Shown here: in pieces, positions 1-64,000 of the stretch
Layout of the letters: each line of letters starts with the position of its first letter
Numbering within the stretch: the first letter of the stretch is position 1
Origin: Prosthecobacter sp.
Lineage (GTDB): Bacteria > Verrucomicrobiota > Verrucomicrobiia > Verrucomicrobiales > Verrucomicrobiaceae
Assembly: GCA_021733925.1 (NCBI GenBank)
Contig: JAIPJY010000029.1
Coordinates: forward strand, 19,560 to 83,559
DNA: 64,000 nt
Direction of reading: 5' to 3'
Position numbers and translations under genes: made by a program
The notes under the pieces: generated by a model
What the model was told of the DNA's origin: nothing
Databases searched by the model: none
Seen by the model: the letters and a program-made list of their open reading frames with translations, nothing else

Positions 1-414
1 GAATCCTAACATCCTTAGCAAGCCAAAACAGACCACACAGACCAAAAAAAGTGCAGGCAGTTTAGTTCGTCGCTCGAAAAGCTCCACTTTGGCGGCAAGC
101 GCTTCCACCCATGCTGGGCGCAAAAAGGCTCCAGCGGTGACCAGGATGCCAAGCAGAAGAAAACAAACGGCGAAGGGATGGAACTGCCACGAGGCGAGCC
201 AGTTGCCAAGCAGCAGAGCCGAAGTCGCCCGTGTCATACCGCAGCCAGGGCAGGGAAGCCCGGTGATCTCGGCAAACAAGCAGGGCCAGAGCGGCCAGTT
301 CATCCATGTGCCAAATGCCAGGACCAGAAAGGTCGCCAAGATCGCACGGCACATCCCACGCTGCCGCAGCAGACGCGCCAGCCAGGGTTTGAGCAAAACT
401 TCAAGCCATCGCAT
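1..414 (-). CDS. DUF2752 family membrane protein, partial at left edge
   Basis: An open frame starts at an ATG complementary to 412-414 and runs without a stop through position 1, so its C-terminus lies outside the window. After a basic amphipathic start there is a hydrophobic stretch, then LPCPGCGMTRATSALLLGNW. The CPGCGxTR core followed by a hydrophobic region and HPFA is the signature of DUF2752 proteins, small membrane proteins of unknown function. A second hydrophobic segment follows HPFA, and a third lies near the left edge. It is transcribed away from the chorismate mutase gene and separated from it by only about 20 bp, so the two may be co-transcribed. The family call rests on the motif; the function is unknown. 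Confidence 0.8.
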   Translation of the reverse strand, partial: MRWLEVLLKPWLARLLRQRGMCRAILATFLVLAFGTWMNWPLWPCLFAEITGLPCPGCGMTRATSALLLGNWLASWQFHPFAVCFLLLGILVTAGAFLRPAWVEALAAKVELFERRTKLPALFLVCVVCFGLLRMLGF

Positions 415-433
415 ATCCAGAATCCTCCAGTCT

Positions 434-982
434 CTAATCCTCCTGCAAACCGGCCTGCAGTCCGGCGAGCGCTGCTTGCATGACCTCTTCCGAGAAACCC
501 GCACGGGTCATGCGTCGACGTGCCTCATTCAAGATCACAGATGACTCCTCAGGACCGCGTGGCTGGGCGAGGCGGGCGATCATCTGCCGTCCAATGTCAT
601 CCAAGGCCGGGCGCACTGTCTGCGTGAGATCAGGCACCTTGATATAAGAGGTCACTCCCTGCGGATGCTGCCGGAGCCATTCCTCCTGCACCACTTTCGC
701 CGCCTGCATCTGTCCGGTGAAAAAGCGCCGCACGCTTTCAGGCTTTAATCCAGCGGCGGCACCGCGCTGCGTCATCGTACGCAGCAGTTCCGCCTCACGC
801 ACCGGGTCGGTGATGGGCAATGATTTCACCTGCTTGGCCAGGGCCACCTCATCCATCCAGTTCAGGCGCTCCACCATCAGGGCAGGCAATGATCGGCGGG
901 AGGAGCAAGCAGACAGTATCAGGGCCAGTCCAAGGAGGGCGGCATGCCGCCATGACATGGCGGAAAAGAAAACGAAACGCAT
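434..982 (-). CDS. Secreted (lipoprotein) chorismate mutase, gamma/*AroQ class
   Basis: The product would convert chorismate to prephenate outside the cytoplasm. After a signal sequence with lipobox LILSAC, the mature part reads MVERLNWMDEVALAKQVKSL and later SVRRFFTGQMQAAKVVQ. These are hallmarks of the exported AroQ-gamma class: Met-Asp-Glu-Val followed by Lys in helix 1, and RRFF..Q...AK.VQ in the later helix. The length of about 180 aa suits the class. Start choice is uncertain: ATG at 982 (MRFVFFSAM) and ATG at 958 (MSWRHAALL) both give plausible signal peptides, and a TTG lies further upstream. Predicted attachment to the membrane is inference from the lipobox. The role of exported chorismate mutases outside pathogens is not known. 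Confidence 0.8.
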   Translation of the reverse strand: MRFVFFSAMSWRHAALLGLALILSACSSRRSLPALMVERLNWMDEVALAKQVKSLPITDPVREAELLRTMTQRGAAAGLKPESVRRFFTGQMQAAKVVQEEWLRQHPQGVTSYIKVPDLTQTVRPALDDIGRQMIARLAQPRGPEESSVILNEARRRMTRAGFSEEVMQAALAGLQAGLQED

Positions 983-1072
983 CTGCCGAGATAAGCCGTG
1001 TGGTGGCAACGGACAAGCCCGGACGCAGCGCCTCTTGATTGACGCCAGCCATCAGCCGCCGATTCTCACCGG

Positions 1073-2203
1073 ATGAAGATTCTCACAGCCATGTCCGGTG
1101 GCGTGGACAGCAGCGTGGCCGCCGCCGAGCTCGTCCGCGCCGGGCATGACGTATCCGGCGTGTACATGAAGAACTGGATCAACGAGGAGAACATCATCGG
1201 CGACTGCCCGTGGGAGCAGGACATCACCGATGCCGAAGCCGTCGCCAAGCAGCTCGGCATCCCGTTTCGGGTGGTCAATCTCATGACGGAATACCGCGAA
1301 AAGGTCGTGAAGTACCTGCTCGAAGGCTATCAGGCCGGCATCACCCCGAACCCGGATGTGATGTGCAACCGCGAGATGAAATTCGGCGTCCTCTGGGGCT
1401 GGGCGCAGGAGCACGGCTTCGATGCCATCGCCACCGGGCATTATGCTAGGAAACTGGATGCTGGATGCTCGATGCTAGGTTCTGGATCCGGCATCCAGCA
1501 TCTAGAATCCAGCATCGAGCATCCAGCCATCCTCCGCGGCGCGGACCCGAACAAGGACCAGACCTACTTCCTCGCCATGATGCAGCCGCATCAGGTGCGC
1601 ATCGCACAGTTTCCCATCGGGCATCTGCTCAAGCCGGAGCTGCGGGATCGCGCTCGTGAATTCGGCCTGAAGACAGCGGAGAAAAAGGACAGTCAGGGCA
1701 TCTGCTTCATCGGGCAGGTGAAGATGGAGGATTTCCTGCGTGCCTTCGTGCCGGACCATCCCGGCCCGATTGTGAATCTGGAAGGGAAGGTGCTCGGCGA
1801 GCATCGCGGCCTGCACCTTTACACTCTGGGCCAGCGCAAGGGCCACGGCGTGGCCAGCCCCATTCACAAGCAAGCCTACGTCGTCGTGGCCAAGCGGCCG
1901 CAGACCAACGAACTTGTCGTCGCCATCGAAAATGCCGACACCCCGCTGCTCTGGGCGCGCAAAGCCACGCTGCATTCCATCTCCAGCACCGGCGCGCCTT
2001 TGCAGGATGAGCGCCTGCTGCAGGCCCAGCCGCGCTACCGCTGCCCGGCTGGCGATGCCGTCTTCCGCCCGTTGGGCGATGGCCGGGCGGAACTCGAATA
2101 CTCGGAGCCGCAGCGCGCCCTCACACCGGGACAGATCTGCGCCTTGTATGACGGGGACCGCCTGCTCGGTGGCGCGGTCTTTGAAACCATCCAGCACGAA
2201 TAG
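1073..2203 (+). CDS. mnmA: tRNA-specific 2-thiouridylase MnmA
   Basis: MnmA thiolates U34 of tRNA for Lys, Glu and Gln using ATP and a persulfide relay. The N-terminal PP-loop SGGVDSS is at residues 8-14. The first catalytic Cys is in NPDVMCNREMKF (about residue 103) and the second in KDSQGICFIG (about residue 208). The family signatures DPNKDQTYFL and LYTLGQRKGHG are also present, so the enzyme should be active. Length is 376 aa, slightly long because about 24 codons between GHYARK and HPAILRG are encoded by a palindromic DNA insertion (see the repeat at 1461). The reading frame is intact through the insertion. The gene stands alone, divergent from the chorismate mutase gene. Confidence 0.95.
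   Translation: MKILTAMSGGVDSSVAAAELVRAGHDVSGVYMKNWINEENIIGDCPWEQDITDAEAVAKQLGIPFRVVNLMTEYREKVVKYLLEGYQAGITPNPDVMCNREMKFGVLWGWAQEHGFDAIATGHYARKLDAGCSMLGSGSGIQHLESSIEHPAILRGADPNKDQTYFLAMMQPHQVRIAQFPIGHLLKPELRDRAREFGLKTAEKKDSQGICFIGQVKMEDFLRAFVPDHPGPIVNLEGKVLGEHRGLHLYTLGQRKGHGVASPIHKQAYVVVAKRPQTNELVVAIENADTPLLWARKATLHSISSTGAPLQDERLLQAQPRYRCPAGDAVFRPLGDGRAELEYSEPQRALTPGQICALYDGDRLLGGAVFETIQHE
1461..1526. repeat. Palindromic element inserted in frame inside mnmA
   Basis: Perfect 16-bp inverted repeat arms lie at 1461-1476 (CTGGATGCTCGATGCT) and 1511-1526, with a 34-nt centre that itself contains a shorter palindrome (TGGAT..ATCCA). A further copy of CTGGATG precedes the left arm at 1454. The element adds roughly 24 codons at a position where MnmA homologues have a short surface loop between GHYAR and the DPxKDQ motif. 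It resembles the idea of palindromic elements tolerated within genes, as described in Rickettsia. Confidence 0.85.
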
Positions 2204-2217
2204 CGGCGATCAGTAAA

Positions 2218-2260
2218 GTAGCCATCTCGCTCCGCGAGATGAGCCCAGCTCGTCCGCTAC
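2218..2260. repeat. REP-like two-hairpin element downstream of mnmA
   Basis: An outer stem GTAGC/GCTAC (2218-2222 and 2256-2260) encloses two hairpins: CATCTCGC-tcc-GCGAGATG (2223-2241) and GAGC-cca-GCTC. The element sits about 15 bp after the mnmA stop, a typical REP location. The element at 10645-10705 has the same architecture, with an outer GTAGT/ACTAC stem and two inner hairpins. Both may be members of one extragenic palindrome family. A role in mRNA 3' protection or termination is possible. Confidence 0.65.
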
Positions 2261-2495
2261 CTGCCACGCGTTTTAATGGCTCGAAAACGCCGTTTCCCCT
2301 GAGAGGACAACGGTACCCCGCGCAGCCAGGCAAAGACGCCCGGTCATGCGCGCTTTGTCGAGCTGCTTGTTGTCACGAAAGAACTCCGCCTGTCGCCGCA
2401 GAAGGGAACCCTCATTCGAAAGTGTTAGCGCGTCATTGCCTTGGACGATGCTGAGGGGAAGGGGCATGTTACGCTGTATCACCGTCTCAATAGAC

Positions 2496-3671
2496 ATGAA
2501 TGCTTCTGAATCTTCAACGATCCTGATCCTCGGCGGCGGTTGTTTCGGCCTCACTGCCGCCCTTGAACTCCGCGCTCGCGGCTGGCAAGTCACACTGATC
2601 GATCAGGGCCCGCTCCCTTATCCCGACGCCGCGTCCACGGACATCAGCAAGGTGGTGCGGATGGACTACGCTCAAGATGAGCAGCACACCGCCATGGGCG
2701 AGCTCAGCCTCCAGCGCTGGCGCGAGTGGAATGCGAAGTGGGGCGAGGAGCTGTACCATGAGGTCGGCTTTCTCGTCATGTCCCGTGACATCATGCAGCC
2801 CGGAGGTTTCGAGCATGACAGCCGCGCCTTCCTGACCCAGCGCGGCCACAGCCTGCGCAGCACCTCGTCCGAGATGCTGCGTGAACAGCACCCCGCCTGG
2901 AATCACACGCTCTACCGCGATGGCTATCTGAATCCCGTCGGCGGTTGGGCAGAAAGCGGGCGGGTTATCGCCCGTCTCGCCATCGAGGCACGCGCTGCCG
3001 GAGTCACCCTCATCGAAAACGTGCCGCAACCGCACCCGCTTTTTGAGGGTTCGCGCTGCACCGGCATCACCTCTTCCCACCAAACCTGGCAGGCCGATGC
3101 CGTCCTCGTCGCCGCCGGCGCTTGGACGCCCACGCTGCTGCCGCATCTCCAGGACGTCATGTGGGCCACCGCCCAGACCGTCTTCCACTTCCAGCCGCAA
3201 GATCCGCGCTCTTTCACCCCACCGCAGTTTCCCGTCTGGGGAGCCGACATTGGTAAAACCGGCTGGTATGGCTTTCCCGCCAATGCTGACGGCCTCGTCA
3301 AAGTGGCCAACCACGGCCCCGGCCGCCGGGTCAATGCCAGCGATCTGCGCACGCTGCCGACAGGGGAGGAGGACCGCTACCGCGCCTTTCTCCGCGAGAC
3401 CTTTCCCTCTCTGGCTGATGCTCCGCTGCACTCCACCCGCGTCTGCCTTTATTGCGACACCTTCGACGGAGCCTTCTGGATTGACCACGATCCCGCGCAT
3501 CCCAACCTGATCATCGCCGCTGGGGATTCCGGTCACGCCTTCAAGTTCACCCCCGTCATGGGCGAGATCATCGCCGACGTCGTCGAACGAAAGCCGAATC
3601 CATGGGCCAAGCGCTACCGCTGGCGTGAAAAAACCGCCGCCAGTTCCGACGGTGCTCGTGCTTCCGGGTAA
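2496..3671 (+). CDS. FAD-dependent oxidoreductase, monomeric sarcosine oxidase / N-methyl amino acid oxidase-like
   Basis: This DAO-superfamily flavoenzyme probably oxidises a secondary or N-methylated amino acid. The dinucleotide-binding fold is at the N-terminus (ILILGGGCFGLTAALEL, then a basic/acid stretch LIDQG). Near the C-terminus TRVCLYCDTFDGAFWIDHDP is followed by AAGDSGHAFKFTPVMGE. This matches the region of monomeric sarcosine oxidase that carries the covalently flavinylated Cys and the GHGFK motif, so covalent FAD attachment is plausible. I chose ATG 2496, right before the Rossmann strand, because the upstream in-frame extension (from 2346) has no domain content. The substrate cannot be read from sequence. 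Length 391 aa is normal for the family. Confidence 0.85.
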   Translation: MNASESSTILILGGGCFGLTAALELRARGWQVTLIDQGPLPYPDAASTDISKVVRMDYAQDEQHTAMGELSLQRWREWNAKWGEELYHEVGFLVMSRDIMQPGGFEHDSRAFLTQRGHSLRSTSSEMLREQHPAWNHTLYRDGYLNPVGGWAESGRVIARLAIEARAAGVTLIENVPQPHPLFEGSRCTGITSSHQTWQADAVLVAAGAWTPTLLPHLQDVMWATAQTVFHFQPQDPRSFTPPQFPVWGADIGKTGWYGFPANADGLVKVANHGPGRRVNASDLRTLPTGEEDRYRAFLRETFPSLADAPLHSTRVCLYCDTFDGAFWIDHDPAHPNLIIAAGDSGHAFKFTPVMGEIIADVVERKPNPWAKRYRWREKTAASSDGARASG

Positions 3672-3942
3672 GTGTTCGGTGCACGACCTATGGGGCAGCT
3701 GATGAGTGGCTCAAACGCCTCCTAAATAACTATTTAACAGTGTTTAATAATCATTTAATACTAAAAACTTAAACGACCGCATTTGTGCCAGCCTGTCTCT
3801 GCGGCGTGCCCATGAGGAGTGCTGAGTAACGATCCCACGGCAATGAATTCAGTGGGCACAAAGCATCCATGATCAATGCCTGCTCAGACGCTTCCGAGGT
3901 CTGTGCAACCAAGCCCGTTCCCAGCGGACAGTCCACCTTCTC
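3672..3942. other. Intergenic region, AT-rich patch
   Basis: No convincing gene is seen. The segment 3721-3771 is much more AT-rich than its surroundings, with TTTAA repeats (ATTTAACAGTGTTTAATAAT and following). It lies between the convergent ends of the flavoenzyme gene and the replication-initiator-like gene. It could be a spacer or a remnant; I see no classic terminator. Confidence 0.4.
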
Positions 3943-4776
3943 TTAGAACAACAGCGGTTGATCTTCGTTCTTCGGAGCAGTTTTGCCACGTCGTTTGCGT
4001 GGTGTGGGCTCTTCAACAGGAGCATCCACAGTGACCTCTTCGGGGATAGCGATAGGAGCAGGCACCGGGACCTCTTCCAGGATCGCTTCAGGAGTTTCCA
4101 CAGTGATCTCCCCAGGGGGAGCCTCCGGAGCCTCTACCGCAACCTCCTCAGAGGGCGGCTCAGGTGCAGCCTCAGTGACCTCTGGAGACGGTGTCTCAGG
4201 CTCATCCACCACGCCCAGCGCTTCAGTGACAGGCTCAGCGGGCATGGAGACATCTTCCGCGACCTCTGGCTCGATTATTGCCGCCTCTTCCTCACTGATA
4301 ACCAGATAAGAATCAGCTATAATTACTTCCTCAACATGATGGAATGGGACGGTGACTTCCTCATTTTTTGGAGTTTTAGCAGCCTTTTCAGCTAACGGCT
4401 TTTTCGTCACCTTTTCATTCACGGCAGCCTTGCGCAAACGGTGCCTGGCCACCCGTTTGGCAGTCAGGGCTTTGTTCTGCGCCACGGGGCTGTTGTGGCG
4501 TTTGAAGTTACGAAAGGAGAGTTTCCCATCCGTTTCAATGAGCCAGCCAGTCTTCTCCAAAGCCAGCGCGAAACCTTTGCGCCCCACAATCTTGTCGATG
4601 AACTCCTTGGTAACTCCCAGATCGTTAGGATCGATCCGGTTCAGTTCCGCCCACGACCACAGGCGCACTAGTTTTCCCACGACTGCGTCATCATCCATCC
4701 GCAACTGGGTGGCCAGGCTGCAAATCTCCGGCTTGTCCGGCGTGCAGATTTCGATCTTGATCCAAGGGCGTCTCAT
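3943..4776 (-). CDS. Replication-initiator-like N-terminal winged helix protein with Pro/Glu-rich repetitive tail
   Basis: The first 110 residues (PWIKIEICTPDKPEICSLA, then DDDAVVGKLVRLWSWAE, GVTKEFIDKIVG, GFALALEKTGWL, FKRHNS) resemble the winged-helix N-terminus found in phage and plasmid replication or replisome-organiser proteins. A basic linker follows (KRVARHRLRK). The last 130 residues are low complexity, rich in Pro, Glu, Val and Ala, with a loose repeat of the form PEEVTV(D/E)AP, and end in a basic patch plus LLF. No phage genes adjoin it, so it may be a domesticated or relic mobile-element gene. The family assignment is from recall of the pattern; function is inferred only. Confidence 0.55.
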   Translation of the reverse strand: MRRPWIKIEICTPDKPEICSLATQLRMDDDAVVGKLVRLWSWAELNRIDPNDLGVTKEFIDKIVGRKGFALALEKTGWLIETDGKLSFRNFKRHNSPVAQNKALTAKRVARHRLRKAAVNEKVTKKPLAEKAAKTPKNEEVTVPFHHVEEVIIADSYLVISEEEAAIIEPEVAEDVSMPAEPVTEALGVVDEPETPSPEVTEAAPEPPSEEVAVEAPEAPPGEITVETPEAILEEVPVPAPIAIPEEVTVDAPVEEPTPRKRRGKTAPKNEDQPLLF

Positions 4777-4988
4777 GGGGCATGAGATTGCAGGACAGGT
4801 AAAGCCAGGTCAAGGAAACCTTATTAACGTTACATTGGCGCATTGTGAACAACTCGGCTTGGGAAGTGGTATTGCCACCAAAAATGGCAACGTTGGAAAC
4901 TTTCCACCGTTGCCGATGTCTCAGAGGGCATGCGATCATCCCTGCAAGGTGGAGCGACCCACCCTGCAGAGACCGAAGGCGATCAGGC
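4777..4988. other. Intergenic region with two short inverted repeats
   Basis: It lies between the start of the replication-initiator-like gene and the end of the VOC gene. It contains TTGCCA-ccaaaaa-TGGCAA (about 4873-4891) and, right after it, GGAAA/TTTCC within an imperfect larger palindrome. These could be the terminator of the VOC operon, which reads in from the right, or operator sites for the leftward gene. No small gene is supported. Confidence 0.4.
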
Positions 4989-5447
4989 CTACCTGGCGCC
5001 CGCACTCATGAATGCCTGGGCGCGCTTCATGAGCTCTTCCGGCGGTACGTCTTCGAGATGCTGGCTGAAGCTCCAGCGATAGCCGAAGGGATCGCGGATC
5101 ATCGCCGTGCGTTTGCCCCAGAACTGATCTCGGGATGGAGTCAGCGGGGAACCGCCTGCCGCGAGGGCGCGCTCAAACGCTTTGTCGCAGTCCTCGACTT
5201 GGATCGTAAACCCGCAAGGGGCCAGCCCGCCCTCGGGGATGGCCAAGGCGTGCGACATCGGAGCCTCATCGGAGATGTAGATGTGTGTGGTGCCGATCTT
5301 GAACTCGGCATGCGGCACGATGCCAGGGGCTGGAGAAAAGCGGTACAGTTCTACTGCACCCAGGGCCCGGGTGTAGAAATCGAGCGCATCGGCAGCGCTT
5401 TTGCAGGTGAGGGAGAAGGAGACGGTGGGTTCGTTGGTTTGGCTCAT
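4989..5447 (-). CDS. VOC (glyoxalase/bleomycin-resistance) superfamily protein, PhnB-like
   Basis: A compact 152-aa protein. Features typical of VOC and PhnB-type proteins are SFSLTCKSAADALDFYTRAL near the N-terminus, then HAEFKIGTTHIYISDE, the swap FTIQVEDCDKAFERALAAGG, and the end motif FWGKRTAMIRDPFGYRWSF. These pair as two beta-alpha-beta-beta-beta units. The start is set at ATG 5447 (MSQTNEPTV); the in-frame extension upstream has no domain. It is third in a leftward group after the AlkZ-related gene and the WYL regulator, with a 108-bp gap. The substrate is unknown, and homologues of this type are often annotated only as glyoxalase-like. Confidence 0.8.
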   Translation of the reverse strand: MSQTNEPTVSFSLTCKSAADALDFYTRALGAVELYRFSPAPGIVPHAEFKIGTTHIYISDEAPMSHALAIPEGGLAPCGFTIQVEDCDKAFERALAAGGSPLTPSRDQFWGKRTAMIRDPFGYRWSFSQHLEDVPPEELMKRAQAFMSAGAR

Positions 5448-5555
5448 GGGTGGGTGTTGGTGCTGAGTTATGAATGCGGATCGCAATCCGTTGCGATCAC
5501 CCGCCATCCATCGCACCCCCCACTGACAGCCCTATGTCAGGGGTGTTTTTGCCAG

Positions 5556-6509
5556 TTACGTTTTTTCCAACTGATGATGCTTGGCCGTCGCAAAGGCCAG
5601 ATCCGCCACCTTGACCCTCAGAGCGTCGGGAGAGTGAATCTCGGCATCGGTCCCCAGGCTCAGCAACCAGCGGGCGACGTAGTCGAATCCTTCGGGGCGA
5701 AAGGCAAAGCGGACACGCGCTCGTTTGCCCGTGGTTTCTTCCTCGATGATCGTGGGGCCCCAGAAACGACGAACGCTTTCGAGGAGCCCAACGGGGACTA
5801 CGATGACCGCAAACTCACTGCGTTCCGGCACCATGCACTTTGCAAGGTGCTGATTGAGATTGAAACCGGGGTGCTGCGAGATCGGCTCCGGCAGCGTCTC
5901 GCAGCGCACAATGCGATCCACACGAAAGTCCCGCATGTCTTTGCGCAATCGGCACCACGCGATGAGGTGCCAGTGATCGAGGTAAAAGACCAGGCCCAGC
6001 GGCTCAATCAGGCGCTCCGTGGGCTCGCCGCGCGCGGCGCCGAGATAGTTGAGCCGCAGCACACAGCCTTCGGACATGGCCCGCTGGACGGTGCTCAATG
6101 GCACGCTGCCTTTGGTCGGGGGCCGGACTCCAATCACCATCGTTTTGCGTAGTCGGTCCACGCGGCCTTGCAAGCCATGTGGCAGGACCGCCGTCACCTT
6201 GCTCACGGCGGAGCGGATCGCATCGCGCATCGAGGCATCGGTCATGCGCTCGACCAGCAGCCCACCGGTGACGAAGGCAAAAGCCTCATCCGGTGAGAAC
6301 ATAACAGGAGGCAGACAGTACCCGCTCATCAGGCTGTAGCCCACGCCTGGCTCCCCCACGAGGGGCACGCCACCTTCGCCGAGCGCCGCGAGATCACGGT
6401 AAACGGTGCGCTCGGTGATCTCGAAATGGGCGGCCAGTTGCGCCGCTGTGATGACCCGCCGCGATTGCAGCAGCATCACCATGGAGACAAGGCGGTCGGT
6501 GCGGTTCAT
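5556..6509 (-). CDS. HTH/WYL-domain transcriptional regulator (YafY-like)
   Basis: The N-terminal DeoR-type winged helix shows ITAAQLAAHFEITERTVYRD, followed by DLAALGEGGVPLVGEPGVGY. The central WYL domain begins around LRLNYLGAARGEPTERLIEP and continues YLDHWHLIAWCRLRKDMRDF. The C-terminal extension (FDYVARWLLSLGTDAEIHSP) is usual for YafY-type regulators. WYL domains are thought to bind small ligands or nucleic acid. The gene overlaps the upstream AlkZ-related gene by 4 bp and precedes the VOC gene, so it likely controls this small operon. Length 317 aa is normal. Confidence 0.9.
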   Translation of the reverse strand: MNRTDRLVSMVMLLQSRRVITAAQLAAHFEITERTVYRDLAALGEGGVPLVGEPGVGYSLMSGYCLPPVMFSPDEAFAFVTGGLLVERMTDASMRDAIRSAVSKVTAVLPHGLQGRVDRLRKTMVIGVRPPTKGSVPLSTVQRAMSEGCVLRLNYLGAARGEPTERLIEPLGLVFYLDHWHLIAWCRLRKDMRDFRVDRIVRCETLPEPISQHPGFNLNQHLAKCMVPERSEFAVIVVPVGLLESVRRFWGPTIIEEETTGKRARVRFAFRPEGFDYVARWLLSLGTDAEIHSPDALRVKVADLAFATAKHHQLEKT

Positions 6510-7063
6510 GCCTCACCTCCGATGCTAGGATACTGCTCCGCAAAAGGGAGCCAGGTGTCGCGCTTCAGCTTTGGCGCGTTTGAGCGCGTGATGTTCAGCG
6601 TCACCTGCAGTTCCACCAGTGCGCTGTCCACTTTGCTCTTGCTGATCGCCCCTGAAGGTGAGAGCACCTTGCGCAGCTCCGCCGTGGTTCGTGGTTCGCT
6701 GCGAATCAGCTCAAACGCACGCCGAGCCAGCGCGCTGCATGCGGACACCGGCCGATGATGCGCTGGATAGTGGACCTGCCGCAGATGCTCGGTGCTCATC
6801 AGCATCGCGAGTCCGCCGGGCAGCTTGCCGTAGAAGATCTCGTCGGGAAACTGCGCCGGCAGTTCATTTTTCCACGCCCATACCGCTTCCACTTTCGCTC
6901 CCCAGCCCGATTGCCCCGGCTGCCTCCCGGGAAGGTCCACCACATCCCACAGACTGGGGAGGTCCGAGGTCTTTGAGCCAAAGATGAGGCATGTCTTCAC
7001 CTTCAAGACGAACTCGAAGGCTTGCTCGAAGGTTTTGATTTTGGCGGGTCGCTTGGACTTCAT
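6506..7063 (-). CDS. AlkZ-related winged-helix protein
   Basis: This 185-aa protein starts MKSKRPAKIKTFEQAFEFVL and contains CLIFGSKTSDLPSLWDVVDL, then VWAWKNELPAQFPDEIFYGK and LPGGLAMLMSTEHL. Its C-terminal part (ELIRSEPRTTAELRKVLSPS) looks like a winged-helix unit. I recall these landmarks (PSLWDVV, WKDELP, FYGKL) from a family annotated as AlkZ-related. AlkZ is a DNA glycosylase unhooking crosslinks, but catalytic activity here is not shown by any residue I can name. It is the first gene of a leftward operon with the WYL regulator (4-bp overlap). Confidence 0.55.
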   Translation of the reverse strand: MKSKRPAKIKTFEQAFEFVLKVKTCLIFGSKTSDLPSLWDVVDLPGRQPGQSGWGAKVEAVWAWKNELPAQFPDEIFYGKLPGGLAMLMSTEHLRQVHYPAHHRPVSACSALARRAFELIRSEPRTTAELRKVLSPSGAISKSKVDSALVELQVTLNITRSNAPKLKRDTWLPFAEQYPSIGGEA

Positions 7064-7076
7064 GCGTGCATGTCAT

Positions 7077-8771
7077 TTAGCCCCGAAACAAGGCCCCGAG
7101 TTTCTTCCCCAGAATCAGCCCGGCACCGAGGATGGTCACGGCGAGGAAGATCATGGCCCAGACTCCGAGCGCAGAGGCGAGGTTCGGGCCGCTGCCGAGA
7201 GCGAGCACGAGGGTGTAGATCGCCTTCGTGATGGGGAAGTAGGAGGCCTGTTGCGCGAGGATCATGGAGTCGCTCACCTCCAGCATGGCAAAGGAGAAGG
7301 CGAGCAGCGCACCCGCGACGAGGTTTGGCGCAACGAGCGGCAGGGTGATGCGCCACAGCGCTTTCTCCGGGCGGGCACCGAGATTCTGCGCGGCTTCTTC
7401 GAGCGTGGGACTGACCTGCTGGAAGCCGGCGGCGGCAGACCGCACGACGAACGGCAGGCGGCGCACCGCATAGGCGATGACCAGCAGCAGCAGCGGATCT
7501 TCGCCCAGCATCAGCCAGTGGAAGGGCTGGCCCTCCCGCGTCATGACCAGATAACCAAAGGCCATCACGATGCCGGGCACAGCCAGCGGCAGCATCGCCA
7601 TGGCATCGAGAAGCTGCCTGCCCCAGATGCGCGTGCGCACAGAAACGTAGGCCACGCCGACGCCGAGGACGAGCGCGACTAGCATCGCCAGCGTGGAGTA
7701 CTTCAAGCTGTTGGCGATGGATGACAGTGTGAGCTCATGCCCCAGCGCATCGCGGTAATGATCCAGCGTCAGGGAGTGCGGAATGACAGTGCCATACCAG
7801 TCCTTGGAAAACGACAGCAGCACCACACCGAGATGCGGCAGCACCGCCAGAAAGGTGACGCCGACAAAGAACGCGGTGCAGACCCAGCCGAGACCGGCGG
7901 GAAGGGTGATCGTTTCACGGCTAGTCGTTGCACGACCACCACCACCGGAACTGGCACTGCCAAAGAGCAGCCTGCTCGTCAGGTAAAACAGCGTGCTGAA
8001 GACCAGCATCACCGCCACCAGGGCATAGGGGAAGGGGTTCCCGCTCAGGTCATTGATGCTGCGGAAGATCTGCACGGCAGTGACGCGGTCATAGTCAAAC
8101 AGCAGCGGCACGCCCATCTCCGTGAAGGCCCACACAAACACGATGGTGCCGCCCGCAAACACACCGGGCATGATGAGCGGCAGGGTGATGCGCCAGAACC
8201 GGTCCCATGCATTGCAGCCCATGTTCGCCGCCGCTTCTTCGAGCGCCGGGTCAAGGTTCGAAAGCGCCGCCACCGCATTGAGGTAAATGATGGGATACAG
8301 GTGCAGCACCTCCATGATGATGATGCCCAGCATGCGATGCTGCCCGAGCCAGTCCGTCGGGTGCATCGCGTCCATCATTCCGAGATTGATGAGCAGGCTG
8401 TTCAGCGCACCCGCCTGCCCCAGCATCGCCTTGATGCCGATGGCTCCCACAAAGGGCGGCAGGATCATGGGGATGAGCACCAGCGAGTTCATCAGCGCCC
8501 GCCCCGGAAAGGCAAAGCGCACGTAGCACACCGCCAGCGGCAGGGCGATGCACAGCGCCCCCAGCGTCGTCCACACCGCGATGACAAACGAATTCCACAG
8601 CCCCTCGCGATACAGCTCATTGAGAAAAACCTCGGACACGTTATCCAGCGTGAACTGATGGTCCGGCCCCCGAAACGCCGACTCCAGCGCCGCCCAGATC
8701 GGGTAGGCAAAGAAGCACGCGAAGAACGCGGTCATCCCCAGAAAGATCAGCAGTGAGAGGGTTTTGGACAT
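7077..8771 (-). CDS. ABC transporter permease, two fused permease halves (ferric iron/2-AEP type)
   Basis: A hydrophobic inner-membrane protein of 564 aa. It contains two permease (BPD) domains with EAA-like loops: LEEAAANMGCNAWDRFWRITL in the first half and LEEAAQNLGARPEKALWRIT in the second. Each half has about six predicted membrane segments. Duplicated permeases of this kind occur in FbpB-type iron(III) and aminoethylphosphonate importers. Start ATG 8771 (MSKTLSLLIFLG) opens the first membrane segment. It is the last gene of the leftward ATPase, binding protein, permease cluster, only 13 bp after the binding protein. It should partner with the ATPase at 10775. Confidence 0.88.
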   Translation of the reverse strand: MSKTLSLLIFLGMTAFFACFFAYPIWAALESAFRGPDHQFTLDNVSEVFLNELYREGLWNSFVIAVWTTLGALCIALPLAVCYVRFAFPGRALMNSLVLIPMILPPFVGAIGIKAMLGQAGALNSLLINLGMMDAMHPTDWLGQHRMLGIIIMEVLHLYPIIYLNAVAALSNLDPALEEAAANMGCNAWDRFWRITLPLIMPGVFAGGTIVFVWAFTEMGVPLLFDYDRVTAVQIFRSINDLSGNPFPYALVAVMLVFSTLFYLTSRLLFGSASSGGGGRATTSRETITLPAGLGWVCTAFFVGVTFLAVLPHLGVVLLSFSKDWYGTVIPHSLTLDHYRDALGHELTLSSIANSLKYSTLAMLVALVLGVGVAYVSVRTRIWGRQLLDAMAMLPLAVPGIVMAFGYLVMTREGQPFHWLMLGEDPLLLLVIAYAVRRLPFVVRSAAAGFQQVSPTLEEAAQNLGARPEKALWRITLPLVAPNLVAGALLAFSFAMLEVSDSMILAQQASYFPITKAIYTLVLALGSGPNLASALGVWAMIFLAVTILGAGLILGKKLGALFRG

Positions 8772-8784
8772 CGGGGATAGAAGG

Positions 8785-10470
8785 TTACTCGTCGTTCCGC
8801 GCCATCCGGCCGGCCTTGATGAATTGATTGCGGAAGGCGTCTCCCAGCTCACGGGCCAATCGTGTTTCCTGCACCTTGTCACGAGCTGCGAGAATCTTGG
8901 CGATGTTGCCGGTGGCGGCTTCGTATTTCACACGAGTGAGATCTTCCAGCACCTGGATGGCGCGCTCGGGCATGCCGTGGTCAATGATGGTTTTCCATGA
9001 GGCATGCAGCTCCTCATGGGAGTCCACGCAGATCACGCGCACCAGGAAGCGAATGGTGTTGAACAGCGCTGCAGTGCGCTCAGAGTGGTAGGTGAAGGCC
9101 TGGGCTTTTTCAAAGGGTGCCTCATGGCCGTCGCTCATGCGGGCGATGTTTTCCGGCGTGTACAAATCATGTCGCACCGGCAACCGACGCAGGGCGTGAT
9201 GCAGCGGTCCGCCGGGCTCGCCCACGCGAAAACTCCACAGCTTCTGCCCGGCGTCACCGAGCACGAACTCCATGAAGGCGGTCGCCAGCTCCGGATCGGG
9301 CGCACCGCGCAGCATGCCTATGGGGTCCACACTGACCGAGGTGCCGCCCAGCGGTGCGATGAAGCCCACGCGCGAGGTGCCATCGGCCTTGCGCACATCC
9401 TCCTCAGCAGAGCGGCCGTAGAAGTCGATGCACATGCCTGCAGCGGCATCGCCCTTGGCGACTTCCAGAGGGATCTTGGTGGAGAAGTCGGTGAAGTAGC
9501 GCGCGTTGGCACTGATGCGCAGGATCAGGCGCAGCCCTTCATTCCAGCCTTCCGCCACGGCCTGGGCTTCAAGCTGATCCGGGTCGAGTTTCGATTTTGG
9601 CGCTGCTTTGAGACGATCATGCGCGAGCTGCATCTGCTGCTGGATGAGCATTTCCAGCGCCTTCGTCACCGAGCCACTTTTGCCGGGATCGCTCAGGGCG
9701 ATCTGGCCGTAGTAGCGCGGATCGGCCAGGTTATCCCAGGCCACAGGATCAGTAGCGATACCGATGCGGCGCAGCACATCGCGATTAAAAACCATGCCGC
9801 TGGTGGAGAGGCATGTGCCGCACCAGCGGCCCTGCGGATCGCGGAAGGGCTCGCCGCTGAGCTTTTCGGGAATGCCAGCGTCGCTGAACCATTCGGGGTG
9901 CTTTTTCGCCAGTCCGCTGAGACCGGTTGTTTCACCGTCACCGGCCACCAGTGTGCCCATCCTGGCCTGCTGTTCGAAATCATACGCGCCACCGCCAAAG
10001 AACAGATCCATGCCCGTCCCAACCTTCGAGGAAAGGTAGGCTTTGCGTGCGGGATCTTCCGGCGTGGACTTCGGATTCAGGCAGGCCTGCGCCACGCTGG
10101 GCGACCACTGCTGGTGCAGTTTCGTCTGCCAGTACTGTTGAAACGCAGCCATGGACTCGGACTTGATCAGCAGGGCAATCTCCGACGTGCCGCCGGGTAC
10201 GCGCCAGTCGATGAACAGCGTCTGCCCGGTCGTCTTTTTCCAGTGCGCGGCAAACGCATGCCCGAACTCCTCGCGGATGCGGTCATGGTGCGGCGAGATG
10301 ATGACCAGCCGCCGGTCATAATGTGAGGGGGCGGTGCTCTGCGCGGGTTTGAGCAAAAAAGGCCCCGCCAGCGTGGCTGCCATCAGCAGGAAGACCGCGA
10401 GTTCCTTCCGCCACTGCTGCACCCATGCGAGCACGGCCTGGGTGCGTGGGTGTTGAAGAACCGCTTTCAT
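8785..10470 (-). CDS. ABC transporter extracellular substrate-binding protein (iron-type), membrane anchored
   Basis: This 561-aa protein has a single N-terminal hydrophobic segment (ELAVFLLMAATLAGPFLL) and then a periplasmic binding domain. The domain starts LVIISPHHDRIREEFGHAFA and carries DLFFGGGAYDFEQQARMG and WCGTCLSTSGMVFNRDVLRR. These are typical of the FbpA/PotD-like solute binding fold (VxxxSPH, DVLFGGG). The N-terminus has MKAVLQHPRTQAVLAWVQQW. HPRTQAVLA is repeated in the broken upstream fragment at 10473-10778, so the present start probably arose after an insertion. A carboxy extension without domain calls (from about residue 430) holds a helical region. The substrate is probably ferric iron or a similar ion, by context. 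Confidence 0.82.
   Translation of the reverse strand: MKAVLQHPRTQAVLAWVQQWRKELAVFLLMAATLAGPFLLKPAQSTAPSHYDRRLVIISPHHDRIREEFGHAFAAHWKKTTGQTLFIDWRVPGGTSEIALLIKSESMAAFQQYWQTKLHQQWSPSVAQACLNPKSTPEDPARKAYLSSKVGTGMDLFFGGGAYDFEQQARMGTLVAGDGETTGLSGLAKKHPEWFSDAGIPEKLSGEPFRDPQGRWCGTCLSTSGMVFNRDVLRRIGIATDPVAWDNLADPRYYGQIALSDPGKSGSVTKALEMLIQQQMQLAHDRLKAAPKSKLDPDQLEAQAVAEGWNEGLRLILRISANARYFTDFSTKIPLEVAKGDAAAGMCIDFYGRSAEEDVRKADGTSRVGFIAPLGGTSVSVDPIGMLRGAPDPELATAFMEFVLGDAGQKLWSFRVGEPGGPLHHALRRLPVRHDLYTPENIARMSDGHEAPFEKAQAFTYHSERTAALFNTIRFLVRVICVDSHEELHASWKTIIDHGMPERAIQVLEDLTRVKYEAATGNIAKILAARDKVQETRLARELGDAFRNQFIKAGRMARNDE
10426..10446. repeat. Direct repeat copy 1 flanking an inserted segment
   Basis: TGCGAGCACGGCCTGGGTGCG (reading complement of HPRTQAVLA codons) is repeated exactly at 10722-10742. 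The repeat extends six more bases with one mismatch. The 275 bp between the copies hold the REP-like element. Confidence 0.85.
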
Positions 10471-10644
10471 CGTCACAAAGCCTGCCCTCCAATCTTCCTC
10501 TTCATGGATGCAGGACCTGACAGGGAGGAGCCAGTCACTCTGACATTTCGCCTTTCGCCTTCCAATTTGTGTCTTAGAAACGCCCTGTTCGAGGACGAGG
10601 ATCTCTTGAGCAAGAGTGGTGCCCAAGTGACCCGGCACTGTTCC

Positions 10645-10705
10645 GTAGTACCGGCTTTAGCCGGATTCTGGGAGAGGTGACCGGACCGCCTAAAGGCGGA
10701 ACTAC
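10645..10705. repeat. REP-like two-hairpin element inside the inserted segment
   Basis: An outer stem GTAGT (10645-10649) pairs with ACTAC (10701-10705). Inside are two hairpins, CCGGC-TTTA-GCCGG (10651-10664) and CCGCC-TAAA-GGCGG (10686-10699). The layout matches the element at 2218-2260. It lies between two transporter genes of one operon and could adjust the stoichiometry of binding protein to ATPase. Confidence 0.75.
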
Positions 10706-10721
10706 AATACGTGCCTGGGGT

Positions 10722-10742
10722 TGCGAGCACGGCCTGGGTGCG
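10722..10742. repeat. Direct repeat copy 2 flanking the inserted segment
   Basis: Exact second copy of the 21-mer at 10426-10446. Together the copies bracket the segment that separates the ATPase gene from the binding-protein gene. Confidence 0.85.
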
Positions 10743-10774
10743 AGGGTGGGTCAGTAAAGATGTGAGGCGCTCGT

Positions 10775-11851
10775 TCATTTGCGCAAAATCACGACATCAC
10801 CCATCGCGGCCATCACCCGCACCTCATCCTCGCCGGGCAGGCGGATGTCCTGGGGGTTGGTCTCGCAGACTTTCATCTGCGGGCCGCCTGTCACCTGAAT
10901 GAGATACTGCACCGATGCGCCTAGGTACGTGGTGTCGATGATGTGGCCGGGGAAACGGTTGGGGGAATCGAGCACATTACCAAAGGTCAGCGCCTCGGGC
11001 CGGATGCTCAGCAGCACCGGCTGACCGCTGGCGGGCTGCCAGGTGGCATCGGTGCGACCGCGCAGCACACCGAAGGTGGTTTCCACATCGAAGAATCCCT
11101 CCCGGCTGCTTTCGCGCAGGGTGCGGCCTTCGACGAAATTCGTCTCGCCGATGAACTCGGCCACCATGCGTGTCGCGGGGTTGCGGTAAATCTCAGGGGG
11201 CGCGCCCACCTGGATCAGCTTGCCGGCATCCATGATCGCCATGCGGTCGGCCATGCTCAGGGCTTCATCGCGGTCATGGGTGACGTAGATGGCAGTGAGG
11301 CCGTGCTGCTTGACGATCTGGCGGATCTCCGTGCGCATTTCCAGGCGCAGCTTGGCATCCAGATTGGACAGCGGTTCATCCAGCAGCAGGCACTTCGGGC
11401 GGATCACCAGCGCGCGCGCCAGGGCCACACGCTGCTGCTGCCCGCCGGAGAGCTGCTGGATCTTGCGGGAGCCGAGGCCGTCCAGCTTTACCTGCTCCAG
11501 CGCTTCCGAGACGCGGTGCTCGATCTCACGGCGCGGGCGCTTCCGCTCCTCCAGGCCGAAGGCCACGTTTTGTGCCACGTTCAGGTGCGGCCATAGCGCG
11601 TAGCTTTGAAACATCATGCCCGTGCCGCGCTTGTGGGCAGGCAGGCGCGTCACGTCCTCGTCATCAAACCAGATCTTGCCCGCATCCGGCGTGTAGAATC
11701 CCGCGATGTGGCGGAGCAGGGTGGTCTTGCCGCAGCCGCTGGGCCCCAGCAGGAAGAACAATTCTCCAGCCGCGATCTGCAGGTCCACGCTGCTCAGCAC
11801 GACACTGCTGCTGAAGCGTTTGGTGAGTTCCTGAATTGTGATCGTGACCAT
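10775..11851 (-). CDS. ABC transporter ATP-binding protein (FbpC/PotA-like)
   Basis: A 358-aa ATPase with all standard motifs: Walker A GPSGCGKTT (about residue 35), Q-loop MMFQSYALWPHLNVAQNV, signature LSGGQQQRVALARAL, Walker B LLLDEPLSNLDAKLR, and H-loop AIYVTHDRDEALSMADRM. After residue 240 there is a TOBE-like C-terminal part (LLSIRPEALTFG). This architecture marks the MalK/PotA/FbpC group of importers. It is first in the leftward cluster and should energise the permease at 7077. No iron regulator box is visible upstream. Start ATG 11851 follows a short leader facing tRNA-Pro. Confidence 0.92.
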   Translation of the reverse strand: MVTITIQELTKRFSSSVVLSSVDLQIAAGELFFLLGPSGCGKTTLLRHIAGFYTPDAGKIWFDDEDVTRLPAHKRGTGMMFQSYALWPHLNVAQNVAFGLEERKRPRREIEHRVSEALEQVKLDGLGSRKIQQLSGGQQQRVALARALVIRPKCLLLDEPLSNLDAKLRLEMRTEIRQIVKQHGLTAIYVTHDRDEALSMADRMAIMDAGKLIQVGAPPEIYRNPATRMVAEFIGETNFVEGRTLRESSREGFFDVETTFGVLRGRTDATWQPASGQPVLLSIRPEALTFGNVLDSPNRFPGHIIDTTYLGASVQYLIQVTGGPQMKVCETNPQDIRLPGEDEVRVMAAMGDVVILRK

Positions 11852-12027
11852 GCGGGATTTGCTACGGTTCTACTTGAGCGGCACGGCAATGGCAAGCTTC
11901 GCGGACATTCTCACGAGAACTCAACATCGCAGTTGCAAAGCCTGCGGCTCTGTCCAAAATGCACGTCCTCTCACCAACCGGCAGCCACCCCAAAGCGGCA
12001 CCGCTGGAGAGAACGTCAAACCTAGGT

Positions 12028-12104
<77 letters not shown>

Positions 12105-12173
12105 GTTTGTTGACTCGAAACCAAGGGGTTACGAGAATTTAGGTTATAAGCAATTCCTGCAATGTGTGCTAGG

Positions 12174-12228
12174 TTTAGCACACGATTTTAGCACATTTTG
12201 GCACGCTTTAGCACAGCATTTTAGCACA
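12174..12228. repeat. Iteron-like array TTTAGCACA x5 next to the integrase
   Basis: Copies of TTTAGCACA start at 12174, 12187, 12207 and 12220, with a degenerate copy TTTGGCACG at 12197. Start-to-start spacings are 13, 10, 10 and 13 bp, a symmetric layout close to helical repeats. A partial inverted copy (TGTGCTA, 12164-12170) faces the first unit. The position between the tRNA 3' end and the integrase gene suggests integrase arm-type or excisionase binding sites. Confidence 0.75.
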
Positions 12229-12319
12229 GCAGGGGCCAATCACGTGTCCACTGACCGCACCCCACGGCACCTTCCATTTTGACCGACGAGGCCTCAATTT
12301 GACGCAGGGTTCTGGGTCT

Positions 12320-13414
12320 ATGAAAGGTCTCTTCAAAAGGCACACGATGTGGTGGCTGCGTTTCACTCCGCTGCCGGGTTTGCCTCAGCAGCGTTTCGCG
12401 CTTGGCACTGATGACATGGCTGAAGCCATCATCCGCGCCCGTGACATTCAGGAGCAGGTGACAAACAATGCGAGGGAGGTGGCGGGCTCGTGCCAGCAGG
12501 AGATCGAAATCTATCTTCATGAACAGAAGAAGGCGGGACTTGCCGTGTCCACGCTCTCTTCACGCCGCTATGTGCTGACCAAGATGGTCGATAAGATCGG
12601 GGTGAAGAATCCACGCCTGATCACGAAGGCGGGACTCCAGCGCTGGTTTGACCGGCATCGGGAGCAGAATGCGCACACGGCGGTCGCCTATCTCAACATC
12701 GCCCACTTTTGGATGAAGTGGCTGGTCAAGAGGGGCAAGATTCCGCGTGATGCGACTCGTGATGTGGATATCCCCAAGTTGCCCATGCGCCAGCGACGCA
12801 ACTTCCTGCTGCCGCATCAGGCCGTGACGCTGCTGGAGGCCGCTAGTTCGAACCAGGATCTCAAGTTTGCCATCTACTGCGGTTTGCACGCCGGATTGCG
12901 CAAGCTGGAGGTGGTGGAGGCCCGCGCGAACTGGTTCGACCTCCATTCGGGGCTTCTGCATGTGCAGGCTACAGACACCTTCCAGCCCAAGGACAGGGAT
13001 AACCGCACCATTCCATTGACCAACGAATTCGCCGACTGGCTGCGCGCGCACTACACGATGGGTTCCGGCTACGTGCTGGCCCCAAAAGTTCAGCATGGAG
13101 CCTATCGCTACCGTTTCGACTTCCGGGCTGCTTTTGTGAACCTGGTGAAACGTTGTGGGTTCAAAGACCTCACTTTCCATGACCTCAGGCGGACCTTTGC
13201 CAGCCTGCACGTTTCGAGCGGAACCTCGATCTACAAGGTGGCCCGCTGGCTTGGTGACCGGGTTGATGTGGTAGAAGACCACTATGGTCATCTGATTCCC
13301 AACGATTCCGAAATCAACCGGGCCTGGGTCAAAGCTGAACCAAGTCGCCCGGACAGCCATTTGAGAGGATCACCTCAAATCGAAATTATGAGCACGACGT
13401 CCAAATGCGCGTGA
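12320..13414 (+). CDS. int: Tyrosine site-specific integrase
   Basis: It catalyses integration and excision at the adjacent tRNA-Pro. The N-terminal part has a small DNA-binding region (WWLRFTPLPGLPQQRFALGT) and a SAM-like core-binding domain (IYLHEQKKAGLAVSTLSSRR). Catalytic residues are visible: Arg I in GLHAGLRKLEV, Lys near FQPKDRDNRTIPL, box II HDLRRTF, and nucleophile Tyr in EDHYGHL. The usual LGH before the Tyr is LGD here (ARWLGDRVDVVEDHYGHL), a substitution seen at a position normally His or Trp. I chose ATG 12320 over the in-frame TTG at 12299. It is the only integrase in the window. Confidence 0.92.
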   Translation: MKGLFKRHTMWWLRFTPLPGLPQQRFALGTDDMAEAIIRARDIQEQVTNNAREVAGSCQQEIEIYLHEQKKAGLAVSTLSSRRYVLTKMVDKIGVKNPRLITKAGLQRWFDRHREQNAHTAVAYLNIAHFWMKWLVKRGKIPRDATRDVDIPKLPMRQRRNFLLPHQAVTLLEAASSNQDLKFAIYCGLHAGLRKLEVVEARANWFDLHSGLLHVQATDTFQPKDRDNRTIPLTNEFADWLRAHYTMGSGYVLAPKVQHGAYRYRFDFRAAFVNLVKRCGFKDLTFHDLRRTFASLHVSSGTSIYKVARWLGDRVDVVEDHYGHLIPNDSEINRAWVKAEPSRPDSHLRGSPQIEIMSTTSKCA

Positions 13415-13448
13415 AGCTCGTTGCGCAACGAACTTAGCCCTCTCCGCC

Positions 13449-16232
13449 TCACGACATGCTGATGAGGTTGTGGGAGCGCAACCGGTCGAGGACGAGTTGC
13501 AGTTTGGTTTGGAGGTCGGCGATCTGAGCTTCGAGTTGGGCTACATCCACGGTGTCGCTCCCACTCAGGCTGGCAGTGCCGTTCACGTTGTCGATTGGGG
13601 CAAGCGGTTGAAGGCTTCCCCGAATATCCACGGCCTCTGAGATGGATGTCGTGTAACCATAAGGACCTAGGTAGCTACCTTCATTGCCCGGAGTGCTGCC
13701 ACCGCCACCAACCCAACTTTGGAGTTGGAGCACATGACGCTCGCCATCGAGGACGATAGCAAGTTGAGGGCTCCAACCATTGGCACCATCAGCGCCGTTG
13801 CTGCCCCCGTAGCCTCCGTCCGCGCCTGGCGGCCCGTCACTGCCCCTCACATAGAACGGACCAAAGCTCTGGCCGGTAGATGTGTAGAAAGTGAGATTGG
13901 AACCATCGAAGTCGATGTTGGTGATGGGAGTGGCATCAGCGCCGTTGCTGCCGTCACTGCCAGAAGCTCCGCGAAGATCGACGGCTTCGTATAGGTAGGG
14001 GGTGAAACCATCTGCTCCGAGGTAGTAGCCTTCACTGCCGGGTGTGCTGCCACTGCCGCCTGTCCAGTTTTGCAGTTGCAGAACCCGACGTTCGCCATCG
14101 CTGATGGCGATGAACAACGGACTCCACCCATTGGCACCATCCGCACCGGTGCTGCCCCCGTTGCCGCCGTCTGCGCCCGGTGCCCCATCACTGCCGCGCT
14201 CACCACGAATGTCAGTAGCGTCGTAGAGATTGGGAGTGAAGCCGCTGGCTCCGAGATAGTATCCTTCATAGCCTGGGGTGCTGCCATTACCGCCGGTCCA
14301 GCTTTGCAGTTGCAGCACGCGGCGTTCGCCATCGCTGATGGCGGTGAAAAGCGGGCTCCATCCATTGTTGCCGTTGGCTCCATCACTTCCGCTGCTGCCA
14401 TTGCTGCCGTCACTGCCTCGGACATAAAACGGGCCGAAGCTTTGTCCGGTGGATGTCTGAATGGTAAGATTGGCACCATCGAAGTTGATGCTGGTAATGG
14501 GGGTGGCGTCGTTGCCGGGTGCGCCGGTGCTTCCGCTGCTGCCATCGTTTCCACGCACATAAAACGGACCAAAGCTCTGCCCCGTTGAAGTCTGAATGGT
14601 GAGATGAGTGCCGTCGAAGCTGATGCTTGTGATGGGAGTGGCATCCACACCGTTGGTGCCGGGGGTTCCTGCTGAGCCATCGCTACCGCGAGGACCACGA
14701 ACATCCACGGCGTCATAGAGATTGGGAGTCAGGCCGCTGGCTCCGAGGTAGTAGCCCTCGCTGCCTGGTGTGCTGCCGCTGCCGCCGGTCCAGTTTTGCA
14801 ATTGCAGCACGCGCCGCTCGCCATCGCTGATGATCGCAAACACGGGAGTCCAACCGTTGGTCCCATTGATGCCGTCGATGCCGTTGATCCCATTCGTACC
14901 GTTGCCGCCATCGTTTCCTTTGACCATGAATGGGCCAAAGCTCTGCCCGGTGGAAGTTTGAATGGTGAGGTTGGTGCCATCGAAGCTGATGCTGGTGATG
15001 GGAGTGACATCCGCTCCTGCCGCGCCGGTGCTGCCCGATGGTCCCTGCATGCCGCGCAGATCGAGCGCTTCTGCAGCCGTGGCGACCCAGCCAGAGACTC
15101 CGAGATAGGAACCAATTCCCTGAGGAGGGGAGCCACTGCCGCCAGTCCAGCCGGTGAGTTGCAACACCCGCCGCTCTCCGTCACTGAACAAAGCGAGTGC
15201 GGGAGTCCAGCCGTGGTTGCCATCAAGTCCATTGATTCCGTTCAATCCGTTTGCCCCCGGACCACCGGCTGCTCCCACTGCACCGCGTAGATCGACCGCA
15301 TCGCTGATGCTTGTCACCAAGCCAGATGATCCGAGATAGTTGCCGACGCCTTGCGGTGCATCACCAGTGCCGCCAGTCCATGCAGTGAGCTGCAGCACAC
15401 GCCGTTCGCCCTCGTTGATCAACGTGAACATCGGGCTCCAACCATTGCTGCCGGACTGACCGTTGGTGCCATTGAGTCCATTGGACCCGGATGTGCCGCG
15501 CACATCCACCGCGTCGCCAATGTTTGCCACCAAACCCGCATCGCCCAAGTAGTAACCGCTGCCTTGCGGTTCATCGCCAGTGCCACCAACCCAAGACGTG
15601 AGTTGCAGCAAGCGGCGTTCGCCATCGCTCACAATTCCAAAGAGCGGACTCCAGCCGTTGCCCGATGCGCCAGCCACAGCTGCGAGCGTGAGCACACGAG
15701 TTTCATGGTTCGGTGTGAACGTGAGGTTGGTGCCGGCGGCCAGTGAGGCGAGGAGCCACTGCCAAGATTGCTGTGCGTCCGTGGCGGCACCTGGCGTGCC
15801 TTCCTGTCCTCGGATCACGTCGTTGATGACGGAGACGTTGAACGTTTGGCTCGACTGCCAGCCATGCGTGTCGTCACCGTTGCGCAACGAGAACTCACCG
15901 ATCAAATCCACACGATCGGGAGCGTTGGGCGAGGCGAACAGCGCTGTCAGCGCTGCCGTGTTGAACGAGGGTTCTGCTGTGTAGGTCTTGGCGTTCGCGT
16001 TCTCGGTGAACGTGGCGGTGTAAACCAGTGGTTCGCCGTCGTAGTGGCCCTTGGGCTTGAGTGCGAAGCGGATGGCATGACCGGGTTGCAGCAGCACGGG
16101 CATCGCGTCCGCATAGAACACCAATTCAAGGCTGGCGGCATCGCCGCGTTTGAACTCCAGCGTGATGAGCCGCGTGCTCGATTTGGGTGTGCGGACGATG
16201 TAACCTTGTGTGAGATCCCAGTGTAGGCGCAT
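13449..16232 (-). CDS. Tail fibre with modular repeats and collagen-like linkers
   Basis: This 927-aa protein should form the receptor-binding fibre. Its N-terminal ~170 aa (RLHWDLTQGYIVRTPKSSTR) is a non-repetitive attachment domain. There follow seven copies of a ~60-residue unit with core NGWSPLFxxxSDGERRVLQL, then WTGGxG, YLG and DAVDxRG. Four copies of a second unit with core TPITSISFDGTNLTIQTSTG are followed by QSFGPFYVRG. Units are joined by Gly-X-Y collagen-like stretches such as GSDGSNGSSGSDGANG. The C-terminus is a short trimeric coiled-coil candidate (VAQLEAQIADLQTKLQLVLD). Repeats are highly similar at DNA level, so copy number may vary. It lies last in the late operon, just before the integrase, convergent with it. 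Confidence 0.85.
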   Translation of the reverse strand: MRLHWDLTQGYIVRTPKSSTRLITLEFKRGDAASLELVFYADAMPVLLQPGHAIRFALKPKGHYDGEPLVYTATFTENANAKTYTAEPSFNTAALTALFASPNAPDRVDLIGEFSLRNGDDTHGWQSSQTFNVSVINDVIRGQEGTPGAATDAQQSWQWLLASLAAGTNLTFTPNHETRVLTLAAVAGASGNGWSPLFGIVSDGERRLLQLTSWVGGTGDEPQGSGYYLGDAGLVANIGDAVDVRGTSGSNGLNGTNGQSGSNGWSPMFTLINEGERRVLQLTAWTGGTGDAPQGVGNYLGSSGLVTSISDAVDLRGAVGAAGGPGANGLNGINGLDGNHGWTPALALFSDGERRVLQLTGWTGGSGSPPQGIGSYLGVSGWVATAAEALDLRGMQGPSGSTGAAGADVTPITSISFDGTNLTIQTSTGQSFGPFMVKGNDGGNGTNGINGIDGINGTNGWTPVFAIISDGERRVLQLQNWTGGSGSTPGSEGYYLGASGLTPNLYDAVDVRGPRGSDGSAGTPGTNGVDATPITSISFDGTHLTIQTSTGQSFGPFYVRGNDGSSGSTGAPGNDATPITSINFDGANLTIQTSTGQSFGPFYVRGSDGSNGSSGSDGANGNNGWSPLFTAISDGERRVLQLQSWTGGNGSTPGYEGYYLGASGFTPNLYDATDIRGERGSDGAPGADGGNGGSTGADGANGWSPLFIAISDGERRVLQLQNWTGGSGSTPGSEGYYLGADGFTPYLYEAVDLRGASGSDGSNGADATPITNIDFDGSNLTFYTSTGQSFGPFYVRGSDGPPGADGGYGGSNGADGANGWSPQLAIVLDGERHVLQLQSWVGGGGSTPGNEGSYLGPYGYTTSISEAVDIRGSLQPLAPIDNVNGTASLSGSDTVDVAQLEAQIADLQTKLQLVLDRLRSHNLISMS

Positions 16233-16256
16233 GCGCAGCGTTGGGTGTCAAAGGTC

Positions 16257-16293
16257 GATGGTCTCAACAAGCAGGCTTGATGGTCGCAACAAG
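16257..16293. repeat. Tandem 15-mer pair GATGGTCKCAACAAG, 22-bp period (copy 1)
   Basis: GATGGTCTCAACAAG (16257-16271) and GATGGTCGCAACAAG (16279-16293) are separated by 7 bp. An equivalent pair with exactly the same 22-bp period is at 36830-36866. Here the pair is about 25 bp upstream of the tail-fibre start, in the gap before the small CGGC gene. A protein-binding site is likely. Confidence 0.75.
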
Positions 16294-16355
16294 CTGTAAA
16301 CGCATCACGCACGAGCGGGTCATACCCACACACCACTCGATGCGGTGTGTGTTTC

Positions 16356-16586
16356 TCAGGCCTCTTTCGCGGCTTTATCAGGGTCTGCCTGAATGTTCCA
16401 CCGCTCACGCCGTTCAGCACAGCCGCCACATTGGGCGAGAGCTGTGCCAAGAGTGTGATCGAGAACGGTGGCAATGGGATGGGCGATCTCATGCACGGCG
16501 TCGCCATAGCGCTGCTGCTGTGCGGCGGTGATGGCCCGCGTGATAATGGTTGGCACGATCCATTTGGGGCGTGGTAGCTCATTCAT
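16356..16586 (-). CDS. Small phage protein with CGGC motif
   Basis: A 76-aa protein starting MNELPRPKWIVPTIITRAIT and ending near ALAQCGGCAERRERWNIQAD. The CGGC..R pattern recurs in small tail-module phage proteins whose role I do not know; the Cys pair may bind metal. The start ATG at 16586 overlaps the stop of the upstream gene (16583) by 4 bp, which supports it as a coupled gene. A longer in-frame ORF starting upstream at 16718 has no domain support. Confidence 0.65.
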   Translation of the reverse strand: MNELPRPKWIVPTIITRAITAAQQQRYGDAVHEIAHPIATVLDHTLGTALAQCGGCAERRERWNIQADPDKAAKEA

Positions 16587-18034
16587 AGGGGTGGGGCGGT
16601 GATGTTTTCGATCTCTACGCCGTATGGTGTGTCGGATGTGAAGGTGAACGGTGGGCCGTAAGCGATGCATTCTCCGGCGGGCACCGTGATGTCGAACGAC
16701 TGCCCACCGCAGGTGCAACGGAAGGTTTCGCCGAGGCCCTGTGCGGGATGATTGAGTTCAATCTTTACGCGTGCCTGCGCGTGGCCCTGGTCGATCCAAG
16801 AGGGCAGTTCGTCAAAGATCCCGTCCAGCGCCACCGACCCTGCCTCCAGCATCGGCTGCCAGCGTCCGTTGACCGCGCTGATGGCGGCATTCTTTCTGCT
16901 CACAAAATAGTCTGCCACCGTCTTCACCGCTTCGGCATCGGCCAGTGCGGCTTTGAGTCCGCAGACATTCGAGCTGAGTTGGCTGGTGCGTGAAGCACGT
17001 GCAAACACACGTTCTTCGAGTTCTGCAAAGGCCACTTCATCCATGGTGCCCTCATTGCGACAGCGTGCGACCTTTTCTGTCTGCCAGGCAAGATGATCCG
17101 CCTGCCATTCGCCGGCATATCCGTTGAGCGCATTCTGCGCCTCACTGAGTTGCTGCTGGTAGTTAGTCACCTGCGTGCCCGCATCACTGGCGGCTTGCTG
17201 CAAGGCGTTGAGTTCGTTTTGCAGTTCGGTCATCGTCTCTCCCAATGAGCCTTCACAGGTATTGCTGTAGTCGATGCGACGGATCACGCCGAGCACATGC
17301 GCTTCCCAAGGAATGCTCGCGATGTCAGGTAGTGAGGCAGCCATGGTGCTGAGGATGTTCTGCGCGGTCACCTCCTGCGATAGAGTTCGTGAATGCGTGT
17401 AGCTGCCGGGGCGGCCGTTGGGGCTGTTGGAGCATTGCCACGTCTCATTCCACTGTGTGGCAGTGATGTTGATGGCGGGAAAATTGCAGCCAATGCCAGC
17501 GCCACATTCATAATAGCCATTGTCACAGCGCGTGGTGGCCCATACTTTACCCTGCACCGTGCCGCTGGTGCTGTAGGGCAATCCTCCGAGCGTGGTGCCG
17601 TTGAACTGCCAGGAGCCTTGCAAGCAGCCATGCTCGTCGATGGTGGCGGTTTCAGAGTAGCTCCCTTGAACCAGCACGGGGCTGTTGCCAAAGGTGAAGT
17701 GGGTGGAGGAGTCGCTCCAGTTGCGGGTGCGCTGACCGCTGTAGGTGATATTACCCCATTGATCATAGAGCGCGTTGACCTGCTCGGAACCAGTCCATGA
17801 ACCCGTGCCGTTCAATGGGGAACGACTGCTGTTGTATTGCGTGGAGGTGACCAGGCTGCGGTAAGCTTGGTCATTGAGGAAGTTGAACGCATGATGGCCG
17901 ATGGCTCCCAAGCGCATGCTGACGCTGCGTATTTGAAGTCGTGCACTCGCATTGCAGTAGCAGCCGCAGAGCACATTCGAGGCGAAGAACGTCTGCGCCG
18001 CATTTAGACATGGGTTCCAGTTGGGTTCGGCCAT
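16583..18034 (-). CDS. Putative tail tip/baseplate structural protein
   Basis: A 483-aa protein with a beta-rich first half (Ser, Thr, Asn and Gly rich, for example STHFTFGNSPVLVQGSYSET) and several Cys (CNASARLQ, CGAGIGCNFP). The middle is a coiled coil (MTELQNELNALQQAASDAGT) and the end contains CTCGGQSFDITVPAGECI. I do not recognise a family. Its place after the tape-measure and tip genes, and before the fibre, suggests a tail tip or fibre-connecting protein. Confidence 0.6.
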   Translation of the reverse strand: MAEPNWNPCLNAAQTFFASNVLCGCYCNASARLQIRSVSMRLGAIGHHAFNFLNDQAYRSLVTSTQYNSSRSPLNGTGSWTGSEQVNALYDQWGNITYSGQRTRNWSDSSTHFTFGNSPVLVQGSYSETATIDEHGCLQGSWQFNGTTLGGLPYSTSGTVQGKVWATTRCDNGYYECGAGIGCNFPAINITATQWNETWQCSNSPNGRPGSYTHSRTLSQEVTAQNILSTMAASLPDIASIPWEAHVLGVIRRIDYSNTCEGSLGETMTELQNELNALQQAASDAGTQVTNYQQQLSEAQNALNGYAGEWQADHLAWQTEKVARCRNEGTMDEVAFAELEERVFARASRTSQLSSNVCGLKAALADAEAVKTVADYFVSRKNAAISAVNGRWQPMLEAGSVALDGIFDELPSWIDQGHAQARVKIELNHPAQGLGETFRCTCGGQSFDITVPAGECIAYGPPFTFTSDTPYGVEIENITAPPL

Positions 18035-18038
18035 GGCG

Positions 18039-18614
18039 TCAGTAAGTATTCTGGTTCTCCTGCCAGCGAATCATGTATTGGCTCAGCGCGCAGTCGATCT
18101 GCACGACGTTGCGCGTGAGCGAGAGATTGCTGGAGCACATTTGGTAGGTGACTCCGTCGTCATCCACATAGGCCACCGGGTAATAGGCGAAGCCGGGCGG
18201 GTTTGCGGCACTGAACCACGTTGGCGGAATGTTTGGCGGCGCGGCAGCACTTTGCATTTGCACGGCGGTCACGGCACCATTGGCATTCAGCGTGGCCTTC
18301 ACCCACACATAGCGGTTCTTGCTGAAGGTGGTGGTCACGTTGCTTGGCACGAGGCCGTTCACGCTGCCGGGCGTGAGCTGATAGCCACTGCCTGAAGTGC
18401 GGATGCGCCACGGGTGATCGACCGTGCTGCCACCGCCGCCCTTGGCCCGTAAATGCACGCCGCCACCGATCTCCTGCGCCTCAATGCCCTCCAAACTGAT
18501 CTTGCCGCCGCTGATGAGTGGCGCCAGCAGCTTCATGAGCGTGCCCCAGCGCACGAAGGCGCGGGCGGGAGCACCGCCGGGCTGTTTGGCTTTCTGTGTT
18601 TGTACCAGCGACAT
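18039..18614 (-). CDS. Phage tail-tip associated protein, unknown
   Basis: A 191-aa protein starting MSLVQTQKAKQPGGAPARAF. It has a Gly-rich region (RAKGGGGSTVDHPWRIRTSG) and a beta-rich end (PVAYVDDDGVTYQMCSSNLS). It follows the preceding tail gene by 4 bp and precedes the 483-aa gene by 4 bp, so it is part of the late operon. No domain recognised. The start at 18614 is chosen because the longer ORF (to 18818) overlaps the 275-aa gene extensively. Confidence 0.6.
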   Translation of the reverse strand: MSLVQTQKAKQPGGAPARAFVRWGTLMKLLAPLISGGKISLEGIEAQEIGGGVHLRAKGGGGSTVDHPWRIRTSGSGYQLTPGSVNGLVPSNVTTTFSKNRYVWVKATLNANGAVTAVQMQSAAAPPNIPPTWFSAANPPGFAYYPVAYVDDDGVTYQMCSSNLSLTRNVVQIDCALSQYMIRWQENQNTY

Positions 18615-18618
18615 GGCG

Positions 18619-19446
18619 TTAACGTGGGAGCACCGCCCACTGAAACTCGTAGGTGTAGGTAGTGGCCCAGATGGAACTGCCTGGGATGTTGTCCGCGTCG
18701 ATGCCGGCAAGCTTCCAGCCCCAGGGCCAGTTGAACACGATTCTCTCCATCGAGTCCTGCCAGTAGAAGTTCTGGATGGGCGGCGGATCAGGCGGGGTGA
18801 GCATGCCGGGAATGGCAATGGTGTTGGGGGGCGTGATCGAGACGTAGCTGTCCTGCACGACGATTTTGGGCAGGCTGAACTGCGAGGGCAGTGCCTCGTT
18901 GGGCCAGCCGCCGGGTTGATTCAAATACACCGGCTCAGAGGGACTGATGATGTTCTCATTGACGCTGATGCGGCGCTTGTAACCGCGTGCGCCAAGCAAT
19001 CCACGATATGAAGCAGTGACGTGGTAGAACCCGGCTTCCAGCAGTTCCTCGCTGCGATCCACGCAGACCATGTTGGGATGAGCTGCAGGAGTGCTGCCCA
19101 TGGCGATGAGGCCTTGCCCCAGCATGATCCACTCCTCGCTGCCTTCATCAAAGGTGTCGGTGGATTGGCGGAACACGCTCTTCACGCGGCGATTGGGCTT
19201 GTCGCCCAGCACGCCGAGGCATTGCAGGCGATGGATGTAGCGCCCCGGATAATCCTCCTCGATCTCGACCTCCTGAATGACCAGACCACTGTAACCTGGA
19301 GGCGCATCGCCCGGAGTGAACGCGGCAAGACTTGGGTTGAACCATTCCAGCGTGCCCGAATCGAGTCCGTCTCTGCGCCGCGTGAAGCGTGCGCCGGGAG
19401 CGGCGAAGGTGGTCTCGCCAAATTCGATGACCGCTGGCACACTCAT
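18619..19446 (-). CDS. Phage minor tail protein, unknown
   Basis: A 275-aa protein (MSVPAVIEFGETTFAAPGAR) with beta-rich composition, including EVEIEEDYPGRYIHRLQCLG and DPPPIQNFYWQDSMERIVFN. It overlaps the tape-measure gene by 4 bp. By gene order (tape measure, then distal tail) it could be a distal-tail or Dit-like protein, but no residue signature shows this. Confidence 0.6.
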   Translation of the reverse strand: MSVPAVIEFGETTFAAPGARFTRRRDGLDSGTLEWFNPSLAAFTPGDAPPGYSGLVIQEVEIEEDYPGRYIHRLQCLGVLGDKPNRRVKSVFRQSTDTFDEGSEEWIMLGQGLIAMGSTPAAHPNMVCVDRSEELLEAGFYHVTASYRGLLGARGYKRRISVNENIISPSEPVYLNQPGGWPNEALPSQFSLPKIVVQDSYVSITPPNTIAIPGMLTPPDPPPIQNFYWQDSMERIVFNWPWGWKLAGIDADNIPGSSIWATTYTYEFQWAVLPR

Positions 19447-21236
19447 ACGGCGGCGAAGTCGCCGATGCCCTCCCGAATTTCAGTGAGCAGTTGCAGGATT
19501 TGATTGCCCTCGGTGAGGCGCACGGTTCCTGCACCGCCCTCCTTGTTGCCATTGGCGGCAGCGCGTGCGCGCAGCAGTTCACCCGCTCGCTCATGAGCGC
19601 TTTTGCGCGGCGTGCCCTTAAAACCTCGCATGTCACCGCCACTGTTGGAGACGCTGTATTTGTAGCCACCGCGTGCATCGCGCTCCTGCAGCGCATCGAA
19701 ATACGCCAGGCCAGTGAAGCTGGGCAGGTTGTCAGGGCTTTTGTAGCCGATGATGCGTTTGCGTCCGCCTTTGGTCGTGTCACCGCGTTTGGCAATCTTG
19801 TCCTCCAGATCGGCCTTGGTGCGGGCGATCCGCAGGGCTTGCTCTTCTGAGAGACCGGTTTCATCCGCAATGCGCTTGGCCTCGGCCGCGATGCGTGCCT
19901 GTCGCTCCAGCGCATCCGCTTCCTTGTTGCGACCACTGGCCCGTTTTTGCAAAATCTCCAAGCTGGTGGCCAGATCGGTTTTGGCCGTGTCCTGTGTGGC
20001 TTTCTTTTCCTGCTGGGCCTGCAACTGGCGCTGTTCTTCTTCGCTGATCTGTTTTTCCAAGGACAGCACTTCACTCAGAGCCCGCTCGCGCTCGAGTTCC
20101 AGCTTGGCCACTTTCTCCAGATCTTCGTTCGCTCCGCCAGACATGTAGGCGGCGTCGCGCCCGGCTTTGAGCTTGGCGTCAAGGTCAGACACCTTGCCCT
20201 TGGCGAGTTCGAGCTGCTCGGTGGGCTGCAGATTGATTTTAAGGTTGGATTCACGCGCGGCATCGAGCTGCGTTTTGAGATCGGCCATGCGCGAAGCCCA
20301 GCGTTCGTTTTCCTTTGCCGCATCCTCAGCAGCTTTCGCGGCGGCCTTCTGCGCCTGTTCCACCTTGCGCGCCCACTCGGCGGTTTCGCGTGCCTTCTGC
20401 CGCTGTACTTCCTGCGCTTGAGCCGCTTCCTCAGCGGCGATCTTGGTCTCAGCCATCGCCCGAGAAGCTTGCTCCATGCGCTCGGAGAAGCTGCCTTCAA
20501 ACTGGCCGGGGGTCATCGCCAAGGCGAACACAGCCGCCACGTCGGCAGCGCCGAGCGCCAGTTCAGCAGCCCACGATTTTGCGATGAGTGCGCCTTTGTC
20601 GAGGCGGTCGTTGAACTCAGCCAAGCGCTTGACCTGTTCGTCACTGAGCACCGGTACGTCGGCGAGTTCCTGCAAAGCATCACGTCCAGCCATCAACACC
20701 GGGATCAACTCCGCGCCTTTGCGGCCCATGAGATCGAACACTTCAGTAAATCCTTCACCACGATCACGCGCAGCGATGAACGCATCGGAGAGTGCAAAGA
20801 TTTGATCTTCCACTGACATGGTGCGCAGTTGCGAGGCGCTGATGCCAAGCTTCTGCAAGGCACCCGCCACCTTGTCGCTTTCCTCCGCTTGAGAGAGCGC
20901 GAGCGTGAGCTTGCCCACGCCTTTGACCAGGGTTTCCAGATCGGTGCCGGACATTTTGGCCACACCGCCAAGACGCTGTAAACTCTCCACGCTGGTGTCG
21001 AGCTGGATGGAGAGGTCGTTAAGACGGTCGAACCCGTCGATGACGGATTTGATTCCAGCGAGCGAGCCGATGGCGGCAGTGAGCTGACCGAAGCCGCCCA
21101 CCACATCCGCGCTCATCGCCCGTCCCAACGTGCTTTTGGCACGGGTGGCAAAGCCCGCGAGGATGCCTTGCGCCTTTGCGGCTCCCGCCTGCAAATCGCT
21201 GTTATCCCAGCCAAGTTCGACTTTCGGTGCTGCCAT
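19443..21236 (-). CDS. Tail tape-measure protein
   Basis: The N-terminal region (MAAPKVELGWDNSDLQAGAA) opens a mainly alpha-helical 597-aa protein. It has a hydrophobic patch (AAIGSLAGIKSVIDGFDRLN) and a long Ala/Glu/Lys-rich coiled coil from about residue 250 to 500 (EEAAQAQEVQRQKARETAEW). The helix FDRLNDLSIQLDTSVESLQRL is typical of phage tape measures. The position after the G/GT chaperone pair confirms the role: it sets tail length and is injected. It is short for a long-tailed phage, so the tail is likely modest. Start ATG 21236 is preferred over ATG 21248 (MLPAMAAPK). Confidence 0.82.
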   Translation of the reverse strand: MAAPKVELGWDNSDLQAGAAKAQGILAGFATRAKSTLGRAMSADVVGGFGQLTAAIGSLAGIKSVIDGFDRLNDLSIQLDTSVESLQRLGGVAKMSGTDLETLVKGVGKLTLALSQAEESDKVAGALQKLGISASQLRTMSVEDQIFALSDAFIAARDRGEGFTEVFDLMGRKGAELIPVLMAGRDALQELADVPVLSDEQVKRLAEFNDRLDKGALIAKSWAAELALGAADVAAVFALAMTPGQFEGSFSERMEQASRAMAETKIAAEEAAQAQEVQRQKARETAEWARKVEQAQKAAAKAAEDAAKENERWASRMADLKTQLDAARESNLKINLQPTEQLELAKGKVSDLDAKLKAGRDAAYMSGGANEDLEKVAKLELERERALSEVLSLEKQISEEEQRQLQAQQEKKATQDTAKTDLATSLEILQKRASGRNKEADALERQARIAAEAKRIADETGLSEEQALRIARTKADLEDKIAKRGDTTKGGRKRIIGYKSPDNLPSFTGLAYFDALQERDARGGYKYSVSNSGGDMRGFKGTPRKSAHERAGELLRARAAANGNKEGGAGTVRLTEGNQILQLLTEIREGIGDFAAV

Positions 21237-21254
21237 CGCAGGCAGCACGAGATG

Positions 21255-22009
21255 TCAATGAAACCGGTGTCTGACCCGCTCCCACCAGCGCCCCGTCTCC
21301 GACAGCCTGCGATCCGGCCACATCATCGCCTCGCCCTCCATCAAGCGGAAAGCATGCACATAGGCACGGCCTCGCGAGAGCGGCAGATGCCAGCGAATGT
21401 AGTCTTCGGTCCAGCCCGTGCCGTGCGCAATCACCGCGATGTATTGCGCCTCCGCCACGGGCAGGGCTAGTTTCCCGAAGCGTGCTCCTTGTCGGATGGC
21501 TCTGGCACGGCCTGGTTGATGCCGGCTTCATTGTAGATTTGGAGGGCGAGATTGACCGCCTCCACATGCTTGCTGCGTGGCACGTTCACATCCCCCCAGG
21601 CTTCGATGGCTTCCAAAAACAGCGCGAGATCGCCACGGAGTGCGCGCCAATCTGGTGGTTCGTGACTGCACAACCACAGAATCCTGATCGCATCACTCAA
21701 AAACGTAGTGAGTTGTTCGAGTGTGCGACTCAGAGGCAGAGAACCATCGGCGGCGCGCAGCTTGTAGAACAGTGCTTCACGTCCTGAACTGTAGCCATGC
21801 AGAGCGATAGGTTCCCAGGTCTTGAGCGCCGCATTCCAAATGGGCCAGGTGTGTTCGGCTTCAAACGCCGTATCCCGCTCTTGCTGGGCCAGCTCCAGAT
21901 CTTTGGTCGGAACCGCGTCCCGGTGAACGTGCTTGCCGCGTTTGGGAATGGGTTGGTCCGTGCCGAGATTGAGAGGAGTGGTGGCTGCTGGAATGGGTGG
22001 AGTCTTCAT
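21255..22009 (-). CDS. Tail assembly chaperone G-GT fusion made by -1 frameshift
   Basis: The upstream frame (22009 to 21470) is the G-like part; at 21476-21470 ribosomes can shift to the -1 frame and continue to 21255. That downstream frame encodes VAEAQYIAVIAHGTGWTED and ends MMWPDRRLSETGRWWERVRH. The fused product would be about 251 aa. Lambda makes gpGT in the same way, at GGGAAAG, to chaperone the tape measure. Here the same logic appears: slippery GGGAAAC, then the G stop, then an open -1 frame ending just upstream of the tape-measure gene. The downstream part alone would need GTG 21458 and has no good SD. Confidence 0.8.
21414..21476 (-). promoter_or_regulatory. Programmed -1 ribosomal frameshift signal
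   Basis: On the minus strand the codons TCG GGA AAC TAG give slippery heptamer G GGA AAC (21476-21470). A 7-nt spacer (TAGCCCT) precedes an outer stem GCCCGTG (21462-21456) pairing with CACGGGC (21420-21414). Nested within it is a second perfect stem GCGCAAT (21449-21443) pairing with ATTGCGC (21431-21425). Spacer length and heptamer type fit known -1 frameshift signals. Confidence 0.85.
21467..22009 (-). CDS. Tail assembly chaperone G-like protein (unshifted product)
   Basis: A 180-aa product starting MKTPPIPAATTPLNLGTDQP. It ends HASGN at the TAG complementary to 21467-21469. It is Leu/Glu-rich and helical in the middle (LSRTLEQLTTFLSDAIRILW). It overlaps the stop of the upstream gene by 4 bp (22006-22009). 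Position between the tail-tube-region genes and the tape measure is the usual place of gene G in siphoviruses. Sequence alone would not identify it; the frameshift context makes the call. Confidence 0.78.
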   Translation of the reverse strand: MKTPPIPAATTPLNLGTDQPIPKRGKHVHRDAVPTKDLELAQQERDTAFEAEHTWPIWNAALKTWEPIALHGYSSGREALFYKLRAADGSLPLSRTLEQLTTFLSDAIRILWLCSHEPPDWRALRGDLALFLEAIEAWGDVNVPRSKHVEAVNLALQIYNEAGINQAVPEPSDKEHASGN

Positions 22010-22761
22010 GGGATGCGAAAATGGCGTTGCACACGGTCGAGCATGTCATCGCTGGCATCCTCGGCGACGAAGGCGGAGCGGATCGAGCGTGGCTTGCGCA
22101 GCAGCACGCGGCGGGCGGTGGAGTGCAGGTGCGTCGTGATTTGTGCATGCACGCAGCGGGCGTTGTAGGCGCTCACCAGCGGATGCTGCGGATCATCGCG
22201 TTCGAGCGAGCCATCACGAAGCTGCTGCGTGAGTGCCTGCGCATCATGTCGCACCAATTCACCGTTGGATGCGAGAACGGAGTGGCCGAAACGCGGCAGT
22301 CGAAAGCTTCCACGCTCATGTTCGATCACAGGAATGCCAATCACGCCTAACGCGGCGACGAGCGCTGCATCATTCGTTTCGATGAGTTCATCCGCTTCAC
22401 GCAGGCTGGGCAGTTCATCGCCTTCGATGTAGATGGTGGCGTGATTGCCAACTGTGGCAGCGAGTCGAAGGTGCCGCCCGTTGCGCAACGAGCTTTCGAG
22501 CATCACCGCATTGTGGCTGGCGCGCAGGCCACACAGGAATGGATGAAGCGGGTCTGCCCGCTCCAGTTCGCCGCTCTGCCACTGCTGGATGAGCTGGTCG
22601 GTGTGCAGCGCATTCCATAGCGATTGCAGGCCAAGGTAGAACGTGGTGATTTCGTCGCCGCTGCGCTCATCGAACACAATGTCCGTGCGCACCGGCATAC
22701 CGAGCGCACCGAGACAGGCGGCAAGGTTCACATTGTGAGTGGGCCACCAGCCTTCGATCAT
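22006..22761 (-). CDS. Phage tail-region protein with internal duplication, unknown
   Basis: A 251-aa protein with two related halves. Compare LIQQWQSGELERADPLHPFL (first half) with LTQQLRDGSLERDDPQHPLV (second half), both following ALGMPV or IGIPV segments. A tandem internal duplication is therefore visible. No family recognised. It overlaps its neighbours by 4 bp on both sides (22009 and 22758), so it is part of the late operon between the tail tube and chaperone genes. It might contact the tail tube. Confidence 0.6.
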   Translation of the reverse strand: MIEGWWPTHNVNLAACLGALGMPVRTDIVFDERSGDEITTFYLGLQSLWNALHTDQLIQQWQSGELERADPLHPFLCGLRASHNAVMLESSLRNGRHLRLAATVGNHATIYIEGDELPSLREADELIETNDAALVAALGVIGIPVIEHERGSFRLPRFGHSVLASNGELVRHDAQALTQQLRDGSLERDDPQHPLVSAYNARCVHAQITTHLHSTARRVLLRKPRSIRSAFVAEDASDDMLDRVQRHFRIP

Positions 22762-23159
22762 GGCGTGACCGGGGCGATGCCAGGGAACATCTCGGCGCTG
22801 AAGCTCACCTGGGGTTCGTCGGTGTCGCTGAGTTCGCGCGTTGGGTCCTTGTAGATGATCTTGCCGTCGGTGGGCGAGAAGCCATGAATCGCACCTTGGA
22901 AGTTGGCCAGTGCAGTGATGGCCGTGCCGGGATGCTGATCCGCAAACCCCGTCGCAGAATCACCCACGATGATGCCGGAGAACTCGAAGCTGATGCGTGG
23001 GTTTTCGGCCCGCACATAAGCGACCATGCGCTGGCTGTTCTTGCGCTCCACATACTCGCGCGTGGGCTTGATGGAGAGCTTGTGGACCAGCACGCCGGTC
23101 TCGTCGCTGAGATCGTAGGCAGGGCGGGCTCCGTGTTCGATGATGGCTTGCACTGGCAT
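22758..23159 (-). CDS. Putative major tail tube protein
   Basis: A 133-aa beta-rich protein (MPVQAIIEHGARPAYDLSDE) with RISFEFSGIIVGDSATGFAD and a final acidic region DPTRELSDTDEPQVSFSAEM. Size, order (after the tail-completion gene and before the chaperones) and the beta-rich composition fit a small tail tube protein. No motif proves it. Confidence 0.55.
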   Translation of the reverse strand: MPVQAIIEHGARPAYDLSDETGVLVHKLSIKPTREYVERKNSQRMVAYVRAENPRISFEFSGIIVGDSATGFADQHPGTAITALANFQGAIHGFSPTDGKIIYKDPTRELSDTDEPQVSFSAEMFPGIAPVTP

Positions 23160-23167
23160 GGCTTTGC

Positions 23168-23635
23168 TCAGGCGGCGGATGTCAATTCGGCGGACTGGGC
23201 GCTGATGGTGAAGCGCGTGGTGTGGGTGCGGGTGCGATCCTCGCGATTCAGATCAGTTTCGCTGCGGGTGATGCGCAGGCGGCGGATGTCCCAGCCAATG
23301 CGTTGATCCTCGGGCAATGCACCCAGCCAAGCAAAGAACGCCCCGGCATTGCTCAAGGCCGTGCGCAGTGCGGCCACCCAAAGCGCCTCCTGCAGCACGG
23401 GAGTTTCATCGGCATGGGTAAACAGAATGATCTGGCCCTCTGCCTGCGCGAGTTTGGAGTGCGGAAACTCCAGCGTGTCGATGTGGCAGACGACGCAGGG
23501 CCTGGTGCGTGTTGCGATTTCAAGGCCGATGCCAATGGTCAGTGCGGGTGGCAGGTGTGCCTCCGCATGGACGTGCGTGAGGTAAGCGGCGAGAAGGGTG
23601 GCGAGGCGATGTTCGAGTGAGGGCGGTGCTTCCAT
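23168..23635 (-). CDS. Putative tail terminator/completion protein
   Basis: A 155-aa protein starting MEAPPSLEHRLATLLAAYLT. It has an alternating strand pattern in the middle (IATRTRPCVVCHIDTLEFPH) and a long helix (VLQEALWVAALRTALSNAGA). Position and size resemble tail terminator or completion proteins of siphoviruses. The assignment is inferred from order only. Confidence 0.5.
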   Translation of the reverse strand: MEAPPSLEHRLATLLAAYLTHVHAEAHLPPALTIGIGLEIATRTRPCVVCHIDTLEFPHSKLAQAEGQIILFTHADETPVLQEALWVAALRTALSNAGAFFAWLGALPEDQRIGWDIRRLRITRSETDLNREDRTRTHTTRFTISAQSAELTSAA

Positions 23636-23638
23636 GCC

Positions 23639-24439
23639 CTACTTGCGTTGTCGAAACGCACGCTCGGCCATGGCCTTGAGTTTTTCAGCAATGGCGTTCT
23701 GCAAGCGCAGGCGTGCACGACGTTCCGCATGACGCAGTTGGCCGTCGTTGCAGGCTTGGGGTGCGTAGCTGACCTGGTTGGTGAGTTCCACGGTGGAGCC
23801 CTTCTCAGCGCGCTTCACTGCAGCATTGCCATGCGAGTTCTTGTGCGCGCCGGTGTTGGCCCAGCGCGGAATCCCTCGCACGGTGCCGCCCAAGGCCTTG
23901 GCTGCGGCGATCCAGCCCGCCTTCACCGCGCCGATCTGCTTCTGCACCTTGGCGATGTAACGGTTGAGCGCATCGCCCTTGGAAATAATGGCGACCGTTT
24001 TGGCATTGTCAGGCACGCGACCGTATTGAGCGGTGCGCGCGGATTGATGCAGTTCGGGACGAATCGCACCGATGGCAATGCCGGCCTTGGCGCTGAGTTT
24101 GCGCAGCAGGCGTCGCGCACGCGCCTCATCACCCGATTGCTGTGCCTGCCAGTATTGCTGCGCGAGGGCGGGATCCGCGGCTTCGAGTTGCTGGAAGGCG
24201 CTGCCCAATTGATCTGCTCGTTTGAAGATGCGGAGGATGTCCGACTTGATGCGTGCGGCGAGTTTCTTGTAGGTCTTGTCGCTGAGGCCGAAGGGCAGTG
24301 TGACTCGCGCGCTTTCCACGGCGAGTGTGCGCACTTCCTGGATGAGCAGCTTGTCCATCGGGCGCTGCACTTCCTTGGGGAAGAGGGCGATCTTCTTTTT
24401 GAGCGGATCAAGGCCCGTGACTTTGCCGGTGACGCGCAT
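23639..24439 (-). CDS. Minor tail/head-tail joining protein (HK97 gp10/lambda gpZ-like)
   Basis: A basic 266-aa protein (MRVTGKVTGLDPLKKKIALF; Lys/Arg-rich throughout, ending MAERAFRQRK). It has helix-rich content such as PFGLSDKTYKKLAARIKSDI and IGAVKAGWIAAAKALGGTVR. The order next to a lambda FII-like joining protein suggests the gpZ/gp10 family that finishes the head-tail junction. Similarity is by general pattern only. Confidence 0.5.
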   Translation of the reverse strand: MRVTGKVTGLDPLKKKIALFPKEVQRPMDKLLIQEVRTLAVESARVTLPFGLSDKTYKKLAARIKSDILRIFKRADQLGSAFQQLEAADPALAQQYWQAQQSGDEARARRLLRKLSAKAGIAIGAIRPELHQSARTAQYGRVPDNAKTVAIISKGDALNRYIAKVQKQIGAVKAGWIAAAKALGGTVRGIPRWANTGAHKNSHGNAAVKRAEKGSTVELTNQVSYAPQACNDGQLRHAERRARLRLQNAIAEKLKAMAERAFRQRK

Positions 24440-24440
24440 G

Positions 24441-24749
24441 TCAGGGATTGGCGGGACCCAGTTCGAGGGTGATGATGGCGTGTGGTGAGCGGTTCATCAC
24501 AGCCTTGATGCGGTAGTCCTTCTGATCCCAGTGGACGATCTGGCCACTGCGCGGAAGTTCGGTAAGAGCGGATCGCAGCACCTTGGCAGTGAAGCGCACG
24601 TCATCGACTTCACCGCCGAGCACGAGCTCGCCAGAAAGCATGGGCTCAGAAATCAGCGCCAGCAGTGTGCGCCCAAGGAACTGCACCGGCTTGCCGAACT
24701 CCTGGAGGATTTCAGAAAAGTCGGCGGCGATTTCATCATGAATGGTCAT
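24441..24749 (-). CDS. Head-tail joining protein, lambda FII-like
   Basis: A 102-aa protein (MTIHDEIAADFSEILQEFGK) with strand-rich content such as ISEPMLSGELVLGGEVDDVR and VHWDQKDYRIKAVMNRSPHA. The size and the motif of a final strand pair (DYRIKxVMxRSPxAIITLEL) match FII-type attachment proteins. It lies between the head genes and the gp10-like gene, though separated from the head genes by the plus-strand cargo gene. Confidence 0.55.
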   Translation of the reverse strand: MTIHDEIAADFSEILQEFGKPVQFLGRTLLALISEPMLSGELVLGGEVDDVRFTAKVLRSALTELPRSGQIVHWDQKDYRIKAVMNRSPHAIITLELGPANP

Positions 24750-24856
24750 GCAAAGAGACGCCCGTCAAAACCTCTTGCCAAGGCGGTTGGGTGCTTCCTA
24801 ATGGTGGAGTGACTCAATCATGGGAATCTCGTGAGACAATCGCTACGTCTTCGGCC

Positions 24857-25894
24857 ATGCCAACAATCTCAGAAGCCTGGCGCATGAGTTTTGCCGAGCT
24901 TGCGCCGCAGATTCGAAACGAGATTAAAGCACTAGGTTCGTGTGAACGAATTGAGGTGCTGCGCTATCTGTTGCGGCGAAAAGTGAAACGTAAACCCAGG
25001 CCTTTAAGGTGTGAATCTGCGCCCTTGTGTCCAGCTTCATTGCCCTTATGCCCACCTTTGCCCAAACTCGCTTTCAAGAAGAGAAATGCAGTGCTGAAGA
25101 ATAAGGTTCAGCGATTGCTGGCGTCAGTTCGGGACTTGCCGAGTACGGAGGCGCTTGCCTTTGAAGGCTCATTTCTAGGCAAGAAGACCATGGCGGTCGG
25201 GAGAATGCAGATGCGAAAGGTGACTGAGTATGCGCAATCCAATCTTCCGAAAGAGGATGCCGATCTCTTCAATGCATGGCTGGGTGATCGTTTTGAGGAG
25301 GAGTTGTGCCAACTCGAATTGATGAATCGGTACCACCAAGACTCTGCTGAGCATGAGAAGGCTTTGGCAATTGCAAAGGTTGAGCACGGGAAGAGGCTTG
25401 AACGTTGGAAGGCTGAACTTGGAGTCAGTTATCGTATCCTCGCAAACATTGAGCGCGACGTGGATCAGTATCTGGCCGATCCTACACCAACATTTAATGT
25501 TCCTTGGCTAATGCTGCCGGCTGACAGATCAGGATTCGCTTTTCTTGATCAGTGGCTTGAATTCCAGGACCGCCTTAAAGGCGGGGATAAAGAGCGTCGA
25601 GAGCGAATTGATTTTGCGAGGAGCTTGATTCCGTCGCATATCGTCAAAGGACACGACCATTTTGGAGGATACCTCGCGTTCGTTTTCGAATGGACGGATT
25701 CCGTATTGCTTGAGCGGGCGGAAAACGGAAATGCTGCATACATCATCCATCTGGATTGGATGAGTGTTTCGAGGCTTTCAAGGAGGCAGGTTCGGGAATT
25801 ACCGAGGCAGTTTCGAGATCGAGTGGTTCACAACAATCCTCACCAGTGGAAATGGAGTATTAAGTGTGCTCTTCAAAAAGGTAGAAAACAGTAA
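24857..25894 (+). CDS. Plus-strand cargo (moron) protein, unknown
   Basis: A 345-aa protein on the opposite strand to the late genes around it. From ATG 24857 it reads MPTISEAWRMSFAELAPQIR. It is helical and basic in the middle (RMQMRKVTEYAQSNLPKEDA, ENGNAAYIIHLDWMS near the end) and ends RDRVVHNNPHQWKWSIKCAL. No domain recognised; a Pro/Cys-rich segment (CESAPLCPASLPLCPPLPKL) at about residue 50 may be a linker. Base composition seems richer in A/T than the late genes. Because it sits between head and tail genes with its own orientation, it is best seen as an accessory gene of unknown role, for example superinfection exclusion or defence. Confidence 0.65.
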   Translation: MPTISEAWRMSFAELAPQIRNEIKALGSCERIEVLRYLLRRKVKRKPRPLRCESAPLCPASLPLCPPLPKLAFKKRNAVLKNKVQRLLASVRDLPSTEALAFEGSFLGKKTMAVGRMQMRKVTEYAQSNLPKEDADLFNAWLGDRFEEELCQLELMNRYHQDSAEHEKALAIAKVEHGKRLERWKAELGVSYRILANIERDVDQYLADPTPTFNVPWLMLPADRSGFAFLDQWLEFQDRLKGGDKERRERIDFARSLIPSHIVKGHDHFGGYLAFVFEWTDSVLLERAENGNAAYIIHLDWMSVSRLSRRQVRELPRQFRDRVVHNNPHQWKWSIKCALQKGRKQ

Positions 25895-25902
25895 TAATCA
25901 AA

Positions 25903-25934
25903 CAGCCCTCCCCGCACGAGGCGAAGGAGGGCTG
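25903..25934 (-). terminator. Rho-independent-like terminator of the head-gene transcript
   Basis: A perfect 9-bp stem CAGCCCTCC/GGAGGGCTG with a 14-nt loop. Read on the minus strand it is followed by TTTGATTATT, a T-rich tail. It lies between the capsid-cement gene (ending 25966) and the plus-strand cargo gene, so it may stop readthrough of head transcription into the tail module, or act in both directions. Confidence 0.6.
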
Positions 25935-25965
25935 CACCCGAACCCGAGGCCTGCGCCCCAGGAAA

Positions 25966-26358
25966 TCAGAACACCAGAGCGAGGGTGAGTTTGTGCGCGG
26001 TGAGATCGCCCGCCGCCGCTTCGGTTGCTACGGTGGCGCGCAGGTGACGACGAGCGCTGGAAGGAAGTCGCACACGACGTGTGGCTGCATTGGAACCGTT
26101 GCCACCGCTGCCTGTGACCGTGAACTCGACAAGTTCGGCGATGGCGGCGAATGACACACCATCCTCCGAATCCTCCAGCGCGGCTGTGACCGACTTGCCA
26201 TCGGCAAGATCGGCCAGTGCTGGCAGCGCCAACTCCACCTCGAAGCTGTGTTCGTTGGGTGGTGGTTGGCTGAGATCGAGGGGAACAGTGGAGACCGTAG
26301 CACCTGCGGCGGCAAGCGCGACGGACTGGGTGAGTTGGGCGTCTTTGAGGGAGTGCAT
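25966..26358 (-). CDS. Putative capsid cement/decoration protein (Bbp16-like)
   Basis: A 130-aa beta-rich protein starting MHSLKDAQLTQSVALAAAGA and containing VPLDLSQPPPNEHSFEVELA. The pattern of a short leader, TxxVDLSQ and a run of strands is what I recall from Bbp16-type capsid cement proteins, which lie next to their capsid gene. It follows the major capsid gene by 29 bp. The assignment is moderate and rests on order and composition. Confidence 0.55.
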   Translation of the reverse strand: MHSLKDAQLTQSVALAAAGATVSTVPLDLSQPPPNEHSFEVELALPALADLADGKSVTAALEDSEDGVSFAAIAELVEFTVTGSGGNGSNAATRRVRLPSSARRHLRATVATEAAAGDLTAHKLTLALVF

Positions 26359-26387
26359 GATGATGGATCAGGGGGATGAAGTTTGGA

Positions 26388-27293
26388 TCACGCCTCGTCG
26401 TTGGCGATGGAGGCGGTGCGGATGATCGGGATGCCTTCCCATTCGGTGGGTAGCGGTGCGGGAGTGCCGTTGGTCGTGGTGGCCGTGCGACTGTTGCGCA
26501 ACTGCTCACGGGAGCGGCCGTTCATGAAGATGTGCGTCGGCTCCAGGCCGAATTCCGTGAACTTCTCGTAGGCCGAGTAGAGGATGGTGTCGTTGAGCAT
26601 CTTTTTGCCCGCACCGGTTTCCTCGACGTTCTTGACGCGCACAGCACAGTTCTTGTTCGCCAGACGCATGCCGATGCGGCCCGTCATCCAGTTGGTGTAG
26701 GCCTTGTAGGGATTGCCGTCCGTATCATAGACGGTTTCCAAATCCCACACGTCTTGCAGGCGAATGGTCTGGTTGTTGCCGAAGAGGAACTCCACACACT
26801 CGCGGCCCAGGCGCAGGAACCACACGGAAGATTTGGAGGCAGCGCCACCCGCGTCGACCACATGGGCCGCATCCGCCTTGGCCTGCGCGAGCAAGCCGGG
26901 GAAGCCCTTGCTGTCGTTGCCCGTGCCATAATAGAACTGCGAGCCGATGTATTGCATGGAGGCTTCAATCACACCCGAGGCATGATTTTCGAGCAAGCGA
27001 CCACGGTCGCGTGCGCCATCAACAACCTGCGCATCCACAGCGATCTGGTGATCGAGGATGTGGGTTTGGAAGGTGCGCGTTTCATAGCTGGACTTGCTGC
27101 GTGCGACGCCCTCGTTGGCATTGCGGAAGCGCACGGTGGGCAGGCCGGTGCGCACCGTAAGTTCCATCGTGGTGCCGAGAATGGTGTCGGCAGGAACCAC
27201 GGCGAGTTCAGGAGCCAGTTTGACGGCTTCCTCAATGAGCGGGTAGCCGATGCCAGCGTCGAGCTTGGCGATGTCGAGAAGAGTGGGGACCAT
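26388..27293 (-). CDS. Major capsid protein
   Basis: A 301-aa protein (MVPTLLDIAKLDAGIGYPLI) with MELTVRTGLPTVRFRNANEG and RDRGRLLENHASGVIEASMQ. This follows the HK97-fold capsid of Bbp17-type phages in which no N-terminal scaffold arm is present. The end (EQLRNSRTATTTNG, then EWEGIPIIRTASIANDEA) matches the P-domain/A-domain loop end of such capsids. It lies directly after the protease-scaffold gene. Scaffolding is supplied by the C-terminal half of that upstream protein, as in lambda-type maturation. Confidence 0.78.
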   Translation of the reverse strand: MVPTLLDIAKLDAGIGYPLIEEAVKLAPELAVVPADTILGTTMELTVRTGLPTVRFRNANEGVARSKSSYETRTFQTHILDHQIAVDAQVVDGARDRGRLLENHASGVIEASMQYIGSQFYYGTGNDSKGFPGLLAQAKADAAHVVDAGGAASKSSVWFLRLGRECVEFLFGNNQTIRLQDVWDLETVYDTDGNPYKAYTNWMTGRIGMRLANKNCAVRVKNVEETGAGKKMLNDTILYSAYEKFTEFGLEPTHIFMNGRSREQLRNSRTATTTNGTPAPLPTEWEGIPIIRTASIANDEA

Positions 27294-27329
27294 AAGGATG
27301 AAGGAGAGTTGGAGGTTTTGAAAAAGGGA

Positions 27330-28601
27330 TCAGGCTTTGGTGAACTGGCGGTTCCACTGCTCGGCGGCGGTGGCGGGTTTGGTGTCACCAGCGGGAGTGA
27401 TCTTGGCCGGCACCTGCGTGCCCATTTCAGCGGCAATTTGCGCGGCCTTGATGGCGGCACGTTTTTCGAGATCCTGCTCGCGGGATTGAAGGTCGCGCAC
27501 CTGGACATCGAGTTCGCCACTGCGCTTGGTAAAGCGTTCCACATCGGCCTGAGCAGCGACGAGTTGGCCCTTGAGCGTGTCACGCTCCGTGCAGGCCTGC
27601 TGTAGGAGAGCTTGATGCTCCTGCTCCTTGGAGAGGAGTGTGGCTTTGAAGGTTTCGACCTGAGTGGAAGCTTCGGCCATCAAGCCCTCACGGGCCTTGG
27701 CATCGGCTTCCAACGTTTGAATGCGCGCGAGCGCTTCGCTGAGTTGTTCTTCGGCAGTTTTCATCGGAGTGGATGTCCGGGATGGCGTGTCAACTCGGGC
27801 TGCGTTCATCGAGCGCAGGCGTGAGAGCACCTCGTCACGGCTCTTGACCATGCCGGCCAGATTGAGACGCTGGGCGTTGCGAGCGCTGAAGCTCTGGCCT
27901 TCCATCGCGCTGTCCGGAATCTTGCGTCCCCGTGCCAGGACAGCGGTCTTGAACTCGGCAGCGATTTCCTCGATGTCGGATTGAATGAGCGCACGCTGTT
28001 CTTCGCTGAGTGGCACGCCCGGCGTGGCCATGCCCTTGAACTTGCCAGCGGCAAACACTTCCACCTTCAGGCCTTCGCTGCGGAACTTCTCGGTGCTGTC
28101 GATGAAGGGCAGCATCACGCCAATGGAACCGACACGAGCACTCGGCGTGGCATAGATGGCGTCACATTGCGAGGCGATCCAGTAGGCCGCACTGCACATC
28201 TGTCCCGCGCTGAACGCATAGGTGGTCTTGAGCTTTGCGGCATCGGCGACGGCTTGAGCCAGTTCGGGCGTGCCATTCACCGTTCCACCGGGTGAGTTGA
28301 TGTCGATAAGGATGGACTGCACATCGTCGCGGGCAACAGCCTCAGCAATCGCAGCAGTCACCAGGTCCATGTCGGTCGCGCCGAACAGCAGCGAGGAGAT
28401 CAGGTCAGGCTGGCGCATGAGCGGGCCATGCAGATCAATGATGCCGATGCCATCGCTCACCGAGAGCAAGGCGTTGCGTGATGCGTCCGGCAGTTGAATG
28501 CGGGCGTCGAAGAAGGCGACAGCCTGGGCCACCATGCCTTGCATGGCATCGGTGGTGATGAGCCAGGGTTGGCGGGAGAGAAGGGAATCGAGCGCGGTCA
28601 C
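27330..28601 (-). CDS. S49-family head maturation protease fused to scaffold domain
   Basis: The first 250 residues are a SppA/ClpP-like serine protease. SILIDINSPGGTVNGTPELA carries the oxyanion-hole region, AFSAGQMCSAAYWIASQCDA the catalytic Ser (CSAAY), and ARVGSIGVMLPFID closes the fold. The residues after 280 are a coiled-coil scaffold (MKTAEEQLSEALARIQTLEA, and EERD-rich segments) that ends AAEQWNRQFTKA. An in-frame ATG complementary to 27762-27764 begins this scaffold part and could give a separate scaffold product, as in lambda C/Nu3. The start overlaps the portal stop by 4 bp. The protease should self-cleave and trim head proteins. Confidence 0.85.
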   Translation of the reverse strand: MTALDSLLSRQPWLITTDAMQGMVAQAVAFFDARIQLPDASRNALLSVSDGIGIIDLHGPLMRQPDLISSLLFGATDMDLVTAAIAEAVARDDVQSILIDINSPGGTVNGTPELAQAVADAAKLKTTYAFSAGQMCSAAYWIASQCDAIYATPSARVGSIGVMLPFIDSTEKFRSEGLKVEVFAAGKFKGMATPGVPLSEEQRALIQSDIEEIAAEFKTAVLARGRKIPDSAMEGQSFSARNAQRLNLAGMVKSRDEVLSRLRSMNAARVDTPSRTSTPMKTAEEQLSEALARIQTLEADAKAREGLMAEASTQVETFKATLLSKEQEHQALLQQACTERDTLKGQLVAAQADVERFTKRSGELDVQVRDLQSREQDLEKRAAIKAAQIAAEMGTQVPAKITPAGDTKPATAAEQWNRQFTKA

Positions 28602-30037
28602 GCTCCGGTTGGAGTGTCAACGACGGGCGGTGCAATCAAAGTGCCGCCACTCGGCTTCCACAGCATCTCCAGAGGCACGCCGTACTTGGTGGCCGTTTCG
28701 AGAATCATCTTCGCGTCGCGGGCACGACGCTCCAACTCTTCACCGAAGTCTGCGCCGAGCTCTTCGTAGTGATCGCTGATGGTCTTGAGGCCCATCTCCA
28801 CATCGGAGCGATTCTGCTGTGCTTCACGACCTGCATCGACACTCAGTTTGCGCGGTGTCACACAACTGATTTTCCACCATCCCTGGACGGCAGGCAGTTC
28901 GCCTCGATCAATGGCATCACCGATCACGTAGAACCACACGGGCTTGATGAAGCGCTGGATGAGGATCATCTGGCGATACGAAAACCGCCGGTCCGCTTTG
29001 GCCACCACCAAGCGCACGCCCGCACCGCCCACCTTCGATGAATCCGCTGCAAACTCATAAGGCAGCACCCCGAGCGCGGCATCCCGGCGCAAATGCTCCA
29101 GGAACCCGGTGAATGTGGGCGATGGTCGCTTGGGCTCAAACGAGTCGAGCGATTCATTGGTCTTGAGTGCCACAAGCTTGCCGCCAGTGATCTGCTGCAG
29201 CGAGGCCGGATTGGTGCCTTCGCCCGACTCGGCCTCTTGGCCCTCGATGGCGAAGTCGGAATCGTCACCAAGGTCGCCGGACTCGGTTTTGAGCACACGC
29301 GTCACATCGCAGTTGTCCTTCACCGCGTGCTTTTCCAGCGCAAGCAACTCCATCTCATCGAGGATGTGATTGATGGAATGCTGGATGGTCGGGGCGTTGC
29401 GCACAGAGGTTGCCTGCTCCGGCTCAAACACATGCAGCACGCTTCTGGCTGGCAGTTCACGCGCGGACTGGTCCTCCAGCACACGGTAGGACACTGGTGC
29501 GCCCCAGGCATCCAGCGTGATGCCGTGGAACGATTGCATGGAAGTGTTGCCCTCGCCGATGCGGTGCGATTCGATCAATTGCAGCGCGGCGATGCCGAGA
29601 CGGTTGCGGGTGAGATGGATGAAGTATTCACCGTCCACGTCCATGCCACGGCAGAGCAACGACTGCACTTCCTCGAAGCTGAACCGCCCGGTGATTTCAC
29701 AGCGCGTGGACCAGGCGCGAAAGTAAGACTCTGCCTGGCGGTTCCAAGGCACTTCGTCTGACTGCGCCTGCGGGCGAATGCCATCCCCCGTGGAATAGAT
29801 GGCCATGTTGTTGACCATCTCGCGCACGAAGCCGGAGTTCTTGACGAGGTAACGCGAGCGGCGCACCAACTCACGGTGAATGTGGGGTGTGAGATCATGC
29901 TTGGCATCGCGTGGAACTGCGCCTGGCACCGCACCACGTCGGGGTGAAGCGTTGGCGGATTCATAAACCGAAGACCAGGCCTTCGGCAGCAAAGCAGGTG
30001 GCAGCCAGCGGGCCGCCCATTGTTGGAGGCCGTTCAT
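28598..30037 (-). CDS. Phage portal protein (lambda gpB-like)
   Basis: A 479-aa protein starting MNGLQQWAARWLPPALLPKA. It contains YLVKNSGFVREMVNNMAIYS and GDGIRPQAQSDEVPWNRQAE, then RMGIAALQLIESHRIGEG-like text and a conserved central VLHVFEPEQATSVRNAPTIQ. The last third has ADRRFSYRQMILIQRFIKPV. These are the usual landmarks of lambda-family portals: R..VRNN..A, IP....SVLHxF, VRG and the C-terminal wing. It forms the dodecameric entry ring of the capsid. Coupled by 4-bp overlaps to the gpW-like gene before it and the protease gene after it. Confidence 0.88.
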   Translation of the reverse strand: MNGLQQWAARWLPPALLPKAWSSVYESANASPRRGAVPGAVPRDAKHDLTPHIHRELVRRSRYLVKNSGFVREMVNNMAIYSTGDGIRPQAQSDEVPWNRQAESYFRAWSTRCEITGRFSFEEVQSLLCRGMDVDGEYFIHLTRNRLGIAALQLIESHRIGEGNTSMQSFHGITLDAWGAPVSYRVLEDQSARELPARSVLHVFEPEQATSVRNAPTIQHSINHILDEMELLALEKHAVKDNCDVTRVLKTESGDLGDDSDFAIEGQEAESGEGTNPASLQQITGGKLVALKTNESLDSFEPKRPSPTFTGFLEHLRRDAALGVLPYEFAADSSKVGGAGVRLVVAKADRRFSYRQMILIQRFIKPVWFYVIGDAIDRGELPAVQGWWKISCVTPRKLSVDAGREAQQNRSDVEMGLKTISDHYEELGADFGEELERRARDAKMILETATKYGVPLEMLWKPSGGTLIAPPVVDTPTGA

Positions 30038-30291
30038 TTGGCGAGATGGTTGATAAAGGAAGCCGCGATGCGGCGACGGCGGCCGAAGGTGGCGGGATCA
30101 AGAGCGCGCAGCGCATGAGCGCATTCCTCCAGCGTTTCTTTGACGGTCATGGGAAACTGCTTGGTGGCGTTCGATCCGCTGTCGGCCCAACTCATGAGAG
30201 TCTTGCCCTCCATGAGCATCTCTTTGGCTTTCGCCTGGATGCGGAGAACTTCTGCGACGGTGAACCCGACAGTGAACAAACCTTGCGCCAT
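30034..30291 (-). CDS. gpW-like head-tail connector
   Basis: An 85-aa helix-rich protein (MAQGLFTVGFTVAEVLRIQA). It contains EGKTLMSWADSGSNATKQFP, typical of small gpW-like proteins (W.DSG....K..P). It sits between the large terminase region and the portal, the usual place of gpW. It plugs or completes the portal. Confidence 0.6.
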   Translation of the reverse strand: MAQGLFTVGFTVAEVLRIQAKAKEMLMEGKTLMSWADSGSNATKQFPMTVKETLEECAHALRALDPATFGRRRRIAASFINHLAK

Positions 30292-30306
30292 GAGCGGAGT
30301 GCCCTG

Positions 30307-30579
30307 TCAACGGCTCGCGTCCTTCACGTCGTGTTTGATCTCATCGACGGCGAGACGGATGTAGTTCACATCGGTTTTGACCACGTCGGTGGCGCGTTCC
30401 AGCAGATTGATCTTCACCTCATGGGATTCGATGCGCTGGCGGTCCTCGTTGCGCAACAGTTCCAGGTGACGAAGCGTGCTGGTGTGCACGCCCCACGCTG
30501 TGGCACCAGCAATGACGAGCGAGAGGATCTGCACGATATGCCCGAGGCTGATAGTTGAATCAAAACGTGGCTGGGTCAT
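30307..30579 (-). CDS. Small membrane/coiled-coil lysis accessory protein
   Basis: A 90-aa protein with an N-terminal membrane segment (IVQILSLVIAGATAWGVHTS) and a heptad-like helix with NLLERATDVVKTDVNYIRLA. It lies directly after the endolysin (overlap 4 bp at 30576). The shape (one membrane segment, periplasmic coiled coil) fits an inner-membrane spanin-like or holin-associated protein. No motif proves it. Confidence 0.5.
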   Translation of the reverse strand: MTQPRFDSTISLGHIVQILSLVIAGATAWGVHTSTLRHLELLRNEDRQRIESHEVKINLLERATDVVKTDVNYIRLAVDEIKHDVKDASR

Positions 30580-31157
30580 ACACCGATGAGTTTGAGGATG
30601 GCTGCGGGTGTGATGAACCCGAGCGTGTTGAGCGTGCCGCTGCCTTTGAGGAAGCGGATGCGGTTGGTGATCCAGTCGCCTTCGCGTTCTTTGGCGTCTG
30701 AACTCGGATCGAGGGACGTGTTGCCCTCAATGGTTGCCATGCTCGCGCCACGAACGGCGGTGACGATGCCGGCATGGCCGTTGTTCGTGCTGCCATGGCG
30801 TGCGAGCCAGATGGCACCGGGTTCAGCGTTGGCCGAAAGCAGTCCTCGCTCGCGGAAGTTCCCTGCGCTGGTGACGCAGTGTGGTGTCATCGTTGCCTGC
30901 CAGCGTTTGATTTGCTCAGGCGTGGCCGCCAGTGAACGCAGTGCTGCGAGGACCATGCTTTCAGCGAAAGCCGCGCAATAGGCCCAGCCGGGTTCCCATG
31001 GCGATTGGCGCATCAGTGCGCGCAGTTCATCAACGAGGGCGCGGTCAGGTCCAGCCGTGTTGGGGTTGTCCCAGTCTGCATTAGGTTTGACCTCGCGCAG
31101 ACCGATGAAGCGGCTTGCCTGCCGAATGATGCCTTGGGCCAGTTGGTCGCTGGTCAT
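30576..31157 (-). CDS. Cysteine peptidase-type endolysin (CHAP/NlpC-like)
   Basis: A 193-aa protein with the expected Cys and His blocks. WEPGWAYCAAFAESMVLAAL carries the probable nucleophile Cys followed by a helix. GAIWLARHGSTNNGHAGIVT carries the His, and TIEGNTSLD carries an Asn. This is the order Cys...GHxGIV...xxEGNT of amidase-type peptidoglycan hydrolases. No signal peptide is seen, so release depends on the holin-like proteins on either side. It should cut cross-links or stem peptide amide bonds; the exact bond is unknown. Confidence 0.78.
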   Translation of the reverse strand: MTSDQLAQGIIRQASRFIGLREVKPNADWDNPNTAGPDRALVDELRALMRQSPWEPGWAYCAAFAESMVLAALRSLAATPEQIKRWQATMTPHCVTSAGNFRERGLLSANAEPGAIWLARHGSTNNGHAGIVTAVRGASMATIEGNTSLDPSSDAKEREGDWITNRIRFLKGSGTLNTLGFITPAAILKLIGV

Positions 31158-31372
31158 GGCTTCCTCCAGTTGATGCGCAGGCGGCCATAGGCGGCGGTGG
31201 CAAGACCGCCGAACTGTGCGAGCGAGTCCCAGTTGGCGGCTACCATGTCCACCATGCCCTGCGCTTCGGTGGTGGGGAGATGCAGACCGAAGATCCGGCC
31301 GATGGCACCGATGGCCGAAATGAGAATGCCTGCGTAGGTGAGCTTGCCTTGGAGAGTTTGGGGTGGGTTCAT
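31154..31372 (-). CDS. Putative holin
   Basis: A 72-aa protein starting MNPPQTLQGKLTYAGILISA, with a membrane segment (KLTYAGILISAIGAIGRIFG) and a weaker second one (LAQFGGLATAAYGRLRINWR). It overlaps the endolysin start by 4 bp. Two short segments, small size and position upstream of the endolysin fit a holin. I chose ATG 31372 over the longer ORF from 31429. Confidence 0.6.
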   Translation of the reverse strand: MNPPQTLQGKLTYAGILISAIGAIGRIFGLHLPTTEAQGMVDMVAANWDSLAQFGGLATAAYGRLRINWRKP

Positions 31373-31388
31373 GCCCACGGCAGCCGTG

Positions 31389-33209
31389 TCAATCTGCGAC
31401 CGGTTCAGTCTCCTCGTCAGGCTCGGCACCAGCTTTGACCGACTCCTGTCCCACGAGCTTGAGCATCACTGCGGCAGCCACCTGCATCGCCTCGCAGTCC
31501 CAGTAATGATTGGGGCGTTTGCCAATGCGCTCCCATAGCCACTTGCCGCCTTTGCGCACGCGCTGCTCGCTCTCCATCTGCGTGAGGTAGTCGTCGCATG
31601 CATCCTCGGCGATTTCCCAGGTGGCACCGCGCTCGGGGTCTTGATTGCGGCGCAACCGGGCGAGCATGTCTTTGATGTTCAGATTGGACCAGTAGAACAC
31701 TGAGCAGGTCTGGCCACGGCCCAGCACTACCTTGCGACGTGGTGAGTAGAACCGGTGCACACTGCGGCCATCCTTGGTGCGGTGAACATAGGTGGCACGG
31801 CGGTCGCCCATGAGCGCCACCCAGCCGTGCCTGGCGCACTCGCGATACACGTCATACGTCGCGTGACCTGCATCGACGAACACGAGGTTGGCATGAATGG
31901 TGAACCGCTCCTGCAAACTGAGCACCTCATCCCAGGTGGGCACGCGTTCGCGCCACACCAGGCGCGATGAACCATCAAGCGACCAGCCGCGCACGATCAC
32001 AAAGAAGTGGTCCATCTGGCAGTCCACCGTCATGAACCGCAGCGGAGCCGCCGCCTGGGCCGGATCGAAAGGCGGCGTGAGGAACTTGCCATGCTTGCTG
32101 ACGGCGGCTTCATCATCCCAGGTTTCACCGAGGCGATAGCCGCTGGGCGTGATCTCCAGTTTGAAATCTTCCAGATAGTCACGCCATGGCAGCGCGAGGC
32201 GCTTTTGATAAAACTGCCGCAGCGGTTCCAGATCGCCCTGCTTCGCCGCCGCCTTGGCTCGCAGATACAATTCAGCGAGCCTGCCCCAGCTCATCGCGCA
32301 CAGTGCGTTCCAGTGGAACCCCACGTTCTCAGGTGACGCATTCAGATTGGTGCGCACATAACGACCCGTGGTGCTGAGCACACGTCGCGTACGGTCGCTA
32401 TCATCGAACGCATGGCCACAGCCTTCACAAGTCAGCGAGGTTGTCTCGCGCACGCGTGCAAAGTTCCATTCACCATCGTCGTCGCGGGCGTCCTTGCTCC
32501 ACTCCACGTTTTCCCATTTGAAAGGCTGACGCAGATCGCAGTGCGGACAAGCAAAGGTCCACTCGCGCATGTCGGTGGTTTCAAACTTGCGGTGTGTGTC
32601 GTCGTTCTCCTCACCGCCCTGGCTCATGAACAGGCACTTCCCCAACCAGCCGAAGGCGGTGACACGGGCCTCGGCTTCGGCCATGTGCCCCGTCGGCCAG
32701 CGCCATGTTTCATCACCGATCAGCCAGCGAATGGAGCGCCGTTGCAGGTTGGTCTTGTTGTGAGCGCCAAGCACCCACAGCGTCATGCCGTTGGAGAAGT
32801 GCTTGGTGGTGGTCTTGAGCTTGTGGCGGTCGCGCGGGTAGAGCGCCTGCACGGCGGGGCACTCGTCAAACACTCGGCCAAGACGGCTTTCGGCCTGATC
32901 CTTCGCGTCATCATCGGTCTGGTCGAGCCACAACGCCGGACCGGGCAGGTTGGGGATGATGTAGCAGAGGCCGATCTCACCGATCGTGGTCTTGCTCGAT
33001 TGAATCGCCGCGATGATCGAGACGATCCGAACCTTGGGATCAACCAGAGCTCCCAGCGGCTCCTTCAACCATGGAGAATTGTCCGCACGGAACCTGCCCG
33101 GAACCGGCGAGTAGGGGATCGAATGAATGTGTTCCTCCGCCCAGGCCCATGGTGGACGGCGGTCAGGTGGACGCCATGCTTCGCACCAAATTGCTTCGAG
33201 GATGCTCAC
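31389..33209 (-). CDS. Terminase large subunit (GpA family)
   Basis: A 606-aa packaging ATPase/nuclease. It opens MSILEAIWCEAWRPPDRRPP. The ATPase part has a Walker A-like region IAAIQSSKTTIGEIGL (QSSKT deviates from classic GxxGxGK[ST]) and a Walker B-like WLIGDETWRWP. A zinc-binding pair CPHC (in WTFACPHCDLRQPFKWENVE) and CEGC lies in the middle. The nuclease part follows (LRFMTVDCQMDHFFVIVRGW, acidic residues). This is typical of GpA-type terminases of lambda-like phages. The start faces the lipocalin gene, which lies between it and the small subunit gene on the opposite strand. Confidence 0.85.
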   Translation of the reverse strand: MSILEAIWCEAWRPPDRRPPWAWAEEHIHSIPYSPVPGRFRADNSPWLKEPLGALVDPKVRIVSIIAAIQSSKTTIGEIGLCYIIPNLPGPALWLDQTDDDAKDQAESRLGRVFDECPAVQALYPRDRHKLKTTTKHFSNGMTLWVLGAHNKTNLQRRSIRWLIGDETWRWPTGHMAEAEARVTAFGWLGKCLFMSQGGEENDDTHRKFETTDMREWTFACPHCDLRQPFKWENVEWSKDARDDDGEWNFARVRETTSLTCEGCGHAFDDSDRTRRVLSTTGRYVRTNLNASPENVGFHWNALCAMSWGRLAELYLRAKAAAKQGDLEPLRQFYQKRLALPWRDYLEDFKLEITPSGYRLGETWDDEAAVSKHGKFLTPPFDPAQAAAPLRFMTVDCQMDHFFVIVRGWSLDGSSRLVWRERVPTWDEVLSLQERFTIHANLVFVDAGHATYDVYRECARHGWVALMGDRRATYVHRTKDGRSVHRFYSPRRKVVLGRGQTCSVFYWSNLNIKDMLARLRRNQDPERGATWEIAEDACDDYLTQMESEQRVRKGGKWLWERIGKRPNHYWDCEAMQVAAAVMLKLVGQESVKAGAEPDEETEPVAD

Positions 33210-33267
33210 GCAACCGGCGCGAAGTCAAAATGCGACGACAGGAAATGTTCCCGAGCTAGAATGAACG

Positions 33268-33819
33268 ATGATCCGACCAGTCCTTAACGCCTTGCTGCTT
33301 GCGACCACAGTTTTCGTCTGTTCTTGCGCATCCCAACCTATGAAACCGCTCGCAACCGTTGCCAAAGTCGAGGTGTCTCGTTACATGGGCAAGTGGCATG
33401 AGGTGGCCAGACTGCCCATGTTCTTCCAGCGTGGTTGCGTCGAATCCACCGCCGACTACGCGATAAAACCAGATGGAGCGGTATCAGTCATCAATCGCTG
33501 CCTGAAGAACGGAAAGCCAAAGCAAGTCCGAGGGACGGCGACCGTGGTTGATGCCCGGACGAATGCGGTTCTTGAAGTGCGATTCAATGAATGGTTCTCG
33601 GTCTTCATTCCTCGCGCGAAGCAGGGGAACTACTTCATCGTTTGGCTCGCGGCGGACTATTCTGCCGCCGCCGTTGGAACGCCGGATCGGAAGTGCCTTT
33701 GGATCCTGGCACGCACGACCAGCCTGCCGAAGACCACCTATGACAAGATCGTCGCTCACTGTCGCGGCCTTGGTTTTCCGGTTGAGAGCCTGATCGTTGA
33801 GAAGGCTCAGCAGCCCTGA
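33268..33819 (+). CDS. Bacterial lipocalin (Blc-like) lipoprotein cargo gene
   Basis: A 183-aa protein on the plus strand between the terminase genes. The N-terminus has a signal ending in VFVCSCASQP, with a Cys suited to lipidation. The lipocalin signature is clear: VEVSRYMGKWHEVARLPMFF (GxW), followed by FQRGCVESTADYAIKPDGAV. The C-terminal strand and helix are LWILARTTSLPKTTYDKIVA. Blc-type lipocalins bind fatty acids or lysophospholipids in the outer membrane. It is an ectopic accessory gene that might modify the lysogen's envelope. It ends 5 bp before the convergent small terminase gene ends at 33825. Confidence 0.88.
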   Translation: MIRPVLNALLLATTVFVCSCASQPMKPLATVAKVEVSRYMGKWHEVARLPMFFQRGCVESTADYAIKPDGAVSVINRCLKNGKPKQVRGTATVVDARTNAVLEVRFNEWFSVFIPRAKQGNYFIVWLAADYSAAAVGTPDRKCLWILARTTSLPKTTYDKIVAHCRGLGFPVESLIVEKAQQP

Positions 33820-33824
33820 GCGCG

Positions 33825-34430
33825 TCACTTGCCGCCCTCATGGAGGATGGTGAGCACCTCATCAATGGCTTTGCGGCATTCCTCTTGAATGCCCGTCGCA
33901 TCGAGTCCGGATAGGATCGGCGGCAACTCTGACTCAAACTTGTTGCGCAACAAGGCTGTGGCCCGCCCGATCTGCGTCGTCCATGTGCGCCTCACTTCTT
34001 CGACGGTCACATAAAGTCCTTTGCGCACGGCCACCTTCAGTTCCCGTTCCTCCACTTCGGCTAGCAGTTTGCGGGCACGCAGGGCGGTGTCGAAATCAGT
34101 GCCGGGTTCGGCTCCCTTCAGGTCATGCCGCTTCATGAACTCGCGCCATGCGGCCACATCATGCAGGCCGTTGGCGGCGGATTGTGGCGCGTCCTTGCGC
34201 TTCTTCCACGTGGTGATCGACTGACGCGTCGCTCCGAGGAATTCGGCCAGTTCAACGAAGTTGCGGGCGAAGGCGGGGCCTGTTCCACCCGCCCTGCTGC
34301 TGGCGAGATTTTGCAGCATGGAGCGCTCCGTCCGGGTCAGCTTGCCTCCTTTGTGAACGCGTTGAACGAGGTTGGCGAGATCCTTGTTGAGGAGCTTGCG
34401 GGCGAGGTCAGGCGGGAGCGAGGATTCCAT
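33825..34430 (-). CDS. Terminase small subunit / DNA-packaging protein
   Basis: A 201-aa protein (MESSLPPDLARKLLNKDLAN) with a helix-turn-helix in LAEFLGATRQSITTWKKRKD followed by a helical region with KLLAEVEERELKVAVRKGLY. The last part has RTWTTQIGRATALLRNKFES. This is the small-subunit pattern (N-terminal HTH binding the packaging site, C-terminal contact to the large subunit). It is first of the late genes if transcription enters from 34.5 kb, though the lipocalin splits it from the large subunit. Confidence 0.75.
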   Translation of the reverse strand: MESSLPPDLARKLLNKDLANLVQRVHKGGKLTRTERSMLQNLASSRAGGTGPAFARNFVELAEFLGATRQSITTWKKRKDAPQSAANGLHDVAAWREFMKRHDLKGAEPGTDFDTALRARKLLAEVEERELKVAVRKGLYVTVEEVRRTWTTQIGRATALLRNKFESELPPILSGLDATGIQEECRKAIDEVLTILHEGGK

Positions 34431-34454
34431 GCTCCCCAGGCTGCGGAGTCAACG

Positions 34455-34679
34455 TCACTTCATCGCTAGCAGCTTCATCAACGCCACCACGGCATAGCCA
34501 CGTGGCGTGGCCCGTTCCTGCTCCCAGTTCTCCAGCGTGCGCTTGCTGATGCCAAGGAACTCCGCCGCATCGCGCTGGCTGAACGCCTTTTTCTCACGCC
34601 ACGCTTGCAGCGCACGGGCAAATTTTCTTGGAGTCACCCCTTTGGGCAGTTTCATGGCAGCCATACGCAAGTCACGCAT
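34455..34679 (-). CDS. XRE-type HTH regulator
   Basis: A 74-aa protein with a single Cro/C1-type helix-turn-helix, KKAFSQRDAAEFLGISKRTL, then ENWEQERATPRGYAVVALMK. This is the typical pattern (SQRDxAxxLGISxRTxxNWEQ). Start could be ATG 34679 (MRDLRMAAMK) or ATG 34649 (MKLPKGVT). It lies next to a divergent control region (34686-34708) ahead of the ParB-like gene and is a candidate regulator of early transcription. No full CI-type repressor is seen elsewhere. Confidence 0.75.
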   Translation of the reverse strand: MRDLRMAAMKLPKGVTPRKFARALQAWREKKAFSQRDAAEFLGISKRTLENWEQERATPRGYAVVALMKLLAMK

Positions 34680-34685
34680 AGCCAC

Positions 34686-34708
34686 GGTTTGACGTCAACC
34701 GCGTTGAC
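34686..34708. promoter_or_regulatory. Candidate operator with three TTGAC half-sites
   Basis: TTGACGTCAA (34689-34698) is a perfect palindrome, within the slightly wider GGTTTGACGTCAACC. It overlaps a second inverted repeat GTCAAC-cgc-GTTGAC (34694-34708). Together they place three TTGAC half-sites between the HTH gene start and the ParB GTG start. TTGACA at 34704 is too near the start codon (34723) to be an ordinary -35 for a leadered transcript. Confidence 0.5.
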
Positions 34709-34722
34709 ACACCTGCCGGAGC

Positions 34723-35499
34723 GTGAGCATTCCCATTTACTGCGCCCATACGCGCGTGATTGATCCCAACACCCTGAAGCCCAATCCGGCGAATCCAAAC
34801 CGGCACAGTGCGCATCAGATCCAACTTCTCGCCTCGATCATTCAGGAGCAGGGCTGGCGCAATCCTATCACTCTGTCCAAACGCAGCGGCCTCATTGTGC
34901 GTGGGCATGGCCGGCTGGAGGCCGCGCTGCTCATCGGCTGTGACGTCGTGCCGGTCGATGAACAGGACTACGCCACCGAAGCCGAGGAGCTGGCCGATCT
35001 GCTGGCGGACAACCGCCTCGCGGAATTGGCCGAACTCGATGAGGACGAACTCAAGCGTCTGCTCAAATCCATCCAGGAGAGCGATCCCACCTTCGATCTC
35101 GAACTCACCGGCTTTGCCGAGGATGAAATTCGCAAGCTGTTCGACGCTGAAGACCCTGCGGAGGATTTGGAAATCATCCCCCGCATGGAGTGCCAGGCTT
35201 TCGAGCACCACGATTACCTCGTCTTCATGTTCCATGATCTGCGCGACTGGATGCAGGTGCTGCAGCTCATGGGCGTGCGCGAAGTGGACTACTCCATCAC
35301 ACGAACCACCAAAAAACTCGGCATCGGCCGCGTCCTTCATGGAAAACGCCTCATCCAACTCTGCCAACGGGCCGCAATGGCCGGAACTCCAACCGCTGAG
35401 CCTGCGCCTGGTCATCCTGAGCCGCAGCCGCGCGCGAACGATGACCAGCCACAAACTGTTCCCGAGCGCCACGCTGCTCGTGCCGGAAAGCGAGCTTGA
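34723..35499 (+). CDS. ParB-like domain protein
   Basis: A 258-aa protein starting at GTG 34723. The ParB/Srx-type N-terminal domain has VIDPNTLKPNPANPNRHSAH, then SIIQEQGWRNPITLSKRSGL and IVRGHGRLEAALLIGCDVVP, with the GHGR motif used by ParB-fold proteins for nucleotide binding. DNRLAELAELDEDELKRLLK follows. The tail past residue 230 is low complexity. Many phage ParB-like proteins accompany DNA-modification enzymes. The next gene overlaps it by 161 bp in another frame. It may act as a nuclease or regulator. Confidence 0.8.
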   Translation: MSIPIYCAHTRVIDPNTLKPNPANPNRHSAHQIQLLASIIQEQGWRNPITLSKRSGLIVRGHGRLEAALLIGCDVVPVDEQDYATEAEELADLLADNRLAELAELDEDELKRLLKSIQESDPTFDLELTGFAEDEIRKLFDAEDPAEDLEIIPRMECQAFEHHDYLVFMFHDLRDWMQVLQLMGVREVDYSITRTTKKLGIGRVLHGKRLIQLCQRAAMAGTPTAEPAPGHPEPQPRANDDQPQTVPERHAARAGKRA

Positions 35500-36133
35500 G
35501 CAGTATGCACACATCCCGCTGGAGAAGGCCACGGTGCCCGATGCGGTGATGGGCATCTCCTCGTTGCGCAACTGGGTGCTCAAGCACTTCAAGGAGGAGT
35601 CCATCATCATGCTCGATGACGACATCAGCGCCTGCGTTTGCATGGTGTCCCTGCGCTGTCGCAAGCTCTCCATTGAGGAGACGTTGCAAATGCTCAGCAA
35701 CTCGGCCTACAACGCACGCGGTGCCGAAGCCCGTCTGTTTGGCTGGCATCAGCGCAGTGATCCACGCCTGCTGCAACGCAACGATCCCTTTGGCGTGAAC
35801 CATTGGGTTGGCGGAGCGGTTGGAGTGGTGCGTGATGCGAATAGCGGCGTTCCCAAGTGGGACGAACTGCTCAAGTGCAAGTGTGACATCGACGCCACGC
35901 TTCAGGAGCTTCTCGATAATCGCCTGGTCTGGAATGAAGCCCGGTTTTGTTTTGTGCAGGAGCGCGACAAGAACCTCGGCGGCAATTCATTGTTCCGCAG
36001 CGCAGAGCGCATCGCCACGGAGAAGCGGCATCTGAAGCGCAAGTGGAAGGCCCACATCGACTTCGGTGACTACAAGAGCCAGGACCGCGTCGCGATGAAT
36101 GCCCCGCGCCGTCAGAGCATCGCACTTGGATGA
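35339..36133 (+). CDS. TAGT-like glycosyltransferase (TET-associated family) candidate
   Basis: From ATG 35339 the 265-aa product has a first strand LSLRLVILSRSRARTMTSHK, then LFPSATLLVPESELEQYAHI. A conserved acidic motif lies in EESIIMLDDDISACVCMVSL, with VNHWVGGAVGVVRDANSGVP near the middle. A strand plus ESExxxY, RNW and LDDD pattern is what I recall from TET-associated glycosyltransferases (TAGT). In phages these are proposed to sugar-modify oxidised bases. The DDD could be the metal/UDP-sugar site. It overlaps the ParB-like gene by 161 bp. Starting at the later ATG (MTSHKLFP) would cut the first strand. No TET/JBP enzyme occurs in the window. Confidence 0.6.
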   Translation: MENASSNSANGPQWPELQPLSLRLVILSRSRARTMTSHKLFPSATLLVPESELEQYAHIPLEKATVPDAVMGISSLRNWVLKHFKEESIIMLDDDISACVCMVSLRCRKLSIEETLQMLSNSAYNARGAEARLFGWHQRSDPRLLQRNDPFGVNHWVGGAVGVVRDANSGVPKWDELLKCKCDIDATLQELLDNRLVWNEARFCFVQERDKNLGGNSLFRSAERIATEKRHLKRKWKAHIDFGDYKSQDRVAMNAPRRQSIALG

Positions 36134-36188
36134 CGCACCTCAAGGCACCTCCCAAACCCTGCGACCTACTTAAACCTCACGGCATCAT

Positions 36189-36234
36189 TTGGTGATGCAA
36201 ACGGATGGAATCCCGAAGTCACGGTGACGAGGCC
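36189..36234 (+). repeat. Boundary repeat A, copy 1 (divergent)
   Basis: The most divergent member of a 46-bp repeat whose 3' part, CACGGTGACGAGGC, is constant. It ends 7 bp before the ATG (36242) of the RarA-C-like gene. It is recognised by its shared 5' TTGGTGATG and 3' end. Confidence 0.7.
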
Positions 36235-36241
36235 TCCATTC

Positions 36242-36826
36242 ATGGACCTCCCAGATCTCTTTCCCGCCAACCCCATGCAACTGCGCACGATTCGTCATTA
36301 CAACTTCAGCGAGGTGTCCTCCGCCATGCAGAAGGCCATCCGCCGGGGTGATGCTGCACTGGCCGGATACTGGGCCTTGGAACTGTGGCAGAGCGGCTTC
36401 GGCAAGTATGTGTGGAAGCGTCTGCTCACCATCAGCGCGGAGGACTGCTGGGGCATCCTCACGCAGGAGGTGAAGGCGCTGCATGACAGCTACCTCGTCA
36501 TCAATGACGGCATCCCACCCAAGCAGGCCAAGGGCCGCATCTTCATTAGCAAGGCGGTCATCTTGCTGTGCCTGAGCAAGAAGAGTCGCGATCCCGATCA
36601 CCTGCAAAACTACGTTTATGATCAGACGGCGGGTCTTGATCCTGACACGCTGGCGCTGGAGTTGCGCAACAGCGGTGATTACATTGCCATCCCCGAATAT
36701 GCGTATGACTGCCACACGCGCGAGGGCAAGAAGCGCGGCAAGACCAAGGCGGACTTCTTCAAAGCGGAGCATGCGGCATTGGAGCCGTTGCAGCCGGGGT
36801 TGTTCGATCACTTGATTGAAGGCTGA
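36242..36826 (+). CDS. Stand-alone RarA/MgsA C-terminal-like domain protein
   Basis: A 194-aa protein starting MDLPDLFPANPMQLRTIRHY. SSAMQKAIRRGDAALAGYWA, then LELWQSGFGKYVWKRLLTIS and AEDCWGILTQEVKALHDSYL, match the C-terminal domain of RarA/MgsA, where S..KSIRG.DPDAALYWLARM...G.D....RRL...ASED is followed by an alpha-helical oligomerisation part. KSRDPDHLQNYVYDQTAGLD resembles the end of that domain. No AAA+ core is fused to it. A small RarA/clamp-loader-like AAA+ is encoded separately at 40500. The repeat A copy sits directly upstream. Its exact role in replication is unknown. Confidence 0.65.
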   Translation: MDLPDLFPANPMQLRTIRHYNFSEVSSAMQKAIRRGDAALAGYWALELWQSGFGKYVWKRLLTISAEDCWGILTQEVKALHDSYLVINDGIPPKQAKGRIFISKAVILLCLSKKSRDPDHLQNYVYDQTAGLDPDTLALELRNSGDYIAIPEYAYDCHTREGKKRGKTKADFFKAEHAALEPLQPGLFDHLIEG

Positions 36827-36829
36827 CCT

Positions 36830-36866
36830 GATGGTCGCAACAACACGCGCTGATGGTCGCAACAAG
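36830..36866. repeat. Tandem 15-mer pair GATGGTCGCAACAAS, 22-bp period (copy 2)
   Basis: GATGGTCGCAACAAC (36830-36844) and GATGGTCGCAACAAG (36852-36866) with a 7-bp spacer, right after the RarA-C-like stop. Same spacing as the pair at 16257-16293. About 180 bp of otherwise gene-free DNA follows before the ligase. Confidence 0.75.
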
Positions 36867-37069
36867 TGCATGTCGGGGGTCGGAATATACTCATACCTTG
36901 TGGAGCCGCTGGGCCTGTAAAACGCCTCCTACGCGGCAACAATGGCGGCTGGTTTTGTGCAAGCAGGTGAGTCGGTATTTTTGAGTCCGATAAATGGTGA
37001 TCAAATCGGTGCGACACACGCAGCCACGGTGACGAGGCCCACAGGATGCCCACATGGGCACTCCAAGCT
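36867..37069. other. Gene-free leader before the ligase, with repeat A
   Basis: This leader has the direct repeat GAGTCGGTAT/GAGTCCGATA (about 36970-36992) and then repeat A copy 2. No open frame longer than a few codons is convincing. It may contain the promoter of the ligase group. Confidence 0.4.
36994..37039 (+). repeat. Boundary repeat A, copy 2
   Basis: A 46-bp unit starting ATGGTGATC and ending GGTGACGAGGCC. It lies 30 bp before the ligase ATG (37070), or 6 bp before the alternative ATG at 37046. It carries a short open frame with stop at the TGA of the constant 3' part. Confidence 0.85.
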
Positions 37070-37975
37070 ATGAACACCACTACCACCGCCTCATCCCCCA
37101 TCACCAAACCCATGCTCGCCGATAAATGCGAGCGTCTCCATGCACTCAGCTTCCCGCTGCTGGCCACGCCCAAGCTCGATGGCATTCGCTGCCTCAAGAT
37201 CAATGGCCGCGCCCTGACGCGCAGCTTCAAGCCCGTGTCCAACCGCTTCATTCGCGAGTGGATCGAAGCCAACCTGCCCGATGGGCTGGACGGCGAGCTG
37301 ATCGTGAAAGGCACCACCTTCAACGAAACCGCCGGGCATGTGGGCCGCGAGAGCGGTGAGCCGGACTTCACCTTCGCCGTCTTCGACTATGTGAGCGAGG
37401 GCATCGACGTGCCTTATGCCTGCCGGATGCAGGAACTCGCGCGACTACCCGATTATGATCGCGTCGATAAAGTGCTGCCCGAGGAGATGCGCTCGCTGGA
37501 CGAACTCATGGCCTATGAGGAGCGCTGCGTGGCTGAGGGCTACGAAGGCGTGATGATCCGCACGCCGGGCTCCCCCTACAAGTGTGGCCGGTCCACGGAA
37601 CGCGAGGGCTACCTGCTCAAGATCAAGCGCTTCGAGGACGCGGAGGCGGTGGTGGTGAGCACCTACGAGGGCATGAGCAATCACAACGCTGCTGAGAAGG
37701 ACGCGTTTGGTCGCACCAAACGCAGCATGGCGCAGTCCGGCATGGTGGGTCGCGGCGAACTCGGCGGCTTTGTCGTCAAGCAGGTGGAAACGGGCATCGA
37801 GTTCCGCGTGGGCTACAACCACGTCGTCGGTGGGGTGGACCGCATCACCCTGTGGCAGCAGCGCGACGCGCTCATTGGCAGGATGGTGAAGTTCATGCAC
37901 CAGCCCAGCGGCGCGAAGGAAGCGCCCAGGTTCCCGAAGTTCATCGGGTTCCGCGAGCCGTGGGACCTCTCATAA
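37070..37975 (+). CDS. ATP-dependent DNA ligase
   Basis: A 301-aa ligase of the small phage type. Motif I is KLDGIR in LLATPKLDGIRCLKINGRAL, with the adenylated Lys. Motif III is DGLDGELIVKG and motif IIIa FTFAVFDYV. Motif IV is EGVMIRTPGSPYK and motif V GYLLKIKRFEDAEAVVVSTY. After residue 220 an OB-fold-like part follows (GRGELGGFVVKQVETGIEFR). It would seal nicks during phage replication or repair. An alternative start lies at ATG 37046 (MPTWALQAM). The gene is between repeat A copies 2 and 3. Confidence 0.88.
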   Translation: MNTTTTASSPITKPMLADKCERLHALSFPLLATPKLDGIRCLKINGRALTRSFKPVSNRFIREWIEANLPDGLDGELIVKGTTFNETAGHVGRESGEPDFTFAVFDYVSEGIDVPYACRMQELARLPDYDRVDKVLPEEMRSLDELMAYEERCVAEGYEGVMIRTPGSPYKCGRSTEREGYLLKIKRFEDAEAVVVSTYEGMSNHNAAEKDAFGRTKRSMAQSGMVGRGELGGFVVKQVETGIEFRVGYNHVVGGVDRITLWQQRDALIGRMVKFMHQPSGAKEAPRFPKFIGFREPWDLS

Positions 37976-37987
37976 GCGGTTCGCAAA

Positions 37988-38033
37988 ATGGTGATCAAAA
38001 CGGTGCGACACACGCGGCCACGGTGACGAGGCC
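37988..38033 (+). repeat. Boundary repeat A, copy 3
   Basis: The 46-bp unit ATGGTGATCAAAACGGTGCG and following, ending GGTGACGAGGCC. It begins 13 bp after the ligase stop and ends 48 bp before the amidoligase ATG (38082). Nearly identical to copy 2. Confidence 0.88.
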
Positions 38034-38081
38034 AAGGGGAAGTCCGCATGGACTTCAATCACCCGCACCCATTCCATCCTC

Positions 38082-39044
38082 ATGAAAACCGCTGATCCTA
38101 AAGCCGCCCTCATCCAGTGGGGCATTGAACTCGAAACGCGCCTGCCTGCCACCAGCCAAGTGGCGGTGGGCAGTTACCACGCCGGGTATCCGGTCACCAC
38201 TGGTCGCACCACTGCCGGTGCTCGCAGCAACGCGCCTGCCTTCAACGCTGATACGTGGAAGGCCGAGCGCGATGGCTCCATCCGCTGCGAGGCCGGGCAG
38301 ATCCCCTGCGAGTTTGTCTCTCCCATCCTCCACGGCGAGCATGGCGTGGTTCATTTGATCGCCTTCGTTGAATGGCTCAATGCCATCGGTGCCAGCGTGA
38401 ACGCATCCTGTGGCTGCCACATCACCGTGGGCATTGAGTCGATCATCGGCACTTCCGACACCAAGGCGGTGAGCGAGTTCATCCGCAAACTTGCCCACAT
38501 TGCCCGCTGGCACGCGCGCAGCCTCTACGGCCAGACGGGCACGGACCGCCATCTGAACCGCTACAGCCATCCTCTTTACGAGCAGACCGCCCAGCACATG
38601 CGCAAGATCGTCACCTGCGAGCAGGAGCGGGTCAAAGCCGAGTGCGCCGAGCAATGCGGTCGCGGCATGGTGAACTTTAGAAAAGCGTTCAAGCGTGATC
38701 GCGATGGCCGGTTCATCGGCGTGGTGGAGTTCCGTGTCTTTGCCGGCACGCTGAACATCGAGAAGATCATGCATCACCTTGCCAGCGTGCTTGGGCTGTG
38801 TCGCCGCGCCTGCGAGGTCCGCTGTCTCGGCGGGTTCGGCAAGAACAAGATCCAAGCCAAGCGCACCGCCACGGCGTCGGATGGCCTGCGCTTCCTGTGG
38901 GACTACCTCGGATGGACCGGCAGTGCGCGGCCCGTCGCCCTTGGGCTCTTCGGCAAGCTGCACTCGGAGTTCCGCCACTACCGCAAGCACGCGCAGCGGC
39001 TCTGCCAGCAGTTCGATGAACGCTACCCCGACGCCAACCTTTAA
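38082..39044 (+). CDS. Putative amidoligase (Amidoligase_2 / COOH-NH2 ligase family)
   Basis: A 320-aa protein. Motifs that I recall from this ATP-dependent glutamine-synthetase-like ligase family are visible. GIELETRLP lies near the start, ERDGSIRCEAG before residue 70, CEFVSPILHGEHGVVHLIAF after it, and VNASCGCHITVGIE around residue 110. The first acidic and the CGxH residues may bind metal and ATP. A central helical segment (KLAHIARWHARSLYGQTG) is followed by HLNRYSHPLYEQ. The family joins an amine to a carboxylate of a small molecule or peptide. A glutamine amidotransferase gene follows by 80 bp and could supply ammonia. The substrate is unknown. Confidence 0.75.
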   Translation: MKTADPKAALIQWGIELETRLPATSQVAVGSYHAGYPVTTGRTTAGARSNAPAFNADTWKAERDGSIRCEAGQIPCEFVSPILHGEHGVVHLIAFVEWLNAIGASVNASCGCHITVGIESIIGTSDTKAVSEFIRKLAHIARWHARSLYGQTGTDRHLNRYSHPLYEQTAQHMRKIVTCEQERVKAECAEQCGRGMVNFRKAFKRDRDGRFIGVVEFRVFAGTLNIEKIMHHLASVLGLCRRACEVRCLGGFGKNKIQAKRTATASDGLRFLWDYLGWTGSARPVALGLFGKLHSEFRHYRKHAQRLCQQFDERYPDANL

Positions 39045-39058
39045 GCCTTTGCCTAAAC

Positions 39059-39077
39059 TATACGCAGTCTGCGGATA
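39059..39077. repeat. Boundary hairpin B, copy 1
   Basis: The sequence TATACGCAGTCTGCGGATA contains the perfect 11-bp palindrome CGCAGTCTGCG (39063-39073). It begins 14 bp after the amidoligase stop. Near-identical sequence occurs at 42012-42030. Confidence 0.75.
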
Positions 39078-39124
39078 GACGGGCCAAACCAAGAACAACG
39101 AACCTGAACCCAACTGAAACTGAT

Positions 39125-39757
39125 ATGTGTGTGATCCTGATATGTCCTCAAAATGTGCGCCCGAAGTCCGAGGTGCTGTATGCCTGTCATGAAGCCAACC
39201 CGCATGGTGCGGGCGTGGCATGGCGGGAAGGTGGCCGCGTGCGCTGGCAGAAGAACCTCAATACCGGCGAGCTTGTGACTCTGCTCAAGAAGTTGGAGGG
39301 CGAAGTGGTGATCCACTTCCGCTGGGCCAGCGTGGGCGGAGTGGATGCGCGGCTGTGCCATCCATTTCCCGTTACCCCGAAGGCCTCCACCAGCCTGAGC
39401 GGCATGGCGGAAACGGTGCTGTTCCACAATGGCACGTGGAGCGGGTATGAAGATGCGCTCAAGCGTCTGACGCAGCACCGCAAGGAACCTATTCCCGCTG
39501 GTCCGATGAGCGACACGCGGGCAGCGGCGCTCGTGGTCCACACCACCGGGGCTGATTCGCTGCACAAGCTGCCGGGGCGCTGGGTGTGGATGAATGCTCA
39601 TGATACCCGCCTCTTCGGTCCATGGGAGGCGTGGGGCGGCATGCAGGTGAGCAACACGTTCTTTGTGCCACGCCTGCGGGCTACTCAAGCACGCCGCAAG
39701 GCTACGCAGCCTGCGGATCACCGACCACGCCACCAATCCTGCCTCTTTGCCTGCTAA
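39125..39757 (+). CDS. Class II glutamine amidotransferase domain protein
   Basis: A 210-aa protein whose initiator Met is followed by Cys (MCVILICPQNVRPKSEVLYA), the N-terminal nucleophile of class II amidotransferases. GAGVAWREGGRVRWQKNLNT, then IHFRWASVGGVDARLCHPFP and TVLFHNGTWSGYEDALKRLT give the remaining landmarks (Arg pair, HNG motif). It would hydrolyse glutamine and pass ammonia to a partner. The preceding amidoligase is the obvious partner. The last 20 residues are translated from DNA containing hairpin B copy 2, so the true end function is unclear. Confidence 0.78.
   Translation: MCVILICPQNVRPKSEVLYACHEANPHGAGVAWREGGRVRWQKNLNTGELVTLLKKLEGEVVIHFRWASVGGVDARLCHPFPVTPKASTSLSGMAETVLFHNGTWSGYEDALKRLTQHRKEPIPAGPMSDTRAAALVVHTTGADSLHKLPGRWVWMNAHDTRLFGPWEAWGGMQVSNTFFVPRLRATQARRKATQPADHRPRHQSCLFAC
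39707..39717. repeat. Boundary hairpin B, copy 2
   Basis: CGCAGCCTGCG, within GGCTACGCAGCCTGCGGATC, lies inside the 3' end of the amidotransferase gene, 41 bp before its stop. It is recognised by the same core and the flanking GGAT as the other copies. Confidence 0.65.
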
Positions 39758-39786
39758 CCCAAACTCAAACCCAAAACGAAACCGAT

Positions 39787-40350
39787 ATGAAACTGTTCAA
39801 ACTGATCGCCAGCCGTGCTGGCCAAGTGCTCTTCGATGACCGTGTGGAGGCTGACTCCCCGCGTGAGGCCCGCGAGCAGATGAAGGCCCTGCTCGGGCTG
39901 CAATCACTCACTGGGGTGGTCTATGCGATCACCGAAATCCCCATCGAACTCATCCAGAGCATCGTCGATGCGAAGCTGGCGGAAGCCCTGCAGCGAGTGC
40001 GCAGCGGCCAGCCACCGGCCAGCATGGAGCAGATGATCCGCCCCATTGCGAGTGCGGCAGTCCGGGAGCAACTCGCCACGTTGCGCACGGTGCAGCCGGA
40101 TGATCCTCCACCAGCAGCGCAGCGCTTCGACGCGTTCACGCCTGCCGACCAGATCATTGGCTCAACCACGACGCCCAAGCCACGGCGCAAGCGCGTCAGC
40201 GTGACCACCAACGGCACGCTGGTGGATTGGAAGGCGGTGAAGCGACTGTATTGCCGCACCGGTTCCATCAAGCAGACGGCGGTGCAGTTCGAGCTGTCGA
40301 TCAACTCCGTGAAGGCGCGCATCCGCCGGGAGGGCTGGACCCATGAGTGA
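39787..40350 (+). CDS. Phage protein with C-terminal HTH, unknown
   Basis: A 187-aa protein starting MKLFKLIASRAGQVLFDDRV. The middle has helices (IPIELIQSIVDAKLAEALQR). The C-terminus has a basic stretch and an HTH-like segment (YCRTGSIKQTAVQFELSINS). It precedes the 58-aa gene with an 8-bp overlap. DNA binding is possible; the function is unknown. Confidence 0.6.
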   Translation: MKLFKLIASRAGQVLFDDRVEADSPREAREQMKALLGLQSLTGVVYAITEIPIELIQSIVDAKLAEALQRVRSGQPPASMEQMIRPIASAAVREQLATLRTVQPDDPPPAAQRFDAFTPADQIIGSTTTPKPRRKRVSVTTNGTLVDWKAVKRLYCRTGSIKQTAVQFELSINSVKARIRREGWTHE

Positions 40351-40519
40351 GCGTCTCTCCATCACCAAGTATGGCTCGCGGTATTGGGCCGTGTGGCTCG
40401 ACGGAGAATTGCTGGCCGTCACGCTCTACAAGAAGGGCGCACGGGCCATCACGGCCGCGATTACGACGCTCTCCACGCATCACGGGAAGGAGGTTCATCA
40501 TGGCATCCAAGCCGCGTGA
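40343..40519 (+). CDS. Small phage protein (58 aa), unknown
   Basis: A 58-aa protein starting MSERLSITKYGSRYWAVWLD and continuing GELLAVTLYKKGARAITAAI. It overlaps the previous gene's stop by 8 bp and the next gene's start by 20 bp, which is typical of tightly coupled phage genes. The pattern (Y.S.YWAVW..GEL..VT.YKKGA) recurs in small phage proteins of unknown role. It is below the usual ORF length cut-off. Confidence 0.6.
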   Translation: MSERLSITKYGSRYWAVWLDGELLAVTLYKKGARAITAAITTLSTHHGKEVHHGIQAA

Positions 40520-41156
40520 ACGTGCGCTCAAACAAGCTCCGGCTTCGCCGATGAACTGGCGACCGCGCACGGCGGAAGATCTGATCGGCCAGGCCAGACG
40601 AGTGGCGCTGGCGCAGGCGGGCAAAGCGAAGCGCTTGGCGGCTGATCCCTCAGCCACGATGAAGCTCCTGCTCTATGGCCCGCCGGGCGTGGGCAAGACC
40701 AGCGTGGTGGAGTTGGTGGCCTTACAATTGGCCGGCACGCCGCTCTCCATCGAAGATTACAACGGGCGTGAGGTGACGGTGGACCTTGTGCGTGAGTGGA
40801 TGAAGCAGCTTCCTTATGGCAGCCTGTTCAGCGCTTGGTCGGTCAAGATCGTCAACGAACTGGATCGCTGCTCCCGTGAAGCGCAGGACTTGCTGCTCAC
40901 CTACCTTGACCGATTGCCACCGGGCCGGGCGTTCCTCGGCACGAGCAACCTGCAATTGGACCTGCTCACCGAGCGGTTCCAGACGCGGTTCCAAGCGATC
41001 AAGCTGCTGCCGCCGACCACGGAGGAACTGGCGGCGTTCCTGAGCACGCACTGGCCGGTGCCTGCATTCACGGCCTCACAAATCGCCGTGGGCAGCGGTG
41101 GGTGCGTGCGGGCCGCCCTCGCCGACCTCGAATCCTACCTCGACCACACACCCTGA
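40500..41156 (+). CDS. Clamp-loader/RarA-like AAA+ ATPase
   Basis: A 218-aa AAA+ core. NWRPRTAEDLIGQARRVALA is the N-terminal signature of clamp-loader/RarA/RuvB-type proteins. Walker A is LLLYGPPGVGKTS; the Walker B position reads VKIVNELDR (Asn where Asp is usual). Sensor 1 is FLGTSN, an arginine-rich RFQTRFQ follows, and sensor 2 is in GGCVRAALADLESYL. The start has an excellent SD (AAGGAGG, 8 bp upstream). No C-terminal RarA domain is fused, but one is encoded at 36242. The Walker B change may affect hydrolysis. Confidence 0.75.
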   Translation: MASKPRERALKQAPASPMNWRPRTAEDLIGQARRVALAQAGKAKRLAADPSATMKLLLYGPPGVGKTSVVELVALQLAGTPLSIEDYNGREVTVDLVREWMKQLPYGSLFSAWSVKIVNELDRCSREAQDLLLTYLDRLPPGRAFLGTSNLQLDLLTERFQTRFQAIKLLPPTTEELAAFLSTHWPVPAFTASQIAVGSGGCVRAALADLESYLDHTP

Positions 41157-41176
41157 ACCCGAACCAACGAACGACC

Positions 41177-41668
41177 ATGCAACACATCCAACAAATGATT
41201 GATCAACACGGCGGCTTTGAGGCCGTCCGCACTCGCTACCTCCGCCTCGAGAACCCGCCGTTCATGCGACTGGTCATTGAGGTGATCGGCGGTCCGTATC
41301 CCAATGGCGCGTATGAACTCAGCATCGCGCATTACAGCGAACAGAACGGAGATGCCATGCGTGATCCCGAGATCACGTTCCTCGTAGTTCCTGCGGAACA
41401 AGGCACGACATGGACACCGCTCACCTTCGAGAACAGCTACCTTGGCTGCTATCAGGTGGTGGCAAGCGTCACACCAGCGGGACTCATCGAAGCACGCGAT
41501 CCCGCGCTCTTGCGTGATTTGCGCGACTTCGCCACCCAGTGGGACCGCAACCTCAAGCAGCAAGGCTTCATGGCCGTGTTCGAGCTCCAATATGGTGATC
41601 AAAACGGTGCGACAACGGCAGTCACGGTGACGAGGCCAACGGGAGATCGGCTCAACGCCGATTCATGA
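41177..41668 (+). CDS. DUF6908-like phage protein
   Basis: A 163-aa protein. MQHIQQMIDQHGGFEAVRTR, then LRLENPPFMRLVIEVIGG, ELSIAHYSEQNGDAMRDPEI and FATQWDRNLKQQGFM match a phage family I recall as DUF6908. Function unknown. The last 25 residues (FELQYGDQNGATTAVTVTRP) are read through repeat A copy 4, so the repeat acts as its C-terminal coding end. Confidence 0.6.
   Translation: MQHIQQMIDQHGGFEAVRTRYLRLENPPFMRLVIEVIGGPYPNGAYELSIAHYSEQNGDAMRDPEITFLVVPAEQGTTWTPLTFENSYLGCYQVVASVTPAGLIEARDPALLRDLRDFATQWDRNLKQQGFMAVFELQYGDQNGATTAVTVTRPTGDRLNADS
41592..41637 (+). repeat. Boundary repeat A, copy 4
   Basis: A 46-bp unit inside the 3' end of the DUF6908-like gene. Here the frame reading YGDQNGATTAVTVTRP is used. 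It ends 53 bp before the next ATG (41691). The constant 3' part is CACGGTGACGAGGCC. Confidence 0.85.
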
Positions 41669-41690
41669 ACCCGAACCCATTCCTCCACCC

Positions 41691-42047
41691 ATGAGCAAGA
41701 AAGACCTCATCGAACAACTGCGCCAGCGGCTCGCCAGCAACGACCGCTGGGCCTTGCGAGCGCTGATGCGAATCTACCAGAACCAGACCGCCGATGAACA
41801 ATGCCGCGAGGCCACCATCGAGCGCAATGGCATCGGGTTCACCGGACCTGATGCGGAGATAATGACCAGCTTCGCCCGTCAGTATCAGCGGCGCGGATGC
41901 CTCAGTCCCAAGCAGATGATCATCCTGCGACGCCGCATGCCGGCCTATGCGCGGCAGATCGCGCAATGCACCGACACCACCCGCCTTGAACACGCCTTTT
42001 GCGGCTCCTGCTATACGCACACTGCGGATAGCCAGTCTGCCGCATGA
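41691..42047 (+). CDS. Small phage protein, unknown
   Basis: A 118-aa protein starting MSKKDLIEQLRQRLASNDRW and containing RALMRIYQNQTADEQCREAT. It is helix-rich with a basic end (QMIILRRRMPAYARQIAQCT). Helical early phage proteins of this size often bind DNA. The C-terminus is translated through hairpin B copy 3. No family recognised. Confidence 0.55.
   Translation: MSKKDLIEQLRQRLASNDRWALRALMRIYQNQTADEQCREATIERNGIGFTGPDAEIMTSFARQYQRRGCLSPKQMIILRRRMPAYARQIAQCTDTTRLEHAFCGSCYTHTADSQSAA
42012..42030. repeat. Boundary hairpin B, copy 3
   Basis: TATACGCACACTGCGGATA has arms CGCA/TGCG (42016-42026) and shares its flanks TATACGCA and CTGCGGATAG with copy 1. It lies in the last codons of the 118-aa gene, 38 bp before the next ATG. 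Confidence 0.7.
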
Positions 42048-42068
42048 ACCCACACCCAACACACCACC

Positions 42069-42785
42069 ATGCCTAGAACCAAAGCCAAGCCTGAACCTGC
42101 CGCCGCCATCCTCACCGAGGCCGCGCCCGTTCCTCCCACCACGCCCGCACCCGCTATCCTGCGCAAGGTCAGCCTCGCGGGCTTCGCCGTGCAAACGCTT
42201 GCCAGCAAGAGCACGAAATCCTACCCGCTGCTGCCTGATCCCGAGGGTCAGGTGGCTGAGCTGGTGACGGCCATCCTCACGCACTCCGCCCAGGCCGAGG
42301 CGCTGGAGGGGGCGCTTGAGCTGGAAAAGTCCGAACTCATTGCCATCGCCAAACCGTTCTACTTTGCGCATCACGCCGGTCAGCACGTTCTCGCCTCCTC
42401 CATTGAAGCACGCGCTGCGGATGGCCGCGTGGTGCGCGTGGGGTTCTCCAATTCGTATCGCGGGGTGAGTGATGAAGCCGCACTGCTGCGGCTGGCCGGT
42501 GAGCACACCGAGCGGTTCTTTAAGCAGAGCTTCGAGATCAAGATCAAAGGCGATGTGATCCCCGAAGCTGCTGTGGAGCCGCTGCTGGCAGAGTTGCAGG
42601 CGCTCTTTGCCCGCCACGGTGCCACGGCGGCACTGGTCGCCAAAGCCGTGATCAAGCCGACCAAGGAGTGGCATACGGCACGCCACACACTGTTCAACGT
42701 CGCCGAGAATCAGGCACTCGACAAGGTGGTGCCGGTGAGCGCGAGCGTGAAGACCAAGCTCGGGAGGGGCGGTGATGATGAGTGA
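42069..42785 (+). CDS. Phage protein with Ala/Pro-rich start, unknown
   Basis: A 238-aa protein. The first 35 residues are Ala/Pro-rich (EPAAAILTEAAPVPPTTPAP), probably disordered. The remainder is helical and mixed (EALEGALELEKSELIAIAKP, VVRVGFSNSYRGVSDEAALL). I find no motif. It overlaps the next gene, which begins at ATG 42775, suggesting translational coupling. Confidence 0.55.
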   Translation: MPRTKAKPEPAAAILTEAAPVPPTTPAPAILRKVSLAGFAVQTLASKSTKSYPLLPDPEGQVAELVTAILTHSAQAEALEGALELEKSELIAIAKPFYFAHHAGQHVLASSIEARAADGRVVRVGFSNSYRGVSDEAALLRLAGEHTERFFKQSFEIKIKGDVIPEAAVEPLLAELQALFARHGATAALVAKAVIKPTKEWHTARHTLFNVAENQALDKVVPVSASVKTKLGRGGDDE

Positions 42786-43521
42786 TGCCATCACACTGAC
42801 AATCTTCGGCGGTGAACGATGCCAAACGGGGCAGGCGGTCTTGGAAGGGGCCGCCCGCAGCATCGAACGCAAACGGTGCAGGCAAGTTGAAGCCACCGCA
42901 TCTCCCGCGCTGCTCACTTACCCAGCACGTCCGATTCAGGGAGGCCGACTGGAGCTGGCTCCACCGAAGCGCGGCCTGTGGTTTGCAGAGCCGAAGTTCA
43001 ATGGCTGGCGTGCGCTGGTCCACACACCCAGCGGCACGCTGTGGAACCGCCACGGTGGTAGGTTGACCATCGCGGCGTGTTTTCGTGATGCGGTGGAACA
43101 GTTGCGTGATCTCGCCGATGACGGCCTCATCTGGGCCGACTGCGAAGCACTGGAACGCCGGCATCACATCGCACGCGGCACGCTCATCCTGCTCGATGCG
43201 ATCCCCTCTGATCCGATGTTCACGCCGAGCTATGCCGAGCGCCGGGCGTTCTTGGAATCACTGCGCATTCCGCTGGAGCCATTTTCGAGCGGACTCCACG
43301 CAGGCGATGAGCCGCCTCTCCTGCTCACCACCAGCCGCATGGTGTGCGCTCAAGACGAGGTTCTCGCGTTCTACCAGAGCCTCCGGCAGAGCAATCGCCA
43401 ATTGGGAGCCGAGTTCTTCGAGGGCGTGGTCATGAAGCGGGCCGACGCGGCCTACCCCGTGCAGTTGCGCAGCCCGCTGGAAGAATGCCGCGCTATGATG
43501 AAGCACCGATTCATCACCTGA
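42775..43521 (+). CDS. Ligase-like nucleotidyltransferase with KxNG motif I
   Basis: A 248-aa protein with the covalent nucleotidyltransferase landmarks: motif I EPKFNGWRALV (Lys present, the usual Asp of KxDG is Asn), motif III WADCEALERR, and motif IV EGVVMKRADAAYP. No motif VI/OB-fold domain is visible after motif V, so the protein is a minimal core. It may be an RNA ligase, DNA ligase core or capping-type enzyme. The SD GGGAGGGG is 5 bp upstream of the start. It is the second ligase-type gene in the prophage (see 37070). Confidence 0.65.
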   Translation: MMSDAITLTIFGGERCQTGQAVLEGAARSIERKRCRQVEATASPALLTYPARPIQGGRLELAPPKRGLWFAEPKFNGWRALVHTPSGTLWNRHGGRLTIAACFRDAVEQLRDLADDGLIWADCEALERRHHIARGTLILLDAIPSDPMFTPSYAERRAFLESLRIPLEPFSSGLHAGDEPPLLLTTSRMVCAQDEVLAFYQSLRQSNRQLGAEFFEGVVMKRADAAYPVQLRSPLEECRAMMKHRFIT

Positions 43522-43534
43522 GTTGTGATGAAAA

Positions 43535-43580
43535 ATGGTGATCCAATCGGCTCGACAACGGCAGCCACGGTGACGAGGCA
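43535..43580 (+). repeat. Boundary repeat A, copy 5
   Basis: A 46-bp unit with a few substitutions, ending GGTGACGAGGCA. It begins 13 bp after the stop of the nucleotidyltransferase and ends 6 bp before the ATG at 43587. Confidence 0.8.
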
Positions 43581-43586
43581 GGATTC

Positions 43587-43838
43587 ATGAACGATTCCCT
43601 CTGCAAGTATCACTCCTTCCTGTTCATCAACGGCGCGCAGGTGGGCGATAACGCCACGTTTGCCGACTGGTATGCGGATGACGCTGCCGCCATCAGCGAT
43701 ACGCGCAGCTACTTCACCACCGAAGGCTACCACGTCGAATCCGTCACCACCAGCCACGGCGAAGTGCGTCCGGCGAACCGGTTCCTGCCTGCCCTGCACG
43801 GGAAGATTCTCACCGTGCATCTGACCACTCAACCCTGA
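43587..43838 (+). CDS. Small phage protein, unknown
   Basis: An 83-aa protein starting MNDSLCKYHSFLFINGAQVG and ending LPALHGKILTVHLTTQP. It is probably mixed alpha/beta. No family recognised. Its start follows repeat A copy 5 by 6 bp; AGG/GAGG in that repeat could serve as the ribosome-binding site. Confidence 0.55.
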   Translation: MNDSLCKYHSFLFINGAQVGDNATFADWYADDAAAISDTRSYFTTEGYHVESVTTSHGEVRPANRFLPALHGKILTVHLTTQP

Positions 43839-43845
43839 TCCGCCC

Positions 43846-43917
43846 ATGAACTCCAACGACCTCTTTGCCTGGATCGCGCTGGCTGGCCTGATGGCCGCCA
43901 TCCTGATCTTTGGCTAA
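43846..43917 (+). CDS. 23-aa single-pass membrane miniprotein
   Basis: An open frame encoding MNSNDLFAWIALAGLMAAIL and IFG. It is nearly all one membrane segment. It follows the previous stop by 7 bp and precedes hairpin B copy 4 by 5 bp. Its size is below the usual cut-off. The very hydrophobic composition and clean stop suggest a real peptide. Function unknown. Confidence 0.5.
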   Translation: MNSNDLFAWIALAGLMAAILIFG

Positions 43918-43922
43918 AACAT

Positions 43923-43935
43923 CCGCAACCTGCGG
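43923..43935. repeat. Boundary hairpin B, copy 4
   Basis: CCGCA-acc-TGCGG is a perfect 5-bp stem with a 3-nt loop right after the miniprotein gene. The core matches the other hairpin B copies. No T-run follows. Confidence 0.6.
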
Positions 43936-43968
43936 AGCCATGAACCACCACCCAAACCTGAAACCACC

Positions 43969-44985
43969 ATGCCCACACGCACCCTGAATCGAAACGCCGA
44001 AGCCCCTGAAATCGAACTGCCACCCGATGCCGCCACCGTCGATGACCACCGCAACCCGCGCCGCAGGAGGCGCAATGAAGAGGAACCCGCTCCTGACGTC
44101 GGCCACCTCGTGCAGCCAGAGCCGCGTCATGAACTCGACAAGCTGATTCTGCATGCGGAAGTGAAGACGGACATCTTGGCAGGCCTGCGGGCGCTGGAGA
44201 TCCGTGCCGATCTTGACCGCATTTGGAATCTGAGCGCCATCCAACCGCAGGAGGGAAAGTGCATTTTGAACTTTTACGGCCCACCGGGCACAGGCAAGAC
44301 GCGTGCCGCCCTTGGCATCGCGTTGAAGCTGGGCAAGCCGCTCTATCAGGTGGACTATTCGTCGGTGATCTCGAAGTACTTGGGTGATACCGCCAAGCAC
44401 ATCAAAGCCGCCTTTGCTGTTGCCCGTGAACAAGACGCCGTGCTGTTCTTCGACGAGGCCGACAGCCTTCTTTCCAAGCGCGTCGCCACCGGCGAATCCT
44501 GCTCAACCTCCATCAACCAGAACCGCAACTGCCTGATGCAGGAATTGGATCGCTTCGACGGAGTGGTGATCGTCACGACGAACCTGTTTGAAAACTACGA
44601 CCCCGCGCTCCTTCGTCGCATCCAGCGTCACATCAAGTTCCGCGTTCCAGACGCCTCCATGCGCAGGGAGTTGTTCGCCCTTCATCTTCCCAACCCTGAT
44701 CGGGTGAAGGCTGATTACGCGGTTCTCTCGGAGCTATCACGCAGCCTCAGCGGCGGGGACATCCTGAATGTGTGCATCAATGCGATCTACGCCGGCAGCA
44801 CGGATGCAGACCCAGAGAAATGGTTGGTGACTCAGGTGATGTTGGAGCGAGAGATTGCGAAGACTAAGAAGGCCAAGGCAGAGCACTCGGGAGAGAAGGG
44901 CAAGAGCCGGAGAAGGATTGGTTTTCTCGGTTGCTGTTCCTCTTTCCAAAAGCAAGACACTCACTCGCGGATGCGCTCGGCGTAG
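43969..44985 (+). CDS. AAA+ ATPase, FtsH/Cdc48-like
   Basis: A 338-aa protein. A charged N-terminus (PDAATVDDHRNPRRRRRNEE) precedes the AAA core. Walker A is NFYGPPGTGKTRAA, and Walker B is AVLFFDEADSLLSKR. The second region of homology includes VVIVTTNLFENYDPALLRRI with its Arg-finger. Sensor-2 lies in the helical lid (SELSRSLSGGDILNVCINAI). The pattern matches classic AAA unfoldases and ATPases such as Bcs1/FtsH/Cdc48. No protease domain is fused. It is the last phage-like gene before the metal island. Confidence 0.8.
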   Translation: MPTRTLNRNAEAPEIELPPDAATVDDHRNPRRRRRNEEEPAPDVGHLVQPEPRHELDKLILHAEVKTDILAGLRALEIRADLDRIWNLSAIQPQEGKCILNFYGPPGTGKTRAALGIALKLGKPLYQVDYSSVISKYLGDTAKHIKAAFAVAREQDAVLFFDEADSLLSKRVATGESCSTSINQNRNCLMQELDRFDGVVIVTTNLFENYDPALLRRIQRHIKFRVPDASMRRELFALHLPNPDRVKADYAVLSELSRSLSGGDILNVCINAIYAGSTDADPEKWLVTQVMLEREIAKTKKAKAEHSGEKGKSRRRIGFLGCCSSFQKQDTHSRMRSA

Positions 44986-45120
44986 TCGTGGGCGTCGTGG
45001 TTTTCATTTCCGGGTATGACGGGCCATGATTGTTAATCGGAGTTCGTGAGGATTGGTCACTTTCCTCGCTTAGAGCGAATCCGATGCAGGGGTAACAACG
45101 ATCCATGTGACGAGGATTTG

Positions 45121-45507
45121 TCAGTGCTTGCCTTCGCTCCGCTCCATCGCACGCATGAATCGCGCACCGTCTTCGGGGGACATTAGTCGGCTGATCTCCT
45201 CATGGTGACGGTGCTTGTCTTCACCAGTGCGAGAGGGCTTGATGGTGAAGGGGCTGCCGTTGCCGTGGAAGTCGATTTCGATCTGCTGGATGAGTTCTGC
45301 CTGCGCGTCGTTGATGTGATAGGTGGCCTTCCATATCTGCACCGTCTTTGAGATGGAGGTGGTCTGCTGGTGGATGGAGGAAAAGTGCAGGACAAGCGCC
45401 GGAATGGCCAGGAGCAGGATCGGCACGCCGATGAGCAAGGCCTTGTCGCGAGGGGCCAAGGCAGTCGGAGTGGCCGATGCTTTCTTTTTGCGGGAGAGCT
45501 TGCTCAT
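45121..45507 (-). CDS. Small membrane-anchored protein, unknown (metal-island end)
   Basis: A 128-aa protein with a basic N-terminus (MSKLSRKKKASATPTALAPR), one membrane segment (ALLIGVPILLLAIPALVLHF) and a periplasmic part ending ISRLMSPEDGARFMRAMERS. It lies just downstream of the P-type ATPase (9-bp gap, same strand), so it is probably co-transcribed. Its HRHHEE stretch could bind metal weakly. Function unknown. Confidence 0.55.
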   Translation of the reverse strand: MSKLSRKKKASATPTALAPRDKALLIGVPILLLAIPALVLHFSSIHQQTTSISKTVQIWKATYHINDAQAELIQQIEIDFHGNGSPFTIKPSRTGEDKHRHHEEISRLMSPEDGARFMRAMERSEGKH

Positions 45508-45515
45508 TGGGCCTG

Positions 45516-47483
45516 CTATTTGAGGTTTTTCGCTCCGCCTAACAACCTCAGCGCATTCATGATGACGAGCAGTGTGGCTCCGGTGTCGGCGAGGATGGCG
45601 AGCCAGAGGCTGGTGTGGCCGGTGAAGGCGAGGATGAGGAAGATGGCTTTCACGACGAGGGCGAAGGCGACGTTGAACTGGATGATGCGCAGCGTTCTCC
45701 GACCTAGCGCGATGGCTTCGGCCACGCGGGTGAGGTCGTCTTGCATGAGGGCCATGTCGGCGGTCTCGATGGCGGTGTCGCTGCCGATGGCTCCCATGGC
45801 GATGCCGACACTGGCGAGTGCGAGCGCGGGGGCATCGTTCACGCCATCACCGATCATGCCGACGTACTGATGCTCGGCCATGAGGCGCTTGATGTGCTCG
45901 ATCTTCTGCTCGGGCATGAGATCGCCATAAGCTTCGTCGATGCCTGCTTGCCGAGCGATGGCATCGACGGTGCGCTGGTTGTCGCCGCTGAGCATGACGA
46001 CTTTTTCAAGGCCTGCGTCATGGAGCAGGGTGAGAGCGTTGGCGGCCTCGGGGCGCAGGGTGTCGCCGATGGCGAGGATGCCTAGCACGGCCCCGGCACA
46101 GCCTTCATGCGGTGTGTGGCCGAGGATGGCGAGGGACTGGCCTTGGTTTTCGATCTCGGTGAGCCGGCCTTCGATCTCGGGTGAGCAGATGCCGAGTTCG
46201 TGCGCCATTTTGTGATTGCCGATGAAATGCGGATGTCCGTCGATGACGGCGGTGGCTCCACGTCCGGTGACGGATTGGTATTGGGTGGATTCTACCCAGG
46301 TGATGCCTTTGGCCTGTGCGGCGATGACGACGGCCTTTGCCAGCGGATGCTCGGAGTGGGCGTCAATAGCGGCGGCACGTCGCAGGACTTCATCTTCGGT
46401 CATGTCACTGATGGAAATGATGCCCGTGACCTGCGGGCGGCCCTGCGTGATGGTGCCGGTCTTGTCCACGGCGAGGGCACGCAGCTTGCCGACGGCTTCG
46501 AGATGTGCGCCGCCTTTGATGAGCACGCCGCGCCGTGCCAGTGCGGTGAGGCCGGAGACAATCGAGACAGGTGTGGCAATGACGAGCGCACAGGGGCAGG
46601 CGATGACGAGCAGCACGAGGGCGCGATACGTCCACTCCGACCACGCGCCGCCCATGAGCAACGGCGGCAGCAGGGCAACCAGCAACGCGACCCCAAACAC
46701 AGCGGGCGTGTAGATGGTGGCGAACTTGTCCACGAAGCGCTGCGTGGGGGCTTTCTGCTCCTCGGCCTCTTCGACCAGCTTGATGATGCGGGCGAGTGTG
46801 GAGTCGCTGGCCGCTTTGGTGACACGCACGGTGAGGGAGCCTTCGCCATTGATGGTGCCTGCGAACACTGGATCGCCGGGCTTCTTCTCCACCGGCACAG
46901 ATTCACCGGTGATGGGGGCTTGATTCACGGCGGAGTCACCGGCGATGACCTCGCCATCGAGCGGGATGCTGCTGCCGCTGCGCACGCTGATCTCCGCGCC
47001 GACGGCGACTTCGGTCACAGGCACTTCTTTGGAACTGCCATCGGCTCCACGCACCAACGCGGTCTGCGGCGTGAGTTTTAATAACGCGGCGATGGCACGC
47101 CGCGCTCTGCCAACACTCCAGGATTCGAGCAGTTCTGACAGGGCAAAGAGAAACACCACGGCGGCACCTTCCGCGCCTTCACCCACGAGCCATGCGCCAG
47201 TGACGGCCACGGTCATGAGCACGTTCATATCAAGCCGTGCTTTTTTGAGCGCCTTGAACGCTGCGGGGAAGACGAGCAAGCCACCCGCGAGTGTGGCAAG
47301 GGCGTAGCAACTCGTGTGCAGCAGCGGTGGTCCGAGTTTGAGCCATTGCAAAAGCATCCCGGCTCCCAGCAGTGCGCCGGAGGCGATGACGAGCGCATTG
47401 CGCGGCAACGCTGTGTCGTCATGGCCGTGCTCGCAGGAGCCGCAGGATTTGGATTCAGATTCGTCGTGGTGTTCGGTGCTCAT
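45516..47483 (-). CDS. P1B-type heavy-metal ATPase (Zn/Cd/Pb-type, CadA/ZntA-like)
   Basis: A 655-aa pump. It lacks a complete N-terminal HMA domain; instead it opens with a short His/Cys-rich tail (MSTEHHDESESKSCGSCEHG). Motifs present: TGESVPV (actuator), CPCALVIATPV in TM6, DKTGTITQG with the phosphorylated Asp, the SEHPLAKAV His-Pro motif, and GDGVNDAPALALA. Near the end KAIFLILAFTGH (Lys in TM7) and LADTGATLLVIMNAL (Asp in TM8) form the ligand set of the Zn/Cd/Pb subgroup. It exports Zn2+/Cd2+ to the periplasm, where the RND systems can take them up. Confidence 0.9.
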   Translation of the reverse strand: MSTEHHDESESKSCGSCEHGHDDTALPRNALVIASGALLGAGMLLQWLKLGPPLLHTSCYALATLAGGLLVFPAAFKALKKARLDMNVLMTVAVTGAWLVGEGAEGAAVVFLFALSELLESWSVGRARRAIAALLKLTPQTALVRGADGSSKEVPVTEVAVGAEISVRSGSSIPLDGEVIAGDSAVNQAPITGESVPVEKKPGDPVFAGTINGEGSLTVRVTKAASDSTLARIIKLVEEAEEQKAPTQRFVDKFATIYTPAVFGVALLVALLPPLLMGGAWSEWTYRALVLLVIACPCALVIATPVSIVSGLTALARRGVLIKGGAHLEAVGKLRALAVDKTGTITQGRPQVTGIISISDMTEDEVLRRAAAIDAHSEHPLAKAVVIAAQAKGITWVESTQYQSVTGRGATAVIDGHPHFIGNHKMAHELGICSPEIEGRLTEIENQGQSLAILGHTPHEGCAGAVLGILAIGDTLRPEAANALTLLHDAGLEKVVMLSGDNQRTVDAIARQAGIDEAYGDLMPEQKIEHIKRLMAEHQYVGMIGDGVNDAPALALASVGIAMGAIGSDTAIETADMALMQDDLTRVAEAIALGRRTLRIIQFNVAFALVVKAIFLILAFTGHTSLWLAILADTGATLLVIMNALRLLGGAKNLK

Positions 47484-47582
47484 GGCTCAAAAAAAATGGG
47501 TGGCTGCTGAATAGTTCCAACGGGGTCTCGTCTGTTGAGATAAGCCGCCCATTTGGCGGCAACGAATCAAACCTAACTCACA

Positions 47583-47960
47583 ATGAAAAAGCTCATCACT
47601 CTCCTGGCTGTCGCTGCCAGTTTCGCTGTCTTCACTCCAGCCGCTGTGCAAGCGGGTGACAATCATTCCTCCAGCCGTTCCGGTCATGGGAGCGGGCATG
47701 GTTCTGGTCACGGCTCCAGCCATCACGGAAGCAGCTCCAGTCACCACAACTCCGGTCATGGCAGCTACCAGCCCTACACTCCGGGCCATGGCAGCGGCCA
47801 CAACTCCGGCCACGGTAGTTATCAGCCTTACAGGCCAAGTTATGGGAATGGCGGCAGTCACAACTCCGGTCATGGCTCCAGCCACGGCAGCAGTGGTGGT
47901 GCGCACATCAGCCTGCCAGGTTTTCATATCGACTTTGGTGGCCGTTCCGGTCGTCACTAA
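47583..47960 (+). CDS. Secreted Gly/Ser/His-rich repeat protein
   Basis: A 125-aa protein with a signal peptide (MKKLITLLAVAASFAVFTPA, cleaved near VQAG). The remainder consists of GHGS and SHHNSGHGS repeats with two SYQPYxP blocks. I count 18 His in about 101 mature residues, so metal binding (Zn/Ni/Cu) is plausible. It is on the plus strand between the P-type ATPase and the rest of the island, with its own terminator (47990). No family recognised. Confidence 0.7.
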   Translation: MKKLITLLAVAASFAVFTPAAVQAGDNHSSSRSGHGSGHGSGHGSSHHGSSSSHHNSGHGSYQPYTPGHGSGHNSGHGSYQPYRPSYGNGGSHNSGHGSSHGSSGGAHISLPGFHIDFGGRSGRH

Positions 47961-47989
47961 CCCAGGGAGTGGATGCCCTGTTTCCAAAC

Positions 47990-48026
47990 AAGCCCGACGG
48001 AGAATGGATGCTCCGGCGGGCTTTTT
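47990..48026 (+). terminator. Rho-independent terminator after the His-rich gene
   Basis: The stem AAGCCCGaCGGAG (47990-48002) pairs with CTCCGgCGGGCTT (from 48011) around loop AATGGATG, followed by TTTTTG. A strong G/C stem and T-run. Confidence 0.85.
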
Positions 48027-48055
48027 GTTGGTGACGGGTGATGAAATGAACGTGG

Positions 48056-48604
48056 TCATTCCAGGAGCTTTTTGATGCTGGGGATGCTGTAAGCCTCGCC
48101 GACGATTTCATCGCCGCGAAAGACTCGAATGGCCCAGCCGTGGTAGCGGCTCCCGGTGGCTTCGACGCGCTTGTATTTGGCGCGCTTGCCGCTGCCGGAC
48201 TTCTCCGAGTGTTGGGGCGTGAAGTTGAAGGTAACGTCCGGGGAGATGATGCGCGTGCTTTTGCCTGCCTCCAGCCCGGCTTTGAGGTCATTGGCCTTCA
48301 GCGCGACGATTTTATCCCCGGCCAGATCATCGGCAAAGAAGGTGCAGGTGACTTTGACCTCGCCCTGAAGCGTGGCGCTGCCACGGAGTTCTATTTCAAG
48401 GTGCTTCTTCACGACCTCGGCAATGCTGCCCTTGGGGTCGTTGTGTTCCGTCTTCACGGTGGCAGTGACACTGACATGGCCGACGGTTTGCGCGATGAGC
48501 GCTGGGTATGACCCTGCGGTGATGAGAAGGAGGCTGATGAGCTTGATCACTGTTAGGCACATGCAGTTGCGTGGCGTTATGAATGAAACAGGGATGGTTT
48601 TCAT
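48056..48604 (-). CDS. Secreted protein, unknown
   Basis: A 182-aa protein with a signal-like hydrophobic N-terminus (LTVIKLISLLLITAGSYPAL). The remaining region is strand-rich with acidic and basic patches (KTEHNDPKGSIAEVVKKHLE, FFADDLAGDKIVALKANDLK). It ends YSIPSIKKLLE. It is on the same strand as, and downstream of, the RND cassette. No family recognised; a periplasmic role is likely by context. Confidence 0.5.
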   Translation of the reverse strand: MKTIPVSFITPRNCMCLTVIKLISLLLITAGSYPALIAQTVGHVSVTATVKTEHNDPKGSIAEVVKKHLEIELRGSATLQGEVKVTCTFFADDLAGDKIVALKANDLKAGLEAGKSTRIISPDVTFNFTPQHSEKSGSGKRAKYKRVEATGSRYHGWAIRVFRGDEIVGEAYSIPSIKKLLE

Positions 48605-48620
48605 GGTCTTCAATGTGGTT

Positions 48621-48950
48621 TTAGGGCTGTGCTATCAGCACGATCTGGCGCACAAAATCCGGGCCGATAAGCGGGTTGTGGAGCTTGATCTGAACTCTCA
48701 TGCCCGGCTTCAAGTGGGCTGGCAGCGCTTCCTTCTCATCGTGCCAGAATTTGACCCACTCCGAGTAAACGAACTGGCGCACCGGGCCACCATCCTGCGA
48801 AAAAGTGATCCAGCGCGTGGAATGATCAACAGATTGGACGACACCCGTCATTGTGGTGCCCATCGGGCGAATCGCGCTGGCGGTGGATGAAAAACACAGG
48901 CCAGCGATAGCAGAAAAAAGGGCGATTTTGATGAACATGTTCATGGTCAT
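48621..48950 (-). CDS. Small secreted protein, OB-like, unknown
   Basis: A 109-aa protein with a signal peptide (MFIKIALFSAIAGLCFSSTA). The remaining ~85 aa have a repeated strand pattern (GVVQSVDHSTRWITFSQDGG, GMRVQIKLHNPLIGP) that suggests a small beta barrel, as in periplasmic metal-stress proteins of the CusF type. The CusF Met/His/Trp residues are not clearly placed. The start may be 48950, 48944 or 48938. It lies directly downstream of the EYACTC gene. Confidence 0.5.
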   Translation of the reverse strand: MTMNMFIKIALFSAIAGLCFSSTASAIRPMGTTMTGVVQSVDHSTRWITFSQDGGPVRQFVYSEWVKFWHDEKEALPAHLKPGMRVQIKLHNPLIGPDFVRQIVLIAQP

Positions 48951-49014
48951 GGCTGCCCAGCCAGCAGCACCGCCCTCACGGCGGAGCGGTGCTGTGGCGG
49001 ACGCTGGTGAAGGG

Positions 49015-49494
49015 TTACTTCTTCTTCTCCTCCTCACCGTGCGCACAGGTGCAGGCGTATTCCTTGTTCTTGCAGGTAGGGCACTGTTCGAGGTTCAGGT
49101 TGAACTTCTCGGTGACGGCCTTGGCACCTTCCTTCTCGCGGATTTGCACCACGGTGGGGAGGTCGTTGCCTTCGGGGACGGCTTTGTCGCTGATGAGCAT
49201 GTTGCCATCCTTGGTGAAGCTCAGCTTGGTAGGAGCAGAGCGGTCGCCAAGGGTGACGCTGATGACTTGCTCGCCGGGGGCGACGACTTTCATGTCGTCG
49301 TCAATGAAGCGGATTTCGACCTTCTTGTCTTTGTTCACGAAGAACTCGACGTGAGGCTCGACTTCGGTGATGAGCTTGCCGCCGGTGGGACCGGCTTTGG
49401 CTGCATGTTCGTGGTCGTGCTTGTCTTTGTCAGCAGCCGTGGCGGTGAAGGCCAAAGCGAGAGTGAGCAGTGTGGTGGTGAGCAGTTTTTTCAT
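49015..49494 (-). CDS. Secreted His-rich protein with C-terminal CxxC...EYACTC motif (cassette 1)
   Basis: A 159-aa protein with a clear signal peptide (MKKLLTTTLLTLALAFTATA). The mature part starts with a His-rich segment (DKHDHEHAA). The middle is beta-rich with FFVNKDKKVEIRFIDDD. The C-terminus is CPTCKNKEYACTCAH and then acidic/basic. The CxxC and CTC residues make a likely metal or thiol site. The protein at 55883 shares the middle FFV(N/E)KD and the end EYACTC. The gene is the last of cassette 1 (after its RND pump). Its job is unknown; a periplasmic metal chaperone is the natural guess. Confidence 0.7.
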   Translation of the reverse strand: MKKLLTTTLLTLALAFTATAADKDKHDHEHAAKAGPTGGKLITEVEPHVEFFVNKDKKVEIRFIDDDMKVVAPGEQVISVTLGDRSAPTKLSFTKDGNMLISDKAVPEGNDLPTVVQIREKEGAKAVTEKFNLNLEQCPTCKNKEYACTCAHGEEEKKK

Positions 49495-49592
49495 GATGTT
49501 TGTTTGTCTGGTTTGGTTTGGATTCAGTTTGGTTTGGTTTTGCCTTGGCGGCGGTGGCTCTGATGAGTTCGTCGCTTTGGAAATTCATTTGG

Positions 49593-52500
49593 CTAGTGCG
49601 ATGCGGGAGCATCATTCTCAATGGCACTGGCGGCGGCTTTTCTGCCGAAGGTGTAAAAGACGGTGGGCGTGACGCCGAGGCCGAGCAGGGTGCTGGTGAC
49701 GAGGCCACCGACGATGACGACTGCCACGGGATGCAGGATTTCCTTGCCCGGTTGATCCGCTGCGAGCACGAGCGGGATGAGGCCGATGCCTGCGGCGAGC
49801 GCGGTCATGAGCACGGGGACGAGTCGTTCCTTGGTGCCGCGAATGACCATCTTCTTCGTGAAGCCCTCACCCTCATGCTGCATGAGGTGCAGGTAGTGGC
49901 TGATGAGCATGATGCTGTTGCGAGCCGCAACACCGGCGACGGCGATGAAGCCGACGAGGGTGGCGATGCTGATGTTGTTCAGCTTGAAGTAGGTGAAGAC
50001 AAGACCGCCTACGAGGGCGAGCGGGATGTCGCACAGCACCTGGAGGGCGAAGAACGGCGTGCGAAAGTAGCCGTAGAGCAGGAAGGCGATGACGGCCAGG
50101 ATGACGAGCGTGAAGATGGCGATGCGCTGCGTGGCCTCCTGCTGCGCCTGGAACTCGCCCTCGAAGGTGATGAAGTAGCCTTCAGGCATCTTCACTTTCG
50201 CGGTCACTTCATCCCTCATGCGGGTGACGAGGTTGGTCACGTCCTGCACGGTGGGCTTGATGGCGAGGGCGAAGCGACGCTGTGAGTTTTCGCGGAAGAT
50301 GACGTTCGGCCCTTTGGCTTCGCGCACGTCGGCGACGAGGGAAAGCGGGATGTGCTGGCCTTCACCGGCTTCGATGGGCAGCTCGGCGATTTTGTCCGGC
50401 GAATCGCGCCACTCGACGGGCAGGCGGGTGACGAGATTCACGGCTCGCTGGCCTTCGCGCAGTTCGGCGACTTCTTTGCCGCCGATCAAAGCAGAAAGCT
50501 GTTCGTTGAGTCTGCCAGGGGCGATGCCGTAGGCTTTGGCGCGGTCACGGTCAGCCTCGATGCGGAGCTGCGGGATGGATGAGGTTTGGTCGAGTTTGCA
50601 ATCCTCAAAGCCGGGGATGGTTTTGGCGATGGTTTGAATCTCGATGCCGATCTGGCGCAGCTTGTCGAGGTCGGGGCCGAAGACCTTGATGGCAACGGGC
50701 GCGGAGACACCACTCATCATGTGGCCGATGCGGTCGGCGAGCGGGCCGCTGACGACGGCGAAGACGCCGGGCACGGTCTTGAGCTTGGCGGTGATGTCGG
50801 CGAGGATTTCTTTGCGATTGCGGCCTTTGCCCTCATGCCCGTCCTCGGTCTCAGGCTCACGGAAGTCCACGTCAAACTCGGCGGTGCTCACGGGGACGAC
50901 GTGATCACCACGCTCGGCACGGCCAAGACGCCGCCCGACTTTGCGCACCTCCGGCACGCTGAGTATCTGCTGCTCGATGACATCGGAGATTTTATTCATC
51001 TCCTCCAGCGAGGTGCCGGGCGCGGCGGTGGCGGCCACGAGCGCGGTTTCTTCCTGGAATTTGGGCAGGAAGTCCTTGTTCATCTTCGGATACAGCGAGA
51101 ACGCGGCGATGACGATCATGAGGACGATGCCGAGCATGACGAGCGGCTGGCTGAGGCCGAAACGGAGCAGGGTGTTTTCCAGCAGCCATTTCATGCCACG
51201 GGTGAGGAAGCCGTCCTTGTGCTCGTGGCCGTGTTTCGGATTGAGCAGCAGCGAGCACAGCACCGGAATGGCGGTGAGGGAGACGATGAAGGAGGCCATC
51301 ATCGAAATGATCGTGGCGATGGCGATGGGCGCGAACAGCTTGCCCTCCACACCGGTGAGTCCTAGCAGAGGCAGGAACACCAGGATGATGAGCACCGTGG
51401 CGTAGAGGATGGAGTTTCGCACCTCGCCGGACGCCTTGGCTATGACTTGCAGGCGCGGATGAGGATGGGGCAGCGCTGCGTTCTCGCGCAGTCGGCGGAA
51501 GACGTTTTCCACGTCCACGATGGCATCATCCACGACCATGCCGATGGCGACCGCGAGGCCGCCGAGGGTCATGCTGTTCACGCTGATGTCGAGCCACTTG
51601 AAGACCAGCATCGTGATACCGAAGGAGAGCGGCATCGCCATGAGGGTGATGAACGTGGTGCGGAAGTTTAGCAGGAACAGAAACAGAATGATCGTGACCA
51701 TGATGGCCCCGTCACGAATGGCTTCGGTGAGATTGCCGATGGCATTGTCGATGAAGTCCTTTTGCTGGAACAGCAGCGTGGTCTCGACGCCCTGCGGGAA
51801 GGTGGGCTTGAGTTCGTCCAGAGCGGTCTTGATCTGCTCGGTGAGCTTTCGTGTGTCAAAGCCGGGTGCTTTGGTGATGGACATGATGACGCCGTAAGTG
51901 GCGGATTTTTCCGGGGCGACGCTGACCGTGGCATCGCCGCGCATCGGCTCGATGCCCCAGACGACTTCCGCCACGTCGCCGATGGAGATAGGGCGGTCGT
52001 TGATCTTCTTGATGACGGTGCGGGCGATGTCGTCCAGCTCCACAGTCATCGCGAGATTGCGCACCATGATTTCAGTGGGACCGGTGTTGATGAAGCCGCC
52101 TGTGGTGGTGTTCGCCGCCTCAGTAGCGGCTTGTTCCAATTCATCAAAGGTCACGCCAGTGGCCTGCATTTTGTAAGGGTCAGGCTGAATCTCGATGCGC
52201 TTCACGCCGCCGCCCATGTTGAGGATTTCAGCGATGCCGGAGATGCTTTGCAGGCGGCGTTTCACAGTCCAATCCGCCAGCGAACGCACCTCACGCGGAG
52301 GCAGATAGCCAGCCTCGCCTTCCTTGATCGTTGAGCGCACGCCGACGAGCAAAATCTCGCCCATGAGGGATGCGACCGGCGTCATGAAGGGCTGCACGCC
52401 CTCGGGCAACTGCTCACGCACGCCTTGCAGGCGCTCCTGCACGAGCATACGCGCCTTGTAGATGTCCATGTCCCAGCCGAACTCGGCATAGACGAGAGAG

Positions 52501-52769
52501 AGCGCCACGTCGGAGTTCGAGCGCAGGCGGGTAAGGCCAGCCACGCCCATGAGGGCGCTTTCGATGGGCTGGGTGACACGCATTTCGACTTCCTCCGGCG
52601 CGAGGCCGGGGGATTCCGTCAAGATGATGACGGTGGGCTTGGTGAGGTCTGGCAGCACCTCCACAGGCAGCTCGGTGGCCGTCTTCAAGCCCATCACCAT
52701 GAGGATGAGCGCGGTGCCGATGATGAGCGCCCGGCTGGCGAGCGCCCAATGGATCATTTTGTTCAGCAT
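49593..52769 (-). CDS. RND heavy-metal efflux pump, cassette 1 (CusA/CzcA family)
   Basis: A 1058-aa inner-membrane pump. It begins MLNKMIHWALASRALIIGTA. It has the usual large periplasmic loops and TM4 region LGGLAVAIGMVVDDAIVDVE followed by NVFRRLREN. The TM4 signature (VDDAIVDVEN) differs from the CzcA-type DFGxxxDGAxxxVEN found in cassette 2, so the metal or substrate specificity probably differs. The stop (49593) is followed by the EYACTC gene. It is preceded by its fusion protein with only a 3-bp gap. Works as a trimer with the MFP and the outer-membrane factor at 53970. Confidence 0.9.
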   Translation of the reverse strand: MLNKMIHWALASRALIIGTALILMVMGLKTATELPVEVLPDLTKPTVIILTESPGLAPEEVEMRVTQPIESALMGVAGLTRLRSNSDVALSLVYAEFGWDMDIYKARMLVQERLQGVREQLPEGVQPFMTPVASLMGEILLVGVRSTIKEGEAGYLPPREVRSLADWTVKRRLQSISGIAEILNMGGGVKRIEIQPDPYKMQATGVTFDELEQAATEAANTTTGGFINTGPTEIMVRNLAMTVELDDIARTVIKKINDRPISIGDVAEVVWGIEPMRGDATVSVAPEKSATYGVIMSITKAPGFDTRKLTEQIKTALDELKPTFPQGVETTLLFQQKDFIDNAIGNLTEAIRDGAIMVTIILFLFLLNFRTTFITLMAMPLSFGITMLVFKWLDISVNSMTLGGLAVAIGMVVDDAIVDVENVFRRLRENAALPHPHPRLQVIAKASGEVRNSILYATVLIILVFLPLLGLTGVEGKLFAPIAIATIISMMASFIVSLTAIPVLCSLLLNPKHGHEHKDGFLTRGMKWLLENTLLRFGLSQPLVMLGIVLMIVIAAFSLYPKMNKDFLPKFQEETALVAATAAPGTSLEEMNKISDVIEQQILSVPEVRKVGRRLGRAERGDHVVPVSTAEFDVDFREPETEDGHEGKGRNRKEILADITAKLKTVPGVFAVVSGPLADRIGHMMSGVSAPVAIKVFGPDLDKLRQIGIEIQTIAKTIPGFEDCKLDQTSSIPQLRIEADRDRAKAYGIAPGRLNEQLSALIGGKEVAELREGQRAVNLVTRLPVEWRDSPDKIAELPIEAGEGQHIPLSLVADVREAKGPNVIFRENSQRRFALAIKPTVQDVTNLVTRMRDEVTAKVKMPEGYFITFEGEFQAQQEATQRIAIFTLVILAVIAFLLYGYFRTPFFALQVLCDIPLALVGGLVFTYFKLNNISIATLVGFIAVAGVAARNSIMLISHYLHLMQHEGEGFTKKMVIRGTKERLVPVLMTALAAGIGLIPLVLAADQPGKEILHPVAVVIVGGLVTSTLLGLGVTPTVFYTFGRKAAASAIENDAPASH

Positions 52770-52772
52770 GGC

Positions 52773-53948
52773 TTACGCAGCCTCCTTTTCAGCGGGTTTC
52801 GGGGCGGGGGCTTCGTCCGCGTCAGGACGGCTTTTCTTGGTGAAGATAGAAAGCAGCAAGAGCACGAACAAGACACCGCAGCCATACTTCCACAGCGGGC
52901 TGCTACCTTCTTCCTCGCCGTGTCCATGACCGTCGCCGCCGCCCTTTTTGGCGGCCTCCATTTCAGCTTTCTTCTCTGGTGTCAGTTCACCACCATCGGC
53001 GGCGTGTTCATGACCGTGCGCGGCATCCAGCGCCTCTTTGAGAGAGACACTGCTGGCTCCGGCGAAGGAGAGTGAGTAAGCACCGCGAGTCACAACCTCA
53101 TCCGCAGGCAGCAGGCCGTTGGTGATCTCGACAAAGCGGTCATTGATTTCACCCACGGTGACAGCCGTTTTCACAAAGGCATTCGCCAGATCGAAATCCT
53201 TCACATAGACGAAACGGTTCCCGCCTTCGCCCTGCAAAGCAGCACGCGGCACGCTGACCACGTTGCTGCGCTTGCTCATGACGATGCTGAACTCCGCCCG
53301 CATGTCGGCGCGGAGCTGGCCGCCGCTGTTGGGCAGGCGGAAGATGGCGTCAATGGTGCCACTGGCCTTGTCCGCGCTGGTGCCAAAGCGCAGCAGCTCG
53401 CCATCGAATTTTTCATTCGGCAGCGCCGCGACTTTGATGTGGGCCACAGTGCCCGTCTTCATGCGTCCAGCCTGATGCTCTGGCACGCGGGCAACGGCAT
53501 AGACTTCGCTCAGGTCAGTGATTTCCAGCATGGCCTTCTCGGGGTCAATGGGATCGCCAAGCCGTGCATCCACATGGGTGACGAGTCCGCTGAGCGGTGC
53601 CTTGAGCGAGATCACGGGTGGCGGATCGCCGGGCTGGCGACTCTCCACTTTCGCCACTTCGTCGCCCACTTTCACCGTGTCGCCGGGTGTGAGTTTCAGC
53701 TCGATGATGCGGCCTGGAATGCGGCTGCTGACAGCGGCGACTTTGCTGGGAATGGCCTCAATGCGGCCCAGCGAGAAGATCGTGGCCTCGAAGTCGGTCT
53801 CCTCGACCTCGACGGTCTCGATGCGGAGATTTTTCACGCCGGTTTCATCCAGCACGACGGTGTTGGCGGCGCGTTTGGCATCTGCGGCGGCAGCGGTGAT
53901 GCCGGTCAAAGACAGACAGAGGAATAAATGAGCCAGGGGTCGTTTCAT
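52773..53948 (-). CDS. RND membrane-fusion protein, cassette 1, with C-terminal membrane segment
   Basis: A 391-aa periplasmic adaptor. After a signal peptide (FLCLSLTGITAAAADA) there is the typical hairpin/barrel region (RIEAIPSKVAAVSSRIPGRI, then LTPGDTVKVGDEVAKVESRQ, PLSGLVTHVDARLGDPID). A beta barrel follows (GGNRFVYVKDFDLANAFVKT). An unusual tail of about 80 aa contains a His/Asp-rich linker (AAHGHEHAADGG, GDGHGHGEEEG) and a C-terminal membrane segment (WKYGCGVLFVLLLLSIFTKK). The tail is absent from classic CusB/CzcB. It sits between the outer-membrane factor and the RND pump. Confidence 0.85.
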   Translation of the reverse strand: MKRPLAHLFLCLSLTGITAAAADAKRAANTVVLDETGVKNLRIETVEVEETDFEATIFSLGRIEAIPSKVAAVSSRIPGRIIELKLTPGDTVKVGDEVAKVESRQPGDPPPVISLKAPLSGLVTHVDARLGDPIDPEKAMLEITDLSEVYAVARVPEHQAGRMKTGTVAHIKVAALPNEKFDGELLRFGTSADKASGTIDAIFRLPNSGGQLRADMRAEFSIVMSKRSNVVSVPRAALQGEGGNRFVYVKDFDLANAFVKTAVTVGEINDRFVEITNGLLPADEVVTRGAYSLSFAGASSVSLKEALDAAHGHEHAADGGELTPEKKAEMEAAKKGGGDGHGHGEEEGSSPLWKYGCGVLFVLLLLSIFTKKSRPDADEAPAPKPAEKEAA

Positions 53949-53969
53949 GATGAGATAGAAGATGGAAGA

Positions 53970-55220
53970 TTAGCGGACGGGTTTGGGTGCAGGTGTGGCC
54001 GGGGCGTGCTTGCCGATGGCGGTCTCGTAGCGGATGCGGGCGAGATGAAAATCACGCACGGCATCCAGCGCGGCGGCTTCGAGTGCCAGGCGCTGCTCAC
54101 GAGCGCGGAGGATGGTGAGCAGGTCGGCCTGGCCGCTCTCGTAGGCTTTCTCCAGCTTGCCTGTTTGCTCGATGACGAGCGGCAGCAGCTTGTCGCGGGT
54201 TTCGCGGGCGAGATCATGGCTCATCTGCATGTCTTTCCGCGCATTCTCAGCATCGCTGCGGATTTGCTTGCCGAGGGCTGCTTGCTCCAGGCGCACACGC
54301 TCTGCGGCGGCGGTCTTCTCGGCTACTTGCCCTTCGTTCTTGTTCCAGAAGGGCAAGGGAAGCGAGATGCGGAATCCAATCACCCCATTGGTCCTGCGAT
54401 CATCGCCGGGTGCATTCTGAGTCTCTGGCCCGGCGAAGATGCCCGCGCTCACGTCCTGCCATTTATTGGCTTTGGCGAGGCCGATGTCCGTCTGCGAGGC
54501 GATGACCTTGGCCTCGGCGAGCTGGTAGTCGGCCCGCAGCACCCAGTTCGCTCCTTTGCCTGGCACGTTCATTTCAGGGAGCTTGCCGGAGAGTGACAAC
54601 GCATCATCAGGATCGAGATTCAGCATGGGCTTGAGCGTGCCCAGCAGGCTGCGGCTTTCGCCTTCCAGCTTGCGGGCCTCAACGATGAGGCGCTGGGCGT
54701 CCACCTGGGCCTGGGCGGCATCCAGCGCGGAGAGTTCACCTGCCTTGGCACGTCCAGTGACGAACTCGGATAGCTTCGTGGCCAGCTCCGTCTGCTGCTG
54801 GCGCAAACTCCTCTGCTGCTCGATGGCGAGAATCTGCACCGCCAAGGTCTGCGCCTCAGAAATCAAACGCCGCTCGGCATCCTTCACCTCCAGCTCCGCA
54901 GCGGTGACAAGCTGCGCGGTGAGCTGCTTCTCCAGGCGTAAGCGCTTGGTGATGGGGAACGATTGATCGAGCGAAAACATGACCTCACCCGGCGAGAGGT
55001 AGGTTTCATTGCGTGAGTCCAGGCCCACGGTGGGGTTGGAGAGACGGCCCGCGCCGAGCTGCCGCCCCCGCGCCTCCTCGACAGCCATGCGGGCGGCTTT
55101 CAGCGATGGATGAGCCGCACGGACACGCGGCCCGATGTCGGAGAGGGAAAGGGTGAGGGCCGGAGCAGATGAAACAGCCGCCAGGAACAACGAGATAGTG
55201 AGAGAAATGGAACGAAGCAT
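53970..55220 (-). CDS. TolC-like outer-membrane factor, cassette 1 (CusC/CzcC family)
   Basis: A 416-aa protein with signal peptide (MLRSISLTISLFLAAVSSAP). The long helical hairpins are clear (KSLKAARMAVEEARGRQLGA-like text, ERRLISEAQTLAVQILAIEQ). The structure duplicates into two halves as expected for TolC-type proteins (RADYQLAEAKVIASQTDIGL, then the second set). It ends near RIRYETAIGKHAPA. No lipobox is visible. It forms the outer-membrane duct of cassette 1. ATG 55220 is preferred over the ORF start at 55277. Confidence 0.85.
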   Translation of the reverse strand: MLRSISLTISLFLAAVSSAPALTLSLSDIGPRVRAAHPSLKAARMAVEEARGRQLGAGRLSNPTVGLDSRNETYLSPGEVMFSLDQSFPITKRLRLEKQLTAQLVTAAELEVKDAERRLISEAQTLAVQILAIEQQRSLRQQQTELATKLSEFVTGRAKAGELSALDAAQAQVDAQRLIVEARKLEGESRSLLGTLKPMLNLDPDDALSLSGKLPEMNVPGKGANWVLRADYQLAEAKVIASQTDIGLAKANKWQDVSAGIFAGPETQNAPGDDRRTNGVIGFRISLPLPFWNKNEGQVAEKTAAAERVRLEQAALGKQIRSDAENARKDMQMSHDLARETRDKLLPLVIEQTGKLEKAYESGQADLLTILRAREQRLALEAAALDAVRDFHLARIRYETAIGKHAPATPAPKPVR

Positions 55221-55335
55221 GAGAAGGGTGGTGGGTTGAGGTTTGCAGGCGTGGACATGCCATGCCTGGAAGTGCAAAAGGAAATGCCAGTGAGCCTCAG
55301 CCGTCAGTCGTGGACGGCAGCGCTGGCAGCCTGCC

Positions 55336-55785
55336 TCAAACCAAAATCACCATGCAACGCGCCACCTGCACAGCGGCAGATGGCGGACTGTCTCCCCCGG
55401 TGTCCAGGGGCGTCTTCATTGAAACATCTTCCACGAGCGTGAGCATCAGCGCCCACTCCTGCACCGGCAGCTCGGCGATCTGCACCGCCACAAAGACCGG
55501 AATGGCGACCGCTACCAGACTGGAAGGAGCGGCCTGCATGTCCACGCTCAGCAGCGCATGATGCTCTTTCTCGCCCTGGTCGCCGCACTCTTTGCTGGAG
55601 CTTTCTTCGCATGGAGCTTCATGCTCGTGGTCATCAACGATCACACGATGACAGTGCTCCGCCTTCGTCTCCACCGTCTCCTCGCCATGAGCACAGGCAT
55701 AACCACGCTGCACCCCAAACACCTGCGCACACGCAACGACCAGAACGGCCAGCGTGGGGAGGATGCGTTTGCGGAGAGCGGACAT
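55336..55785 (-). CDS. Secreted Cys/His-rich leader protein, cassette 1
   Basis: A 149-aa protein with a signal peptide (ILPTLAVLVVACAQVFG). It then shows YACAHGEETVETKAEHCHRV and DHEHEAPCEESSSKECGDQG, a cluster of Cys and His typical of metal-binding proteins. The last half is hydrophobic/neutral (SSLVAVAIPVFVAVQIAELP). The gene is first of cassette 1. The gene at 61575 has the same position and composition in cassette 2. No known family recognised. Confidence 0.6.
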   Translation of the reverse strand: MSALRKRILPTLAVLVVACAQVFGVQRGYACAHGEETVETKAEHCHRVIVDDHEHEAPCEESSSKECGDQGEKEHHALLSVDMQAAPSSLVAVAIPVFVAVQIAELPVQEWALMLTLVEDVSMKTPLDTGGDSPPSAAVQVARCMVILV

Positions 55786-55882
55786 GCGACGTGCTAAGAT
55801 GTGCTCTTGGTGGGTTTATTCAATTTTAATTTTGAAGCCCCTGATCCAGGGCTTGGAATCAGGAGCTTTTCGAGGGCTTCAA

Positions 55883-56317
55883 TCACTCATCGCAGGTGCA
55901 GGCATATTCGGCGTTGCCACAGCCTTTGCAGATGTAGAGCTGGAGCTTGATGCGGAAGTTCTTGGTTTTGGCTTCGGGGGTGGACTTCGCTTGGAGGACG
56001 ACTTGGTAGCCTTCGCCTTCCGGGAGCTTGGTTTTGGAGACGAGGATGTCGCCTTTCTTCTCGAACTCGATCTTGGTCTTGCCGGTGGGAGCTTCGGCGG
56101 TGGCGGTGATGACTTCGGTGCTAGCGGGCTGGGCTTTCAGCGCGGCGTCATAGACGGCGATGCTGATGGTGCGGTCTTTCTCGACGAAGAACTCGGCTTG
56201 CTTGCCGCCGAGATCGAGGAGGAGGCCTTTGCGGGGTCCGGCTTTGACTTTGGCATCCGCAAAAGCAGACGTGGTGGCGAGGGCGGCGATGATGAGGAGG
56301 TTTAGCAGTGTTTTCAT
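55883..56317 (-). CDS. Secreted protein with C-terminal CxxC...EYACTC motif (cassette 2)
   Basis: A 144-aa protein with a signal peptide (MKTLLNLLIIAALATTSAFA). The middle is beta-rich (LGGKQAEFFVEKDRTISIAV). The C-terminus is CKGCGNAEYACTCDE. It is a relative of the cassette 1 protein (49015), sharing FFVEKD/FFVNKD and the terminal EYACTC. It starts by overlapping the RND pump stop by 4 bp. Periplasmic metal binding is likely; function unknown. Confidence 0.7.
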   Translation of the reverse strand: MKTLLNLLIIAALATTSAFADAKVKAGPRKGLLLDLGGKQAEFFVEKDRTISIAVYDAALKAQPASTEVITATAEAPTGKTKIEFEKKGDILVSKTKLPEGEGYQVVLQAKSTPEAKTKNFRIKLQLYICKGCGNAEYACTCDE

Positions 56318-59300
56318 GGTGTGTTTGTTTGTGGTTTGGTGTTCCGCTCAATCCAGTCGTAGAGCACGGGCACGACGAGCAGGGTGAGGAAAGTGGAGGT
56401 GAGGATGCCGCCGATGACGACGGTGGCGATGGGGCGCTGGACTTCGGCCCCGGCTCCGGTGGCGATGGCCATGGGGACGAAGCCGAGACTGGCGACGAGA
56501 GCGGTCATGAGCTTCGGGCGCAATCGAGTGAGGGTGCCTTCGACGACGGCTTCGCGCACTTCGCGGCCTTCGGTGCGGAGTTGGTTGATGTAGCTGATGA
56601 GCATGATGCCGTTCAAGACGGCGATGCCGCTCAAGGCGATGAAGCCGACAGCGGCGCTGATGGTGAAGGGCATCCCGCGCAGATGCAGGGCAAAGATGCC
56701 GCCAGTGACGGCGAGCGGCACACACATGAAGATGAGCGTGGCCTGCCGGAATGAGCCGAAGCTGAGGAAGATGAGCACGAAGATCAACGCGAGCGCGAGC
56801 GGCACGACGATCATGAGGCGGGCTTTGGCTTCTTGCAGGTTCTTGAACTGGCCGCCGAACTCGAAGTAGTAGCCGTCGGGAAACTTCACTTTGTCATGGA
56901 TGGCCTGAGTCGCCTCCTGCACGAAGCCTTCGGTGTCGCGGCCTCGCACGTTGATAAGGATGCTGACGCGGCGCTGCGCATCTTCACGCGCGATCTGCAC
57001 GGGCTGGGGGACAAGGACAATCTTGGCGACCTGCCCGAGGGCCAACATGCCGCCGTCTTCGGTGCGTAAGGCGAGGCGCTTGATGCCTTCGAGGTCGCTG
57101 CGGCGGTCTTCGCCAAGGCGGACGACGATGGGGCTGCGTCTGTTGCCTTCGATGACGAGGCCGACTTCCGTTCCGGCGAGCGCGGTCTCGATGAGGCGGT
57201 TGAGTTCATCGGCATGGACGTTGAATTTGCGCATGGCCTCGCGGTCGGGCTGGATTTCGATCATGGGGTTCTTGCCGATGCTGTCGAACTCCGTCTCGCC
57301 GCCGCCGGGGATGGCGGTGATCGCGGTGCGGACTTCTCCGGCGAGGCGTTCGAGTTCGTCGTAGCTGTCGCCAAAGATTTTGCAGACGAGGTCGGCGCGT
57401 GCTCCGGCCATGATCTCGTTGAAGCGCATCTGGATGGGCTGCGTGACGAGGATGTTCTGGCCGGGGACTTGATCGAGCAGCGCCTTTCGCATGATCTCGC
57501 CGAGGTGTTCTTTGCTGATGGGTTTGCCGTCTTCTTTGCGCCATTGATCACGCGGCGTGAGCATGAGGTAGGTGTCGGCGACGTTGGGATTCATCGGATC
57601 AGTGGCGATCTCGGCGGTGCCGATGCGGGAGAAGATTTCCTTCACCTCGGGGAAGTCGCGGCGGATGACGGCCTCGCTCTGCTTTTGCAAATCAAGCGAG
57701 GAGGAAAGTCCGGCGCTGCTGCTGCGGATGAGCTGGAAGGCAAAGTCGCCCTCATCGAGCTGCGGGATGAACTCGGAGCCGAGACGTGAGAAGACCCAGA
57801 GCGAGGAGCCAAACATGATGAGCATGGGCAGGACGATGAGCGGCTTGAACCGCAGGCCGAAGCGGAGCAGCGGCGTGTAGAGACGTTTTGTTAGCGTGAC
57901 GAGCCAGTTGTCCTTTTCCTGAATCTTCCCACCGAGCAGATACGAGCACAGCACGGGCATCAAGGTTACGGCGAGCACCAGCGAACCACCGAGCGCGAGC
58001 ATGACGACGAGGGCCATGGGCTTGAACATCTTCCCTTCAATGCCTTGCAGCGCGAGGATGGGCACATAGACGACGGTGATGATGAGCACGCCAAAGAACA
58101 TGGGGTTGGCGACTTCCTTGGCGGACTTGAGCACTTCATCCGTGCGCTCGCGGACGGTAAGGGTGCGACCAAGCGCGTGCTGACGCTCGCCGAGATGACG
58201 CACGATGTTTTCCACCATGACGACCGCACCATCAATGATGAGGCCGAAGTCGATGGCACCGAGGCTCATCAAGTTTCCGCTGATGTGATAGCGCACCATG
58301 CCGGTCATGGCAAAGAGCATGGAAAGTGGAATGACGAGCGCGACGATGAAGGCGGCGCGGAAGTTCCCGAGCAGGGCGAATAACACGACGACGACGAGCA
58401 ATGCGCCCTCGGCCAAGTTCGTCTCCACAGTCGCGAGAGTTCGGCTGACGAGTTCACTGCGATCATACAGGGCGCGGATGATGACGCCCTGCGGGAGCTT
58501 GGGTTGTATCTCGGTGAGCTTGGCCCGCACGGCCTCGGCGACGAGGCGTGTGTTTTCCCCGGCGAGCATGATGGCGGCTCCGACGAGGGCTTCCTGTCCA
58601 TCGTCTGTGGCGGCACCCGTGCGGAAGGCGCTGCCGATGCTGACGGTGGCCACTTCGCTGAGCAGGATGGGCTTCACACCGCCTGCGAACTTGAGCGGGA
58701 TGGCGAGGATTTGCTCGATGTCGTTCACGCGGCTGGTGGCGCGGATGATCAACTGCTCGCCACCGATCTCGACGTAACCGCCGCCTGCGTTGCGGGTGTT
58801 TTGCTCGATGATTTCGGCCAGCATGTCGAGCGACATGCCGCGCGCGGCGAGACGTGCGGGATCAGGCTGGATGACGATTTGTTGTTGATATCCGCCGCTG
58901 GTATTCACCTCCGCGACGCCGGTCGTGCCGCGCAGCAATGGCTTCACTTGGTATTCCTGGATTTGGGCGAGGGCCATGAGCTGCGCCTCGCGGGTGGCGG
59001 GCTTGTGCGGCGCATCGGCGCTGTAGTCGAGGCTGTAGTAGAAGATTTCGCCGAGACCGGTGGCGACGGGCGCGAGCTTTGGCGTTAGGCCGGGCGGCAG
59101 TTCATCGAGCACGGTTTGCAGGCGCTCGGTCACGAGCTGGCGCGTGCGGTAAAGGTCCACGTCATCCTGGAAAGTCATGGTGACCTGCGAGAGGCCGAAC
59201 TTGGACAGCGAGCGCAGTTCTACCATCTGCGGCAGGCCCGCCATCTCGCTTTCAATTGGGAAGGAGACGAGCTTTTCGATCTCCTCGGGTGCGAGCGCAT

Positions 59301-59460
59301 TGACGGCAGTGTTGATCTGCACCTGCGGGTTCGTGATGTCGGGAACGGCATCAATGGGCAGATGAATGGCCGACCAAGTGCCCACGCCGATCAAGATTAG
59401 CGTCGCGAGCATCACAGCGGCGCGCTGCCGCATGGCGAAGGTGATGAGGTGAGAAAGCAT
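56314..59460 (-). CDS. RND heavy-metal efflux pump, cassette 2 (CzcA-type)
   Basis: A 1048-aa inner-membrane pump. TM4 carries LGAIDFGLIIDGAVVMVENI, matching the CzcA/HME1 signature DFGxxxDGAxxxVEN of Zn/Co/Cd exporters. The N-terminus MLSHLITFAMRQRAAVMLAT opens TM1. Periplasmic loops contain the usual LPPGLTPKLAPVATGLGEI. The stop overlaps the EYACTC gene start by 4 bp. It works with the MFP (59467) and the outer-membrane factor (60178). Confidence 0.92.
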   Translation of the reverse strand: MLSHLITFAMRQRAAVMLATLILIGVGTWSAIHLPIDAVPDITNPQVQINTAVNALAPEEIEKLVSFPIESEMAGLPQMVELRSLSKFGLSQVTMTFQDDVDLYRTRQLVTERLQTVLDELPPGLTPKLAPVATGLGEIFYYSLDYSADAPHKPATREAQLMALAQIQEYQVKPLLRGTTGVAEVNTSGGYQQQIVIQPDPARLAARGMSLDMLAEIIEQNTRNAGGGYVEIGGEQLIIRATSRVNDIEQILAIPLKFAGGVKPILLSEVATVSIGSAFRTGAATDDGQEALVGAAIMLAGENTRLVAEAVRAKLTEIQPKLPQGVIIRALYDRSELVSRTLATVETNLAEGALLVVVVLFALLGNFRAAFIVALVIPLSMLFAMTGMVRYHISGNLMSLGAIDFGLIIDGAVVMVENIVRHLGERQHALGRTLTVRERTDEVLKSAKEVANPMFFGVLIITVVYVPILALQGIEGKMFKPMALVVMLALGGSLVLAVTLMPVLCSYLLGGKIQEKDNWLVTLTKRLYTPLLRFGLRFKPLIVLPMLIMFGSSLWVFSRLGSEFIPQLDEGDFAFQLIRSSSAGLSSSLDLQKQSEAVIRRDFPEVKEIFSRIGTAEIATDPMNPNVADTYLMLTPRDQWRKEDGKPISKEHLGEIMRKALLDQVPGQNILVTQPIQMRFNEIMAGARADLVCKIFGDSYDELERLAGEVRTAITAIPGGGETEFDSIGKNPMIEIQPDREAMRKFNVHADELNRLIETALAGTEVGLVIEGNRRSPIVVRLGEDRRSDLEGIKRLALRTEDGGMLALGQVAKIVLVPQPVQIAREDAQRRVSILINVRGRDTEGFVQEATQAIHDKVKFPDGYYFEFGGQFKNLQEAKARLMIVVPLALALIFVLIFLSFGSFRQATLIFMCVPLAVTGGIFALHLRGMPFTISAAVGFIALSGIAVLNGIMLISYINQLRTEGREVREAVVEGTLTRLRPKLMTALVASLGFVPMAIATGAGAEVQRPIATVVIGGILTSTFLTLLVVPVLYDWIERNTKPQTNTP

Positions 59461-59466
59461 GACGTG

Positions 59467-60165
59467 CTAGTGGCCGCAGGTGCAGGCTTTGCCGCCGCGC
59501 AGGACTTGGAGTTCGGCGAGCCAGAGGGACATGACGGGCGTGGTAACGATCTCGTCACCCGTGTAGAGACCGTCAGTGATCTCCACATGATCGCCGCTGC
59601 GTGCGCCGACCTTGACGGGAGTGCGCAGGTAGAACTCGTCGTTCTTGGCATAGACGAAAGTGCCCTCGGCAGTGGTGAGCAGCGCGGCCTGTGGAATAGC
59701 GGTCACAGCATCGCCAGCAGGGAAGCGGAAGGTGGCGGTGATAGCGCTGCCCGCGTCGATAGGAGCGGCGGTTTGCACGGTGACTTCAAAGTCGCCGAGC
59801 GTGGCATACGCTGCCTTCTCAATGCGGAGCACGCTGCCTTTCGCAGTGCCAAGCTCGACCTCCATGCCGGGCTGCACACGCGCGGCTTGATCGGCGGTGA
59901 GCCATCCGCTGGCCTCGGTGCCTCGCTGCATGGCCTGCAAGCTGAGGGTGAAGGCAGGGGCGATCTTTTCCTCCTGCACCTCGGCGGTTTGCAGACGGAT
60001 GGACTGCGCCATGAGCGCGGTGAGGGCCACGCCTTTGCCTTCCCTGAACTGTGCGCCGTTTTCCGGTGCGGTGGCGTGTTTGGTGGAAGGACTGGCGGCG
60101 GATTCACTGCAACTGGTGAGCGCGGCGGCGGTGACGATGAGAGACAGGATGAGCAACAGTTTCAT
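59467..60165 (-). CDS. Short RND membrane-fusion lipoprotein ending ACTCGH, cassette 2
   Basis: A 232-aa protein, much shorter than usual (350-500). The signal MKLLLILSLIVTAAALTSC gives a lipobox LTSC. GWLTADQAARVQPGMEVELG and VKVGARSGDHVEITDGLYTG are adaptor-like pieces (beta-barrel/membrane-proximal). The coiled-coil hairpin and lipoyl halves seem mostly missing. The C-terminus is LRGGKACTCGH, a third occurrence of an ACTC-type tail in this island. The start is 12 bp downstream of the stop of the outer-membrane factor. Confidence 0.75.
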   Translation of the reverse strand: MKLLLILSLIVTAAALTSCSESAASPSTKHATAPENGAQFREGKGVALTALMAQSIRLQTAEVQEEKIAPAFTLSLQAMQRGTEASGWLTADQAARVQPGMEVELGTAKGSVLRIEKAAYATLGDFEVTVQTAAPIDAGSAITATFRFPAGDAVTAIPQAALLTTAEGTFVYAKNDEFYLRTPVKVGARSGDHVEITDGLYTGDEIVTTPVMSLWLAELQVLRGGKACTCGH

Positions 60166-60177
60166 AATGGGGTGAAG

Positions 60178-61449
60178 TTAGTTTTTGGCGGTGATGAGGC
60201 TGCCGGGTGCGCCGGTGAGTTCTTCGAGTGTGAGCGCGGCCTCCAGCGCCTCGGTTTGCGTGCTGTGGATGGCCTCGACGGCTTCGAGATACTTGTCCTG
60301 AAGCTCGACAAAGGTGCTCATGGGCACGGCACCGAGTCTGAAATGCCTGTCCGCGAGCGCGGCGGCCTCGCTGAACTTCGTGACGGCATCGCCCTTCCAC
60401 ACGGCGAGGCGTGCCTGCTGCGTCTGATAGATGAGCATGCTCTCGGTGACCTGCCGCTCCACCTCGCGCTGCGCGGCGGCGAGCGTGGCCTGCGCCTGCA
60501 TTTGGCGTGCCTCGGCGTTGGTGACCTCCGCTTTGCCATTCTTCCAAAACGGCAGTGGGAAAGAGATGCCGATGCCTGCTACGGTCTGGTCATCAAGCGT
60601 GCGGGTGTTTTGCACCTCGACGAAGGGGCCGATGGTGAAGGCGGGGTAGCGCTCGTTCTTTGCCAGCTCGACCTTGAAGCCCTGCTGCTCCAGCTCGGCA
60701 CGGCGCAGACGCAGCTCGTAGTGGTTCTTCATCGCGGAGCCGAGCAGGGAAAGCAGCGCAGGCGCGGGCTTGGCATCCAGCGGGCCGCGCTTCACGATGA
60801 GAGGCGCATCCGCACGGCGGCCCATGAGCTGGTTCAGCTCCAGCAGCGCCTTTTGCACCACGACACCAGACTTCGCCGCCCGTGACTCCGCCACGAGTGC
60901 CGCTGCCTCAATAGTGGCGATCTCAAGCTGAGGCGCGATGCCCGCAGGCTCGCGCTGCACCATGACCTCACGCAGCGAGGCATAACGTGCGGCGACTTCG
61001 TTTGCCGCATTGGCGAGGTCTTGCTGCGCAGCCAACGTGAAGGCCAGCACGCGGACACGGGCCGCGAGATGAAAGCGGAACCGCTCCAGCCCCAGTTCCG
61101 CCATAGCGATGTCGCGGTTCGCGATGGCCTTGCGCAAACCCAAGCGTCCCGGCCACTCGATGGGCTGTGCCAGCTCGGCGGAGAAGGCGAGACCGTTCGA
61201 GCGGCTGTCGGCGTTGCGAATGTGGTTGTTGCCGACTTGGAGACTCAGCTCAGGATTTGACTGCCTGCCCGCCGTGCTGCGTGTCGCCTTCGCCGCCGCG
61301 ACCTCCGCCTCGTAGAAGCGGATTTCAGGATTCCCCGCGAGCGTGCGGCCCACGAGACTGGAAATGGAAGACGGCTCTGGTTTGGAATCCGCCGCGAGAA
61401 GCTGCGGCACAGCGGCCAGCAAGAGAGATAAAAGGATGAATGAGCGCAT
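60178..61449 (-). CDS. TolC-like outer-membrane factor, cassette 2 (CusC/CzcC family)
   Basis: A 423-aa protein with signal peptide (MRSFILLSLLLAAVPQLLAA). Helical hairpins (RFYEAEVAAAKATRSTAGRQ-like text; EVERQVTESMLIYQTQQARL) repeat twice. Typical pieces are LAQPIEWPGRLGLRKAIANR and YPAFTIGPFVEVQNTRTLDD. It ends near TEALEAALTLEELTGAPGSL. Forms the outer duct of the cassette 2 pump. ATG 61449 is preferred over the ORF start at 61482. Confidence 0.85.
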   Translation of the reverse strand: MRSFILLSLLLAAVPQLLAADSKPEPSSISSLVGRTLAGNPEIRFYEAEVAAAKATRSTAGRQSNPELSLQVGNNHIRNADSRSNGLAFSAELAQPIEWPGRLGLRKAIANRDIAMAELGLERFRFHLAARVRVLAFTLAAQQDLANAANEVAARYASLREVMVQREPAGIAPQLEIATIEAAALVAESRAAKSGVVVQKALLELNQLMGRRADAPLIVKRGPLDAKPAPALLSLLGSAMKNHYELRLRRAELEQQGFKVELAKNERYPAFTIGPFVEVQNTRTLDDQTVAGIGISFPLPFWKNGKAEVTNAEARQMQAQATLAAAQREVERQVTESMLIYQTQQARLAVWKGDAVTKFSEAAALADRHFRLGAVPMSTFVELQDKYLEAVEAIHSTQTEALEAALTLEELTGAPGSLITAKN

Positions 61450-61574
61450 GATGAGATGGGATTGGAGTTTCGACGGAGGCACGGCAAAGCCACGATGCCG
61501 CTCTGCGAGCGGTCGCGGTGGAAAGCTCCTGCGTGGATGTCACCGCCTTCATGGGCGGACCAACGCACGGAGCT

Positions 61575-61967
61575 TTAAGCCTGGATCGAAGGGGCGCGCA
61601 CGGGCAGCGCCGTGCGTTGCGTGAAATGCCACGTCGCTCGCAACTCCGGCGGCGCGGTGGTCATCGGCAGCCCGGAAGACTCCGTGGCCGTGGCGAGATC
61701 GTCTTGAAGGTGGATCATCGCCTGGATCAACTCCGCTAGCTTCACCATCTGCATCGCAGGAAGCATGACCGGAGCGGGAACCTGGCTGTGGGCAATCGTA
61801 TCACTCGGGCAGGAGACGGGAGCGTCATGGTCGCCGTCGTCGTGGGCATCATTGCATTCAGAGCAGCAAGCCTCGACCGTGCATCCACCTGCCCCATAGC
61901 AGCACACCGAAGCCGGGACCATCAAGGCCAGCAGCAGAAGTGCGAGGATTTGCCAGAAGCGTTTCAT
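61575..61967 (-). CDS. Secreted Cys/His-rich leader protein, cassette 2
   Basis: A 130-aa protein with a signal peptide (MKRFWQILALLLLALMVPAS). The Cys cluster is VCCYGAGGCTVEACCSECND, followed by HDDGDHDAPVSCPSDT. The second half is plain (MQMVKLAELIQAMIHLQDDL). It is first in cassette 2, mirroring the gene at 55336. It probably binds metal in the periplasm. No family recognised. Confidence 0.6.
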   Translation of the reverse strand: MKRFWQILALLLLALMVPASVCCYGAGGCTVEACCSECNDAHDDGDHDAPVSCPSDTIAHSQVPAPVMLPAMQMVKLAELIQAMIHLQDDLATATESSGLPMTTAPPELRATWHFTQRTALPVRAPSIQA

Positions 61968-62335
61968 TGTGGAAGAGGGTAAGACTCGCCGTCATCGTCA
62001 GATGGTCAAGGAGGGACTTTATTCCGACATGGACTCGCTCCTGTCGCCGCACCACGGTCGCGTCCTTGCATCTGAGCGGCATTGATCAGTTTCTTTATCA
62101 CGCAACTCTTGCCAAGTTTCAACTTCCTGTACTCGAAGTTACGGACGCTCGTGCATGTGCCTGCCTGTTGCTGCCGCTCCGTGCAAGGGAATCTCTTTCC
62201 GTGCGCGTCTGTGACCTTGGGTAGGCGCCCCACCACGCAAATTCCATGCAAACGCGAATTTGCGCTTTCCACTTTTTTCACCGTGTGCGTCGGTGAAATG
62301 ATTCAAAATCAATGCTTTGAAGTTTTCGGGGCTTG
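61968..62335. other. Intergenic region upstream of the metal island
   Basis: About 370 bp without a convincing gene. A 9-bp inverted repeat CGCAAATTC/GAATTTGCG (62236-62244, 62256-62264) is followed by CTTTCCACTTTTTTC, which could be a terminator for the plus strand. The promoter of the leftward metal operon should lie in the left part of this region, but no clear -10/-35 or MerR-type dyad is visible. No metal regulator gene is nearby. Confidence 0.5.
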
Positions 62336-62869
62336 TCAGGGATCCAGTTTTCTCAACAGATCCATTTGCCTCTGCCCCACCGTATCGCCCTTCCTTCGAT
62401 TCAAGGATTGCGGCATCAGCTCCAGATTCCAGAATTCCTTTCCGTGCTGCGGGAACTTGGCGACCGGCAGGATGTGATCCACTTCGGCAATCTCACCGGC
62501 ATACGGTCCCAAGGTGACAGTGGGTGATTTACCTCTTTTCATGGCATCGAGGTTCTGCGGCGTGAGCAGCCCCAGACGAAACGCGATGACCAGGTTTCGC
62601 AGCAAGGATTCCTTCACCAGGTGCAGCCTTGGCTGCTGCATAAGGGAGGCATCGAGAATTACCTGTGGGTCCTGTCCTGCTTGCTGCGCCTGATGGAGCC
62701 AATAGATCACCTTCAACAGCCTGTCATTGCAAGCACGGGGGTCTTTGAGTGTGGCGATCTTGGCCGGGTCCGTGAGAGAGCGGATGGCCCCCATTGCAGC
62801 ATCCTGAGCCTGGGCGACGGAGCAGCACAGAACCAGAAGCAGGAGGGCGATGGCAGGAACTTTGATCAA
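62336..62869 (-). CDS. Secreted HNH-like nuclease protein
   Basis: A 177-aa protein with an N-terminal signal (AIALLLLVLCCSVAQA). The C-terminal part has VDHILPVAKFPQHGKEFWNL and ELMPQSLNRRKGDTVGQRQM, an HNH pattern (DH, N, N). Between them lies a helical domain (KDPRACNDRLLKVIYWLHQA). It might be an exported DNase. It is transcribed toward the metal island. Confidence 0.65.
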   Translation of the reverse strand: MIKVPAIALLLLVLCCSVAQAQDAAMGAIRSLTDPAKIATLKDPRACNDRLLKVIYWLHQAQQAGQDPQVILDASLMQQPRLHLVKESLLRNLVIAFRLGLLTPQNLDAMKRGKSPTVTLGPYAGEIAEVDHILPVAKFPQHGKEFWNLELMPQSLNRRKGDTVGQRQMDLLRKLDP

Positions 62870-62908
62870 TGCAGTTGTGATGGTGCTACGCTTGCAGAAT
62901 ATGCAGCC

Positions 62909-63410
62909 ATGAACATCACGAAAATTGTTTCCGGTGGCCAGACTGGAGCAGATCGGGCGGGCCTCGACGTCGCCATGGCACCAGTTTACTCATGGCGGCT
63001 GGTGTCCCAAAGGCAGGAAAGCTGAGGACGGTCCAATCGGAGCTCAATACCAACTCAAAGAGTCCCCCAGTGCCAATTATCTCCAGCGCACCGAGTGGAA
63101 TGTGCGCAATACGGATGGAACCATTGTATTCACTTTAGCCTCCGAGATCACAGGCGGTTCAATGCGCACAGTGGAGTTCGCCAAGAAACACAAAAAGCCA
63201 TGCCTTCACGTCAGCAGGGGCAGTCTGTTCCAGCCCGAGGTTTTGATACAGAATTTCATCGCGGAACACGGGGTCAAGGCGCTGAACATCGCCGGATCTC
63301 GCGAGAGCAAGGAGCCTGGCATTCACCAGTGGGTCAAGGAAGTGCTTGATCGTGCACTGTTCTGGAGTGCATCACACCCGAATATGCTTGGGGGACCGGG
63401 AGAGGGATGA
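62909..63410 (+). pseudogene. YpsA/molybdenum-carrier-like protein, frameshifted
   Basis: The frame at 62909 begins MNITKIVSGGQTGADRAGLD, the classical start of the putative molybdenum-carrier/YpsA-like family. The homology continues one frame over: THGGWCPKGRKAEDGPIGAQ, YLQRTEWNVRNTDGTIVF, EITGGSMRTVEFAKKHKKPC. The shift happens between about 62972 and 62990 and needs a 1-bp deletion or 2-bp insertion to repair. It is either a real frameshift mutation or a sequencing/assembly error. Both parts look otherwise conserved. Confidence 0.75.
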
Positions 63411-63766
63411 ACACACTTAATCAAGCAATCGAAAAGGCAGAGGGCTTTTTGGCTCTAGGGATTGGCGATGATGCATGGGAACTGCTGGAAGACTTGCCGA
63501 CAGAATTGAAGAATCACCCTCGCGTTCTCGAACTGAGGCTGGAAGCCCTTGTCTGCCTGCGGAATTGGCCGATGGCTGAAATCCTTGGGGATAGTCTTGC
63601 TGGAATCCTGCCGAGCAGTGTTTCGATTTGGCGTTCAGTGGCAAGGATCAAGGCACAACTCGGCAAACGGGAGACAGCGTTGCAGGCAATCAGTCGGGTC
63701 ACCGCATTGGATGAATCTAAACGGCTGGAAATGATTGATGATGATCTGCTGGCATCGGTGTGGTGA
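63407..63766 (+). CDS. TPR-like protein, unknown
   Basis: A 119-aa protein (MNTLNQAIEKAEGFLALGIG) with two to three helical repeats: DAWELLEDLPTELKNHPRVL, LEALVCLRNWPMAEILGDSL and SIWRSVARIKAQLGKRETAL. The spacing is tetratricopeptide-like. It overlaps the end of the frameshifted gene by 4 bp, and its 3' end overlaps the convergent nuclease gene by 50 bp. Function unknown; a scaffold for protein contact. Confidence 0.6.
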   Translation: MNTLNQAIEKAEGFLALGIGDDAWELLEDLPTELKNHPRVLELRLEALVCLRNWPMAEILGDSLAGILPSSVSIWRSVARIKAQLGKRETALQAISRVTALDESKRLEMIDDDLLASVW

Positions 63767-64000
63767 AGGCTATCAGGCGAGCCAGTCGCTCCACGTTTTC
63801 CATGGTGATCTGATCTGGACCGAAGCGAAAAATGCGCCAGCCCAGCAGTCCCGCCTCCATGTATTTCTCCAGATCAGCGTTGAACCCAGCCGCTCTGTTG
63901 TGGCGGCCGTTGACCCAGATGCCGCCCTCGATCTCAATCAGCACACGGGTCTCCATTTGCGCAAAATCGGCCCTCCAACGCCGCTCGTGATGGAAGCGGT
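63717..64000 (-). CDS. VSR/DUF559-like endonuclease, partial at right edge
   Basis: The frame continues through the right edge, so the N-terminus is missing. HHERRWRADFAQMETRVLIE, then IEGGIWVNGRHNRAAGFNAD, is the DUF559/VSR-like endonuclease pattern (RRWRxDFA....IEIEGGxWxxGRH). The Glu residues and DF form the expected catalytic site. The end is GWRIFRFGPDQITMENVERL. It is convergent with the TPR-like gene (50-bp overlap). Confidence 0.75.
   Translation of the reverse strand, partial: RFHHERRWRADFAQMETRVLIEIEGGIWVNGRHNRAAGFNADLEKYMEAGLLGWRIFRFGPDQITMENVERLARLIAFTTPMPADHHQSFPAV

Follow-up and report, generated by a model that had tools for sequence, protein, structure and literature searches.

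Two reading frames, G and T, overlap on the minus strand of a Prosthecobacter sp. prophage, just upstream of the tape-measure gene and inside the tail module. The question that this locus raises is whether T is translated by ribosomes that shift frame at the end of G and, if so, which parts of the mRNA make up the signal. In lambda, the heptamer of the gpG/gpGT pair is GGGAAAG. An earlier note, made from the sequence of the window alone (the window being the whole stretch of 64,000 nucleotides analysed here, from contig JAIPJY010000029.1), had proposed a similar mechanism for GGGAAAC followed by a nested double stem. The site is real, conserved and lambda-like in its anatomy, and on the sequence evidence it is very probably a -1 programmed ribosomal frameshift signal of a lambda-type prophage.

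Anatomy of the G/T junction

The features of the site are as follows (window coordinates, all on the minus strand).

21467..22009, minus strand: G, candidate zero-frame tail-assembly chaperone, 180 amino acids, stop codon included in the coordinates (from the open reading frame list)
21470..21476, minus strand: slippery heptamer G_GGA_AAC (GGGAAAC), read directly, with UAG immediately 3'
21463..21469, minus strand: spacer UAGCCCU, 7 nt, containing the G stop codon UAG (21467-21469)
21456..21462, minus strand: 5' arm of the outer stem, GCCCGUG (fold; wobble-wobble covariation)
21443..21449, minus strand: 5' arm of the inner stem, GCGCAAU (fold; 76.9% of cells paired in 13 sequences)
21425..21431, minus strand: 3' arm of the inner stem, AUUGCGC (fold; 76.9% of cells paired in 13 sequences)
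21414..21420, minus strand: 3' arm of the outer stem, CACGGGC (fold; covariation)
21255..21470, minus strand: T, -1 frame, 71 codons (21470-21258) plus the stop codon TGA (21255-21257), predicted to be reached only via the frameshift, as a G-T product
19443..21248, minus strand: tape-measure gene, 601 amino acids (PHROG tape-measure families, best of these 1.8e-18)

The 3' end of G reads TCG GGA AAC TAG and T opens with CTA at 21470, so that an in-phase X_XXY_YYZ heptamer sits within the overlap of the zero frame and the -1 frame. The earlier description of this region was exact to the base for GGA AAC TAG preceded by G, giving GGGAAAC, and equally exact in its coordinates for the 7-nt spacer and the outer and inner stems, which are nested and each a perfect 7 bp; the open -1 frame of 71 codons ending shortly before the tape-measure gene was also confirmed (start of the tape-measure open reading frame at 21248). 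GGGAAAC occurs nine times in the window against 6.9 copies expected, an ordinary frequency that makes the heptamer alone uninformative, and relatives were therefore sought by protein. The significance of the site derives mainly from its position and its conservation in these relatives.

The 75-nt fold at the site had an energy of -35.3 kcal/mol (z -2.8), equalled by 2 of 200 dinucleotide shuffles, and when 168 overlapping 70-nt segments were folded across G, T and the beginning of the tape-measure gene, the three of lowest energy started at the heptamer or no more than 10 nt from it. Against synonymous shuffles, the whole fold at the site (locus L003 in our set) was reached by 5 of 200. The outer 7-bp stem taken by itself was not exceptional in this single sequence (p 0.31, synonymous shuffles).

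The surrounding prophage is of the lambda type, with matches for terminase, portal (PF05136), protease and head protein. Neither Pfam nor PHROG gave a match for the window's G or T, and 21 G homologues compared with named families gave stray weak matches, none of them convincing. An AlphaFold2 model of G (mean pLDDT 84) found no Foldseek match at an E-value of 0.001 or better, while the top 13 viral rows included three G/GT or tail-chaperone entries (E 0.02-0.2). The likeness of G and T to the lambda pair would be one of function, with no sequence homology to named tail-chaperone families being detectable.

Conservation of the heptamer among relatives

Three kinds of source supplied homologues of T: genomes of the Verrucomicrobiales, further genome records, and viral contigs. 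Matches to G were present in 9 of 96 genomes (own genome counted), while two profile searches with T found matches in 45 and 58 of 386 genomes of the order, and a T profile matched 4 of 288 genomes of the phylum, again counting the own genome. A T search of genome contigs gave 15 loci, and viral contigs yielded 2 loci by G, 7 by the tape measure and 20 by T. Fifteen further viral-contig stretches came from a 17-mer around the site, a scan that is biased towards the signal; 14 of these contain T, the exception being L056. Collapsing loci that shared the same 90 nt of T left 103 distinct ones (68 + 35), ten weak T matches (E about 7e-4 to 0.01) being left out of the set. A few relatives come from records labelled otherwise than Verrucomicrobiales, e.g. 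L075 (Betaproteobacteria) and L081 (Chthoniobacterales). As the count is based on T, it excludes loci that keep G without T, e.g. L008, where a G homologue of ~70% identity (L008:1501-2094) has no T match at the locus and continues at its 3' end into unrelated sequence that lacks GGGAAAC.

An in-phase XXXYYYZ heptamer was found near the G/T junction in 94 of the 103 distinct T loci, the scan covering -36 to +36 around the start of T for 68 loci and -75 to +20 for 35. Its position relative to the T start was exactly -6, as in the window, in 56 loci, -15 in 31 and elsewhere from -9 to -36 in the other seven. Leaving aside the four loci known through the 17-mer only (L054, L059, L063 and L066), the count was 90/99. 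As a background, such heptamers occurred at 17 of 7833 codons elsewhere in G. Heptamers ending in AAAC comprised GGGAAAC (33 loci), CCCAAAC (12) and AAAAAAC (5), and the others were AAAAAAG (34), GGGAAAG (5), AAAAAAA (3), GGGAAAA (1) and CCCTTTA (1). The shortest overlap of the open frames, just 13 nt in L011, L089 and L094, also contains the heptamer. Homologous two-frame loci extend down to ~30% protein identity.

The earlier note had held that homologues keeping the two frames while lacking both heptamer and stem would speak against its reading. Nine of the 103 T loci lacked a canonical heptamer: six frame fusions, described below, together with L010, L032 and L100, for which the statement refers to the scanned stretch. 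L010 combines the two frames with a strong stem, no G was detected in L032, and L100 carries a run of nine A farther upstream.

Structure and covariation of the downstream hairpin

In the 50 AAAC loci, the 69 nt downstream of the heptamer folded with a mean z of -2.81 relative to synonymous-codon shuffles, which preserve the T protein and codon use, and 43/50 loci fell below -1.5. Seven of the 50 lay above this value, of which at least three (L081, L117 and L120) form another uninterrupted stem instead, 10 to 13 bp long, as do L075, L105 and L121. The best contiguous stem, sought from 0 to 45 nt after the heptamer (an earlier search had been limited to starts at 5-9 nt), began 5-7 nt after it in 44/50 AAAC loci, at exactly 7 nt in 33 of them, and in 2/43 loci of the other heptamer class. 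The end of the 3' arm in AAAC loci lay near +42 (7 loci), at +48 to +50 (10) or at +54 to +62 (32), with L011 as the exception, and in the search with stem starts at 5-9 nt its position was lineage-specific. The distance between stem and heptamer is thus nearly fixed, while the partner arm moves between lineages.

In the outer stem of the window the P-V codons base-pair with the T-G codons, and four of the seven pairs are therefore fixed by the amino acids, the other three pairing wobble position with wobble position. Among 24 representatives (below 85% identity), these three pairs were Watson-Crick in 42/72 cases, a number that none of 20000 shuffles reached (shuffled mean 24.4); the test took 38 of the 51 AAAC/GGGAAAA loci, i.e. 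those with P and TG correctly placed. We also aligned 13 sequences in the stem register of the window, picked after the wobble test and excluding near-duplicates of the window group and L105, whose stem is imperfect. In this alignment 97.8% of the cells of the outer helix were paired, one position showing five different types of pair. Two-sided cell changes, counted over both helices together, numbered 15 against 5.1 in shuffles (0/500 reaching 15). Pairs in which both partners had changed numbered 4 in these 13 sequences, which does not exceed the shuffles (mean 3.0, with 83/500 reaching 4).

Inner hairpins differ between lineages, and the inner stem as drawn in the window was rejected as a conserved element (76.9% of cells paired in the 13 sequences). 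The nested double stem of the earlier note therefore stands in its outer part, which is backed by covariation, while the inner part as drawn is lineage-specific. The comparison of homologous phages that the same note had proposed as a check thus returned a conserved heptamer (94/103) and a covarying outer stem.

Heptamer type and hairpin

Loci with AAAAAAG, GGGAAAG or AAAAAAA (n = 42) had a mean z of +0.38, with 1/42 below -1.5, and in-frame fusions (n = 6) a mean of +0.42, with none below -1.5; the single GGGAAAA locus had a z of -2.3. The Mann-Whitney p for this contrast disregards relatedness. A tree-corrected regression retained the effect of heptamer on stem (-2.0 +/- 0.44, t -4.5, n 99) at a lambda of 0.85, the best of 21 values, the fit at lambda = 1 being useless, as tips that are almost identical bring the matrix close to singularity. 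The majority of AAAAAAG loci cluster in a single clade; the outgroup nearest to it, L075 (CCCAAAC), bears a strong stem. A hairpin normally accompanies AAAC heptamers but is exceptional with AAG/AAAA heptamers and in fusions; it is not universal. In bacteria generally, a stimulatory structure downstream of the heptamer is common without being required.

Among the alternatives, the one that survives best concerns the hairpin rather than the shift: the structure could serve another purpose (mRNA stability, termination) or arise from protein and codon constraints, without stimulating frameshifting. Conservation of P, V, T and G does dictate four of the seven outer pairs, and the outer stem of the window did not stand out among its own synonymous shuffles (the p of 0.31 above); however, the three free wobble-wobble pairs covary, the hairpin tracks AAAC heptamers while being exceptional with AAG/AAAA heptamers and in fusions, and its distance from the heptamer is nearly constant although the partner arm moves. 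We consider this alternative unlikely, and regard the hairpin as a putative stimulator of the shift.

Sharma et al. (PMC4066793) report CCCAAAG, GGGAAAG and AAAAAAG as the most efficient heptamers in E. coli with stimulators, and low efficiency for GGGAAAC and AAAAAAC. A reading that we hold slightly more probable than its negation is that phages of one bacterial order keep their tail-chaperone pair in three interchangeable ways. The first would be a weak XXXAAAC heptamer rescued by a hairpin anchored ~7 nt downstream, its 3' arm having shifted between lineages; the second, a strong heptamer, mostly AAAAAAG, without a hairpin; and the third, a fusion of the frames with no shift, in one case beside a second, separate G. 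If experiments agree, evolution would here have titrated the strength of the slippery site against that of the stimulator, and the shift itself would be replaceable.

A second lysine tRNA (anticodon CUU) was considered as the cause of the preference for AAC over AAG and rejected. The host genome (G000) has both tRNA-Lys CUU and UUU, and its Lys-CUU gene, used as a query, matched tRNA-like sequence in 54/54 genomes; in the best 30 matches listed, 28 anticodons were read, all of them CUU and from hosts of both heptamer classes, the loci read being the best matches by construction. Since tRNA-Lys CUU occurs with either class, it does not account for which heptamer is used. The queuosine enzyme Tgt is present in G000, so its absence is not the reason there. 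Contig C48 of the same genome (30000-33400) carries a cluster of nine tRNAs (Glu, Leu, Leu, Gln, Met, Thr, Arg, Asn and Asp) with mostly low tRNA model scores for this genome, perhaps belonging to a phage or mobile element.

Shine-Dalgarno (SD)-like stretches within 25 nt upstream of the heptamer were found in 21/50 AAAC loci and 12/31 AAAAAAG loci, compared with 23/250 and 25/150 control windows inside G respectively, an excess that could be attributable to the codon make-up of the G tail.

In-frame G-T fusions

Six loci (L014, L122, L132, L158, L160 and L162) have G and T in one frame, with neither heptamer nor stem. The G profile detected G in the fused open reading frame in five of them, L158 having no detectable G part. 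The fusions fall at about five places in the tree among shift-bearing relatives, with moderate support. The junction of the L014 fusion reads SGN-TAVPI, and this locus has an additional, separate G just upstream: L012 and L014 (G033:C3, about 767.8-769.0 kb) are arranged as a tandem G followed by the in-frame G-T fusion, a duplication that could be the source of both products without a frameshift. The fusions suggest that both products can be obtained without shifting frame.

Proposed mechanism and alternatives

In the proposed mechanism, most ribosomes would terminate at the UAG that ends G and release the 180-aa protein, while a minority would pause at the hairpin 7 nt downstream with tRNAs on GGA (P site) and AAC (A site). 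A tandem -1 slip from GGA AAC to GGG AAA would then let reading continue with CUA GCC CUG, and the product would be a 251-residue G-T protein containing ...SGN-LALPV..., with EHASGNLALPVAEAQYIAVIAHGTGWTEDYIR as the predicted tryptic peptide across the junction. The earlier note had given this junction as GK-L; the A-site tRNA would be selected by AAC before the tandem slip, so that the main predicted junction is GN-L, with Asn and not Lys (compare SGN-TAVPI in the L014 fusion). Other timings of the slip have been proposed (PMC5009743). By analogy with lambda, the tape-measure protein would be coated by G, the tail-tube protein would be recruited by the T domain of G-T, and neither G nor G-T would be part of the virion. 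We infer that slippage occurs and that both proteins act as chaperones. In the open-access literature searched we found no report of a frameshift product for this G/T family, nothing on Verrucomicrobia prophage tail chaperones or on covariation at tail-chaperone slippery sites and, judging by titles, nothing on tail frameshifts of Akkermansia prophages.

Three further explanations would do without a ribosomal shift. T could be translated independently by re-initiation, e.g. at the GTG at 21456-21458, 8 nt past the G stop codon, the overlap then being ordinary translational coupling. An ATG, GTG or TTG does lie within the first 13 T codons in 39/50 AAAC-type loci, but an SD-like stretch precedes such a codon in just 8/50, the commonest start position is common to 20/50, and 11/50, including L013, have none. 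Re-initiation, which also leaves unexplained the phased heptamer and the absence of heptamer and stem in the fusions, appears very improbable. Equally to be weighed is transcriptional slippage, in which RNA polymerase would slip and produce a mixed mRNA pool. This would be possible in lineages with A runs (AAAAAAG, AAAAAAA and the nine A of L100 and L044), which mostly have no downstream stem; however, GGGAAAC and CCCAAAC contain no run longer than three, and a covarying RNA hairpin at near-fixed spacing suits ribosome pausing, so that we give this explanation hardly any credence. Finally, a pseudogene or an assembly error splitting one gene, though compatible with a single sequence and with the origin of many relatives from draft metagenome assemblies, is refuted for practical purposes by the recurrence of two frames with a heptamer in 94/103 distinct loci, with protein identities as low as ~30%, and by the same arrangement in an induced phage of Akkermansia.

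The -1 ribosomal shift of the lambda gpG/gpGT type proposed in the earlier note is supported. Its gene order, heptamer, spacing and stem were each confirmed, and they are kept among relatives, compensatory changes included.

Comparison with known systems

The window shares with lambda gpG/gpGT (PMC5009743) the gene order, a -1 extension near the 3' end of G, an XXXYYYZ heptamer and the neighbouring tape measure. The two lambda proteins, G and G-T, are made at a molar ratio of roughly 30:1, and it is G-T that connects the tape measure to the tail tube (PMC5009743). Unlike lambda, the window uses GGGAAAC, with a stop codon straight after the heptamer and a covarying hairpin at 7 nt, and neither its G nor its T could be matched by sequence to a known family. 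For gp18/gp19 of Burkholderia phage KL1 a tail-chaperone frameshift has been predicted at a GGGAAAC that immediately precedes a stop codon (PMC3483164), and Caulobacter phages have a predicted tail-chaperone shift at GGGAAAC (Colossus) or AAAAAAC (phiCbK) (PMC3556154). The hosts of KL1 and of phiCbK/Colossus differ from those of the window family, and the accounts of these phages mention no comparison of stems. A similar mixture of heptamers within one gene pair (GGGAAAC, AAAAAAC and GGGAAAG) is seen in the haloarchaeal viruses HCTV-1, -2 and -5 (PMC5009743), although these have archaeal hosts and comprise three cases, for which the account of them gives no link to a stem. The IS1/IS3-family transposases (PMC4066793), as here, use low-efficiency AAAAAAC and GGGAAAC beside heptamers ending in AAG or AAA, but in transposase and not tail genes, and the account of them sets no heptamers against stems. 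Given the precedents in KL1, Caulobacter and haloarchaeal viruses, the window site belongs to a known type and, the mechanism being established for this gene pair, is by itself ordinary.

Three observations extend the earlier note: the association of the hairpin with the heptamer type, the nearly fixed stem start with a moving partner, and the fusion of the frames in several lineages. The value lies in the comparison: with some 100 homologues of the site in a single phage gene family, among which heptamer and hairpin have changed and frames have fused, compensation between slippery-site strength and stimulator becomes directly testable in bacteria.

The comparison also points to an unannotated predicted G-T fusion in at least one public record, that of Akkermansia phage Moulinsart (ON453896.1), which was left out of the 103 loci. 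Its T is 97.5% identical to that of L045 and its junction, an AAAAAAC site, reads AAAAAACTAG; the record annotates the pair as two separate hypothetical proteins, with no frameshift. Moulinsart is an inducible prophage of Akkermansia muciniphila YL44; the OMM12 consortium yielded 13 induced prophages, of which it is listed as one (PMC10197239).

Neighbouring genes

In several close relatives the gap between T and the tape-measure gene holds foreign genes; the window has no insert there. The gap contains an HNH endonuclease gene (PF01844) in L069 (2285-3070), and in L016 (4003-4994) a DUF6036 nucleotidyltransferase next to a 140-aa protein encoded on the other strand. An inserted gene without a Pfam match in L017 (about 4160-5000) was found again in L067 after position 2198. 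L070 likewise has an HNH gene after T (2391-2882), on a contig with no tape-measure match. This gap looks like an insertion hotspot.

Just before G, the window encodes a 251-aa protein (22006-22761) with no PHROG match and none above the Pfam cut-off. A tRNA-Pro (GGG) at 12028-12104 adjoins the prophage tail genes and is a possible attachment site. A 927-aa collagen-like protein (13449-16232), without a Pfam match, contains many Gly-X-Y stretches and repeated blocks, e.g. ISDGERRVLQL, and is probably a tail fibre.
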